From IMG/VR virus record IMGVR_UViG_3300009537_000084, positions 1 to 35,029 of that record: 35,029 bases of DNA; one strand, written 5' to 3'. The position numbers were made by a program, and so were the translations under genes. The notes beneath the pieces were generated by a model. The model ran no database searches. It had not been told where the DNA came from and worked only from the letters and a program-made list of their open reading frames with translations. Source of the DNA: a virus. Shown here piece after piece: positions 1-35,029 of this stretch. Numbering within the stretch: position 1 is the first letter of the stretch; the number at the start of each line of letters is the position of its first letter.

Positions 1-135
1 ACCCTGGTCGGCGGCGAGCCTTAATGCACAGATCGCGCACACGCGCCCGTTGGAGTCCGTGTATACGCCCACCGCGCCCCCTCGCTCCTTGTAGATCGCA
101 AGCGCGTCCCGCAGCACCTTCTCGACCGGCCCCAT
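1..135 (-). CDS. Partial small protein, start only (DUF6197-like?)
   Basis: Only the first 45 codons are in the window and the gene runs off the left edge. The start is ATG at 135, preceded by AAGGAG at a good distance, and it overlaps the stop of the upstream gene as TAATG. The visible protein begins MGPVEKVLRDALAIYKERGG and contains a C-A-I-C pair followed by an Ala/Leu-rich helix. A helix followed by a short Cys/Ala helix resembles small DUF6197-type phage and actinobacterial proteins, but this is a weak family guess from a fragment. It is the most downstream gene of the leftward cluster that can be seen here. Confidence 0.6.
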   Translation of the reverse strand, partial: MGPVEKVLRDALAIYKERGGAVGVYTDSNGRVCAICALRLAADQG

Positions 136-344
136 TATTTCTTCTCCTTAGAGAGTGAGAGAATAAAGAGAGCCATTAGGATGGCCGTTACCCACACAAG
201 CAGTGGCAGGAAGACGGCCGCCCACGTCCAATCCAACACTCCGCAGAGCTTCAAAATGATCAGTGCCAACTGGAGGTTGGATAGGAACTGTGTTGCACAG
301 CCAACTTTGGCACGTTGGGCTGACGTTGGTGTAGTGTCACTCAT
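135..344 (-). CDS. Small membrane protein, two predicted TM segments
   Basis: The 69-residue protein has a polar N-terminus, a hydrophobic segment around residues 22-37 (LSNLQLALIILKLCGVL) and a second, stronger one around 40-63, then a basic tail ending SLSKEKK. That suggests a small inner-membrane protein with the charged tail in the cytoplasm. The start ATG at 344 follows AGGAG with six bases of spacing. It sits in the leftward early cluster directly after the nuclease gene. Nothing identifies a function. An early membrane protein of a phage could act in exclusion or host takeover, but that is speculation. Confidence 0.7.
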   Translation of the reverse strand: MSDTTPTSAQRAKVGCATQFLSNLQLALIILKLCGVLDWTWAAVFLPLLVWVTAILMALFILSLSKEKK

Positions 345-346
345 TG

Positions 347-1207
347 TTAGCTCCTGTCACACGCCCCCGTCTGGAAGTGTGGACAGACACGCCCCCAGGA
401 GAAGCAGTAGTTTCGGTTTTTGTAATCCTCGCCCATGGCGTCACGAAGGCGCTGGGCTAGCTGCAAATGCTGACGCACGGCTTCCTGTTGTGCAGGTGTG
501 GGCGGCGGCACGAACACAGAGAAGAATGAGCTGTCGGTGAGTCGCTTGTGTCGCACCACGCCATTTACGATCATTCCAAGGGCGGGGGTGTCGGCATGGA
601 GTGTGTTCCAGCACATTTGGTATGCGTGGAATTGCAGAGAGTTCTGATACTCAATTTCAAGGTTGCGTCGTCGCGCACCCATGGTCTTGGTGTCCATGAG
701 GTAGACGCCACCCTTGGGGAGCCCTAGGTTCCTCTTGGAGAAATCGTTCAGCGCCGGAAGATTCTCCACACCAACTTCGACAACCATATCAATGCGTCCA
801 GTGAACGGGCGCACCCCCACAGGGCTATAATTGTCAGACTCAAGGAAAGCGAAGTCAACTTCGCAACCGACCACCTTGCCAAATTCCTCACGAGGAAAAC
901 GCTCGCGATAGCCAGCAAAGAGCCGCAGAGCCTCACCAACAGCAGGGTTGGTCGAATCGAACGCCACAGTGTCAAAGGTGCCTCCGTAGTAGTGCTCAAG
1001 GATCTTGTGGAAGGCTGCGCCGATATCCACGGCTGCCGCCTCGTCGTCTTCCGTGACGATTTGGAGGGCCTTGAGCGCGTCCTCACATTCCTTGTCTAGT
1101 TTCCGTTGGTGTGGACAGCCAGACTGGAACTGATTCCAATAGCTGAGGCCGCTAGGGCTTGCGCCGCCAGACCCAGTAGGGAAAATTTGAATGACTGGTT
1201 TACTCAC
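347..1207 (-). CDS. PD-(D/E)XK (Cas4/RecB-like) nuclease, probable Fe-S exonuclease
   Basis: The 286-residue protein shows the RecB-nuclease core in order: a helix with H67 (AAFHKILEHYY), GRID at 137-140, MDTKT at 171-175 carrying the D-x-K pair, and QFHAYQ around 192-197, the usual downstream Q-x3-Y motif. One cysteine near the N-terminus (C31) and a C-terminal C-x6-C-x7-C cluster (NYCFSWGRVCPHFQTGAC) match the layout of the Fe-S staple in Cas4/AddB-type nucleases, so it may hold an iron-sulphur cluster. It is expected to degrade or process DNA ends during phage replication or recombination. The start is GTG at 1207, coupled by a GTGA overlap to the preceding small zinc protein and lying downstream of the helicase gene. 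The family assignment is firm; the Fe-S cluster is inferred. Confidence 0.85.
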   Translation of the reverse strand: MSKPVIQIFPTGSGGASPSGLSYWNQFQSGCPHQRKLDKECEDALKALQIVTEDDEAAAVDIGAAFHKILEHYYGGTFDTVAFDSTNPAVGEALRLFAGYRERFPREEFGKVVGCEVDFAFLESDNYSPVGVRPFTGRIDMVVEVGVENLPALNDFSKRNLGLPKGGVYLMDTKTMGARRRNLEIEYQNSLQFHAYQMCWNTLHADTPALGMIVNGVVRHKRLTDSSFFSVFVPPPTPAQQEAVRQHLQLAQRLRDAMGEDYKNRNYCFSWGRVCPHFQTGACDRS

Positions 1208-1497
1208 TTAGGTTTCGTCCTTTCATAAATTTTGGGTGGGAAGGGGAAGTATTCGCTCTTGGCGAACGCTTGTATCATCTTCACCCTGGCCCTTGGGTAA
1301 TGGCTGCCTTTAGCGCGCCACTTCTCCAACACCCGGCGCAGGAGATTCTGACATTTCCGACACCGGGACTGCCGCCCGTCGCTGTTTCGCGGGTCTCTAG
1401 GGAAAACCTCGGCGGGTAGTGTCTGTTCACAAAGCGTGCAAACACGGGAGCCCGTTTGCAGACGCGCGGTTCGGACCTTACGAGAAACCCAGGGCAC
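1204..1497 (-). CDS. Small zinc-finger protein (CxxC...CxxC)
   Basis: The 97-residue basic protein has a CTLC pair at about residues 20-23 and a CRKC pair at about 46-49, separated by FPRDPRNSDGRQSR. That spacing is the zinc-binding knuckle often seen alone in small phage proteins or in front of HNH nucleases, but no H-N-H residues follow here. The rest is rich in Lys and Arg and probably binds nucleic acid. The GTG start at 1497 overlaps the helicase stop codon by one base (TAGTG), and the stop overlaps the nuclease start, so the three genes are translationally coupled. The partner may be the helicase or nuclease, which is inferred from gene order only. Confidence 0.75.
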   Translation of the reverse strand: MPWVSRKVRTARLQTGSRVCTLCEQTLPAEVFPRDPRNSDGRQSRCRKCQNLLRRVLEKWRAKGSHYPRARVKMIQAFAKSEYFPFPPKIYERTKPK

Positions 1498-3296
1498 TAG
1501 TTTTCAGCTTCCTCGTAGGAGATTAGTGCAAGCATGTCGGAGATTTCCGACTCCGATAGACCTTTCTCTTTGAGTTGCGAGAGGGTTTCTGTGAGAGCGG
1601 CCTCTTCAGTTCCTGCGGAGAGAAGATCAGAGAGCACAGTGGCCTTCCGATATAGCATATTAGCCATGTCGTCGCCTGACTCATCAGCGAGAATGAATAC
1701 ATCGTGGCCTCTCTGAGAAGATGCGCGGTGGCCGCGCCCCAAGTTTTGCAAGACTTCTGTGATGTTGTTGGAGAGTTCGACGTAGACTGAGGCGGTTTGG
1801 AACGTGAGGTCGATCGCGACCGAGGTAGACGATATCGTAGCGACCGTGACACTTTTCTCTTGGGAGCGGGCAGTGGCGAGAGTATGCGCCCGCTGCTCGG
1901 GAGTTTGCGAGCCATCTATTACGTGAACCGGGAAGTCAACAAGTTTAGTGAGAGCTTTGGCTAGGTCTTTGGCGCTTTGTCTGAGGTAACAGGCGACTCG
2001 CACGTGATCGTGGCCTTCCCGCAGGAGAGACACAGCTTTCTCACACCCATTACCAAACCTGTCTCCGTCGAAAGGAAGCAGGTTTGGATTGAAAGGTGGG
2101 AGCAGGTGGGCAACGTCACGTTTCGTGAGGCGAACAGCGCACCCAAGGAGGCGAACACGAAGTTCCTCCTTGTTAGCCTCATTGAGTCCTTTGTATTTGT
2201 AGCCACGGAAATTCTCCTTGGAGTCAAAGACAGCCTCCGGATTCATGTAATGAAACTTGAAGCTCCCGGGCGTCCCGAATCTATCTGGCCATAGCCAATC
2301 CAAGACTGTATGCAGCGACGCCAGGTCACTTGGATTCATCAGCGGCGTGCCCGTAAGTGCCAGCCGCTTGGCATTCGGCCACCGCTCCCGCGCCGTAAAC
2401 GCAGCTTTGCTCCACTGGGAGCGTGGGTTTGAAATGTAGTGGGCCTCGTCTAGAATGATTATTTGGGGGTTGAAGGCGGGAGGAACGGCGTCACTTCCGG
2501 GATTGCTGGGATCTCCCAGCGCATCGAGCAAATTACGCAACACGCCGTAAGATACGACAACCCCATGCCCCCCTGTCCCAAGGGTTTCTGCTTCACTCCC
2601 GCGATTCTCACCTGCGAGTGATACCCACCGGGACAAGTAGCCGGGGCCGTCGCCTTTCCCGTGTCGGATGGCGTAAGGCTCGATGACATACTCACGTCCT
2701 CGGTGGATTTCACGTTTGTATCGGTCGGGCCACCAGCGGGCGAAACCGTTGTCTTTGTATTGGGGACCATTTCCATGCGGCCAAACCTCCCGTGCCATTG
2801 CAGGGCACACAATTAGAATGTCGAATTGGGGAACAGGCGGGTTGCCGCCGCCAATCTCGTAGCCCGCCCACCTGAGTTGATTCTGCAACTGCCGCGCTAG
2901 CTCAATGGCTACGGGAGTTTTCCCGAGACCCATGGCGTAGGCCACAAGGGCCGCGCCTGTGTGGTGGAGCCGCGCTAGCGTCGTTTCAATGTCCGGCTTC
3001 TGGAAGGGTTCAAACTTCCCGAGAGCATTGAATAGGGTTACGTGTGGCGGTAGCCCAGGAATTTCAGCTTGGGTTGTAACTTCAAAACCATGCCGGTGCG
3101 CTAGCGTGGTAACTGCTGGGCGTAGCTCGATCGGGACCAACCAGGATTTCACGTCCCACTCACTGACGTGGAATGTGACGCCTGGGATTTGCTTGATATC
3201 CTTAACCAAGGCTCTGGCCCCCGGGGCGGCAATATCAAACCGCGCGTGAAGGAAGTGGGGGCTCACCCGTGAGGATGTAAAAATGAATTTACTCAT
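1497..3296 (-). CDS. DEAH-box superfamily 2 (SNF2-like) helicase
   Basis: The 599-residue protein has all the main SF2 motifs: Walker A MGLGKT at residues 122-127, motif II ILDEAH at 281-286, motif III RLALTGTP around 311-318, and a C-terminal helicase lobe ending in motif VI NLGRGHRASS near residue 525. Motif I preceded by a Q-type region and followed by LTGTPL is typical of SNF2-type translocases and DNA helicases of phages. The N-terminal 100 residues look like a separate accessory domain. It probably remodels or unwinds DNA during replication or recombination together with the downstream nuclease. The start ATG at 3296 overlaps the previous stop (ATGA). Confidence 0.92.
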   Translation of the reverse strand: MSKFIFTSSRVSPHFLHARFDIAAPGARALVKDIKQIPGVTFHVSEWDVKSWLVPIELRPAVTTLAHRHGFEVTTQAEIPGLPPHVTLFNALGKFEPFQKPDIETTLARLHHTGAALVAYAMGLGKTPVAIELARQLQNQLRWAGYEIGGGNPPVPQFDILIVCPAMAREVWPHGNGPQYKDNGFARWWPDRYKREIHRGREYVIEPYAIRHGKGDGPGYLSRWVSLAGENRGSEAETLGTGGHGVVVSYGVLRNLLDALGDPSNPGSDAVPPAFNPQIIILDEAHYISNPRSQWSKAAFTARERWPNAKRLALTGTPLMNPSDLASLHTVLDWLWPDRFGTPGSFKFHYMNPEAVFDSKENFRGYKYKGLNEANKEELRVRLLGCAVRLTKRDVAHLLPPFNPNLLPFDGDRFGNGCEKAVSLLREGHDHVRVACYLRQSAKDLAKALTKLVDFPVHVIDGSQTPEQRAHTLATARSQEKSVTVATISSTSVAIDLTFQTASVYVELSNNITEVLQNLGRGHRASSQRGHDVFILADESGDDMANMLYRKATVLSDLLSAGTEEAALTETLSQLKEKGLSESEISDMLALISYEEAEN

Positions 3297-3535
3297 ACCT
3301 TGGTGTGTTTGAATGCCGGGTCGGCTGGGGTGGAGAAGATTTCTTCAAGTTCTTTATCAAGCTGCTTCTCTTTCTTGAACTCCACCCAAGCACAATCCGA
3401 CTTGTGATTTATGCCCCAAATGCCGGGGAACATCGGGCAGACACACTCAGGTTCCATGTGGTCTTGTCCGTGCAAGCAAGGGAACTGCTCCCCAAAACCT
3501 GCTTTGGCTCCACAGATTTTGCAGATCCAATTCAT
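3293..3535 (-). CDS. Small cysteine-rich zinc-binding protein
   Basis: The 80-residue protein starts MNWICKICGAKAGFGEQF and carries CKIC, then C-x-H (FPCLHGQDH), CVC and a late DCAW. These are enough Cys and His residues for one or two zinc sites. The C-terminal third is charged and helical (EFKKEKQLDKELEEIF). The ATG at 3535 overlaps the upstream stop (ATGA) and its own stop overlaps the helicase start, so it belongs to the helicase-nuclease translational unit. No specific family is recognised. Confidence 0.7.
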   Translation of the reverse strand: MNWICKICGAKAGFGEQFPCLHGQDHMEPECVCPMFPGIWGINHKSDCAWVEFKKEKQLDKELEEIFSTPADPAFKHTKV

Positions 3536-3765
3536 GGGGTTTCGTTAACACCCTGCCATTCACGCCAGATTGAGCCACACCCGCCCTCTTCCGGCGGACA
3601 CTCAAAACTCCCGGACGGGAAGACGGGTTTCTGAACGGTGGGGTCTTTGCGTGTCTCTGGGCAGCAGATCGGCTTTTCGGTAGGTGGAATGATTTCCAAG
3701 TCAGCATCAACTGGATTTCTAGGGTGTTTACGAATCCACACAACCCCGAGAAGTTTGGATTTCAC
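3532..3765 (-). CDS. Hypothetical protein with two cysteine pairs
   Basis: A GTG at 3765 is preceded by GGAGG with five bases of spacing and overlaps the upstream stop as GTGA. It is therefore preferred over an in-frame GTG at 3807 that lacks a ribosome site. The resulting 77-residue protein has CC in EKPICCPETRK and a later C-x6-C (FECPPEEGGCGSIW), a possible zinc site. It is followed without gap by the next small zinc protein (ATGA). The sequence gives no function. Confidence 0.65.
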   Translation of the reverse strand: MKSKLLGVVWIRKHPRNPVDADLEIIPPTEKPICCPETRKDPTVQKPVFPSGSFECPPEEGGCGSIWREWQGVNETP

Positions 3766-4010
3766 TTCTTCCTCCGAAGGGTAGCTACAAGAACTCCAAC
3801 CGCGCACCCTAGAAGCACAAGCCCAAATCCTGGCAGCGCCCCCTTGTGGAAAAAGCTCGTCTCTATGGGGTGAAGCTTCGCGTTATGCTCAAGGATCCAC
3901 CCAGCGAGCCGCTCGGGCGTAGCTTCCTTAGTGAGCATGAGTCGTCCGTTGGATGAAATCACGAGTGGGACCGTCTCAGTGTGAGAAACAGGAACTTCGA
4001 TGTTAGCCAT
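3762..4010 (-). CDS. Small tail-anchored membrane protein
   Basis: The 82-residue protein begins MANIEVPVSHTETVPLVISS and has a soluble N-terminal part followed by one strong membrane segment at its C-terminus (LPGFGLVLLGCAVGVLVATL) and a basic RRKK tail. This is a C-tail-anchored topology with the N-terminus probably outside the cytoplasm, by the positive-inside rule. ATG at 4010 follows GGGAG with seven bases of spacing and is a better start than the TTG at 4016. It overlaps the end of the preceding gene by eight bases. The function is unknown. Confidence 0.7.
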   Translation of the reverse strand: MANIEVPVSHTETVPLVISSNGRLMLTKEATPERLAGWILEHNAKLHPIETSFFHKGALPGFGLVLLGCAVGVLVATLRRKK

Positions 4011-4317
4011 TGTCAATCTCCCAGTTATCTAGAGCCCGCTCCCACACCTCAAACACAGGGATGAGTGCCTCGTATTCATGTTGAGTTAGCTCGGAGTAGG
4101 TTATCGTGTCTGGAACGTTTTCTTCATATTGGAGTGAGGAGAGTTTAGACTGTGCTCCAAAGCGGTTGAATACACTCACTTTTAGAGTTCCGTCCAAGAG
4201 GGTCTCTGGGCGGGAGGCTGGGCGGGAGAAATATTCCGCGTCGTATTGAGACCAGAGTGGGTGGCAGCCGTCAGAATTCAGCGGTAGCTTGAAAATCAAC
4301 ATTCCCTTACACATCAT
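4003..4317 (-). CDS. Hypothetical early protein
   Basis: The likely start is ATG at 4317 (or the next codon, 4314). A GGAGG site lies just upstream, and 4317 overlaps the ATPase stop as ATGA. The longer in-frame reading back to 4383 has no ribosome site and runs inside the ATPase gene. The protein of about 104 residues has a beta-rich N-terminal half and an acidic, helical C-terminal half (SELTQHEYEALIPVFEVWER). No family is recognised. Coupling to the ATPase suggests it is made together with the replication functions. Confidence 0.65.
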   Translation of the reverse strand: MMCKGMLIFKLPLNSDGCHPLWSQYDAEYFSRPASRPETLLDGTLKVSVFNRFGAQSKLSSLQYEENVPDTITYSELTQHEYEALIPVFEVWERALDNWEIDNG

Positions 4318-5303
4318 TCCTCCAAAACCTTGGTCATGTGTAGACGAATAGGTGAGATAATTCCCCTCTCGGGGATTTCCCACCGCACCTTGAATTGCTG
4401 CTCCTCACGTTCGCGGTAACGAGCCACCAAGTCAATCCAACCGGAGCCTTTTGCGGCCCACCGTCGGAACCCAAAGTGGGCGTCGTAGGCATCTAGTTGT
4501 GAGGAGTGGCCGCGCAAGTCTAGGTCGATATCCTTAAGCTCGGTGTTTCGCTGCGAGTCCTTACTTGTGTGCATGACTGCAATTACTGTGCAGCCCTTTT
4601 CTCGGACAGCAAACAACCCGTCGATCATGGCAAGCATGTTCTCTGGGTCATTCTCTTTTCCATTGTGCATGTAGGTGATAGCATCAAACACCGTAATGTC
4701 TGGCTTCACCCGGTCCACCAAGGCTAACACCTTTTTCATGCTTTCGGGCTGGTGAAACTTGATGGCTGGCCGATGCACAAAATGGAAATTGTGTTGTAGC
4801 CTGGATTCCGGCGGGATTTTCTCCTCTAGGAGTCTGTAGTCGTCATGGCCCAAGGAGTTTGTGTAAAACTCCAGTGCTTCGGCGGGCCAGGCTCCAAGCC
4901 CCATCCCGATCTTTCCTAAACGCTCTTTGTTCCCAACTGCCGTCCCCTCCTGTTGGAAAGAGAGGACACGACACGCTTTCGTGGGGGACAACGTAACTCG
5001 CTGTCCCGTGAGAAGCGTAGGCGTTGCGTTTGGGCCGCGCCCCTGGGGTTTCCCCTGCGCGCCGCAATCATACGGCACTCCACTAGCCGCAACCATTGTT
5101 AGGAATTTCTGGGCGAACGTTTTGAAACCCCGCTTTCGCGGGCCCGAGAAATAGACTATGGCGTTGGCCGGGATTAGATCACGAAGTAGGTAGCTCGGGG
5201 AGACAGTCTCCTTGTTAACGAATGAGAGGAGATTAGTGGATTGAGGAGGATTCGTTGGTGTCGGCGTCGGGGTTGCTGGTGTTATCGGCGGCGTCGGCGT
5301 CAC
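4314..5303 (-). CDS. RepA/AAA_25-like hexameric ATPase (replicative helicase or loader type)
   Basis: From a GTG at 5303 with GGAGG nine bases upstream, the product is 329 residues long: a short Pro/Thr-rich N-terminus, then a RecA-fold core. The core has an unusual P-loop, SGPRKRGFKTF (about residues 53-63), a Walker B strand PDITVFDAITY (about 202-212), the family's END segment (KENDPENM), a sensor-like histidine in VMHTSK (about 245) and an RGHSSQLDAYD segment (about residue 265). This order is characteristic of RepA/AAA_25 ATPases in phages and plasmids, which unwind or load at origins. The P-loop lacks the normal G-K pair and reads G-F-K-T, a variant found in part of this family. An in-frame extension to 5471 is open, but it would overlap most of the upstream zinc-protein gene. 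Confidence 0.85.
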   Translation of the reverse strand: MTPTPPITPATPTPTPTNPPQSTNLLSFVNKETVSPSYLLRDLIPANAIVYFSGPRKRGFKTFAQKFLTMVAASGVPYDCGAQGKPQGRGPNATPTLLTGQRVTLSPTKACRVLSFQQEGTAVGNKERLGKIGMGLGAWPAEALEFYTNSLGHDDYRLLEEKIPPESRLQHNFHFVHRPAIKFHQPESMKKVLALVDRVKPDITVFDAITYMHNGKENDPENMLAMIDGLFAVREKGCTVIAVMHTSKDSQRNTELKDIDLDLRGHSSQLDAYDAHFGFRRWAAKGSGWIDLVARYREREEQQFKVRWEIPERGIISPIRLHMTKVLEE

Positions 5304-5547
5304 TCTCAACTTCCTCCACTTCAAATTTGGAACCGCGCGGTAGCTTCGGTAGTCCCCGGTAAATCTCGGCCGGTCGGTCGCAGGATTCACATTGAACAGC
5401 CGGGGACTTTGTATATGGCGGAAGCTGCTGGTAACAGGATCTCCACCCCGAAGAACGCAGGCAAGGTTCACACAGAACCTTTGCTTCGCCGGGGGACTTC
5501 ATGATCTTTCGAGGCTTCTTATCTTTGGGCGGGGGCGGGGCGGTCAA
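5233..5547 (-). CDS. Zinc-ribbon protein with acidic tail
   Basis: The TTG start at 5547 has a perfect AAGGAG seven bases upstream, which decides the start despite the weak codon. The 104-residue product has a basic N-terminus (KDKKPRKIMK), a CEPC pair and a CESC pair about 25 residues apart (a zinc ribbon), and a strongly acidic Asp/Glu tail (EVEEVESDADAADN). Its last 71 bases overlap the start of the ATPase in another frame. It is the first gene of the leftward transcript that begins near 5560-5620. It may bind nucleic acid or an ATPase partner; this is inferred from context only. Confidence 0.7.
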   Translation of the reverse strand: MTAPPPPKDKKPRKIMKSPGEAKVLCEPCLRSSGWRSCYQQLPPYTKSPAVQCESCDRPAEIYRGLPKLPRGSKFEVEEVESDADAADNTSNPDADTNESSSIH

Positions 5548-5598
5548 GGAGATTCTCCTTTGGGGAAAAGCTGACGCATGTTTTTCTTTCGTTCATAG

Positions 5599-5620
5599 GG
5601 TAACGTATGTTACCATACAT
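5599..5620. promoter_or_regulatory. Palindrome plus GTTACCATACAT operator-like site
   Basis: GGTAAC and GTTACC flank a GTAT spacer (5599-5614). The palindrome runs into GTTACCATACAT (5609-5620). The same 12-mer occurs on the other strand inside a perfect palindrome at 12259-12274. The site lies in the only short gap between the leftward gene at 5547 and the rightward gene at 5672, where a regulator could control both. The promoter itself is not clear. Confidence 0.5.
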
Positions 5621-5671
5621 TAAGAGGCCTCGGCGTAAATCAAGTCTACCACATCCCGGGGGCCCAACACC

Positions 5672-5866
5672 ATGACGACATTCTGGAAGTGCCCAAAGTG
5701 TGACATGATTTTCTGTATGCGCGAAGAATTCCGTGTTGACGACCACGTTATCTGCCGATGTTGTGGTGGAGAGTGGCTTGTTACGCGGAGCGGGGACGAG
5801 ATCGAATTGCCCATCCCCGCTCCCCCGGCCCCCGCGCATCAGCGACTCGTGTTTTCGGGCTCGTAG
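5672..5866 (+). CDS. Small zinc-ribbon protein on the opposite strand
   Basis: This 64-residue reading frame starts MTTFWKCPKCDMIFCMREEF and carries CPKC and, about 18 residues later, CRCC followed by GGEWLV: a compact zinc ribbon. The CxCCGG-(D/E/W) ending resembles the motif in the leftward gene at 6033-6302. It would be the only rightward gene in the left arm. It faces the leftward gene at 5839 and overlaps it tail to tail by 28 bases. The ribosome site is poor (only a GGGGG run upstream). The motif content makes it more credible than the antisense frames. Confidence 0.5.
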   Translation: MTTFWKCPKCDMIFCMREEFRVDDHVICRCCGGEWLVTRSGDEIELPIPAPPAPAHQRLVFSGS

Positions 5867-6036
5867 CCGCAGGCGTCGAGGAATTTCACCCGGTTAAACC
5901 GGGTATTAGTCGTCGCCAGGGCCTCCGCAAAATCAAGCACCAACGCGCGCCAAAGCTCTCGCTTGACGCGCTCTCTTTTTCCTGGCTTACGCCACACTAG
6001 AGTGTCGGCAATCTGTTGGAAGTGTTTCTTATTCAC
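5839..6036 (-). CDS. Small phage protein of the QIADT type, hypothetical
   Basis: The 65-residue protein (MNKKHFQQIADTLVWRKPGK, with TNTRFNRVKFLDACGYEPE at its end) matches a pattern common in small phage and actinomycete-phage proteins: a HFxxIAxT opening and a closing ACGYEP. The function of that family is unknown. GTG at 6036 overlaps the upstream stop (GTGA) and AAAGGA lies nine bases before it. It is expressed with the preceding zinc protein. Confidence 0.75.
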   Translation of the reverse strand: MNKKHFQQIADTLVWRKPGKRERVKRELWRALVLDFAEALATTNTRFNRVKFLDACGYEPENTSR

Positions 6037-6302
6037 GGTGTCATGTCCTTTTTGGCTGCTTCAGCATTGACGAGAAGGCAGGTGATGCTGGATGTTGCCA
6101 AATCATCAAGTTCATCCCAGGAAGTCCAGCAAGAGATTGAAAAGTCACCTCCGCAACAGGTGCAAGTTACGTTGTTAGGGTCACGATCAAATCTCTTTTT
6201 GAACCACTCAACAGCTTCGTCTTCGGGCAACTCAACCCAAATGACAGCCCACTTGGTTTTCGGCAAGCCGCCCGAGTGTAGATCGTAAAAACGCGTCCAC
6301 AT
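6033..6302 (-). CDS. Zinc-binding phage protein (CTCCGGDFS motif)
   Basis: The 89-residue protein has a charged N-terminal half (WVELPEDEAVEWFKKRFDRD) followed by NNVTCTCCGGDFSIS, a Cys cluster seen in small conserved phage proteins where it probably binds zinc with the later Cys residues (CWTSW, TCLLV). The ATG at 6302 is preceded by AAGGAG, but at a longer than usual spacing (about 12 bases). The stop overlaps the next start. No enzymatic function is suggested. Confidence 0.75.
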   Translation of the reverse strand: MWTRFYDLHSGGLPKTKWAVIWVELPEDEAVEWFKKRFDRDPNNVTCTCCGGDFSISCWTSWDELDDLATSSITCLLVNAEAAKKDMTP

Positions 6303-6306
6303 TTTG

Positions 6307-6594
6307 TTATTTGGCTCCTTGGTTTTCCAGGTAGGAGGCTCGGAGTGTCTCCAGCATCGAGAGTGTCATATCAATACCCTCAAAGATTTCGTCTCGATGG
6401 GCAAACCACAAATCCTGGTTTCTCTCAAAGAGAGCACATTCATGAGGGACCATGTAGTTATCACCCGGTAGGTTGGCTTCAAAGCGTTCTTGGCCCCACA
6501 GGTGAGTAAAGGGGTCGCTTGCTATGGTGATAACAAACGCCAACCACCCGTTTACCGAAAAAGCCAAGTTGTGGTTGTATGGGATTTTTCTCAT
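6307..6594 (-). CDS. Hypothetical early protein
   Basis: The start is placed at ATG 6594 because AGAGG lies five bases upstream; the open frame further upstream overlaps a tRNA-like sequence and has no ribosome site. The 95-residue product begins MRKIPYNHNLAFSVNGWLAF and ends with a predicted helix (DMTLSMLETLRASYLENQ). It contains aromatic-rich stretches (PFTHLWGQERF) but no motif I recognise. The gene begins the 6.6-to-5.8 kb leftward group after a 240-base gap. Confidence 0.65.
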   Translation of the reverse strand: MRKIPYNHNLAFSVNGWLAFVITIASDPFTHLWGQERFEANLPGDNYMVPHECALFERNQDLWFAHRDEIFEGIDMTLSMLETLRASYLENQGAK

Positions 6595-6834
6595 GTTTAC
6601 CTCTTTGGTGCGTAGCCCGGAGTTGAACCGAGTCCCCTTTCGGGATAGCCGATTACGCATTGACAGTCTTTCGAGCTTTCTGCGCGCGAAATCTCGGGGC
6701 GCTGTCACTCCCCTTTGGGCGTTTCGTGCCCAAGACGGCAGGTGAATTTCAGGTCACCCGATACCCTACACTCACGGGGCCCTACATCCTGTTTCGTTGT
6801 TTACCCTCGCGAACCCAGGCAAAGCGAGGAGCTT
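6595..6834. other. Non-coding gap with hairpins
   Basis: No credible gene lies between 6594 and 6835. Besides the tRNA-like sequence, the minus strand holds a 6-bp hairpin TTGGGC/GCCCAA (loop ACGAAAC) near 6713-6732 and a GGTGA/TCACC hairpin near 6740-6757. It looks like a structured leader between two leftward gene groups. Confidence 0.45.
6606..6690 (-). tRNA. Degenerate class II tRNA-like sequence
   Basis: On the minus strand a clear T-arm is present: a 5-bp stem CTCGG/CCGGG with loop TTCAACT. It is preceded by a small hairpin with a GAAA tetraloop (TCCCGAAAGGGGA) that resembles a long variable arm, and followed by CTACGCACCA. A TGCGTA that could pair with TACGCA lies only about 45 bases upstream, so a full D-arm plus anticodon-arm cannot be accommodated well. 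A candidate anticodon loop (TGCGTAA) lacks U33. I read it as a decayed or minimal tRNA-like structure rather than a working tRNA. Confidence 0.25.
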
Positions 6835-7050
6835 TTACTTCTTACGAGGGACCGCGAACGGCGGAGGATTCCAGAGGTGCCGCGCCGAAACCGCCGCCAC
6901 GATTTCGTCGTAACGCTTACGGTTCTTAGAGCGCGCGGCCTCGGCGGCGGCGGCGTATCCCTCCGAAAGCTCCTTCTTAGCCTGCTCATGAGCACGGTCG
7001 AAGTCGCGAACGAAGGTTTCGTAGGGAATCGAGGGGCGGTAAGTTGCCAT
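6835..7050 (-). CDS. Small helical protein, hypothetical
   Basis: The 71-residue protein starts MATYRPSIPYETFVRDFDRA and is almost entirely predicted helix, with many Ala, Glu, Lys and Arg (EQAKKELSEGYAAAAEAARS), ending in PRKK. ATG at 7050 has GGAGG four bases upstream, which decides the start. It lies 15 bases after the preceding gene. It could be a DNA-associated or coiled-coil protein; no family is recognised. Confidence 0.7.
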   Translation of the reverse strand: MATYRPSIPYETFVRDFDRAHEQAKKELSEGYAAAAEAARSKNRKRYDEIVAAVSARHLWNPPPFAVPRKK

Positions 7051-7065
7051 TAATCCTCCACCGGG

Positions 7066-7347
7066 TTAGAAAACACGGGCTCCAAGGTCGTATTGTTCTC
7101 GGGCGTCAAATCGGTAGACATTTTGTGCCTCCTCCATTGAGTTATTACGGAGTTTGAGTTGTAGCTCAAAGAGTCGCCGCGATTCTTCGAGTGCTTCGTC
7201 ACAGGTGCGTAGGTGTCCAATATATTCTAGGAGGAGCGCATTCTCTTCCTCTAGAGTTTCGAGCTTTTCCACACAGCTAAGAGCCCAGTATGCGGTGCCC
7301 ACGGCTAGCGCCAGGCTGAGGATAGCTGTAAATGCCAAAGTTTTCAT
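7066..7347 (-). CDS. Membrane-anchored coiled-coil protein
   Basis: The 93-residue protein has an N-terminal hydrophobic segment (KTLAFTAILSLALAVGTAYW) that is a signal anchor or signal peptide. A long charged coiled coil follows (CVEKLETLEEENALLLEYIG to RRLFELQLKLRN). The architecture, one N-terminal anchor plus a periplasmic coiled coil, is that of i-spanins (Rz-like) and of small phage envelope proteins. Rz genes normally sit with late lysis genes, so the early position argues for some other envelope function. The start ATG at 7347 overlaps the peptidase stop (ATGA) and has GAGG five bases upstream. Confidence 0.65.
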   Translation of the reverse strand: MKTLAFTAILSLALAVGTAYWALSCVEKLETLEEENALLLEYIGHLRTCDEALEESRRLFELQLKLRNNSMEEAQNVYRFDAREQYDLGARVF

Positions 7348-7901
7348 GTATTCCTCAGAAGCTCAATGAGTTTTGGGTTAACCAAATCCCAGAAAGACTG
7401 GCGGTGAAAGATATAGCCTTGGAGACAATGGACGCGCATGTTATCGAAATCGTCCCACGCGGTAAACCCAGCCCATTGTAGAAGATTCAATCCGATATCC
7501 CACGCGCGAGTCTCAATATCCATGAGGGACATTGGCGTAATGCCGTGGTAGACACCGGAGATTTGACTTGGCGTGGCAGCGATCTCAAACCTCTCCACTT
7601 TTAGGTAGGCGCCCAAGTCCAAGTAAGCCCAAGGACGTTCCATGTAATCCATGGCGTGGCCTAACTCATGCGCGAGGACGATGTTTGTGTAAATCTCGGG
7701 CTTTTCTGAGTGTTGTTTTGTGGGAAGCTCGATACCGCTCCAACCAGACTGTTTTCCCGCCACACCCCCGGAGGCGGGCCACAAAACTGCAAACGCCCCG
7801 TATTTCCAGTCGGGGTTACGACCGCGACTATCAAAACGGACTTCCACGTTATGGGCGCGTGCGTAGTCTAGCAAACGTTGGTGGGTCTCGTCCAATTTCA
7901 C
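7344..7901 (-). CDS. HExxH zinc metallopeptidase-like protein
   Basis: The 185-residue protein carries AHELGH (residues 77-82) within TNIVLAHELGHAMDYMERP, the HExxH zinc motif with the following Gly-His of metzincin- and ImmA-like peptidases. A downstream Asp/Glu-rich segment (MSLMDIETRAWDIG) could supply the third zinc ligand. The small size resembles ImmA/IrrE-type or minimal metallopeptidases that cleave one regulatory or host target. The start appears to be GTG at 7901 with a weak ribosome site. It lies in the leftward early cluster and is coupled to the following membrane protein. The substrate is unknown. Confidence 0.75.
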   Translation of the reverse strand: MKLDETHQRLLDYARAHNVEVRFDSRGRNPDWKYGAFAVLWPASGGVAGKQSGWSGIELPTKQHSEKPEIYTNIVLAHELGHAMDYMERPWAYLDLGAYLKVERFEIAATPSQISGVYHGITPMSLMDIETRAWDIGLNLLQWAGFTAWDDFDNMRVHCLQGYIFHRQSFWDLVNPKLIELLRNT

Positions 7902-7906
7902 TTGAT

Positions 7907-8329
7907 TTACTTTCGGAAGGGGTTGACCAGACGATGGAAGTTTTCCACGGAGATTTCGACAAGAGCTTTAGTTCTGTCGTAATTGTAGAAGACTTTAATT
8001 GCGTCGCCGAATGCCTCTTGGAGCGGCGCGGAGATAGCCTCCAGTTTAATCTGGTCTTCTAGCTCTCGGGCTTCTCTAGCTGCTATTGCCTCCAAGTTAG
8101 CTTTCTCAGCGACTTCGTAGGACTCCCAAGAGGATCTAATTCCGCTCGCTGAGCGTTGGACTTTCCTCCCACCCTCTAACCGGAAAATTCCAGCCTCAGG
8201 GTTGGAGTTTGGAACCAAACGAATAAAGGTTCCTTTTACAACTCGGTAGGAAAAGCGTCCATACCCTCGGACACGCTCGGAAATGGCGTAGTCTTTTCCA
8301 GATTCACAGTCGCTTGGGCTGAACCACAT
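7907..8329 (-). CDS. Hypothetical early protein with helical Glu/Ala-rich middle
   Basis: ATG at 8329 follows GGAGG four bases upstream, so the protein starts MWFSPSDCESGKDYAISERV (140 residues). The upstream in-frame extension crosses a strong hairpin and is rejected. The N-terminal 70 residues look beta-rich (YGRFSYRVVKGTFIRLVPNS). A charged helix follows (EAIAAREARELEDQIKLEAI), then a beta-alpha end (AIKVFYNYDRTKALVEISVE). No family is recognised. It is transcribed behind a terminator-like hairpin at 8366-8423 and may be attenuated. Confidence 0.65.
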   Translation of the reverse strand: MWFSPSDCESGKDYAISERVRGYGRFSYRVVKGTFIRLVPNSNPEAGIFRLEGGRKVQRSASGIRSSWESYEVAEKANLEAIAAREARELEDQIKLEAISAPLQEAFGDAIKVFYNYDRTKALVEISVENFHRLVNPFRK

Positions 8330-8365
8330 ATTTCCTCCAAAGAGAAAGAGAAAAAGAGGATTGAG

Positions 8366-8423
8366 ACCGCGTCCCCCCGCAGCCACTAGTGTTGATGCGC
8401 GCTGTTTTGTGGGGGGACGCGGT
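8366..8423 (-). terminator. 13-bp GC-rich inverted repeat followed by U-rich tract
   Basis: ACCGCGTCCCCCC (8366-8378) and GGGGGGACGCGGT (8411-8423) pair perfectly over 13 bp around a 32-base loop. Read leftward, the stem is followed by a tract rich in T (CCTCTTTTTCTCTTTCTC), so it looks like an intrinsic terminator or attenuator. It lies 36 bases before the start of the 8329 gene, so it could limit read-through from genes further upstream or regulate that gene's leader. Confidence 0.6.
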
Positions 8424-8822
8424 TTCAAAGGCACCTCAATATTAGGGTGTGTATAGCTCGACGAGGCGAGCAGAGTCAGACCAGAATTACGTGTTGGTAG
8501 ACGCTTTACGTTGAAGATCCCCAACCTTCATTTTTGGCTTTTCGCGTTCACTCGCTACTCTCCACGGTTTAACGCCCCTTTACTAGCGGGATTGCTAGGA
8601 CAGCTAAGAAATTAAACTACCAGAGTCTATAGAGTTTTCTTTGGCACGTGGGCCGCAGCCACTCTAATAAACACACGTCACCGACATGTTTTGACTTGAG
8701 GTCTTTTAATTTCTTACCTAGCTAGACGTTTTTCGCGGTTGCCCGAATATTTCCGTCGAAATACTGGGACGCTAGGGAGTTGGGTCGCACCTAGATTGCT
8801 AGACTCTTTACACTACCCTGGC

Positions 8823-8851
8823 CGATACGTGGGGTTTGAAGCCACGTATCG
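8823..8851 (-). repeat. Post-stop hairpin, copy 1 (loop GGTTTGAAG)
   Basis: A 10-bp stem CGATACGTGG/CCACGTATCG encloses the loop GGTTTGAAG (plus-strand reading). It begins five bases after the stop codon of the leftward gene at 8857. Two further copies (10178-10206 and 10403-10431) keep the loop exactly but have different, fully compensated stems. Downstream on the minus strand all copies continue with GGCCA. There is no U-tract, so it is not a normal terminator. Confidence 0.6.
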
Positions 8852-8856
8852 AAGTG

Positions 8857-9042
8857 TTACGGTATGTTATGGTTACGGGGTTTTCGCAGCATTTTGAGTT
8901 TCCCGCGGAGCCACGTAAGCATGTCCTCAGCTTGGGCGACTTCCCTACTGTCGTAGTCGCCATAATAACGGTAAATCCGTTCCCATTCCACGATACGCTC
9001 GATGAGAAATTTTTGAGCGGCGCGGTTCTCTTTGCGCGTCAT
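8857..9042 (-). CDS. Small basic helical protein, hypothetical
   Basis: ATG at 9042 overlaps the upstream stop (ATGA) and is preferred over a TTG at 9066. The 61-residue protein starts MTRKENRAAQKFLIERIVEW. It is mostly helical with alternating charges, and ends basic (LRGKLKMLRKPRNHNIP). The basic tail suggests nucleic-acid contact, but no domain is recognised. A conserved hairpin follows the stop by five bases. Confidence 0.65.
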   Translation of the reverse strand: MTRKENRAAQKFLIERIVEWERIYRYYGDYDSREVAQAEDMLTWLRGKLKMLRKPRNHNIP

Positions 9043-9638
9043 TTTAGAATCCAAAGCGCGCCGCAAGTTTTACAGTCTCGGGCTGTGTAGTAGGTGCCGC
9101 TACTGTCGACCGTCTTGTAGGAAGTATGAAATCCCCAGTTGGGGTCTGGACAAGGCATGTCCGTATTCGGCCTTTTGTGTGGGATAGCTGAACACCTATT
9201 GGACACACACACGTTCCCTTTAACCTTGCCCGTCCCCTTCCACACGCCCGTCCCATTACACACATTACAGTTTGGGTCGGGTTTAGCTTCCGGCAGCTCT
9301 TCCGCCGGTGTGGTTACATCCTGAGGAACGCCGCTTTTCGCGGCACCGCGTAGCATGGCGTCAATCAAGGAAACCGTGCTACGCGGCCCGAGCGCGTGTT
9401 CCAGGAACGCTGCGCTTTCGCGGTAAGTCTCTCCGACAAACTCACACGCTTTTTCCATGAGAAAGCGCGCGGTAATTCCGTGGCGCGCCGCGAGCGGGTG
9501 TCTCTTTTTCCAGCCCTCAGCATGGATCCGGAACGTGAAAAGCTCCCGCTCACGCGCGAGGTCTTTTTTCAGATTTTCCCCGGCAAACTCCCCGAGAAGA
9601 ACAATGCTCCGAGTCTTTTTCTCACACTTCTCGCACAT
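9039..9638 (-). CDS. Zinc-finger protein with DnaJ-type CxxCxGxG motif
   Basis: ATG at 9638 has GGAGG five bases upstream and is chosen over a GTG two codons earlier. The 199-residue protein starts MCEKCEKKTRS (one zinc knuckle). It then has a helical middle section, and a C-terminal cysteine region with CNVCNGTGVWKGTGK (a DnaJ-like CxxCxGxG repeat), CVSNRC and a final CKTCGALWILK. It is likely to bind one or two zinc ions and a nucleic acid or protein partner. Its leader contains the candidate pseudoknot at 9703-9768. The SD GGAGGTG is complementary to a hairpin loop at 10364-10370. Confidence 0.7.
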   Translation of the reverse strand: MCEKCEKKTRSIVLLGEFAGENLKKDLARERELFTFRIHAEGWKKRHPLAARHGITARFLMEKACEFVGETYRESAAFLEHALGPRSTVSLIDAMLRGAAKSGVPQDVTTPAEELPEAKPDPNCNVCNGTGVWKGTGKVKGNVCVSNRCSAIPHKRPNTDMPCPDPNWGFHTSYKTVDSSGTYYTARDCKTCGALWILK

Positions 9639-9702
9639 TTCCACCTCCGATGCTTTTCGGGGAGTTTGGTGTGACCTAGTCCAGATTTTGATAATTCAAT
9701 GC

Positions 9703-9768
9703 ATAAACCAAAAGGTGGAGGGGTGCATTTCCCCAGGGCCGTGGCCCCGGTTTATAGCCTTACCTTTT
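9703..9768 (-). ncRNA. Candidate H-type RNA pseudoknot in a gene leader
   Basis: Read leftward, AAAAGGT (9768-9762) pairs with ACCTTTT (9716-9710), and ATAAACC (9755-9749) pairs with GGTTTAT (9709-9703). The two 7-bp helices interleave, and their 3' strands abut, allowing coaxial stacking. Between them sit two perfect hairpins, GGGCC/GGCCC (9747-9736) and GGGG/CCCC (9734-9720). The element lies about 65 bases before the start of the zinc-finger gene at 9638 and just after a tRNA-like sequence. The pairing is exact but unsupported by alignment; it may be a regulatory leader. Confidence 0.45.
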
Positions 9769-9812
9769 AATTTCGAGTGCCTCTTGGCCTATGCATTCAA
9801 TCATCAAGTAGT

Positions 9813-9919
9813 GGAGATAGCAGGGATCGAACCTGCGCGTGGACGCTCGCCACAAAGTTACCCGGAGAGATGCGGCCGCCCTCCGCTTTTGCTCTAGCCG
9901 TGTTTGAGCAGTTATCCCC
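9813..9919 (-). tRNA. tRNA-like element with aberrant centre
   Basis: Minus-strand GGGGATA and TATCTCC form a 7-bp acceptor stem with one G-U pair. GCTC/GAGC forms a D-stem with an A-rich, GG-containing loop. GCAGG/CCTGC encloses TTCGATC, a standard T-arm. The whole is 107 bases, about 30 longer than a normal tRNA. The middle contains two hairpins (GCGG/CCGC and GTGG/CCAC) with 7-base loops, but neither has U33. It may be a decayed tRNA, an intron-bearing tRNA or a tRNA mimic. No CCA is encoded after the discriminator. Confidence 0.4.
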
Positions 9920-10177
9920 AAAGGAATGATGCCCGTTTGTTTTAGAATTAACGGAGCCGAAAAATTCCCGCTCGGAGTTACGTGCTAGGCATTTTGGCGG
10001 CCGTCACCCAGCTACGGAGAGTTTTCGATTTTGGTCGTGTTTTTCTCTCAACACGCTAGTTTTTTGCCAAGGGATTAGCAACCTTGCCACGATCTGTAGA
10101 CGGGAGTTATCTCGTGGTTTGACTGCGCGGCATCACGCTTTGGTTTTTCAAAGCGACTATCCGGCCCGCCCGTTGGC

Positions 10178-10206
10178 CGACGCTAGGGGTTTGAAGCCTA
10201 GCGCCG
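10178..10206 (-). repeat. Post-stop hairpin, copy 2 (loop GGTTTGAAG)
   Basis: CGCTAGG/CCTAGCG (7 bp, with two more pairs beyond one mismatch) encloses the conserved loop GGTTTGAAG at 10188-10196. It begins five bases after the stop codon of the small membrane-protein gene at 10212. The stem differs from the other copies, but the loop and the following GGCCA are the same. Confidence 0.6.
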
Positions 10207-10211
10207 AATTG

Positions 10212-10307
10212 CTACAGCGTGAAACCCGACACTACCAAGAACACCAGAATGAGTGCAAACAACGCACCCTCTAGTGCGTCCCCAGCGGAAAGCTTTTCAC
10301 TTCCCAT
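10212..10307 (-). CDS. Very small membrane protein (31 aa)
   Basis: ATG at 10307 has GGAGG four bases upstream, preceded by a run of eight A. The 31-residue product MGSEKLSAGDALEGALFALI continues with a hydrophobic segment LVFLVVSG and ends FTL, so it is a polar N-terminus plus one membrane segment. Its strong ribosome site, fitting hydrophobicity and a conserved hairpin five bases after the stop support it as a real gene despite its size. The function is unknown. Confidence 0.6.
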   Translation of the reverse strand: MGSEKLSAGDALEGALFALILVFLVVSGFTL

Positions 10308-10356
10308 GCGTCCTCCTTTTTTTTAACTACGGAAAAGATGGAACAGCGGACTTACA

Positions 10357-10377
10357 TACCGGGGGAGGTGCCCGGTA
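10357..10377. promoter_or_regulatory. 7-bp hairpin with SD/anti-SD loop
   Basis: TACCGGG and CCCGGTA enclose the 7-base loop GGAGGTG. Read leftward, the loop is CACCTCC, identical to the core of the 16S rRNA anti-Shine-Dalgarno sequence. The transcript could therefore pair with strong SD sites such as GGAGGTG in front of the gene at 9638. It lies in a 130-base gap between two leftward genes. A role is inferred only. Confidence 0.35.
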
Positions 10378-10402
10378 ACGCCGCGCTCCTTGAAACTTTG
10401 GC

Positions 10403-10431
10403 CCGTGGTAGGGGTTTGAAGCCTACCACGG
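10403..10431 (-). repeat. Post-stop hairpin, copy 3 (loop GGTTTGAAG)
   Basis: A perfect 10-bp stem CCGTGGTAGG/CCTACCACGG encloses GGTTTGAAG (10413-10421), seven bases after the stop codon of the gene at 10439. The stem sequence is unlike copies 1 and 2, yet pairing is complete, which is the signature of a selected RNA structure. Confidence 0.6.
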
Positions 10432-10438
10432 AAGGGTG

Positions 10439-10789
10439 CTACTCTTTCTCGAAAACCGCCGAAACCCGGATGGTTGCTCCGGGAATCTTGACGGCCGCGA
10501 GAGCGACGGAACCGCCCGCGTTCCCGAAATCCGGGGACGTGACGGATACGACACGGCTCGCATCCTGCATCGTCTCGACGCTGACGTGATCCGCGAAGAC
10601 GCGGAGCGCATTCGTGATCCCGTCCGCGTGGGCACGAATCTCCCGCACGGCATCTTGCTGCACTGCGAGAATTTCGGCCCGCTTGTCCTTCAGTGCGGGA
10701 TTTTCCCGCACGTTGCGGAGAATTTCCGCCTGAAGCGCGAGCATCTGCTCAAGTGACATGCCTTCCAGCATGTTCCCATTCGTTGCCAT
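10439..10789 (-). CDS. Hypothetical helical protein (116 aa)
   Basis: The 116-residue protein begins MATNGNMLEGMSLEQMLALQ. It has an amphipathic helical N-terminal two thirds (ILRNVRENPALKDKRAEILA), then a beta-rich C-terminal third (GGSVALAAVKIPGATIRVSA). AAAGGTAG lies upstream of the ATG at 10789. The mix of coiled-coil-like helix and beta tail could suit an oligomeric regulator, but no family is recognised. Small hairpins bracket it on both sides. Confidence 0.7.
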   Translation of the reverse strand: MATNGNMLEGMSLEQMLALQAEILRNVRENPALKDKRAEILAVQQDAVREIRAHADGITNALRVFADHVSVETMQDASRVVSVTSPDFGNAGGSVALAAVKIPGATIRVSAVFEKE

Positions 10790-10836
10790 GGTGCTACCTT
10801 TCTACCCTTTCGGGCGTTGTTAGTGTCCAGCGGAAG

Positions 10837-10856
10837 TCCCAAGCCTACGCTTGGGA
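10837..10856 (-). repeat. Post-stop hairpin, second family
   Basis: TCCCAAGC/GCTTGGGA (8 bp, loop CTAC) lies 11 bases after the stop of the gene at 10868. A similar one follows the gene at 11159 (11131-11151). Both share the CCAAGC/GCTTGG core and continue leftward with ACTTCC. It looks like a second family of conserved 3' hairpins. Confidence 0.5.
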
Positions 10857-10867
10857 TCCGCGCATTG

Positions 10868-11086
10868 TCATGCGGGGAGCGGCCGTTTGCTCGCGCAATC
10901 CGCGCACGGGCAAACGGAAGCCACGGCCTCCGTGTATCCCACGCCGGATTCGACGAGCGTGAGCACGGATTCGGCAGCTTCGGCCTGCCGAAGATGTTTT
11001 TCCGTCAACTCTCCGTTGACGACGGCTTCTATCACGGCCGTGGCATACCGCGCGAAAAGATTCTGAGCTTTGTCAAGATCGGTCAT
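10868..11086 (-). CDS. Small helical protein with C-terminal cysteine motif
   Basis: The 72-residue protein begins MTDLDKAQNLFARYATAVIE, is helical through most of its length, and ends with VCPCADCASKRP, a C-x-C-x2-C cluster that could bind zinc or an Fe-S group. ATG at 11086 is preceded by GGAGG with four bases of spacing, inside a region that also carries the GTGTCAAGC sequence shared with the palindromes at 12304 and 12486. The function is unknown. Confidence 0.7.
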   Translation of the reverse strand: MTDLDKAQNLFARYATAVIEAVVNGELTEKHLRQAEAAESVLTLVESGVGYTEAVASVCPCADCASKRPLPA

Positions 11087-11111
11087 TGTTACCTCCGCTT
11101 GACACTAACTA

Positions 11112-11128
11112 GGTAAACACTCATGGGA
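11112..11128 (+). repeat. 17-bp inverted repeat, left copy
   Basis: GGTAAACACTCATGGGA occurs here on the plus strand and again on the minus strand at 11582-11598 without a mismatch. The pair flanks the two small genes at 11159 and 11364. Confidence 0.6.
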
Positions 11129-11130
11129 AG

Positions 11131-11151
11131 TGCCAAGCGGTTAGCTTGGCA
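11131..11151 (-). repeat. Post-stop hairpin, second family
   Basis: TGCCAAGC/GCTTGGCA (8 bp, loop GGTTA) begins seven bases after the stop codon of the gene at 11159. It shares its core and flank with the hairpin at 10837-10856. Confidence 0.5.
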
Positions 11152-11158
11152 ATCCCTG

Positions 11159-11335
11159 CTACGAGCCGACAAGGTAGCAACGTATCGTTGCTACAAGTCG
11201 AATCCATCCGCTGATGGGCAGTTCCACAGCCCCATACTGGCTTCCGTAGAAAGCTCCGAGGCGGATATGCTTCCGACGGTCCTCGATTCGGGCACCGTTG
11301 ACGCGTGCCCATTCAGAGAATAGCATTGAACTCAT
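11159..11335 (-). CDS. Small hypothetical protein (58 aa)
   Basis: ATG at 11335 follows GGAGG with six bases of spacing, so the protein is MSSMLFSEWARVNGARIEDR and onwards for 58 residues; the longer frame back to 11524 overlaps the neighbouring gene and is rejected. It has a basic helical N-terminal half and a hydrophobic C-terminal half (GWIRLVATIRCYLVGS). Its final codons contain a perfect 9-bp inverted repeat (11174-11194). It lies 28 bases downstream of the gene at 11364. Confidence 0.65.
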   Translation of the reverse strand: MSSMLFSEWARVNGARIEDRRKHIRLGAFYGSQYGAVELPISGWIRLVATIRCYLVGS

Positions 11336-11363
11336 GGGTAACCTCCTTTGGGCAATCCCTACG

Positions 11364-11573
11364 CTATCCGATGTAGAGTATGCCGTCTGACAGGAACGCG
11401 CGAAACCGGACTGTATCGTCCGACGCCTCCACCATCCCGCGAATTTCACGCCGCTGCGAGTCTGATGCTTTGAAACTGCAGCCATCGTGCTCCGCGAGAG
11501 CCGTGTAGAGACGAACCTCAACACGGGGTTCGCGAAGTGCGCTCAACATCAATTCTCGTGACAGATATTCCAT
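11364..11573 (-). CDS. Small hypothetical protein (69 aa), first of the leftward cluster
   Basis: The 69-residue protein begins MEYLSRELMLSALREPRVEV. It looks like an alpha/beta protein with an acidic middle (MVEASDDTVRFRAFL). ATG at 11573 has GGAGG six bases upstream. In the RNA, CATGGG just before and CCCATG at the start codon can form a hairpin with the SD in its loop (AGGTTA), so translation may be gated. It is the most upstream clear gene of the leftward arm. The function is unknown. Confidence 0.7.
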   Translation of the reverse strand: MEYLSRELMLSALREPRVEVRLYTALAEHDGCSFKASDSQRREIRGMVEASDDTVRFRAFLSDGILYIG

Positions 11574-11581
11574 GGGTAACC

Positions 11582-11598
11582 TCCCATGAGTGTTTACC
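11582..11598 (-). repeat. 17-bp inverted repeat, right copy
   Basis: This is the exact reverse complement of 11112-11128. It includes the ribosome site of the gene at 11573, so it has a coding-related role as well as a possible recombination role. Confidence 0.6.
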
Positions 11599-11937
11599 GT
11601 CCCCGTGCGAGTCTTTAACCTCGCCTATCTACAGATAGAGCGGCCCGCTTGCGCGGGGTTCCGGGGTTGCTACCTCGTAAGATGGGAATCCAGAGCCGTA
11701 GGGGCCGGCCAAGGCAACACTCCATCATACGCTAGATTGTGCCTCGTGTGAGGTTCTACACCACGGGGGCGCTTCGGGTAGAGTCCGTCCCGTGGCTTCG
11801 GCGGGGTTTCGCGTCGCGCCGTTGGTAGATGTATAAGCATGTGGCGTGCCTGATTCTACGGCGGCCCGGGCGGGAGAAAACTCCAGTGATTCCGCGGGGT
11901 TAGCGTCTCCCATGCAAGCTCTAGGCCGCCGCAAACT

Positions 11938-11976
11938 GGGTAGTCCACAATCCAGACTTGGGTAGTCCACAATCCA
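11938..11976. repeat. Direct repeat GGGTAGTCCACAATCCA x2
   Basis: Two exact 17-bp copies, 11938-11954 and 11960-11976, lie 22 bp apart (about two helical turns). They precede the 28-base repeat array and may be protein-binding iterons. Confidence 0.55.
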
Positions 11977-11980
11977 TCTG

Positions 11981-12134
11981 TAAGTGCTTGATATCGTTGG
12001 GGAATAGGGTAATCCCTGGGTTCGGGAGAACCCACCAGCTAAGTCCCCGGGATCGCTCGGGAAATAGGTGAACGGAAATTCACTGAACGGCGAGTCATTA
12101 ATGAGCTAAGTCCTTGAAAACGTTGGGGAATTGC
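11981..12134. repeat. Three 28-base direct repeats alternating with hairpins
   Basis: Units start at 11981, 12040 and 12107 (TAAGT-C, a variable middle, then CGnTnGGGAAT-like ends). The second and third are preceded by AGC. Each is followed by a different hairpin: GGGTTC/GAACCC near 12018-12033, GTGAA/TTCAC near 12068-12083 and ATGAATG/CATTCAT near 12141-12156. Spacing is 59 and 67 bp. The layout resembles an iteron or origin array. Confidence 0.5.
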
Positions 12135-12258
12135 TGCGACATGAATGCCCATTCATTGTGTGGCATTTTGCCACAGTCTGGGTTCTGTCGGACTCGGGTA
12201 TCAACCCTATTGAGTGTTGCAGAAACGCCACTGCTGACTGCGACACACATGGAACACT

Positions 12259-12274
12259 ACCATACATGTATGGT
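12259..12274. promoter_or_regulatory. Palindromic operator ACCATACATGTATGGT
   Basis: A perfect 16-bp palindrome. With its flank it shares GTTACCATACAT with the site at 5609-5620. The half-site CCATACA also appears in the 10-bp repeats at 12643 and 18721. It is probably bound by a dimeric phage regulator. Confidence 0.5.
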
Positions 12275-12303
12275 AACGTAAGGTGGCTGAAATGCTCAAC
12301 TTT

Positions 12304-12319
12304 GTGTCAAGCTTGACTC
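12304..12319. promoter_or_regulatory. Operator-like near-palindrome GTGTCAAGCTTGACTC
   Basis: One mismatch from a perfect palindrome, it is the partner of the site at 12486-12501. Confidence 0.45.
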
Positions 12320-12485
12320 GGGTGTCCACCCTAGGGTGCGTAGGGCCTACACGGTGTGTAAGAATATCCCTGGCGCAGATGCTCCAATGTGGCTGAAATG
12401 CGCCGAATGGCCGCTCATCCCCTGCAAGCCCCATGCCTGGCACGGCCCTCGCGTATGGCTGATATGAGCCAGACCCCCTCCCCCT

Positions 12486-12501
12486 GTGTCAAATTTGACA
12501 C
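12486..12501. promoter_or_regulatory. Operator-like palindrome GTGTCAAATTTGACAC
   Basis: A perfect 16-bp palindrome with the same arms (GTGTCAA/TTGACAC) as the near-palindrome 182 bp upstream. Such paired sites are typical of repressor-bound phage control regions. No repressor gene is recognised in the window. Confidence 0.5.
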
Positions 12502-12594
12502 GTTGGAGTCTCTTCCCGGGTCAACTTGTTGATTTTCAAAGACATTCGAACTAGAGCACTCGTAAGCCCCCGGAGTCTCAAGGAAATTTGGCTC

Positions 12595-12634
12595 GGGGGG
12601 GTCCAAGGGGGCGTAGGGGTCCAGGGGGAGGGGG
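12595..12634 (+). other. G-quadruplex motif, five G-tracts
   Basis: Tracts of 7, 5, 4, 5 and 5 G are separated by loops of 5, 4, 4 and 1 bases. Four tracts of four with loops below six satisfy the usual motif for a stable intramolecular G-quadruplex. It sits immediately before GGTCATGACC and the 10-bp repeats. Confidence 0.7.
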
Positions 12635-12642
12635 CAATGGTC

Positions 12643-12664
12643 ATGACCATACATGACCATACAT
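12643..12664. repeat. Tandem 10-bp repeats ATGACCATAC
   Basis: Two exact, adjacent 10-bp units followed by AT. The CCATACA core recurs at 5614, 12260 and 18721. The 10-bp period places binding faces on the same side of the helix. About 280 bp lie between this site and the sigma-54-type promoter, a distance that suits an enhancer-binding activator. Confidence 0.5.
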
Positions 12665-12743
12665 CAATATATACTAAACTACTTGCATCCGCCCCCCATA
12701 GTATGCTATGGTATCACTTGAGTCAACCAAGGTAGCTGTGCGA

Positions 12744-12899
12744 ATGAATACAGACCTCGAACACGACCCCCGACGTGGCGGAGCCATGAAGGAGTGGGGG
12801 AGTGAGAACGTCGATATTCGTAAGAGAGGATGGACGTGCTTTTGCCTACGGCAGCGCATTCCACCTCACGCCCGGTTTGTAGTGATACCCAGATACTAG
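12744..12899 (+). CDS. Possible small protein (51 aa), uncertain
   Basis: A frame starting MNTDLEHDPRRGGAMKEWGS reads 51 residues to 12899. It is basic and contains a CFC motif (GWTCFCLRQR). AAGG lies about 11 bases before the ATG, which is long. It follows the inverted repeat CCATAG/CTATGG (12696-12711). The evidence for translation is weak and it may be an accidental frame in the control region. Confidence 0.25.
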   Translation: MNTDLEHDPRRGGAMKEWGSENVDIRKRGWTCFCLRQRIPPHARFVVIPRY

Positions 12900-12940
12900 G
12901 GGCGGGAGCAAAGTAGTAGCACCCGACTTCTACTACCGCG

Positions 12941-12957
12941 TTGGCACGAGTTTTGCA
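12941..12957 (+). promoter_or_regulatory. Sigma-54-type promoter (-24/-12)
   Basis: TTGGCACGAGTTTTGCA matches the sigma-54 consensus at every defined position: GG at -24, GC at -12, and exactly ten bases between them. It is oriented toward the late genes, 87 bases before the first start (13044). A hairpin GTAGTAG/CTACTAC (12913-12937) lies just upstream. A sigma-54 promoter needs an enhancer-binding ATPase activator, which is not seen in the window. Confidence 0.65.
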
Positions 12958-13043
12958 GTCCCGCAGGAGTCTCACGGATTTTTGGATCGCGCGACTCCAG
13001 GGCGCTGTGATCTACATCACACTCCCAACCCAGCGGAAATATT

Positions 13044-13265
13044 GTGAGATCGCCCGTTCAGCAGTTGGAGCAAGAAATCGTTAAGTTGCAAGACCAACTA
13101 GACCATGCACGGCAGCTACTTAAGCTAGCCAGAAAGCTGGAAAATGAGCACAACGCACGAACTAAGAAGCGAAGTCCAAACCCTGCACCAGAAGGTGCGG
13201 GAAGTTCTTCTGTTGGCCTCGGAGAAGGCGGCCCCTGGAGTCCTTCCACTCCTCCCAAAGAATGA
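13044..13265 (+). CDS. Small coiled-coil protein at start of the rightward arm
   Basis: The GTG start at 13044 is preceded by GGAAA. The first 40 residues form a clear coiled coil (MRSPVQQLEQEIVKLQDQLD and on). The remaining 30 are rich in Gly, Pro and Ser. The last 122 bases overlap the next gene in a different frame. The coiled-coil part looks genuine, while the Gly/Pro tail may be a by-product of the overlap. It could be a small DNA-packaging or regulatory partner. Confidence 0.5.
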   Translation: MRSPVQQLEQEIVKLQDQLDHARQLLKLARKLENEHNARTKKRSPNPAPEGAGSSSVGLGEGGPWSPSTPPKE

Positions 13266-13770
13266 AACCGACCGAATTTCGGCCGTCCAAGCTGCTGGAA
13301 TTCGCTGGGAACTCCTTCAGGCGGGCTTCACTTACGATGAAGTCTCTGGTATTCTCTCCAAGCTAAACGCTAACAACGAAAATAAGCTGCCTTTCCCGCA
13401 AACTACCCCGGAATGGACGCATTTCGTTGAGGAGAAATACCTCGGATTCATCACACCCGAGACCCACCGCTTCACTCTAGTTCTCAAGCAGCGGGCTTAC
13501 AGTCGCCGCCTGGTGGATGTGCCGTATAACGCCCACGAACGGGCTGTTATCTCTATCGCCAAGCGTCTCCAAGCTCTTCTTTCTACCGCCGCTGAACAGA
13601 AAGAGGCAATTGTCCTCGATCTCGCTAAGTCTACTGGTGTCCAGCCCGAGATGATTTGGCGTGTCGCCACGGGCGGAACCCGTGTAACCGGCGGCATTCT
13701 TATGAAACTCGACCATCACCTCCGCGCGCTCGAAAATGAGCTAGATGGGGAGGATGCAGTCGATGGCTAA
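13144..13770 (+). CDS. Helical protein with C-terminal HTH-like segment
   Basis: The 208-residue protein begins MSTTHELRSEVQTLHQKVRE. Its C-terminus (VLDLAKSTGVQPEMIWRVAT followed by MKLDHHLRALENEL) has the pattern of an XRE-like helix-turn-helix, where LAKSTGV gives the turn and the following helix would contact DNA. The N-terminal half is helical. It precedes the terminase genes, so a packaging-site or late regulatory DNA-binding role is plausible. The start ATG at 13144 has only a weak SD and overlaps the previous frame. The HTH is inferred by eye. Confidence 0.65.
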   Translation: MSTTHELRSEVQTLHQKVREVLLLASEKAAPGVLPLLPKNETDRISAVQAAGIRWELLQAGFTYDEVSGILSKLNANNENKLPFPQTTPEWTHFVEEKYLGFITPETHRFTLVLKQRAYSRRLVDVPYNAHERAVISIAKRLQALLSTAAEQKEAIVLDLAKSTGVQPEMIWRVATGGTRVTGGILMKLDHHLRALENELDGEDAVDG

Positions 13771-14524
13771 CGAGTTCGATCGTGAGGATGAGGAAGCCGA
13801 GAAGTCTGTCGCCGCCGAGGTGGAGGCCGTTCTTCTAGAACAGCGACGCCAAGCCGTTGATAAAATGATTCAGCGTGCCGACCGAACTAAAAAGCTCACG
13901 GATAAGCTAGAGGCGGACAAGCGGCGAAAGCTACGCATTATCAAAAACCGTCAAAAGCATCAGATCCCCTTCCACGCAGATGGGGTGGACGAGGCTTGCA
14001 CGGTTTGTTGCCTAGACGCCAAGTTCCAGGAGCAACTGAAATACGCCTACATTTCCGGGATGAGCCTTAAAGAGCTAAAGAAGACCATGCCTTCTAAGGT
14101 TTTCTTGGTGGACGTGGACCGACATTCGGCGGCTTTTAAGTGGAATCTCGAGAAGATGCGGCACACTGAGACCGCGCTCACGTTGATTGTCGAAGAGGGT
14201 GTGAAAAATATCGTCTTCGGAGACACCAAAGTCGAAGTTTCGCACCTTTTGGAAGCCCTTAAGCATATCGACAAGCGCGAAGGGAAAATCATTGATCGAG
14301 TTGAGCACGACACGGTAGTGTCCGTGCAATTTCTTGGGAACACGCCTGCGCCGGGGGTTGCGCGCGGTGCCGCTTCGGAGATTAATACTTCAAAAGAGAC
14401 AAAACCTCTAATGTTGGAACCAACTTCCATCGAGGTTCTCGATGAAGCTTTGCCAAGTGATCTCAATGACGGTGCTGTTTCGGCAAACCCCGTCCGACGG
14501 GACACTGACCATAACGAAGGCTGA
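13763..14524 (+). CDS. Putative small terminase-like DNA-binding protein
   Basis: ATG at 13763 is chosen because GGAGG lies nine bases before it, whereas the ATGs at 13745 and 13754 overlap that site. The 253-residue protein has a basic coiled-coil N-terminus, a CTVCCLD segment followed by EQLKYAYISGMSLKELKKTM and VDVDRHSAAFKW, then a beta/alpha region and an acidic tail. A Cys pair followed by a helix-turn-helix of GMSLKEL type and a conserved D-x-x-R-H is a pattern seen in small-terminase-like proteins that pick the phage DNA. It lies two genes before the large terminase. The assignment is inferred. Confidence 0.6.
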   Translation: MANEFDREDEEAEKSVAAEVEAVLLEQRRQAVDKMIQRADRTKKLTDKLEADKRRKLRIIKNRQKHQIPFHADGVDEACTVCCLDAKFQEQLKYAYISGMSLKELKKTMPSKVFLVDVDRHSAAFKWNLEKMRHTETALTLIVEEGVKNIVFGDTKVEVSHLLEALKHIDKREGKIIDRVEHDTVVSVQFLGNTPAPGVARGAASEINTSKETKPLMLEPTSIEVLDEALPSDLNDGAVSANPVRRDTDHNEG

Positions 14525-14678
14525 AGCTAGAGAATTAGTCGGTAGAGTCTGTCCAGAAGGCTTTGAAGCCTGTATCGGTATTAAAGGCGCACTAAACCTT
14601 ACACGGAACGTCAACGTTCAGAAAGTAGTAGAGACATGGCCGAAACCTCCGAAACGAAGCCGGAAGCCCAGAAAATGA
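14466..14678 (+). CDS. Small basic hypothetical protein
   Basis: Read from ATG 14466, the 70-residue protein is MTVLFRQTPSDGTLTITKAE, then a short alpha/beta part (ARELVGRVCPEGFEACIGIK) and a very basic end (WPKPPKRSRKPRK). It overlaps the previous gene by 59 bases and the next by 43. The ribosome site is weak. It fills what would otherwise be a gap, and its basic tail suggests nucleic-acid binding. Confidence 0.5.
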   Translation: MTVLFRQTPSDGTLTITKAEARELVGRVCPEGFEACIGIKGALNLTRNVNVQKVVETWPKPPKRSRKPRK

Positions 14679-15142
14679 ACAAGAAGGCCGTGAAGGTCAA
14701 GGAATACGTTCGTCGTCTTTGGATTGAACATCCGGCCAATGCGGTGCAGGTCGGTAAGATCGTGGAGGATAAAGCCACCCTCCACATGTTCTCCGAGGAA
14801 ATCTACCACGCAATTTCTCACTTCGGCGGCTTCTCTTCGTTGGAGCCGATCCATCTGTTCGTGGAAACACTTTCCGCTAAGGGCACCAGAGCGCTCAAGC
14901 ACAAGAACGAATACCGAAAAGTAGTTCCTGGGAAGGAAGCTGAGCAGGTGGCTGACCTTCTCACCAAACTCCCTGGGATGGTGTCGAAGTTGTCTAAGTC
15001 TATCAACAAGTGCGTCCAGGGGCGCGTGTGCGTGGGGCTTCGGTTCCACGTTCAGGAGGACGCACCCCGCTCCGTCCAGGATGCAATCAATCTCCCACCC
15101 ACACCGCCCTCCCCCGAGCTGCCTGACTCAAATGGCACGTAA
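14636..15142 (+). CDS. Hypothetical protein of the terminase cluster
   Basis: The 168-residue protein starts MAETSETKPEAQKMNKKAVK and is largely helical (YVRRLWIEHPANAVQVGKIV), with a basic middle (ALKHKNEYRKVVPGKEAEQV) and a Pro-rich end. It lies between the putative small terminase and the large terminase and overlaps the latter by 11 bases, so it is probably part of the packaging operon. No domain is recognised. It is a second candidate for the small terminase. Confidence 0.6.
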   Translation: MAETSETKPEAQKMNKKAVKVKEYVRRLWIEHPANAVQVGKIVEDKATLHMFSEEIYHAISHFGGFSSLEPIHLFVETLSAKGTRALKHKNEYRKVVPGKEAEQVADLLTKLPGMVSKLSKSINKCVQGRVCVGLRFHVQEDAPRSVQDAINLPPTPPSPELPDSNGT

Positions 15143-16712
15143 ACTTGTTCTGACGGGCTTGGACGACTGGTATCGTCGTCTAAAGCCCCACCAACTTGCA
15201 CTCTACCACGGGATTCCCCTGGAATTCGCGGAGAAGCTGCACGCTTCGGGGGCACGTGAAATTCCGGTTTGGTGGCCCGTTTACCAAAACATCTTCTCGA
15301 TCGGTGGAAAGGGCTCCGGTAAGACCTTCGCAGGTGCTTATACAATCGCGCGCCTTGCCATGAATACACCTGGCGGGCAGGGCATGGTTGTGCGGAAGCG
15401 CCACGAGCAGCTACGAAATACCTTCCTTGCGGAATTTTACAACGTCCTAGACCTGATCTCCGACAACAACAAGGATGCTCTAGTCATTAAGGAGGGCGAG
15501 AAGGACGGCGCTGTTGAGGTTACGCTCCGGACGATTGATCCTCAAAAGACCTGTAAACTGATCTTCCGAATCGAGCCCGAGGGCGACGACCGGACGGTTG
15601 CAGACTCGTTTAAGTCCTACAACTTGAATTTCTTCCTGATTGAAGAGGCTTCGCAGCTACGCGCGATTACCTTCCAGGAACTTAACGACCGTCTTCGCGA
15701 CCCCAAGAATCCGGTCCGCCGGGGCTTCGTGCTCTCCAACCCGACAACCAAATCTCATTGGTTGAGCCAGATGGCGTCCAAGTTTGAGCAGCAGGCACTC
15801 GCCTACAACCCCCGGATGTCCGACGATCCCACCCACAATGTTCGCCCTGAGGCGTTGGTTATCCGGTCTAAGATGACGGACCTCTCCGACGTTCTCCCCG
15901 CCGATTACATTGAGAGCGTCAAACGCCAATATGCCAACGACCCAGTGAAGTATGACATGTTCATTAACGGGTTGGATGGCATTGACGTGGAAGGGAAGCC
16001 GGTGTTCTCCGGTCACTTCGTTCGTGACCGACACGTGGATAGGTCCCTGCGTTTCAACCCGGAGCGTCCATTGATTCGTGGGTGGGACTTCGGCTACCAG
16101 AACCCCGCCTGCGTGTTTCTCCAGACAGACGATCAGGGTGGCTGTAATGTTCTAGCGGAATTTCGTGCTAACGAAGTCTACATTGAAGAGTTCGTTGATG
16201 CTGTGAAGGCATTCACCGTTCGGCATATGCCGCTAGCTGGGCAGGGTTCCCGTCAGATTTTCGACTATGGGGACCACGCTGGAACCCAGCAAACAGATAA
16301 AGAGCACACAACGATCCAGCGGGCGCAGATGCGCGGGGTCCATATCGTGACGCGCCCAAATACGCAGATTGAACGAGGACTTGACGTGATCCGGAAGCTC
16401 ATGGCGGAATCCCGAAAAGTTCCTTCTCTACAAGTGGATCATACTTCTGGTATGATCTTGGAGCGCCCCCGCTTCCGAATTCACCCTCGGTGTGAAGAGC
16501 TGATTGACGCCATTGCTTACGGCTACCACTACCAGCTTTACAAATCCGGGCAACTTGGAAACCTCCCCAAGAAAGATAACAAATACGACCATATCGTGGA
16601 TGCCCTCCGTTACGCGGTGATTAACACATTTGGTCTTGCTGATGATGCCGTTTCCGGGAACGTCAAACCCGTCAAGGCAAAGCGCGGCAAAACGATGTAT
16701 AAGGAATGGTAA
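15132..16712 (+). CDS. terL: Terminase large subunit (ATPase-nuclease)
   Basis: From ATG 15132 the protein is 526 residues long. The ATPase has Walker A GGKGSGKT (58-65), Walker B FFLIEEA (167-173) and a coupling motif in SNPTT (around 202-206). The nuclease half begins at RGWDFG (D319) and continues with FDYGDHAG (D378) and a C-terminal HIVDALRYA, giving the three-Asp RNase H-type metal site. This is the packaging motor that cuts the concatemer and pumps DNA through the portal, the next gene. An in-frame start at 15081 would overlap the upstream gene more and has no ribosome site. Confidence 0.95.
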   Translation: MARKLVLTGLDDWYRRLKPHQLALYHGIPLEFAEKLHASGAREIPVWWPVYQNIFSIGGKGSGKTFAGAYTIARLAMNTPGGQGMVVRKRHEQLRNTFLAEFYNVLDLISDNNKDALVIKEGEKDGAVEVTLRTIDPQKTCKLIFRIEPEGDDRTVADSFKSYNLNFFLIEEASQLRAITFQELNDRLRDPKNPVRRGFVLSNPTTKSHWLSQMASKFEQQALAYNPRMSDDPTHNVRPEALVIRSKMTDLSDVLPADYIESVKRQYANDPVKYDMFINGLDGIDVEGKPVFSGHFVRDRHVDRSLRFNPERPLIRGWDFGYQNPACVFLQTDDQGGCNVLAEFRANEVYIEEFVDAVKAFTVRHMPLAGQGSRQIFDYGDHAGTQQTDKEHTTIQRAQMRGVHIVTRPNTQIERGLDVIRKLMAESRKVPSLQVDHTSGMILERPRFRIHPRCEELIDAIAYGYHYQLYKSGQLGNLPKKDNKYDHIVDALRYAVINTFGLADDAVSGNVKPVKAKRGKTMYKEW

Positions 16713-16720
16713 CCTAGGCC

Positions 16721-18445
16721 ATGTCTAAAATCTTCCAAAACTCCTCTCTTCAACCCGGGTTCTCTCTACAGCCTGGGCTAATTGACCCGATTAACTATGC
16801 TGACTCCCCGGAGATTGTGGACCGGGTGAAGATGCTATTTAAGAAGAAGGAGCAGATTGAGACTCAACGTGAGTCCCTGGAACGCGATTGGATCGACTAC
16901 TACAAGATTTGGGCCCAGGAGAAGAACGGCGCGGAGACCATGCCATATGATGGCATGAATGAGATTTATCTCCCCGACACCTACATCCTGACAGAGACAG
17001 AGGTGGACCACCTTAAGCAGTCCATCTTCCCGTTCTCTAACAACATTGCCGTCCGTCCGTGGGCGTCCAACCCGGTCGCCCCGTTCCTGGTGTTCCCGCT
17101 TCTGGAGCTTCTCCAATACGACATTAACCAGGCGAACATCAAGTCCAACATCGACGTGGTGTTGCGTAACTCCATCATCTATGGGTGGTCTGCTGTCAAA
17201 GTTGTTTGGCAGGTGGAGACTCTCACGGACTATGCGCGGCAAGTCGTGCAAGACCCACTTTCCACGGAATCTCAAGTGGGTTATGCCGCGCGCGAAGTCA
17301 TTAAATTTGAAGGCCCGACATTCCACCCGGTTGACCCGTTTGCTCTCTACTTCCACCCCTACCGTGAAACAGACCCTTCGCGCAGCACTTGGGCCCACGA
17401 GAACATGACAGTGGGTTGGGACTTCCTTCTCTCCATGCAGGCCGAGGGTGTCTACATGGGAATCGAGCGCCTTCTTGAGAAGAAGAGTCGCTCTAACACG
17501 CAGCGCACGGACCAGAACATCGAGCGTCGGACTGAGCGTAATGGAGTTACAGAGGATCAGGTCTCTGACGAGCAGGACACTTTCAAGCTAACTGAGATTT
17601 GGACGAAGTTTGATCTCTACGGTGACGGGCGTCTGATCCCCACAAAGATTACTTACTCCGGGGACGACGTTCTGGAAGTCCGACAAAACCCGCACAACGA
17701 TCAAGATCACCCCTACCTAATGCACCGGGATGCCAAGGTTGTGGAGTCCATCTACGGGCGCTCTCGTATCAAGTCTGTCAAGGGGCTTCAATACACCAAC
17801 AACGCGGTAATCAACCAGGGCCTCGACTCCAACGCTTTCGCGTCCAACAACATGATTGTGGTGGACACGTCTAGGCTCAAGGGGCGCGTGGAAGATATCG
17901 AGATTTCCCCCCTAATGGTGTTTCAGATGACCGGGGACGCCTCTGACAAAGCGATTCGTTTCGTCGCCCCGCCGAATACAATTCAGCAGAACGTTCTTCT
18001 TTCTGAGAATATTTCCACGCGGATGCGAGATGCCTTCCGCATCCCCGCCGGTATTCAAGGTAAAACCGAGAACACAACGGCGACCGAGGTGGCGACCACT
18101 ACTCAAGCAGGTTTGGTGGGAATTTCTGGTGTAGCCACGAACTTTGAGACTGATCTAATGTCGAAGTGGCTCTCCAAAGCCTATAAGCGGGAACAGCAGT
18201 TCCGAGGCATCGACTCGCCCCCGCGCGCGGGGATGCCCACCATTCCTGCCGAGGCTCTGGTCCCCGACTATATGTTCCAATTCCTTTCGGGCGATGCTGC
18301 CGCTCAATACCTCCGAAGTGTCCAGGAAGCAATGCTGCAAGCGCAGGCCGGGACCGAAGGTGCCCCGTTCGGGGGAGACCACGAAAACGGCACTCCACAG
18401 AATAACGCGCCCACGCCCGATGACGGCGGCGCAGAAAGCGTGTAA
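16721..18445 (+). CDS. Portal protein
   Basis: The 574-residue protein follows the terminase by eight bases. It shows features of podovirus portals: an N-terminal helical region (QRESLERDWIDYYKIW), a beta-rich wing domain with ITYSGDDVLEVRQNPHNDQD, a segment near YGRSRIKSVKGLQYTNNAVI, and an acidic, Gln/Gly-rich C-terminus. Position between the terminase and the scaffold is the usual portal slot. It forms the dodecameric ring through which DNA is packaged and ejected. The ribosome site is weak (AGG only), which may reflect coupling to the terminase. Confidence 0.85.
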   Translation: MSKIFQNSSLQPGFSLQPGLIDPINYADSPEIVDRVKMLFKKKEQIETQRESLERDWIDYYKIWAQEKNGAETMPYDGMNEIYLPDTYILTETEVDHLKQSIFPFSNNIAVRPWASNPVAPFLVFPLLELLQYDINQANIKSNIDVVLRNSIIYGWSAVKVVWQVETLTDYARQVVQDPLSTESQVGYAAREVIKFEGPTFHPVDPFALYFHPYRETDPSRSTWAHENMTVGWDFLLSMQAEGVYMGIERLLEKKSRSNTQRTDQNIERRTERNGVTEDQVSDEQDTFKLTEIWTKFDLYGDGRLIPTKITYSGDDVLEVRQNPHNDQDHPYLMHRDAKVVESIYGRSRIKSVKGLQYTNNAVINQGLDSNAFASNNMIVVDTSRLKGRVEDIEISPLMVFQMTGDASDKAIRFVAPPNTIQQNVLLSENISTRMRDAFRIPAGIQGKTENTTATEVATTTQAGLVGISGVATNFETDLMSKWLSKAYKREQQFRGIDSPPRAGMPTIPAEALVPDYMFQFLSGDAAAQYLRSVQEAMLQAQAGTEGAPFGGDHENGTPQNNAPTPDDGGAESV

Positions 18446-18693
18446 TGATCCCACCTCCCAAGAAGACTGCTGAACAGCTCCAGCGTGAGCGCGAAATCCT
18501 CCGAGACGGTTTCAAGTCTCCGTTTTGGGCAATCTTGAAAGATCGCCTCCAACGCGAGATGAATGACCGCTACCGGACCGTAATGTCTGTGGACACCATC
18601 GAGCACCTCAAGCGAACCCAAGGTGAGATTCTTGGGCTAGAGTATGTTCTAAATCAAGAGGTTGAGATCGCTCGCTGGAATTCGGGAGGCTAA
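18445..18693 (+). CDS. Small hypothetical protein between portal and scaffold
   Basis: The 82-residue protein MIPPPKKTAEQLQREREILR is helical and strongly charged, with a middle part (LKDRLQREMNDRYRTVMSVD) and an end that resembles DNA- or protein-binding helices (EHLKRTQGEILGLEYVLNQE). It overlaps the portal stop by one base (TAATG). Small proteins of this kind often sit between the portal and scaffold genes in podoviruses. Confidence 0.65.
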   Translation: MIPPPKKTAEQLQREREILRDGFKSPFWAILKDRLQREMNDRYRTVMSVDTIEHLKRTQGEILGLEYVLNQEVEIARWNSGG

Positions 18694-18716
18694 CTCCCCT
18701 CAGCAAAAGATTTCTC

Positions 18717-18745
18717 TTGCACCATACACCACCATACACTACAAT
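18717..18745 (+). promoter_or_regulatory. Sigma-70-like promoter over 10-bp repeats
   Basis: TTGCAC (18717-18722) and TACAAT (18740-18745) are spaced exactly 17 bases apart. The -10 matches the consensus in five of six positions and the -35 in three. Three tandem 10-bp units (ACCATACACC, ACCATACACT, ACAATACACT; 18721-18750) cover the spacer and the -10, so a protein bound there would affect transcription directly. It lies about 100 bases before the scaffold gene and could give extra capsid transcripts. Confidence 0.5.
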
Positions 18746-18750
18746 ACACT
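18721..18750. repeat. Three tandem 10-bp repeats ACCATACACT
   Basis: Three contiguous units with at most three differences between them, sharing the CCATACA core with sites at 5614, 12260 and 12648. A one-turn period suits cooperative binding by a protein or activator. Confidence 0.55.
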
Positions 18751-18843
18751 CTAGGTTCCCCGCCGACCGTCAACAGCGGGTGTCGTCGCTGACATTAACT
18801 TCGCGCTACCGCCTGAAAGCCCGGGCGTAAAAGAAAGGTAAAA

Positions 18844-19581
18844 ATGAGCGAGAACGTAAACGGAAACGGTGTTGATACAGAGGAAGTTCTCACAGAGACT
18901 TCCGAGACAGAGGCAACGGAAACTGCCCTTGTCGAAGACACCGAAGTTGATAACACACCTGAAACAGTCCCGTATTCGCGCCTGTCAGAAGTCGTCGCAC
19001 AGCGTCAGGCCGAGCGGGAGGCACGGGAACGCGCAGAGAATGAGCTTTATCAGCTTCGCCAGACACTAGCGGCGCAGCAGGCTCAACTCCAGCAGGCCCA
19101 GCCTCAGCAACCCCGGCAACCGCAACCTTGGGAATCCTACCAAGACCCCAATACCCGGGCGCTGGCGCAGCTAATGTATCAGGTAAATCAACAGTCCACT
19201 AGGGGTCTATCTGAGAAGCTAGATCGCTTTGAAACAGTGGTCGAAACAATCGAATCCCAGAACTTCTGGAGCCGATTCCCGACTGTTCCCGCCGAACTCC
19301 AAGCCAAGACAGAGCAGCTTTACACCCAGGCCCGACACATGGGCATCACTCGGGACACCGCTCTCACCTACGCCTACGGAGAACTGCAACGCGCTCAGCT
19401 TAATCAGCAGGTAAATCAGGCTGCCGCGTCTGCACAGCAGCAAGCGCAAGTTAACAAGACAGCAAGGGCCGCAGTGGTGCCTCAGCAGGCACCAATGACA
19501 CGCCCCGCCACCCAACCGATCAAGTCGTCCTCAGACTACCTACGTCAAATTGAGGCCGACGAAAACAAACGACGGCGCTAA
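18844..19581 (+). CDS. Scaffold protein
   Basis: The 245-residue protein has an acidic, Thr/Glu-rich N-terminus, a long coiled coil (EVVAQRQAEREARERAENEL and on), very Gln-rich stretches and a basic C-terminal end (EADENKRRR). This composition, low in aromatic residues, and the position directly before the major capsid gene are typical of scaffolding proteins, which direct procapsid assembly and then leave. The basic end is likely the part that binds the capsid protein. GAAAGG lies five bases before the ATG. Confidence 0.8.
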   Translation: MSENVNGNGVDTEEVLTETSETEATETALVEDTEVDNTPETVPYSRLSEVVAQRQAEREARERAENELYQLRQTLAAQQAQLQQAQPQQPRQPQPWESYQDPNTRALAQLMYQVNQQSTRGLSEKLDRFETVVETIESQNFWSRFPTVPAELQAKTEQLYTQARHMGITRDTALTYAYGELQRAQLNQQVNQAAASAQQQAQVNKTARAAVVPQQAPMTRPATQPIKSSSDYLRQIEADENKRRR

Positions 19582-19611
19582 GGAAAGCGCGCGTCGATGA
19601 GGTAACCAGAC

Positions 19612-20955
19612 ATGGCATCTACAGCAGCCGCCAACCTAATTAGCACTGGGAATTACAGCGACGCGCGTTATTCCAAGTTCATCCAGGCGCGTCTTCAAGA
19701 GTATGGCCGCAAGGACTATGCTCTTGATGAATACCTGGATGGCGTGACCATTCCCAAGGGTCACTCCGCGACCTACCAGATCACACGGAAGGCGCGCATT
19801 CCCACCCCGCTTACCGCCGTTTCGGAGTCGATCACACCGACCGCTACAGCGCTCACACTAGATACCGTTACAGGCACATCGACCCAATACGGTATCGTTT
19901 GCTCCTACTCGGACGTGACGGAGCTACAGCAGCGCCACTCGATGCTTGAGCAGGCGTCTGACGAAGTGGCCGACGCCATGAAGCGTCTTCGCCAGTGGAT
20001 CGCGGCGGACGCTTACATCGCGCTCACCAACGTCTACTACCCCGGTGCTGTGACCGCGCGTGGCTCGCTCGCGACTACAGATATCATGGACACAGCGACG
20101 GCGCGCAACGCCCTCAAGAATCTCCGCGCTGGCCTCGATATCAAGCTCGGCGCTCCTGCGCCTCGCGAAGGCACGTTCTTCGTGGCACCCGCCCACCCTG
20201 ACGTTATCGCCCAACTTCGCGGCGACGCGACGTTTGAAAAGGCGGCTACCCAGGTCAAGACAGAGTGGATGGAGAAGGGTGTGGTTGCCGCGTGGGAAGG
20301 TTTCATGTGGCGTGAAGTTAACCACATGCCCGTTTTCATGAACCCGGTCACCGGCATGGCGTCCACTACACTTCTTGATGCCACAGCGGTTTCGGATTCC
20401 ACAGGTGTCACAGGTGGCGTGTCTCTCAACGGCCTCAAGGTTACTGCGGCGAGCACGGGCGGTTCGCTCGCCTCGGCTGTCCACTACCTAAAGGTTGTGG
20501 CTCGGCACCGTTGGAAGGGCTTCCCGGATCAGATTTCCTCGATCCTTACTCTGCCCACCACGGGCGGTTCGTCCGGTAAGTATACAATCGTGGCTCCCGA
20601 TGATACGGACTACATCTACTCGTTCTACCTCGGGGATACGAACTCCAACGCCGACCTGTTCCTGGTTTCGGACGGCACGAACGTTGCGGCGGCTTCGTCC
20701 ACAGTTGTCACGGCGCTCCCCACAGCCACCACACCCCCGGCTCACCCCGCCACCGGCGTCAAGGTTTACATGACACCCGGTCTCGGTCAGAACTGGGGTA
20801 AGATGGTCACCCTCGACAACGCCCGCACCTACGTCACCACAGGCGCGGACAAGAACGACCCCCTCAACCAGCAGACGTTTGTTGGTGCGAAGGTTCACCA
20901 GGGCGCGTTCGTGTCGCAGGATGACTTCGCCATCCGCATGGAAACAGGCGGCTAA
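19612..20955 (+). CDS. Major capsid protein, N4-gp56 family
   Basis: The 447-residue protein resembles the N4-gp56 family of HK97-fold capsid proteins: a YSKFIQARLQEYGRKDYAL start, a TPLTAVSESITPTATALT loop, the QYGIVCSYSDVTELQQRHSM segment, and the HPDVIAQLRGDATFEKA helix. Between about residues 250 and 395 there is a beta-rich, Gly/Ser/Thr-rich stretch. It looks like an inserted Ig-like domain, which could be an outer-surface decoration or an attachment site. It forms the icosahedral shell around the DNA. Confidence 0.88.
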   Translation: MASTAAANLISTGNYSDARYSKFIQARLQEYGRKDYALDEYLDGVTIPKGHSATYQITRKARIPTPLTAVSESITPTATALTLDTVTGTSTQYGIVCSYSDVTELQQRHSMLEQASDEVADAMKRLRQWIAADAYIALTNVYYPGAVTARGSLATTDIMDTATARNALKNLRAGLDIKLGAPAPREGTFFVAPAHPDVIAQLRGDATFEKAATQVKTEWMEKGVVAAWEGFMWREVNHMPVFMNPVTGMASTTLLDATAVSDSTGVTGGVSLNGLKVTAASTGGSLASAVHYLKVVARHRWKGFPDQISSILTLPTTGGSSGKYTIVAPDDTDYIYSFYLGDTNSNADLFLVSDGTNVAAASSTVVTALPTATTPPAHPATGVKVYMTPGLGQNWGKMVTLDNARTYVTTGADKNDPLNQQTFVGAKVHQGAFVSQDDFAIRMETGG

Positions 20956-20964
20956 TAGACCGAA

Positions 20965-20986
20965 GTGGGGCCCTTCGGGGCCCCAC
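20965..20986 (+). terminator. 9-bp GC hairpin with UUCG loop after the capsid gene
   Basis: GTGGGGCCC and GGGCCCCAC pair perfectly around a TTCG tetraloop, an extra-stable RNA hairpin. It lies 10 bases after the capsid stop codon. Only TCTCT follows, so termination may be partial. It may also protect the 3' end of the capsid transcript. Confidence 0.7.
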
Positions 20987-21005
20987 TCTCTAACAGGAGA
21001 AAACA

Positions 21006-21533
21006 ATGCGATCTTATCTAGTTTTCGGTCTAGCAATTGGGTTTGTGGCGGCTTCGTCCTACCTTACTGCGACCACGCTGACGACTGATCAGCGGAAGCG
21101 TATCGACCAGTCGGTGGTCTCTGCGTCCCTCGGAGACATTATCTCCGACTCCGTGGAGCGTGTGGACGACGGCCCATTCTCGGCCACGTTTACTGTCGGT
21201 GCGGAAGGTTCAAACAACATCGACACGCAGATTGTCTTCAAGGACGGGCGTGGAACTGCTATCAACCAGGTGTTCAAGACCTATTGCTGGCAGAGCGAAG
21301 CCACAACCGGTGCTGGGTTTGTGACAACGGCGGGCACGGCGGTCCTTTCGGCGGTTACCAACGGTTCGGTGGAATCCCGGACTTCTGGAAAGTCGGCGGA
21401 TGTGCTTTCCTCGGCGGCTGGTCTTCTGGGCATTCGGCTTACACAAACCTCCGCTACTGTTCCCGATGCGTATCTTTGTTGTGCCGACCCGCTTGGGCGT
21501 CCCCTTTGCTCGGGCGTCATTGACTTCAACTAA
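21006..21533 (+). CDS. Structural protein with N-terminal hydrophobic segment
   Basis: The 175-residue protein begins MRSYLVFGLAIGFVAASSYL, a signal-peptide or membrane-anchor-like segment, followed by a Thr/Ser-rich beta region with four cysteines near the C-terminus (CWQSEA, LCCADPLGRPLCSG). ATG at 21006 has AGGAG six bases upstream, so this start is likely. Position just after the major capsid protein is that of head decoration or head-completion proteins, but the hydrophobic N-terminus is unusual for one. Disulphide formation is possible if it is exported. Confidence 0.65.
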   Translation: MRSYLVFGLAIGFVAASSYLTATTLTTDQRKRIDQSVVSASLGDIISDSVERVDDGPFSATFTVGAEGSNNIDTQIVFKDGRGTAINQVFKTYCWQSEATTGAGFVTTAGTAVLSAVTNGSVESRTSGKSADVLSSAAGLLGIRLTQTSATVPDAYLCCADPLGRPLCSGVIDFN

Positions 21534-21561
21534 TCTCCAATAGAAAGGTTAGGCTAGGATA

Positions 21562-21984
21562 ATGGCCGAGGTTCCTGAAAACGATAAGCCCACACCTACC
21601 CCGGTGGCTCCCGCCGCCAAAGGCAAGACCCTGGATGCTGCGGCAAAGATGACCGCCCAGGAAGTGGTCGCGAAGATGCGAAAAGAGCTAGCTGAGGCGA
21701 CGCGCCAGCTAGCGGCTGAGAAAAACTTCGGGCCCGGAAAGCCGGGTCGAATTGAGTATCAGATTCCGAAGTTTCCCAGCGCGTGGCGTCTTCCCGATCT
21801 CAAGACTTGCAATGCAAAGGGAAAGACGATTTACAAGCAAGGGCACGTTTACGAACTTACCTACGACGAAATTGAGGATCTCACGGGCCGCTACGGCACG
21901 CGAATCCAGTTTGAAGAGATTGCTCGTCACGGTAACCGCGAACACGATGTAAACGTGAGCGACAACGGCGGCTTCCTGTTCTAA
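21562..21984 (+). CDS. Head-completion or tail-neck protein, hypothetical
   Basis: The 140-residue protein has a Pro/Ala-rich, flexible N-terminus (KPTPTPVAPAAKGKTLDAAA), a helical part (VVAKMRKELAEATRQLAAEK) and a beta-rich C-terminus (YKQGHVYELTYDEIEDLTGR). The order capsid, small protein, this protein, then adaptor is typical of head-tail joining genes. No specific family is recognised. It is followed by a strong hairpin. Confidence 0.6.
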   Translation: MAEVPENDKPTPTPVAPAAKGKTLDAAAKMTAQEVVAKMRKELAEATRQLAAEKNFGPGKPGRIEYQIPKFPSAWRLPDLKTCNAKGKTIYKQGHVYELTYDEIEDLTGRYGTRIQFEEIARHGNREHDVNVSDNGGFLF

Positions 21985-22003
21985 GTCGCCCAAATGCAAC
22001 TCC

Positions 22004-22041
22004 GGGGCCGTCGTCGGTAATGGCGGCGGCCCCTTTCTTTT
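22004..22041 (+). terminator. Rho-independent terminator
   Basis: GGGGCCGTCGTC (22004-22015) pairs with GGCGGCGGCCCC (22022-22033) over 12 bp, including two G-U pairs, with the loop GGTAAT and the U-rich tail TTTCTTTT (22034-22041). It sits 20 bases after the stop of the gene at 21984. Late genes follow it, so it may act as a partial stop or attenuator between the head and tail genes. Confidence 0.75.
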
Positions 22042-22050
22042 GGGGATTCC

Positions 22051-22704
22051 ATGGCTTCTCCAGAAACAATTGGTTCCATCATTACTTCGGCATTGCGGCG
22101 AGCCGCGAACCCGGGGATCTCCGCAGAGGCGTTGGTATTTGCTAAACGCCTCTTTTCACACTGGTATTTGACCAAGGACTTGTCGTTCAACATCGCGTCT
22201 ACCTCGGTCACTACAGTGAACACTAACGAGATTTCGCTGTCTGCGTTGACGACCTTTCGCTCGGTGTATTTGCTTAAGCTCTCGACAATCTCGGAGCCAC
22301 TGCAAGAGGCACACTACAAGGATCTCTGGCCGCTCATTCAAGAGGACTCCGACAATCAAGCTACGGGCGTGCCGACACATTTTACAGTTGAGCACGACCG
22401 CACCAAGATTCTTTTGTGGCCGCGCCCCTCCAAGGTTTACACAGGCACGCTGAAATACTACAAAGCGCCAGACACTACTGCCTGGACGACAGGCACCTTC
22501 CCGGAATACGAGGACGCCCTAGCCATTGAGACCGCAATCGCGGATTGGGCTATGAACTACGACAAGGAGCCGCTCGGGGTTCTGGTCACACGGCTCACAG
22601 AGCAGCTACAGGCGGAATACGAAAACCGTCATGAGCCCCGATGGCGAGCGAATCAACAAACTCTTCGGTGGGGTAAAGCCTTTAAGAAGATTAGGGGGGA
22701 TTAA
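22051..22704 (+). CDS. Head-tail adaptor protein (podovirus connector-like)
   Basis: The 217-residue protein begins MASPETIGSIITSALRRAAN and continues with the pattern PGISAEALVFAKRLFSHWYL, typical of the adaptor/tail-tube-A-like proteins that ring the portal. The C-terminal half is helical and rich in Glu and Arg (LTEQLQAEYENRHEPRWRAN). Position between the head genes and a large beta-propeller-like tail protein agrees. GGGG lies five bases before the ATG. Confidence 0.7.
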   Translation: MASPETIGSIITSALRRAANPGISAEALVFAKRLFSHWYLTKDLSFNIASTSVTTVNTNEISLSALTTFRSVYLLKLSTISEPLQEAHYKDLWPLIQEDSDNQATGVPTHFTVEHDRTKILLWPRPSKVYTGTLKYYKAPDTTAWTTGTFPEYEDALAIETAIADWAMNYDKEPLGVLVTRLTEQLQAEYENRHEPRWRANQQTLRWGKAFKKIRGD

Positions 22705-24779
22705 TGAACCCGGAACTACGCACCATTAACATTCGGGTGTTCCGTGGCCTTAATCTTCTAGAGGACGCGCGGATTACGGACCCTGGGTCCTTTCGTGTTC
22801 TAAAGAACATCTACCGCCAAAGCCCTGGCGTCCTGGCCTCCCGTCCGGGGTCGCGGGTTGTAGCGCGCGGCGATCAGTTTTGGGTTGCGATCCCTGTTGG
22901 AGATGTTCCGAGCACGACAAACGCCGCGCTAAATACATCTCTAACAGACATTCTCATTGGCACGACAAATGCCACCACTCTTCGCGAGGTAACATCAACT
23001 CTGAATTCGCTTTTGGCGGCGGGGCCGCGCGGGCTAATTCCGAGGCCGCTGCCGCGCCCTCAGCCGTCCAGCCCGACAAGTCTATTTATCCCATCCAACA
23101 CGGCGCAGCCAAACATTGCATTCACCACGCTCTCTCTAACGCCGTCTAGGATTTCTGCTTTGCACCGAGTTTACACTAGCTTTGGTGCGGGCCGATATCT
23201 CATTGGTGCCATGGAGTTTGAAGGCGGGTCGGGCGACAAGCTGTTTTACGTAGATGAGTCTTCGCCGTCTGCTCCGATTCTACGCCTAATGTCCACTGTT
23301 GATATGTCGGTGGGCTCGGGCGGTGAATGGTCATTCATTGACTTCTTCAAAGAGGATGGCAGCGACTCCTACTATGCGATTGGCACCAACGAAGTCGGGA
23401 AACCGTTCACAATCCAAAAGGACGGTTCGGGGAATCCCGTCGCTCAGCTTCTAAACGTCCGCAACGAAGTTGGCCCCGATAAGTATATGTTTGGGGTTCG
23501 GGCCATGACCGTTTACAACGGGGCTGTAATTTACGGCGGATATTTCATGGGCAACGAAGACGGCACAGGAGTAGAGGACTACTCTAATTTCATTGCTTTC
23601 TCGGCCCCAGGTGAGCCAACTAAGATTGTTGAAACGGACGGAGAGACTTCGGACATTCGGATTGGTGCATCACCCTTCGAGCCCGTCACGGCTCTAGCTG
23701 TGAATTCGGTTTCCACTGATACACTGGGGATTAAGGGCCAGCTTGTAGTGTTCACTACCCGCCGTGTAATTACATACGACGGGCTCCCGCCGGTCTCTGG
23801 GAACCCTACTGGCACAGCGTTCCATTCTGTGGCGCTCGGAGATGTTGGTTGTGTTGCCCAGAAAACTGTGGTGAAAACACCCGCCGGACTGCTGTTCCTG
23901 GGCACTGACGGATTGGTGTATCTCATCCCTGTGTTTTCGTCGGGTGGGCCTATTCCAGTGTCCCGCACGGTGGAACGGGCTCTCGCGCATATGTCTCAGC
24001 AGACCCAACGTCAGTGCGCCGCCACCTACGACGACGGGCACTACAAGCTCTCCTATCCTGAAACCAATTTCTCGGCCACTGCCGCCGCCGCAACGCAAAA
24101 GAGTTTGGCTATTAGCCTAGATCGTGGAAGTCCACAGGCTACAATCCCGAATAGACAGCTTTGGTTGGATTTGCGGCAGCCCCTAGATCCCTCCCAAGTA
24201 GACTTCGGGCTTGTGTGGAGTGGTCCGCACGAGGGGATGAAATACTCTTGTTTTGCAAATGCTAACCAGATGAACGACCACGGAATTTTGTTCGCGGGTT
24301 CGGCAATTGATGGAACAGTGTTTCAAACGTCGTTGGAAGGTGTTTACTCCGACCCCTCTCCGGAAACTCCCGGAACAACTGTTCCGCTAGCCTATGACGT
24401 GCAGACAGGACAGTTTGACGCGGGCGATATTCACCTAGATAAGTTTATCCAGTCGATCCAATGGGGCGTGAATGTCAATAGGGCAGTCACGATCACATCG
24501 TCTATCATCACCTCAGGAGATGTAACCAACGCAGAGGAAGGAGAAAACTTCTCCAACGCTGTGTCCTCGGTTGGATATCTCTTCTCGCAGGCGTTGACGA
24601 TTGCTAACGTTCCGGCAATTGCCCCGGCCGATAGCTTCCGGCTGATCTCTAACCATCCGTCAACGCCGCAACGTGGGCGAACCTTCCGGTTTCGGTTTCA
24701 GACCACACCATCTGCTGCTACGCGGATTAAACTTTCTGATTTGGCCTTCGTGATGGGTGTCGCGAAGCGCCGCGAATGA
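22704..24779 (+). CDS. Tail protein, portal-closure/beta-propeller type
   Basis: The 691-residue protein opens with INIRVFRGLNLLEDARITDP and SFRVLKNIYRQSPGVLASRP, the signature of podovirus tail proteins of the P22 gp10 type that sit below the portal. The rest is beta-rich with repeated Gly/Asp/Asn turns (VTALAVNSVSTDTLGIKGQL, CFANANQMNDHGILFAGSAI), consistent with a beta-propeller. It most likely forms the tail nozzle or plugs the DNA channel. The start ATG overlaps the previous stop by one base. Confidence 0.72.
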   Translation: MNPELRTINIRVFRGLNLLEDARITDPGSFRVLKNIYRQSPGVLASRPGSRVVARGDQFWVAIPVGDVPSTTNAALNTSLTDILIGTTNATTLREVTSTLNSLLAAGPRGLIPRPLPRPQPSSPTSLFIPSNTAQPNIAFTTLSLTPSRISALHRVYTSFGAGRYLIGAMEFEGGSGDKLFYVDESSPSAPILRLMSTVDMSVGSGGEWSFIDFFKEDGSDSYYAIGTNEVGKPFTIQKDGSGNPVAQLLNVRNEVGPDKYMFGVRAMTVYNGAVIYGGYFMGNEDGTGVEDYSNFIAFSAPGEPTKIVETDGETSDIRIGASPFEPVTALAVNSVSTDTLGIKGQLVVFTTRRVITYDGLPPVSGNPTGTAFHSVALGDVGCVAQKTVVKTPAGLLFLGTDGLVYLIPVFSSGGPIPVSRTVERALAHMSQQTQRQCAATYDDGHYKLSYPETNFSATAAAATQKSLAISLDRGSPQATIPNRQLWLDLRQPLDPSQVDFGLVWSGPHEGMKYSCFANANQMNDHGILFAGSAIDGTVFQTSLEGVYSDPSPETPGTTVPLAYDVQTGQFDAGDIHLDKFIQSIQWGVNVNRAVTITSSIITSGDVTNAEEGENFSNAVSSVGYLFSQALTIANVPAIAPADSFRLISNHPSTPQRGRTFRFRFQTTPSAATRIKLSDLAFVMGVAKRRE

Positions 24780-24786
24780 GGATCTC

Positions 24787-25401
24787 ATGGGACTAGTTAC
24801 AGCACAGCCAACTCTCACTAGCGCCGACGTTTTTACAGAAACCACGATCAATGATCGTTACGTCGCTTTTGTAGCGGAGTTCAACGGGAATATCGACAAC
24901 GCCAACATCAAATCTGGCGCAGCCATCACCCCAGCAAAGATTGCAGACACCGCGTTGGTCGCGGGGAATACGGTTTCCCCCGGGACGCAAACGGTTTCGC
25001 GACCTACGACGTTTACCGCTGCGACACTCTCGCTAGATACAACAAGCAAGGCTACAGTTACGGTGGGGGCGGGTGCAACTACAGCAGTGATCACGGCTGG
25101 CACCAACTATGTGCTGCTCAACCACGTGTCCTCCGGGGCTGCGGCCAATCTAACGACACTAACTGGCGGCACGGTTGGGCTGATTGTGAAAATCAATCTA
25201 AAGTCTACGACCGGCGGTGCCAATCAGATTTCTCTAACGGCTGCGGCTGCGACCTCTCTGATTGCTAATGTAATCCGGTTGAAACAGGGTGTTACCTACG
25301 CCGCCAACGCGGGTGGCGGCGCAACACAATGGCAACCTGGGCCACTCCTGGTTTATGGTGACCCCACTGATGTTGGCGTGAACCAGTGGTGGGAGGTCTA
25401 A
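24787..25401 (+). CDS. Tail fibre-type structural protein
   Basis: ATG at 24787 with GAGG five bases upstream gives a 204-residue protein starting MGLVTAQPTLTSADVFTETT. It contains FNGNIDNANIKSGAAITPAK, a short motif often seen near the N-terminus of phage fibre proteins, followed by Thr/Gly/Ala-rich beta repeats (LTTLTGGTVGLIVKINLKST) and a C-terminal aromatic end (GVNQWWEV). The start ten codons upstream overlaps the tail-protein gene and is not chosen. It is likely a trimeric fibre or appendage base. Confidence 0.65.
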   Translation: MGLVTAQPTLTSADVFTETTINDRYVAFVAEFNGNIDNANIKSGAAITPAKIADTALVAGNTVSPGTQTVSRPTTFTAATLSLDTTSKATVTVGAGATTAVITAGTNYVLLNHVSSGAAANLTTLTGGTVGLIVKINLKSTTGGANQISLTAAAATSLIANVIRLKQGVTYAANAGGGATQWQPGPLLVYGDPTDVGVNQWWEV

Positions 25402-25402
25402 A

Positions 25403-26467
25403 GTGGGGTATGACTCTAAAGAGCGGTGGATTCAAATCCTTCAAGCTGGGGACTTGGTAATTTCTGGCTTGACTGGAGAACCTATTTCTTTAGGGCAAGT
25501 TGGCCCCTGGTCAAGCGGGTTCTCTGATACCGTTCGGGCAAATTTCGCAGCCGAGGGCCTGGCGAATGTAATTAAGAACACCCTTTCGGACCCGCAGAAA
25601 AATCATGTAGATTTCCTGCGGCCGGTTTACCCGACAATTAAGTCTCCGGATCATTTTATTGAGACCGGCGTGGCGGCCACATTCCAATCGGGCTCCCGTG
25701 CTCTGCACATTAAAAATGTAACGGCTCCAACAGACAGAGATTTTCGTGGGCCTTTGCTTAGGATTCCAGCGAATCGAACCTACCGCCTTACGGCGCGGTG
25801 GAAGTCTAGTGGCTCTGATGCGTCTCTAATTACATTTGGGTTAGATGAATATGACGCAGACTTTGCAACCACTGCGGGAAATTTCACGGGGCTATTGACT
25901 GGGACTGGGGGTAGTTGGCAGTTCGATGGAATTGTGTTTACAACCCACGCAGATACTAGATTTGGTGTGGTCCGCCTAAACCGGCCTGGAACTACCGCGC
26001 GCGGAGACATTTACGTTGACGAAATCCTTCTGGAGCCCATCGGCGGGTTGGTGCGCCGACACACGGACGCAGGACAGTCTATAGCCACAACAACGAATAC
26101 CACAGTAGCTTTTGAAGACACCTCTGAGGCTAATGACACCTCGCACGTTACCTATTCGGCAGGGATATTTACGTGTGTGCGCCCGGGCGACTACGACATT
26201 ATGACTACAATCACGTTTAATGCTATCGGTAGTGGGGTGGCTTACAGCGTGGCGGTATTCAAAAATGGGGCTGTGGTTGTTCGCGGAGGAACCGATGAAG
26301 GCTCTGCAAGCCCATCCAGGGCTGGAGCTAGTGTGTCCGTGAATTTGCGACTAAGCCGGGGCGACACCATTGAGATCAAGGCTTACCACGAACACGGCAG
26401 CAACCGCTCGTTGATAAGCGAGCGCGAACGGAACTGGGTAGTTATCAAACGTCAAAACTCTGCGTGA
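25403..26467 (+). CDS. Fibre protein with C1q-like (jelly-roll) C-terminal domain
   Basis: The GTG start at 25403 has GGGAGG six bases upstream. The 354-residue protein has a beta-rich middle (YRLTARWKSSGSDASLITFG), which resembles a carbohydrate-binding module. Its C-terminal 135 residues (from LVRRHTDAGQSI) match the C1q/TNF-like pattern, including TYSAGIFTCVRPGDYDIMTT and SRGDTIEIKAYHEHGS. Such domains trimerise and act as receptor-binding ends of phage fibres. It is probably the host-recognition protein. Confidence 0.72.
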   Translation: MGYDSKERWIQILQAGDLVISGLTGEPISLGQVGPWSSGFSDTVRANFAAEGLANVIKNTLSDPQKNHVDFLRPVYPTIKSPDHFIETGVAATFQSGSRALHIKNVTAPTDRDFRGPLLRIPANRTYRLTARWKSSGSDASLITFGLDEYDADFATTAGNFTGLLTGTGGSWQFDGIVFTTHADTRFGVVRLNRPGTTARGDIYVDEILLEPIGGLVRRHTDAGQSIATTTNTTVAFEDTSEANDTSHVTYSAGIFTCVRPGDYDIMTTITFNAIGSGVAYSVAVFKNGAVVVRGGTDEGSASPSRAGASVSVNLRLSRGDTIEIKAYHEHGSNRSLISERERNWVVIKRQNSA

Positions 26468-26470
26468 ATA

Positions 26471-26968
26471 ATGACTAAGATTCGGAAAGCTACGCTGTTT
26501 GATCTCCCGGTTCTGTGGGACCTTTGGGTGAAGCTCACCTCGGAAGAAGCGGCCAACGAGGCTATTGCGGGTCGCGAAATCTATCCTTCTCCGCTGCTTT
26601 CGGAGAAAGATGCGTGGGGCTTGGATACAGCCGTAACTCTAGGGAACCCCGGGGTCCTGTATCTAATTGCAGAAAAAGATGGTGCTGCGGTCGGTTTCAT
26701 GGTAACGTCGATATGCACACGCCCAGTCGGACACCCCACGATTTACGCTCACGTCCATCAATTGTATGTCCGACCTTCTGAGCGAAAACGGGCACTTGGC
26801 GATGTTGCCGAGACTCTCTGTAAAGAGACCGAAGAGTGGGTCCGTGAGCACGATGTTGCAGCCGTAGAGATTGACTGCGTAGAAAGCAATCGGGGCCTCT
26901 GGGAGAAGCGCGGATTTACTGCCGCAGCACACCGAATGTTCCGAATTCTGGAGAACGAAAATGGGTAG
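26471..26968 (+). CDS. GNAT-family N-acetyltransferase
   Basis: The 165-residue protein has the GNAT layout: an N-terminal motif (IRKATLFDLPVLWDLWVK), a core strand (GVLYLIAEKDGAAVGFMVTS), the acceptor-binding region HVHQLYVRPSERKRALGDVA with an R-x-x-x-x-L-G-like acetyl-CoA loop, and a C-terminal VEIDCVESNRGLWEKRGFTA. It should transfer an acetyl group to an amine. The gene sits among fibre and ejection proteins, where phages sometimes carry acetyltransferases acting on host or virion proteins. The start ATG at 26471 has a weak ribosome site. Confidence 0.8.
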   Translation: MTKIRKATLFDLPVLWDLWVKLTSEEAANEAIAGREIYPSPLLSEKDAWGLDTAVTLGNPGVLYLIAEKDGAAVGFMVTSICTRPVGHPTIYAHVHQLYVRPSERKRALGDVAETLCKETEEWVREHDVAAVEIDCVESNRGLWEKRGFTAAAHRMFRILENENG

Positions 26969-27509
26969 CGGAAACACACCAAAGCGACCGTCTTTTGATT
27001 ACCGGCCGCAGAAATTTAGTGCAAACGAGCTACTCGGTTTCAACGCCGGGAAAAGCCGTTTCCAGCTAAATACTCCTGGTGGTCTGATGGCTCTAGCTAG
27101 TGGACCAATGTTGGCTCCTCTCCTGCTCGCACAGGAATTTGGTTCTCAGCACCAAACTCAACGGCAGCTTCGGCAGTTGCGCCCTGGCTTTGAACAAGAT
27201 GCGGAGACCCAAGGTCAGCTAGCTCGGCAGCAATCCATCGCTTCGGGAACGGGTGGCGGTGGTGTTCAGACAGCTTCGGAGTTCGGGGCTCGGAATGATG
27301 TGCTAGCGCAATTTGCGGCGCTCCGTCAGGCGCTTGAGGCCCAACGGCTCGCACAACAGGCTCAACTCTACGGTGGGATTGGAGCCCTTACAGGTTCAGT
27401 AATTGGTGGGGTTTATGGTGGGCCTGCTGGGGCGACAGCCGGTGGACAGGCCGGTGGTGCAGTTGGTGGAGCGCCGTTCTCGTTCTACAACAGCTTTGGG
27501 AGACGCTAA
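26961..27509 (+). CDS. Ejection-type protein with C-terminal glycine zipper
   Basis: The 182-residue protein has a Gln-rich helical middle (QRQLRQLRPGFEQDAETQGQ and QALEAQRLAQQAQLYGG) and a C-terminal glycine-rich segment (GGIGALTGSVIGGVYGGPAG) that reads like a membrane-inserting glycine zipper. Such proteins in podoviruses (compare P22 gp7/gp20) are packed in the virion and form part of the DNA-ejection channel. The ATG at 26961 has GGAG seven bases upstream and overlaps the acetyltransferase by eight bases. Homology to P22 is inferred from architecture only. Confidence 0.65.
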   Translation: MGSGNTPKRPSFDYRPQKFSANELLGFNAGKSRFQLNTPGGLMALASGPMLAPLLLAQEFGSQHQTQRQLRQLRPGFEQDAETQGQLARQQSIASGTGGGGVQTASEFGARNDVLAQFAALRQALEAQRLAQQAQLYGGIGALTGSVIGGVYGGPAGATAGGQAGGAVGGAPFSFYNSFGRR

Positions 27510-28078
27510 TGGGCGGGATCAGCGGAGCAGGCTTTGATAGGATGCTGTTCCCGTCCACCTTTGGACCGGAGGATCGACAGGCGCGCGCGGGCGGGCGCGA
27601 AGCTGCCCAAGCCGCTGGCCTCCCTCGTTCCCGTCAGGCACAGACTGGGGCCGCCGCAGGCCGCGACTTCCGCCGAGACACCGCGCTACAGCGCATCATG
27701 GCGCAGCAACAGCAAGCGCAGGGTTATGGGCAACTTCTACAGCAGCTAGCCAAGCTTGGTGCGTTTCTACACTCCTCTAGAAATCAACCTCAACAGCAGG
27801 CCCCCGTGCAAGGTGCCGGGGCTTTTCGCCCATTCTTCTTTGGGGAAAATGCGTCAGCCTCCAGCCAAGGTCAAGCTATCCCACGTGGGCTACCGATCAC
27901 CCCCGGAACTGAACCGTCGGAGGGACAACCGCTTGCGCCAATCCCAGGCGGGGAGTGGGTGATGGAACAGAGTCTCATGTCCAACCCCCCGATCTTTGTT
28001 TGGAGAAACACCCGGACCGGGGAAGTCAGACAGCTTCGACAGCCCGCTGGACCCACTACTTTCCGGGAGCCCTTCTAA
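27509..28078 (+). CDS. Gln-rich virion protein (ejection protein candidate)
   Basis: The 189-residue protein MGGISGAGFDRMLFPSTFGP is rich in Gln, Ala, Gly and Pro in its first 130 residues (ALQRIMAQQQQAQGYGQLLQ) and ends with a compact segment (GGEWVMEQSLMSNPPIFVWR). It overlaps its neighbours by one base at each end (TAATG), suggesting co-translation with the other ejection-type proteins. No family is recognised. The composition suggests an internal or tail-associated protein. Confidence 0.6.
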   Translation: MGGISGAGFDRMLFPSTFGPEDRQARAGGREAAQAAGLPRSRQAQTGAAAGRDFRRDTALQRIMAQQQQAQGYGQLLQQLAKLGAFLHSSRNQPQQQAPVQGAGAFRPFFFGENASASSQGQAIPRGLPITPGTEPSEGQPLAPIPGGEWVMEQSLMSNPPIFVWRNTRTGEVRQLRQPAGPTTFREPF

Positions 28079-28794
28079 TGGGAACCACACTCGCATCGGC
28101 TGGGCCGCTCGTTGGTGGCGCGGCTCAAGGCTTTGTTCAAGGACGACAGGCGGGGACCGAAGAGGCCACCCGGCGTCAGCAACTTGCGCTCAATGCAGCC
28201 CAAGAAGGGCGCACGAAAGAGCAGCACCGCCTGAACATCCAGCAGCTACAGCTTGCTATCCAAGGGATGCAACAGCAGCAGGAGCAGGCCGCGCAGCTAT
28301 TCCCCGGGCAACTTGAGGGTCAGCAATTCGGGTTGCGCGGCCACCCCGGAGCAGAGGCCACAGTTCCATATAGAACAGCTCTTGGATTTCCTGAATTCCA
28401 AGGCACAGCAGGCGAGGTTGAAAATCTCGCGACCAACAGATTTCGAGCGCGATCCCAAGATATCTCGGCCGCCCGAGGCTCTGCCGAAGACGATATGTTT
28501 GAGCGGGAGCTAATCCGAGGCCAAATGCGCTTTATTCAAGAGGATTTGAAACAAGCGCGTATGGAACAGTCTTCTGCAAAGCTAGCGATCAACAAACTGC
28601 GTATCGAAGACCCCGAGCACCCGGACCTTCCAGAAATGGAAGCCGAGCTAAGTCTTATCAACGCGGATGTCCGTGAGCTAGAGCGCCAATATCGCGAGTT
28701 CATATCTTCTCTTGGCGCAGGTGAAAAGGGTTCAGGTCGCGTAACTCCGGTTCCTGGCAAACGGCCTCTTGCGCCGCCCCCTGTGAGTAAGTAA
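28078..28794 (+). CDS. Coiled-coil virion protein (ejection protein candidate)
   Basis: ATG at 28078 overlaps the previous stop (TAATG) and gives a 238-residue protein; a longer frame from 27955 is not used. The N-terminus (GTTLASAGPLVGGAAQGFVQ) is Gly/Ala-rich and could insert into a membrane. The rest is helical coiled coil with Gln and Glu (QEGRTKEQHRLNIQQLQLAI, ADVRELERQYREFISSL). Together with the two preceding genes it forms a set like the internal ejection proteins of podoviruses. It ends one base before the 1615-residue protein. Confidence 0.62.
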   Translation: MGTTLASAGPLVGGAAQGFVQGRQAGTEEATRRQQLALNAAQEGRTKEQHRLNIQQLQLAIQGMQQQQEQAAQLFPGQLEGQQFGLRGHPGAEATVPYRTALGFPEFQGTAGEVENLATNRFRARSQDISAARGSAEDDMFERELIRGQMRFIQEDLKQARMEQSSAKLAINKLRIEDPEHPDLPEMEAELSLINADVRELERQYREFISSLGAGEKGSGRVTPVPGKRPLAPPPVSK

Positions 28795-31700
28795 ATGGCT
28801 AAACAAGAACAAGACCAGCTTCTAATAGCCTATCCAAACCTTGGACCGTATATCCGCGCGGCCCGGAAGAGGGGCTACACAGACGAAGAGATTGATGGAG
28901 CTATTGCTCAGGGAATCTCCGCGCGCCGCGAAGCAGGCCGGTCGATTGAGGAGATTAACCAAGAGTTTGGCATCACTCAGCCTGAGTCTACTTGGGAGAG
29001 AGTTCGGCGTGTTTGGGGTGGGAAAGCCCCGACTGTAGTCTTCGATCCTGAGTCTCAACGTGAGCAGCTAACTGGTCTGGCTGAACAAGACGCCCCTCTT
29101 CTACAGCTAGAAACCGTCGAGCAGGCAACTGCGCGGCAAGAGCGCGAAAGACTATTTGAGACAGCTAAGAACCTCGGCCGCACACTCTACGGCGGAGAAT
29201 TCGCGGAGGAACAACTTTTTAAGCCTGCTGCAATGCACGCTGAGTGGGCGGCGCGCAGCCCCCGCGAACTAACTGGAGTTTTTGGAGAAACAGCACCGGC
29301 TATTGCCGAAGCTGGCCTTCGCGGCATTCTTCCTGGCACAGAAACACGCGGGTTCCCGGGCACGGAAGCTGAAAACGCTCTTTTCACCGAAGCATACCCG
29401 GGTATGAGCCAGTTGCTTCGGGATATTGGACCGTCTAAATTTGAGCTTGGCCTACCCATCCCGGCGGCGGCGGTTCCTGCTGTAGAGCGGGCTGCTGCTA
29501 TGACACTATCTCGCTTGGGCCGCGCGGCCCTACCTGCAGCAATTGCCGCAGAATTGGCTACATTCTCTCCGGCCGATATTACAGGGCAGTTGCCTATTCG
29601 GGGCGCTCGTGGGACTACGCCAATCATCCCGCCTTTTGAGCCGCCCACCCCGCCACTAGCGCCTGCGCCATTTTTGGACCCCACCACGCAATTCCAGCCG
29701 CCTCAACTAGCCCCTGCGGCGTTTCTCCAGCAAACCCCTCGCGTGCCCACGCCTACTACGCCGTCTGCGGCTGGGACGGCGAATCAGCTTCCTCCATTTG
29801 CTCAACAAATCCCACAGGCGCCCACTAGATTTCAAGCCCCGGAGTTGGCCCCCGCACCGTTTCTTCAACCTAGACTTGGACCCTCCGGGACGGTTGGGTT
29901 TGGAGCGCCGCCAAGCCAAGCCGCACGAGCTAATCAACCGCTTTCTCACTCCTTTGATAACGTCCCTGAGCCGCTACTGGATGACGGGAACCAGTTTGTA
30001 ATGGACTTCCCGGATATCTCTACGCGGGTGTCCGAGCCCACGGCGACTGAGCGCGCGCTCGCTGATCTGTTTGGGGAGCCACATCCGACGTTTTCCCGCA
30101 CTCCACAGGAAAACGAGTTGGCGGGGCTCCAAGCATTCAATGAGCGTTTGAACCGGCAAATCGCGGAGTCGCGAGCCGCGTTTGAACGGAGATCGAGCGT
30201 TCAGCCTTTTGATCTTTCGCAGACGGTGGACCCAAGGACAGGTGCTGTAGTGCCGAGGCAGCCCGAGCTTCCATTTGCTCAGCCCGCCTCGGCGTTGCCG
30301 CCCTCGTTTAGTGGTGGTGTCCCATTTGCTGAATCGCTGGGTCCGTTGGACCCCGGTGCCGCACAACACTTTGCGCGGTCTCAAGCCGCCGGGCGATTTG
30401 AAGGCATGTCACCCGAGCAAGCTAGTGTGGCGTTCTCTGCGCGCCGTGCACAGGCCCCGGGTGTTCCACGCCCTAGAGAAATGGGGAAGAAAGCGCCTGC
30501 GCGTCCTGCACAACCTCAAGAAGCCAAGGTCCTAGTTCGGCTGGCCGATGGCACGGAGGCCGAGGGCGTGGTTATGGGTAACGCGCCCTTCGGCGGCAAC
30601 GTTCTTGTTCGCCTAGATATTGGGCAGCAAGTTTCTGTAAAGCCGTCCCAGATTATTGGGACGCCAAAGTCTCTAGGTGGAGGCGGAACTGGTGCATTTG
30701 AGTCACCTAATGTTCTAGGTCCATTTGAAGATGTTCGGTTTCAGCAGCTAGAGGGACCCCTACTCCCTGACGAAATTCGTGGTGTCCGCGCGGAACCAGG
30801 CCCAAGGTTTCACGCTGCCGGGTTTGCGAAAGGTCAGGATGCTCTAGTTCCTCCTTCCCAGAGCTTGGCCGTGATCCCTGGGCGGGGGCCGGTGGATACC
30901 ACGCGACTGGGGCCTTTTCCAGTTGATGAAGGTCAGCTAATTACTGTTCCTGATCCAGACCTCGGACCGGGGCGGTCTCAAGTATTTGAGACCGATCCTC
31001 TGGGCGGGCTACGGGAGCCAATTTCTGGGCCGAGCCGGTTCGCTAGAACACCAGTAGATGAGGAAGGGGCTACATTTATCCGTGGGCTTGAGAGTTCGGG
31101 GCCAGGTAAATCGAAGGAGTTTTTTGGTAGCGCGGGAAAGTTTTCCGCCGAAGCCGCTAAACTCCGTCAGCGTCTCCCGCCCGAGATCCCGGGGCTTTCT
31201 CTCCCGGACGAACTCGCGCGCCCGCAGGGGCAGCGTGTGGAGGTGCCTGCTGCGTTTGGGCGAGACACGGGGGTTCTAGAGAGTAGGGCAGTTGAAAATC
31301 CACTAGTTGATTTCGGTGGGGAGGGCAAAGTAAGCGCCCCCGCGAGAAGCGCGCTCCGAATTTCTCCCGGTTATGTAGATCCATCCACGGGCCAAGAATT
31401 CCCGAGTAGGATGATGTTTGAACCGACTGGCGCTCCTCTAACAGAGCGAGCGGTCCAAGCACCTGAGGATCTAATTCCAATAGAGAAAGGTGGTCGGGGT
31501 CCGCGACCGCCGGTTCCGCGTGTTGCTGGGGAGCCGCCCGCCTTTCCCCCGCGTAATCGGTTTGGGGAGGAGCTAGATCCCCGAAAGATGGCGCAGCGGG
31601 AACGCTTTGCGCAAAGGACTTTGAGTCAGGCATCTGATGGATTTCCTCGGACACCTACGGTGGACCCGGCTAATCGGGCGGAGGCAAATAGGCTACTAAC

Positions 31701-33642
31701 TGAGATTGAAGATCTTGAACGTGAGTTTCCTCTATCTGGGTCGAACATTAAACTAGCGAATGAGATTGAAGGAGAGATCTCAACGCTAAGAAAGCGGCTT
31801 GATGAACTCAGTCTTTCAAGGCCCGCACTCGACGACCTAACTCGCCGGTTTGACGATCTCTCGTCTAAGTTTTCGGCCATGCCTGGCGCGGCAGGAATTG
31901 ATGAGGCGATCGAGGCAGCAGTCAAAGTTTCCAAGGAACTTCTCGGCAAACTAAAGTCTACGCCCGCACAGCAGGCAACCAAGCGTCTAATTGCTTCGTT
32001 CCAGCGGAAGAAGGGCCGCACGTTGAATAAGGCTCGCGAGGAGGTAAAGACATGGACCCGCGAGATTCATAAAGCTCTAAAAGAAGGTAAGCTCACACCG
32101 AAAGAAGCTGAGGAAGGCGCGAAAGCTGTCGAAGAGGTTGTAAAGAACACGGTAGCGGCGCAGAACCGAGTTCACCGGGCAGTTCTTATTCACGCGGCAC
32201 GGAAGCAATTCCCTGGTGCGACCCGCCGTGATATTCTAGCGGCGGCCGGTGAGATTGACGCGCTCTCTGATGGTCTACAACTTTCAGGCTGGCAGAGGGC
32301 CGCAGATTGGATTGGCTCTAAGACCCGGACTGGGGTTGGCTTGTTCAAAACCGTCAAAGTCCTGGGCTCGACTACAGCCTATGCGAACAATGTTGGGTCA
32401 AACCTAATCAGCGGTTACTTTGCGGGGCTATCTCCGCGCGACGTTCCGCTGCTCATGTCTGCTATCGCCGATCTTCGTGTAAACGGCCCGCTCACAAAGC
32501 AGGCTATTGATGCGGGCCTATTCGGCACGGAATTCTTCTCCAAGGATCTTGACACTTTGTTGCGTGAGCTAGAACTCGCGGGCAAGGGTAAGAAGAATGC
32601 GGCCGAGATGCTTGAGTCTTTCTGGAGAAAAAATACAGGTAAGGCGGCAGCAGTCTATGATGGTATTGACAAGGTGTTCAAGTTGGCGACCTACCAAAAA
32701 GCCGTCAATAATGGAATCTTGACAGGTCGTAATCCCTTTGGTGGAGTGACTAAGCTTTCGCCGCGCGAAGCCGTGGAACATGTCAATCTGTATTTCCCGA
32801 ACTACGAACGCCTTGGTCCAGCAGCCCAACGTTTCCGTAAGGCCACCACGACAGCCCTAGCAATCCACCCGTTCTTGGCGTTCCCGCTAGAGTATGCACG
32901 CATCTATAAGAATGCGGCAATCCATAAGCCATTTCATATGGCAGCGGCCGTCTCTGCTATAGGTGGCGCGGCACTTTATGGAGAACTTGGCACGGGAGTA
33001 GAGCGGCCCGAGTATCACTCTCTACCAAGCAAGCTATCTGTGCCGATTCCGTTTACTCGAGACTCGCGCGGAAAGCCTCGGTTTGTGGATTTGACTTACG
33101 TGGTGCCGCTGGCAGATACATTCTCTAGCTTCCGGCGGGATCCCGGCAAGTCTTGGGCCCAGCAGACTATCGGCTCGTTCAGAGATCCAAGCAGCGGCCT
33201 ACTCACTTCTGCTATTGCTAACATTGCTACACGAGGCATCATTTCACCTCAAGACGAGAAGTTTAGAAAGCCAGGTGAGCCGGGGCTCATCGGCTCCGCG
33301 GTGTCACTAGCTACGAACCCGTCGTTGGAAACCGGGCAACAGCTTCTTCGCGCCCAACCAGTTCCATTTGGCCAGAAGTTGGGGACGCTGGGCCGTGAAC
33401 GTGCTCACGGAGAAGACCCTAGTGCCTTCCGTGAGGCAGGGGAGTTTATTGGATTTCGTATGCTTCCAGACAGCAGCATTGAAAGGAAGCGGGCGCGTGG
33501 CGAGTTTACGGGGAAGGAGCGCCAGCTACAAATGGATATTAGCCAAGTCAAGAACGACAAGTCTCTCACACGCGATGAGCGTTTGCAACGCGTGAATAAA
33601 CTTCAAGAGGAACTACATAACCTTCGTCGAAGTCGCAGATAA
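28795..33642 (+). CDS. Giant internal virion protein (1615 aa), LPD38-like C-terminus
   Basis: This is the largest gene in the window. The N-terminal 80 residues (DQLLIAYPNLGPYIRAARKR) include a small helical motif (YTDEEIDGAIAQGI). Residues about 270-400 are very rich in Pro, Gln and Ala. A small beta domain near residue 577 (KVLVRLADGTEAEGVVMGNA, an SH3/KOW-like pattern) follows. The C-terminal third from about 1190 contains TTAYANNVGSNLISGYFAGL and VYDGIDKVFKLATYQKAVNN, which resemble the large polyvalent-protein-associated domain LPD38 of phages. Its role is probably as an ejected inner-core protein. I see no clear catalytic motif. Confidence 0.7.
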   Translation: MAKQEQDQLLIAYPNLGPYIRAARKRGYTDEEIDGAIAQGISARREAGRSIEEINQEFGITQPESTWERVRRVWGGKAPTVVFDPESQREQLTGLAEQDAPLLQLETVEQATARQERERLFETAKNLGRTLYGGEFAEEQLFKPAAMHAEWAARSPRELTGVFGETAPAIAEAGLRGILPGTETRGFPGTEAENALFTEAYPGMSQLLRDIGPSKFELGLPIPAAAVPAVERAAAMTLSRLGRAALPAAIAAELATFSPADITGQLPIRGARGTTPIIPPFEPPTPPLAPAPFLDPTTQFQPPQLAPAAFLQQTPRVPTPTTPSAAGTANQLPPFAQQIPQAPTRFQAPELAPAPFLQPRLGPSGTVGFGAPPSQAARANQPLSHSFDNVPEPLLDDGNQFVMDFPDISTRVSEPTATERALADLFGEPHPTFSRTPQENELAGLQAFNERLNRQIAESRAAFERRSSVQPFDLSQTVDPRTGAVVPRQPELPFAQPASALPPSFSGGVPFAESLGPLDPGAAQHFARSQAAGRFEGMSPEQASVAFSARRAQAPGVPRPREMGKKAPARPAQPQEAKVLVRLADGTEAEGVVMGNAPFGGNVLVRLDIGQQVSVKPSQIIGTPKSLGGGGTGAFESPNVLGPFEDVRFQQLEGPLLPDEIRGVRAEPGPRFHAAGFAKGQDALVPPSQSLAVIPGRGPVDTTRLGPFPVDEGQLITVPDPDLGPGRSQVFETDPLGGLREPISGPSRFARTPVDEEGATFIRGLESSGPGKSKEFFGSAGKFSAEAAKLRQRLPPEIPGLSLPDELARPQGQRVEVPAAFGRDTGVLESRAVENPLVDFGGEGKVSAPARSALRISPGYVDPSTGQEFPSRMMFEPTGAPLTERAVQAPEDLIPIEKGGRGPRPPVPRVAGEPPAFPPRNRFGEELDPRKMAQRERFAQRTLSQASDGFPRTPTVDPANRAEANRLLTEIEDLEREFPLSGSNIKLANEIEGEISTLRKRLDELSLSRPALDDLTRRFDDLSSKFSAMPGAAGIDEAIEAAVKVSKELLGKLKSTPAQQATKRLIASFQRKKGRTLNKAREEVKTWTREIHKALKEGKLTPKEAEEGAKAVEEVVKNTVAAQNRVHRAVLIHAARKQFPGATRRDILAAAGEIDALSDGLQLSGWQRAADWIGSKTRTGVGLFKTVKVLGSTTAYANNVGSNLISGYFAGLSPRDVPLLMSAIADLRVNGPLTKQAIDAGLFGTEFFSKDLDTLLRELELAGKGKKNAAEMLESFWRKNTGKAAAVYDGIDKVFKLATYQKAVNNGILTGRNPFGGVTKLSPREAVEHVNLYFPNYERLGPAAQRFRKATTTALAIHPFLAFPLEYARIYKNAAIHKPFHMAAAVSAIGGAALYGELGTGVERPEYHSLPSKLSVPIPFTRDSRGKPRFVDLTYVVPLADTFSSFRRDPGKSWAQQTIGSFRDPSSGLLTSAIANIATRGIISPQDEKFRKPGEPGLIGSAVSLATNPSLETGQQLLRAQPVPFGQKLGTLGRERAHGEDPSAFREAGEFIGFRMLPDSSIERKRARGEFTGKERQLQMDISQVKNDKSLTRDERLQRVNKLQEELHNLRRSRR

Positions 33643-33665
33643 ATTCTAGCGGCTGAGGCCAACCA

Positions 33666-33839
33666 ATGAAACTCTCTCTACTAGAAAAGTTCTTTCAGTG
33701 GGCGCGTAAGGATACCGTTTGCGCGTTCGCGTTTCTACTCGCCCTATTCGGGGCGGCTCCACATATCCTAGAGTCCCTAGGAACATTCATTCACAGTGCA
33801 GTCATCCCGCTGGTCCAAGCGGCCACAGGAGGAAACTAA
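33666..33839 (+). CDS. Small membrane protein, holin candidate
   Basis: The 57-residue protein MKLSLLEKFFQWARKDTVCA has a basic N-terminus, one clear hydrophobic segment (CAFAFLLALFGAAP) and a second weakly hydrophobic one (LGTFIHSAVIPLVQAA). GAGG lies seven bases before the ATG. Small size, one or two membrane helices and a location among late genes fit a holin or a fibre-linked membrane protein. No lysin is visible next to it, so the function is uncertain. Confidence 0.6.
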   Translation: MKLSLLEKFFQWARKDTVCAFAFLLALFGAAPHILESLGTFIHSAVIPLVQAATGGN

Positions 33840-34198
33840 TGAAGAAGTATGCTCTTATTGCGCTTGTGCTCGCGGTTCCGGCGGTCGCTCTAGCGCAAGC
33901 CACATTTCGTCCCAACGCCCGAGATAAGGGCACTAAGCGTGTAGCTACCAAGACGCCCGCAGAAGCCATCGCGGCTAATGACGGGCGGCTTGGTTGGTGT
34001 ATCCTTGCGGACACCGACAATGTTGATAACATCAATTTCACGCTTGGCAACACTGCCACTGCTACAGTCGGAATTGAATTGCAGCCTGGAAGCTCTTTCT
34101 GCGACCCTATTGGGATGAATGCCGTTTACACTGGCACGGTGTATGTGGCCGCGCAGACAACTGCCGCTACGGTAAACTACTACACACTTTCCTACTAA
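33839..34198 (+). CDS. Secreted (Sec signal) structural protein
   Basis: From ATG 33839, which overlaps the previous stop and follows AGGAGG, the 119-residue protein is MKKYALIALVLAVPAVALAQ followed by a Thr/Ala-rich mature part. The n-, h- and c-regions with ALAQ make a textbook cleavable signal peptide. The mature part has two cysteines (WCILADTD and SFCDPIG) and a beta-rich, trimer-like composition (NATATVGIELQPGSSF). A phage gene product made with a signal peptide is unusual. It could be periplasmic or surface-exposed in the infected host, or a tail decoration. Confidence 0.65.
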   Translation: MKKYALIALVLAVPAVALAQATFRPNARDKGTKRVATKTPAEAIAANDGRLGWCILADTDNVDNINFTLGNTATATVGIELQPGSSFCDPIGMNAVYTGTVYVAAQTTAATVNYYTLSY

Positions 34199-34207
34199 GG
34201 ACTGATG

Positions 34208-35029
34208 ATGAAAAAGACTCTTGCATATCTAGCGGCACTCTCGGTGACCCTGGCCGCACCGTTCGTTTTTGCGGGCGGGTTTACTGGGGGTGGCGCGGCG
34301 GACGGCAGCGGTTTCGCTGGTCCGTCCACGGACAACGCCATCGCGCGATACGACGGCACGACGGGGGCTATCCAGGACTCCGAGGTCACGTTGAGCGACA
34401 CGGAAGTTTTGCGGATGAATTCAGCGTCAACCTCATCGAATATCCAAGTTTGGCTCGGGCTGGAAGCGATCCAAAACGGCAACACCAAATACTCTTTCGG
34501 CAACACGAGCGGAACCCTGTTCATGAACGGGGGCCACGCAAACGGCGCCTCAGCCGTGGCCGCACGCATCGCCGCCCACAACGACCTCACCACCGCTGGT
34601 GCGAAGATTCTCTCGATCGGGGACAACGCGGGGTCGAGCTACTCGGAGAAGGCGTATTTCGACAAGGACGGTCGCCTCAGCGTTCCGGGCCTCGACTTCG
34701 TGTCGGGGGAAACGCTGGTCCCAGCGGATGGAACCTTGAACGTGACCGGGGCCCTCAACGTTTCATCCTCCTCCATCTTTAGCGGGCAGATGACTGTCCC
34801 TAGCCAGTTCAAGATGAGCGCCGCCAGCCTTGCCCTGCTTGACGCGACCGCAAACACGCTGGCGACGTTCACGGACGCAGGCACGTCCCTACAACTCGAC
34901 TTCGCGGCGGGGGAAACCCTGGTCCCGGCTGATGGGACGTTGAATGTTACCGGCGCGGTCGCCGCCAGTTCCAACGTTTCCATGGGCGCGGGGGGGGTTA
35001 TCTCCACCCCGTCTGGAGGGATGGTCTTG
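34208..35029 (+). CDS. Tail fibre protein with signal peptide, partial at window end
   Basis: AAGGA lies six bases before the ATG at 34208 (34205 is an alternative start). The visible part is 274 residues: a signal-like start (KKTLAYLAALSVTLAAPFVF), then TDNAIARYDGTTGAIQDSEV, a motif common in phage tail-fibre proteins. Two copies of a repeat follow that begins LDF and contains SGETLVPADGTLNVTGA (nucleotides 34691-34760 and 34895-34964). The gene continues past the window. It is a fibre or adhesin, possibly trimeric with a C-terminal chaperone. The signal peptide sets it apart from ordinary fibres. Confidence 0.7.
   Translation, partial: MKKTLAYLAALSVTLAAPFVFAGGFTGGGAADGSGFAGPSTDNAIARYDGTTGAIQDSEVTLSDTEVLRMNSASTSSNIQVWLGLEAIQNGNTKYSFGNTSGTLFMNGGHANGASAVAARIAAHNDLTTAGAKILSIGDNAGSSYSEKAYFDKDGRLSVPGLDFVSGETLVPADGTLNVTGALNVSSSSIFSGQMTVPSQFKMSAASLALLDATANTLATFTDAGTSLQLDFAAGETLVPADGTLNVTGAVAASSNVSMGAGGVISTPSGGMVL

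Follow-up and report, generated by a model that had tools for sequence, protein, structure and literature searches.

The leftward genes of this phage carry three minus-strand hairpins that begin a few nucleotides behind stop codons and present an identical 9-nt loop (CTTCAAACC) and an invariant foot on paired stems of different sequence (Table 1). From their pattern of covariation, we find strong support for these hairpins being real selected RNA (or single-strand) structures. We consider them, with modest confidence, to be cis-acting RNA elements at the 3' ends of leftward mRNAs, which would stabilise, terminate or process the message and be read by a factor. The evidence base consists of three copies in one genome. 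The window analysed here is the whole IMG/VR record, with a length of 35,029 bases; the record is classed as linear and may be less than a complete genome. Its rightward genes include a terminase, a portal and a gene in the capsid position, at ~25% identity to podovirus-like environmental phages, and those running leftward encode, among others, a DNA helicase, an AAA ATPase and a PD-(D/E)XK nuclease.

Table 1. Hairpins, preceding open reading frames and neighbouring features in the window
Feature	Coordinates	Strand	Description
Hairpin 1	8819-8853 (hairpin 8823-8851)	minus	UUC-GAUACGU-GG[CUUCAAACC]CC-ACGUAUC-GGCCA; 5 nt after TAA (8857-8859)
Hairpin 2	10174-10208 (hairpin 10178-10206)	minus	UUC-GGCGCUA-GG[CUUCAAACC]CC-UAGCGUC-GGCCA; 5 nt after TAG (10212-10214); followed by a ~530-nt non-coding stretch
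Hairpin 3	10399-10433 (hairpin 10403-10431)	minus	UUC-CGUGGUA-GG[CUUCAAACC]CC-UACCACG-GGCCA; 7 nt after TAG (10439-10441)
ORF ahead of hairpin 1	8857-9066	minus	69 aa from TTG, shorter from ATG; no family match
ORF ahead of hairpin 2	10212-10307	minus	31 aa, hydrophobic; strong AGGAGG ribosome-binding site
ORF ahead of hairpin 3	10439-10789	minus	116 aa; no significant family match
Second family, copy 1	10830-10861	minus	GCGGA-UCCCAAGC[GUAG]GCUUGGGA-CU-UCCGC; after stop at 10868
Second family, copy 2	11125-11156	minus	GGGAU-UGCCAAGC[UAACC]GCUUGGCA-CU-UCCC; after stop at 11159
Post-stop hairpin	20964-20987	plus	AGTGGGGCCC-TTCG-GGGCCCCACT; without U-tract
Post-stop hairpin	~22004-22033	plus	13-bp GC-rich stem, 4-nt loop
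Stretch without evident gene	8525-8818	minus	~290 nt between hairpin 1 and the ORF at 7907-8524
tRNA-like element	9809-9919	minus	acceptor GGGGATA/TATCTCC; D-arm GCTC-AAACACGGCTA-GAGC; T-arm GCAGG-TTCGATC-CCTGC; end ACTA
Long imperfect hairpin	9680-9810	minus	directly after the tRNA-like element; UUGAUGAUUGAAUGCAUAGGCCAAGAGG pairs with CCUUUUGGUUUAUGCAUUGAAUUAUCAA
Repeat region	11950-12250	minus	upstream of the leftward block; TTCCCCAACG..TCAAG.ACTTA and GGATTGTGGACTACCCA; several short palindromes

A hairpin family with compensated stems

Each of the three hairpins has a perfect 10-bp stem, with a single G-U pair in the second. The copies align without gaps over 35 columns as UUC-N7-GG[CUUCAAACC]CC-N7'-GGCCA, in which 21 columns are invariant and the remaining 14 make up the two stem arms, N7 and N7'. 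Every one of the seven variable middle pairs shows two-sided changes, compensated in all copies. When the helix is counted as 11 layers in each copy, all 33 cells are paired, one variable cell as G-U, and four layers are invariant: the two loop-closing G-C pairs, the basal C-G pair and the U-G below it. An initial annotation of this DNA had placed three post-stop hairpins with a common loop at these positions, where we confirm them with paired stems. It had also described the stems as entirely different but fully paired; the pairing is indeed complete and seven pairs vary, but four of the eleven layers do not. The conserved part, given there as the loop and the following GGCCA, includes both of these but is larger and extends to UUC...GG-CUUCAAACC-CC...GGCCA. 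Over the 61 nt surrounding hairpin 2, folding is no better than in shuffled sequence (z -0.15), owing to competition from the GC-rich flanks.

A chance origin of the family was ruled out by shuffling, by displacing the paired columns and by comparison with public loci. In 300 dinucleotide-preserving shuffles of the window, two hairpins with the same loop (stem of at least 7, loop of 7-11) never arose. By the same definition the window holds 18 hairpins, against a shuffle mean of 8.9, and the sole reused loop is that of the family, found three times. Within 310 public loci (3.47 Mb, 1,871 hairpins), no single locus carried the same loop on different stems, and sliding the pairing partners by 1-3 columns lowered pairing from 100% to 33-42%. 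The initial annotation had proposed a covariance-model search, and a model built from the three copies returned exactly those three in the 35-kb window. They scored 54-55 bits, a match that follows by construction, so that the informative quantity is the gap to the next score: the rest of the window reached at most 11.5 bits, and the opposite strand at the same three places at most 10.2 bits. Because of the seven compensated pairs and these controls, the earlier proposal of a selected element, drawn from covariation inside one genome, is strongly supported.

Searches outside the window covered both known RNA families and the sequence pattern itself. No Rfam 15 family reached its gathering threshold in the window, and nothing credible appeared at relaxed E-values either. 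Pattern scans for the loop, closing pairs and foot were run in strict and relaxed form on 2.9 million viral contigs (IMG/VR) and in strict form on 84,980 prokaryote genomes, yielding 5, 14 and 43 stretches from viruses and 88 from the genomes; neither set held another copy that was both paired and intergenic. No genome match extends the stem beyond 4 base pairs. In the viral set, 5-7 pairs form in three matches, which were taken as chance since they lie within or antisense to open coding frames: an open frame runs through the hairpin in L008, and the matches in L293 and L295 run antisense to a common NWFKRGLKPL protein. No DNA match to the window was found among 50,697 phage records; the relatives found are related at the protein level only, at ~25% identity, and searches with the terminase, portal, helicase and a 201-aa neighbour protein returned no close relative from collections that may leave out entries nearly identical to this record. 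The nearest annotated phage records, MW202477 and MW202637, have hairpins of their own without a shared loop of this kind. With no close relative available for comparison, the lack of further copies is uninformative on function.

Position behind stop codons

The hairpins share a common orientation relative to the leftward genes, and their spacing from the preceding stop, initially read as 5-7 bases, measures 5, 5 and 7 nt, whereas the following gene lies at varying distances. Judged by position, the elements are tied to the stop and not to the following start, which favours a 3'-end role for the preceding message and agrees with their place right behind the stops. We infer that the hairpins act as RNA and target the 3' end, with a factor that recognises the loop. 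The stem would fold once the ribosome clears the stop codon, and would define or protect the 3' end of the upstream message by blocking 3'-to-5' exonucleases and/or marking the stop or cut site of a polycistronic transcript. Since the stem is free to change while loop and foot are constant, the stem would need only to pair, and the loop CUUCAAACC, the closing G-C pairs and the UUC/GGCCA foot would be read by a phage or host factor. Such reading would place the three ends under a common control that is absent from the neighbouring post-stop hairpins.

The elements resemble intrinsic terminators and 3'-stabilising phage hairpins in being strong hairpins a few bases past a stop in operon gaps, and the G+C-rich hairpin expected downstream of a gene is present in the form of 10-bp stems. 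However, no U run follows the stems, as the initial annotation had recognised; the tails are GGCCAGGG, GGCCAACG and GGCCAAAG, and a terminator scan calls none of the three. The 9-nt loop and foot are invariant and the mid-stem is free, the reverse of the situation in ordinary terminators.

Strong hairpins without the shared loop also occur behind other stops. Between 8.8 and 11.2 kb, all five leftward stops with a clear gap are followed by a strong hairpin (-16.6 to -23.4 kcal/mol per 50 nt), three of them with the shared loop and two of a second family, and no U-tract follows any of the five; a sixth stop, at 9039, overlaps the next ORF and has no hairpin. The second family had likewise been noted initially after two other stops. 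It is real but looser, with common CCAAGC/GCTTGG inner stems and a following CTTCC, while outer stems and loops differ. On the rightward side, strong hairpins follow the stops at 20955 and 21984, which end two genes, one of them the capsid-position gene. These observations suggest that U-less post-stop hairpins are a general habit of the phage and that the three shared-loop copies carry an extra sequence-specific part. The dinucleotide CA directly follows all five hairpin-preceding minus-strand stops (8857, 10212, 10439, 10868 and 11159, reading TAACA, TAGCA, TAGCA, TGACA and TAGCA). Stop-codon readthrough was considered and rejected, as the phase of hairpin 3 relative to its stop differs from that of hairpins 1 and 2, leaving no common read-through peptide.

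Several RNA-like and repeat features lie in the same region. The stretch between hairpin 1 and the next ORF is predicted to fold into a branched structure (z -2.3), matches nothing in Rfam and is possibly a non-coding RNA. The tRNA-like element was missed by ARAGORN at default settings; in it, an arm of ~53 nt replaces the anticodon and variable arms, and its match to tmRNA is weak (E 0.0008 over 171 nt; 13.3 bits against a gathering score of 47). The long imperfect hairpin adjoining it scores z -5.55 relative to shuffles. A common origin of the two non-coding stretches was discarded, their local similarity of 22 falling below the shuffled maximum of 28. The repeat region upstream of the leftward block looks, from its sequence, like a regulatory or origin region.

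Possible readers of the loop and foot

RNase P or another tRNA enzyme is the most specific candidate reader of the loop, though unproven. The determinants of bacterial RNase P comprise the T-loop/T-stem, a 12-bp distance, N-1 and RCCA-GGU pairing (PMC11143913, PMC12710915); the enzyme has been described as a caliper (PMC4919913), and G53 is among the positions of strong interference with RNase P RNA (PMC11143913). Reported substrates include hairpin models, phage RNAs such as M3 and C4 RNA, and T4 mRNA (gene 32) (PMC11143913, PMC12710915). The hairpins could be tRNA-minihelix mimics that RNase P cuts or other tRNA enzymes hold, a proposal that we regard as unlikely. Each would copy the acceptor-plus-T-arm stack, with a T-loop UUCAAAC, a long continuous helix and a 3' GCCA; a putative cut between U-1 and C+1 would leave the upstream message with a short tail and free a downstream RNA bearing a tRNA-like 5' hairpin.

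In all three copies the loop holds the T-loop consensus UUCRANY, GCCA directly follows the last C-G pair and a U precedes the would-be cut, which together with the long helix and phage origin recalls acceptor/T-arm minihelices, model hairpins, C4, M3 and the T4 gene 32 mRNA. Among 776 distinct control hairpins of other loci, the T-loop consensus occurred in 3, a stem-end RCCA in 20 and the combination in none. Downstream of hairpin 2 there is also a tRNA-like element. However, the universal G53-C61 pair that closes the T-loop is replaced by C-C in every copy, and the helix between loop and GCCA, with 10 standard pairs and the C-C, has 11 layers, one short of the conserved 12, a count reached only by including the U-G, which uses up the discriminator. 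The likeness was, moreover, spotted after the fact, and the three copies amount to one event. Owing to the C-C at 53-61 and the short helix, we do not file the hairpins as RNase P substrates. We are more doubtful of the full scheme, in which the phage would set mimics behind its stops as sites for RNase P (or another tRNA enzyme) that cut polycistronic messages and free downstream non-coding RNAs, with tRNA maturation enzymes replacing terminators.

Protein-bound hairpins, for example the coat-protein operator and boxB, typically combine an invariant loop with a stem that varies. The three hairpins share with boxB/nut sites and coat-protein operators a fixed loop on a stem of free sequence. 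They might be bound by an RNA-binding protein or small RNA, encoded by the phage, that controls the three genes or the downstream RNAs as a repressor, antiterminator or anti-nuclease, and would then have no special part in forming the 3' end. Non-coding stretches follow hairpins 1 and 2, and the leader of a small ORF follows hairpin 3, as such regulation would allow. We nevertheless hold this to be improbable: no candidate binding protein was found, the neighbouring ORFs match no family, and it is the spacing to the stop, not to the next gene, that is conserved. The leftward strand contains no exact complement of the loop or its 8-mers, and a kissing partner for the loop was discarded on the same 8- and 9-mer search. 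We know of no protein-bound phage hairpin that matches this loop sequence, 10-bp stem and post-stop position.

A DNA-level element (a cruciform or single-strand hairpin) serving a recombinase, packaging or replication protein is very improbable: compensated stems would be kept equally for a single-strand DNA hairpin, but all three copies have the same orientation to transcription and begin 5-7 nt behind stops, the tested ORFs yielded no recombinase, and the scans gave no intergenic copy elsewhere.

Our preferred reading is that of a 3'-end element of leftward messages, and if a factor does read its loop, the element would be a ready handle on how the phage ends or processes its messages. Were the tRNA mimicry to hold, the phage would be using host tRNA enzymes to process its mRNA at stop codons. 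The phage belongs to a lineage almost unknown by sequence, and covariation within its single genome reveals selection on RNA structure without relatives for comparison.
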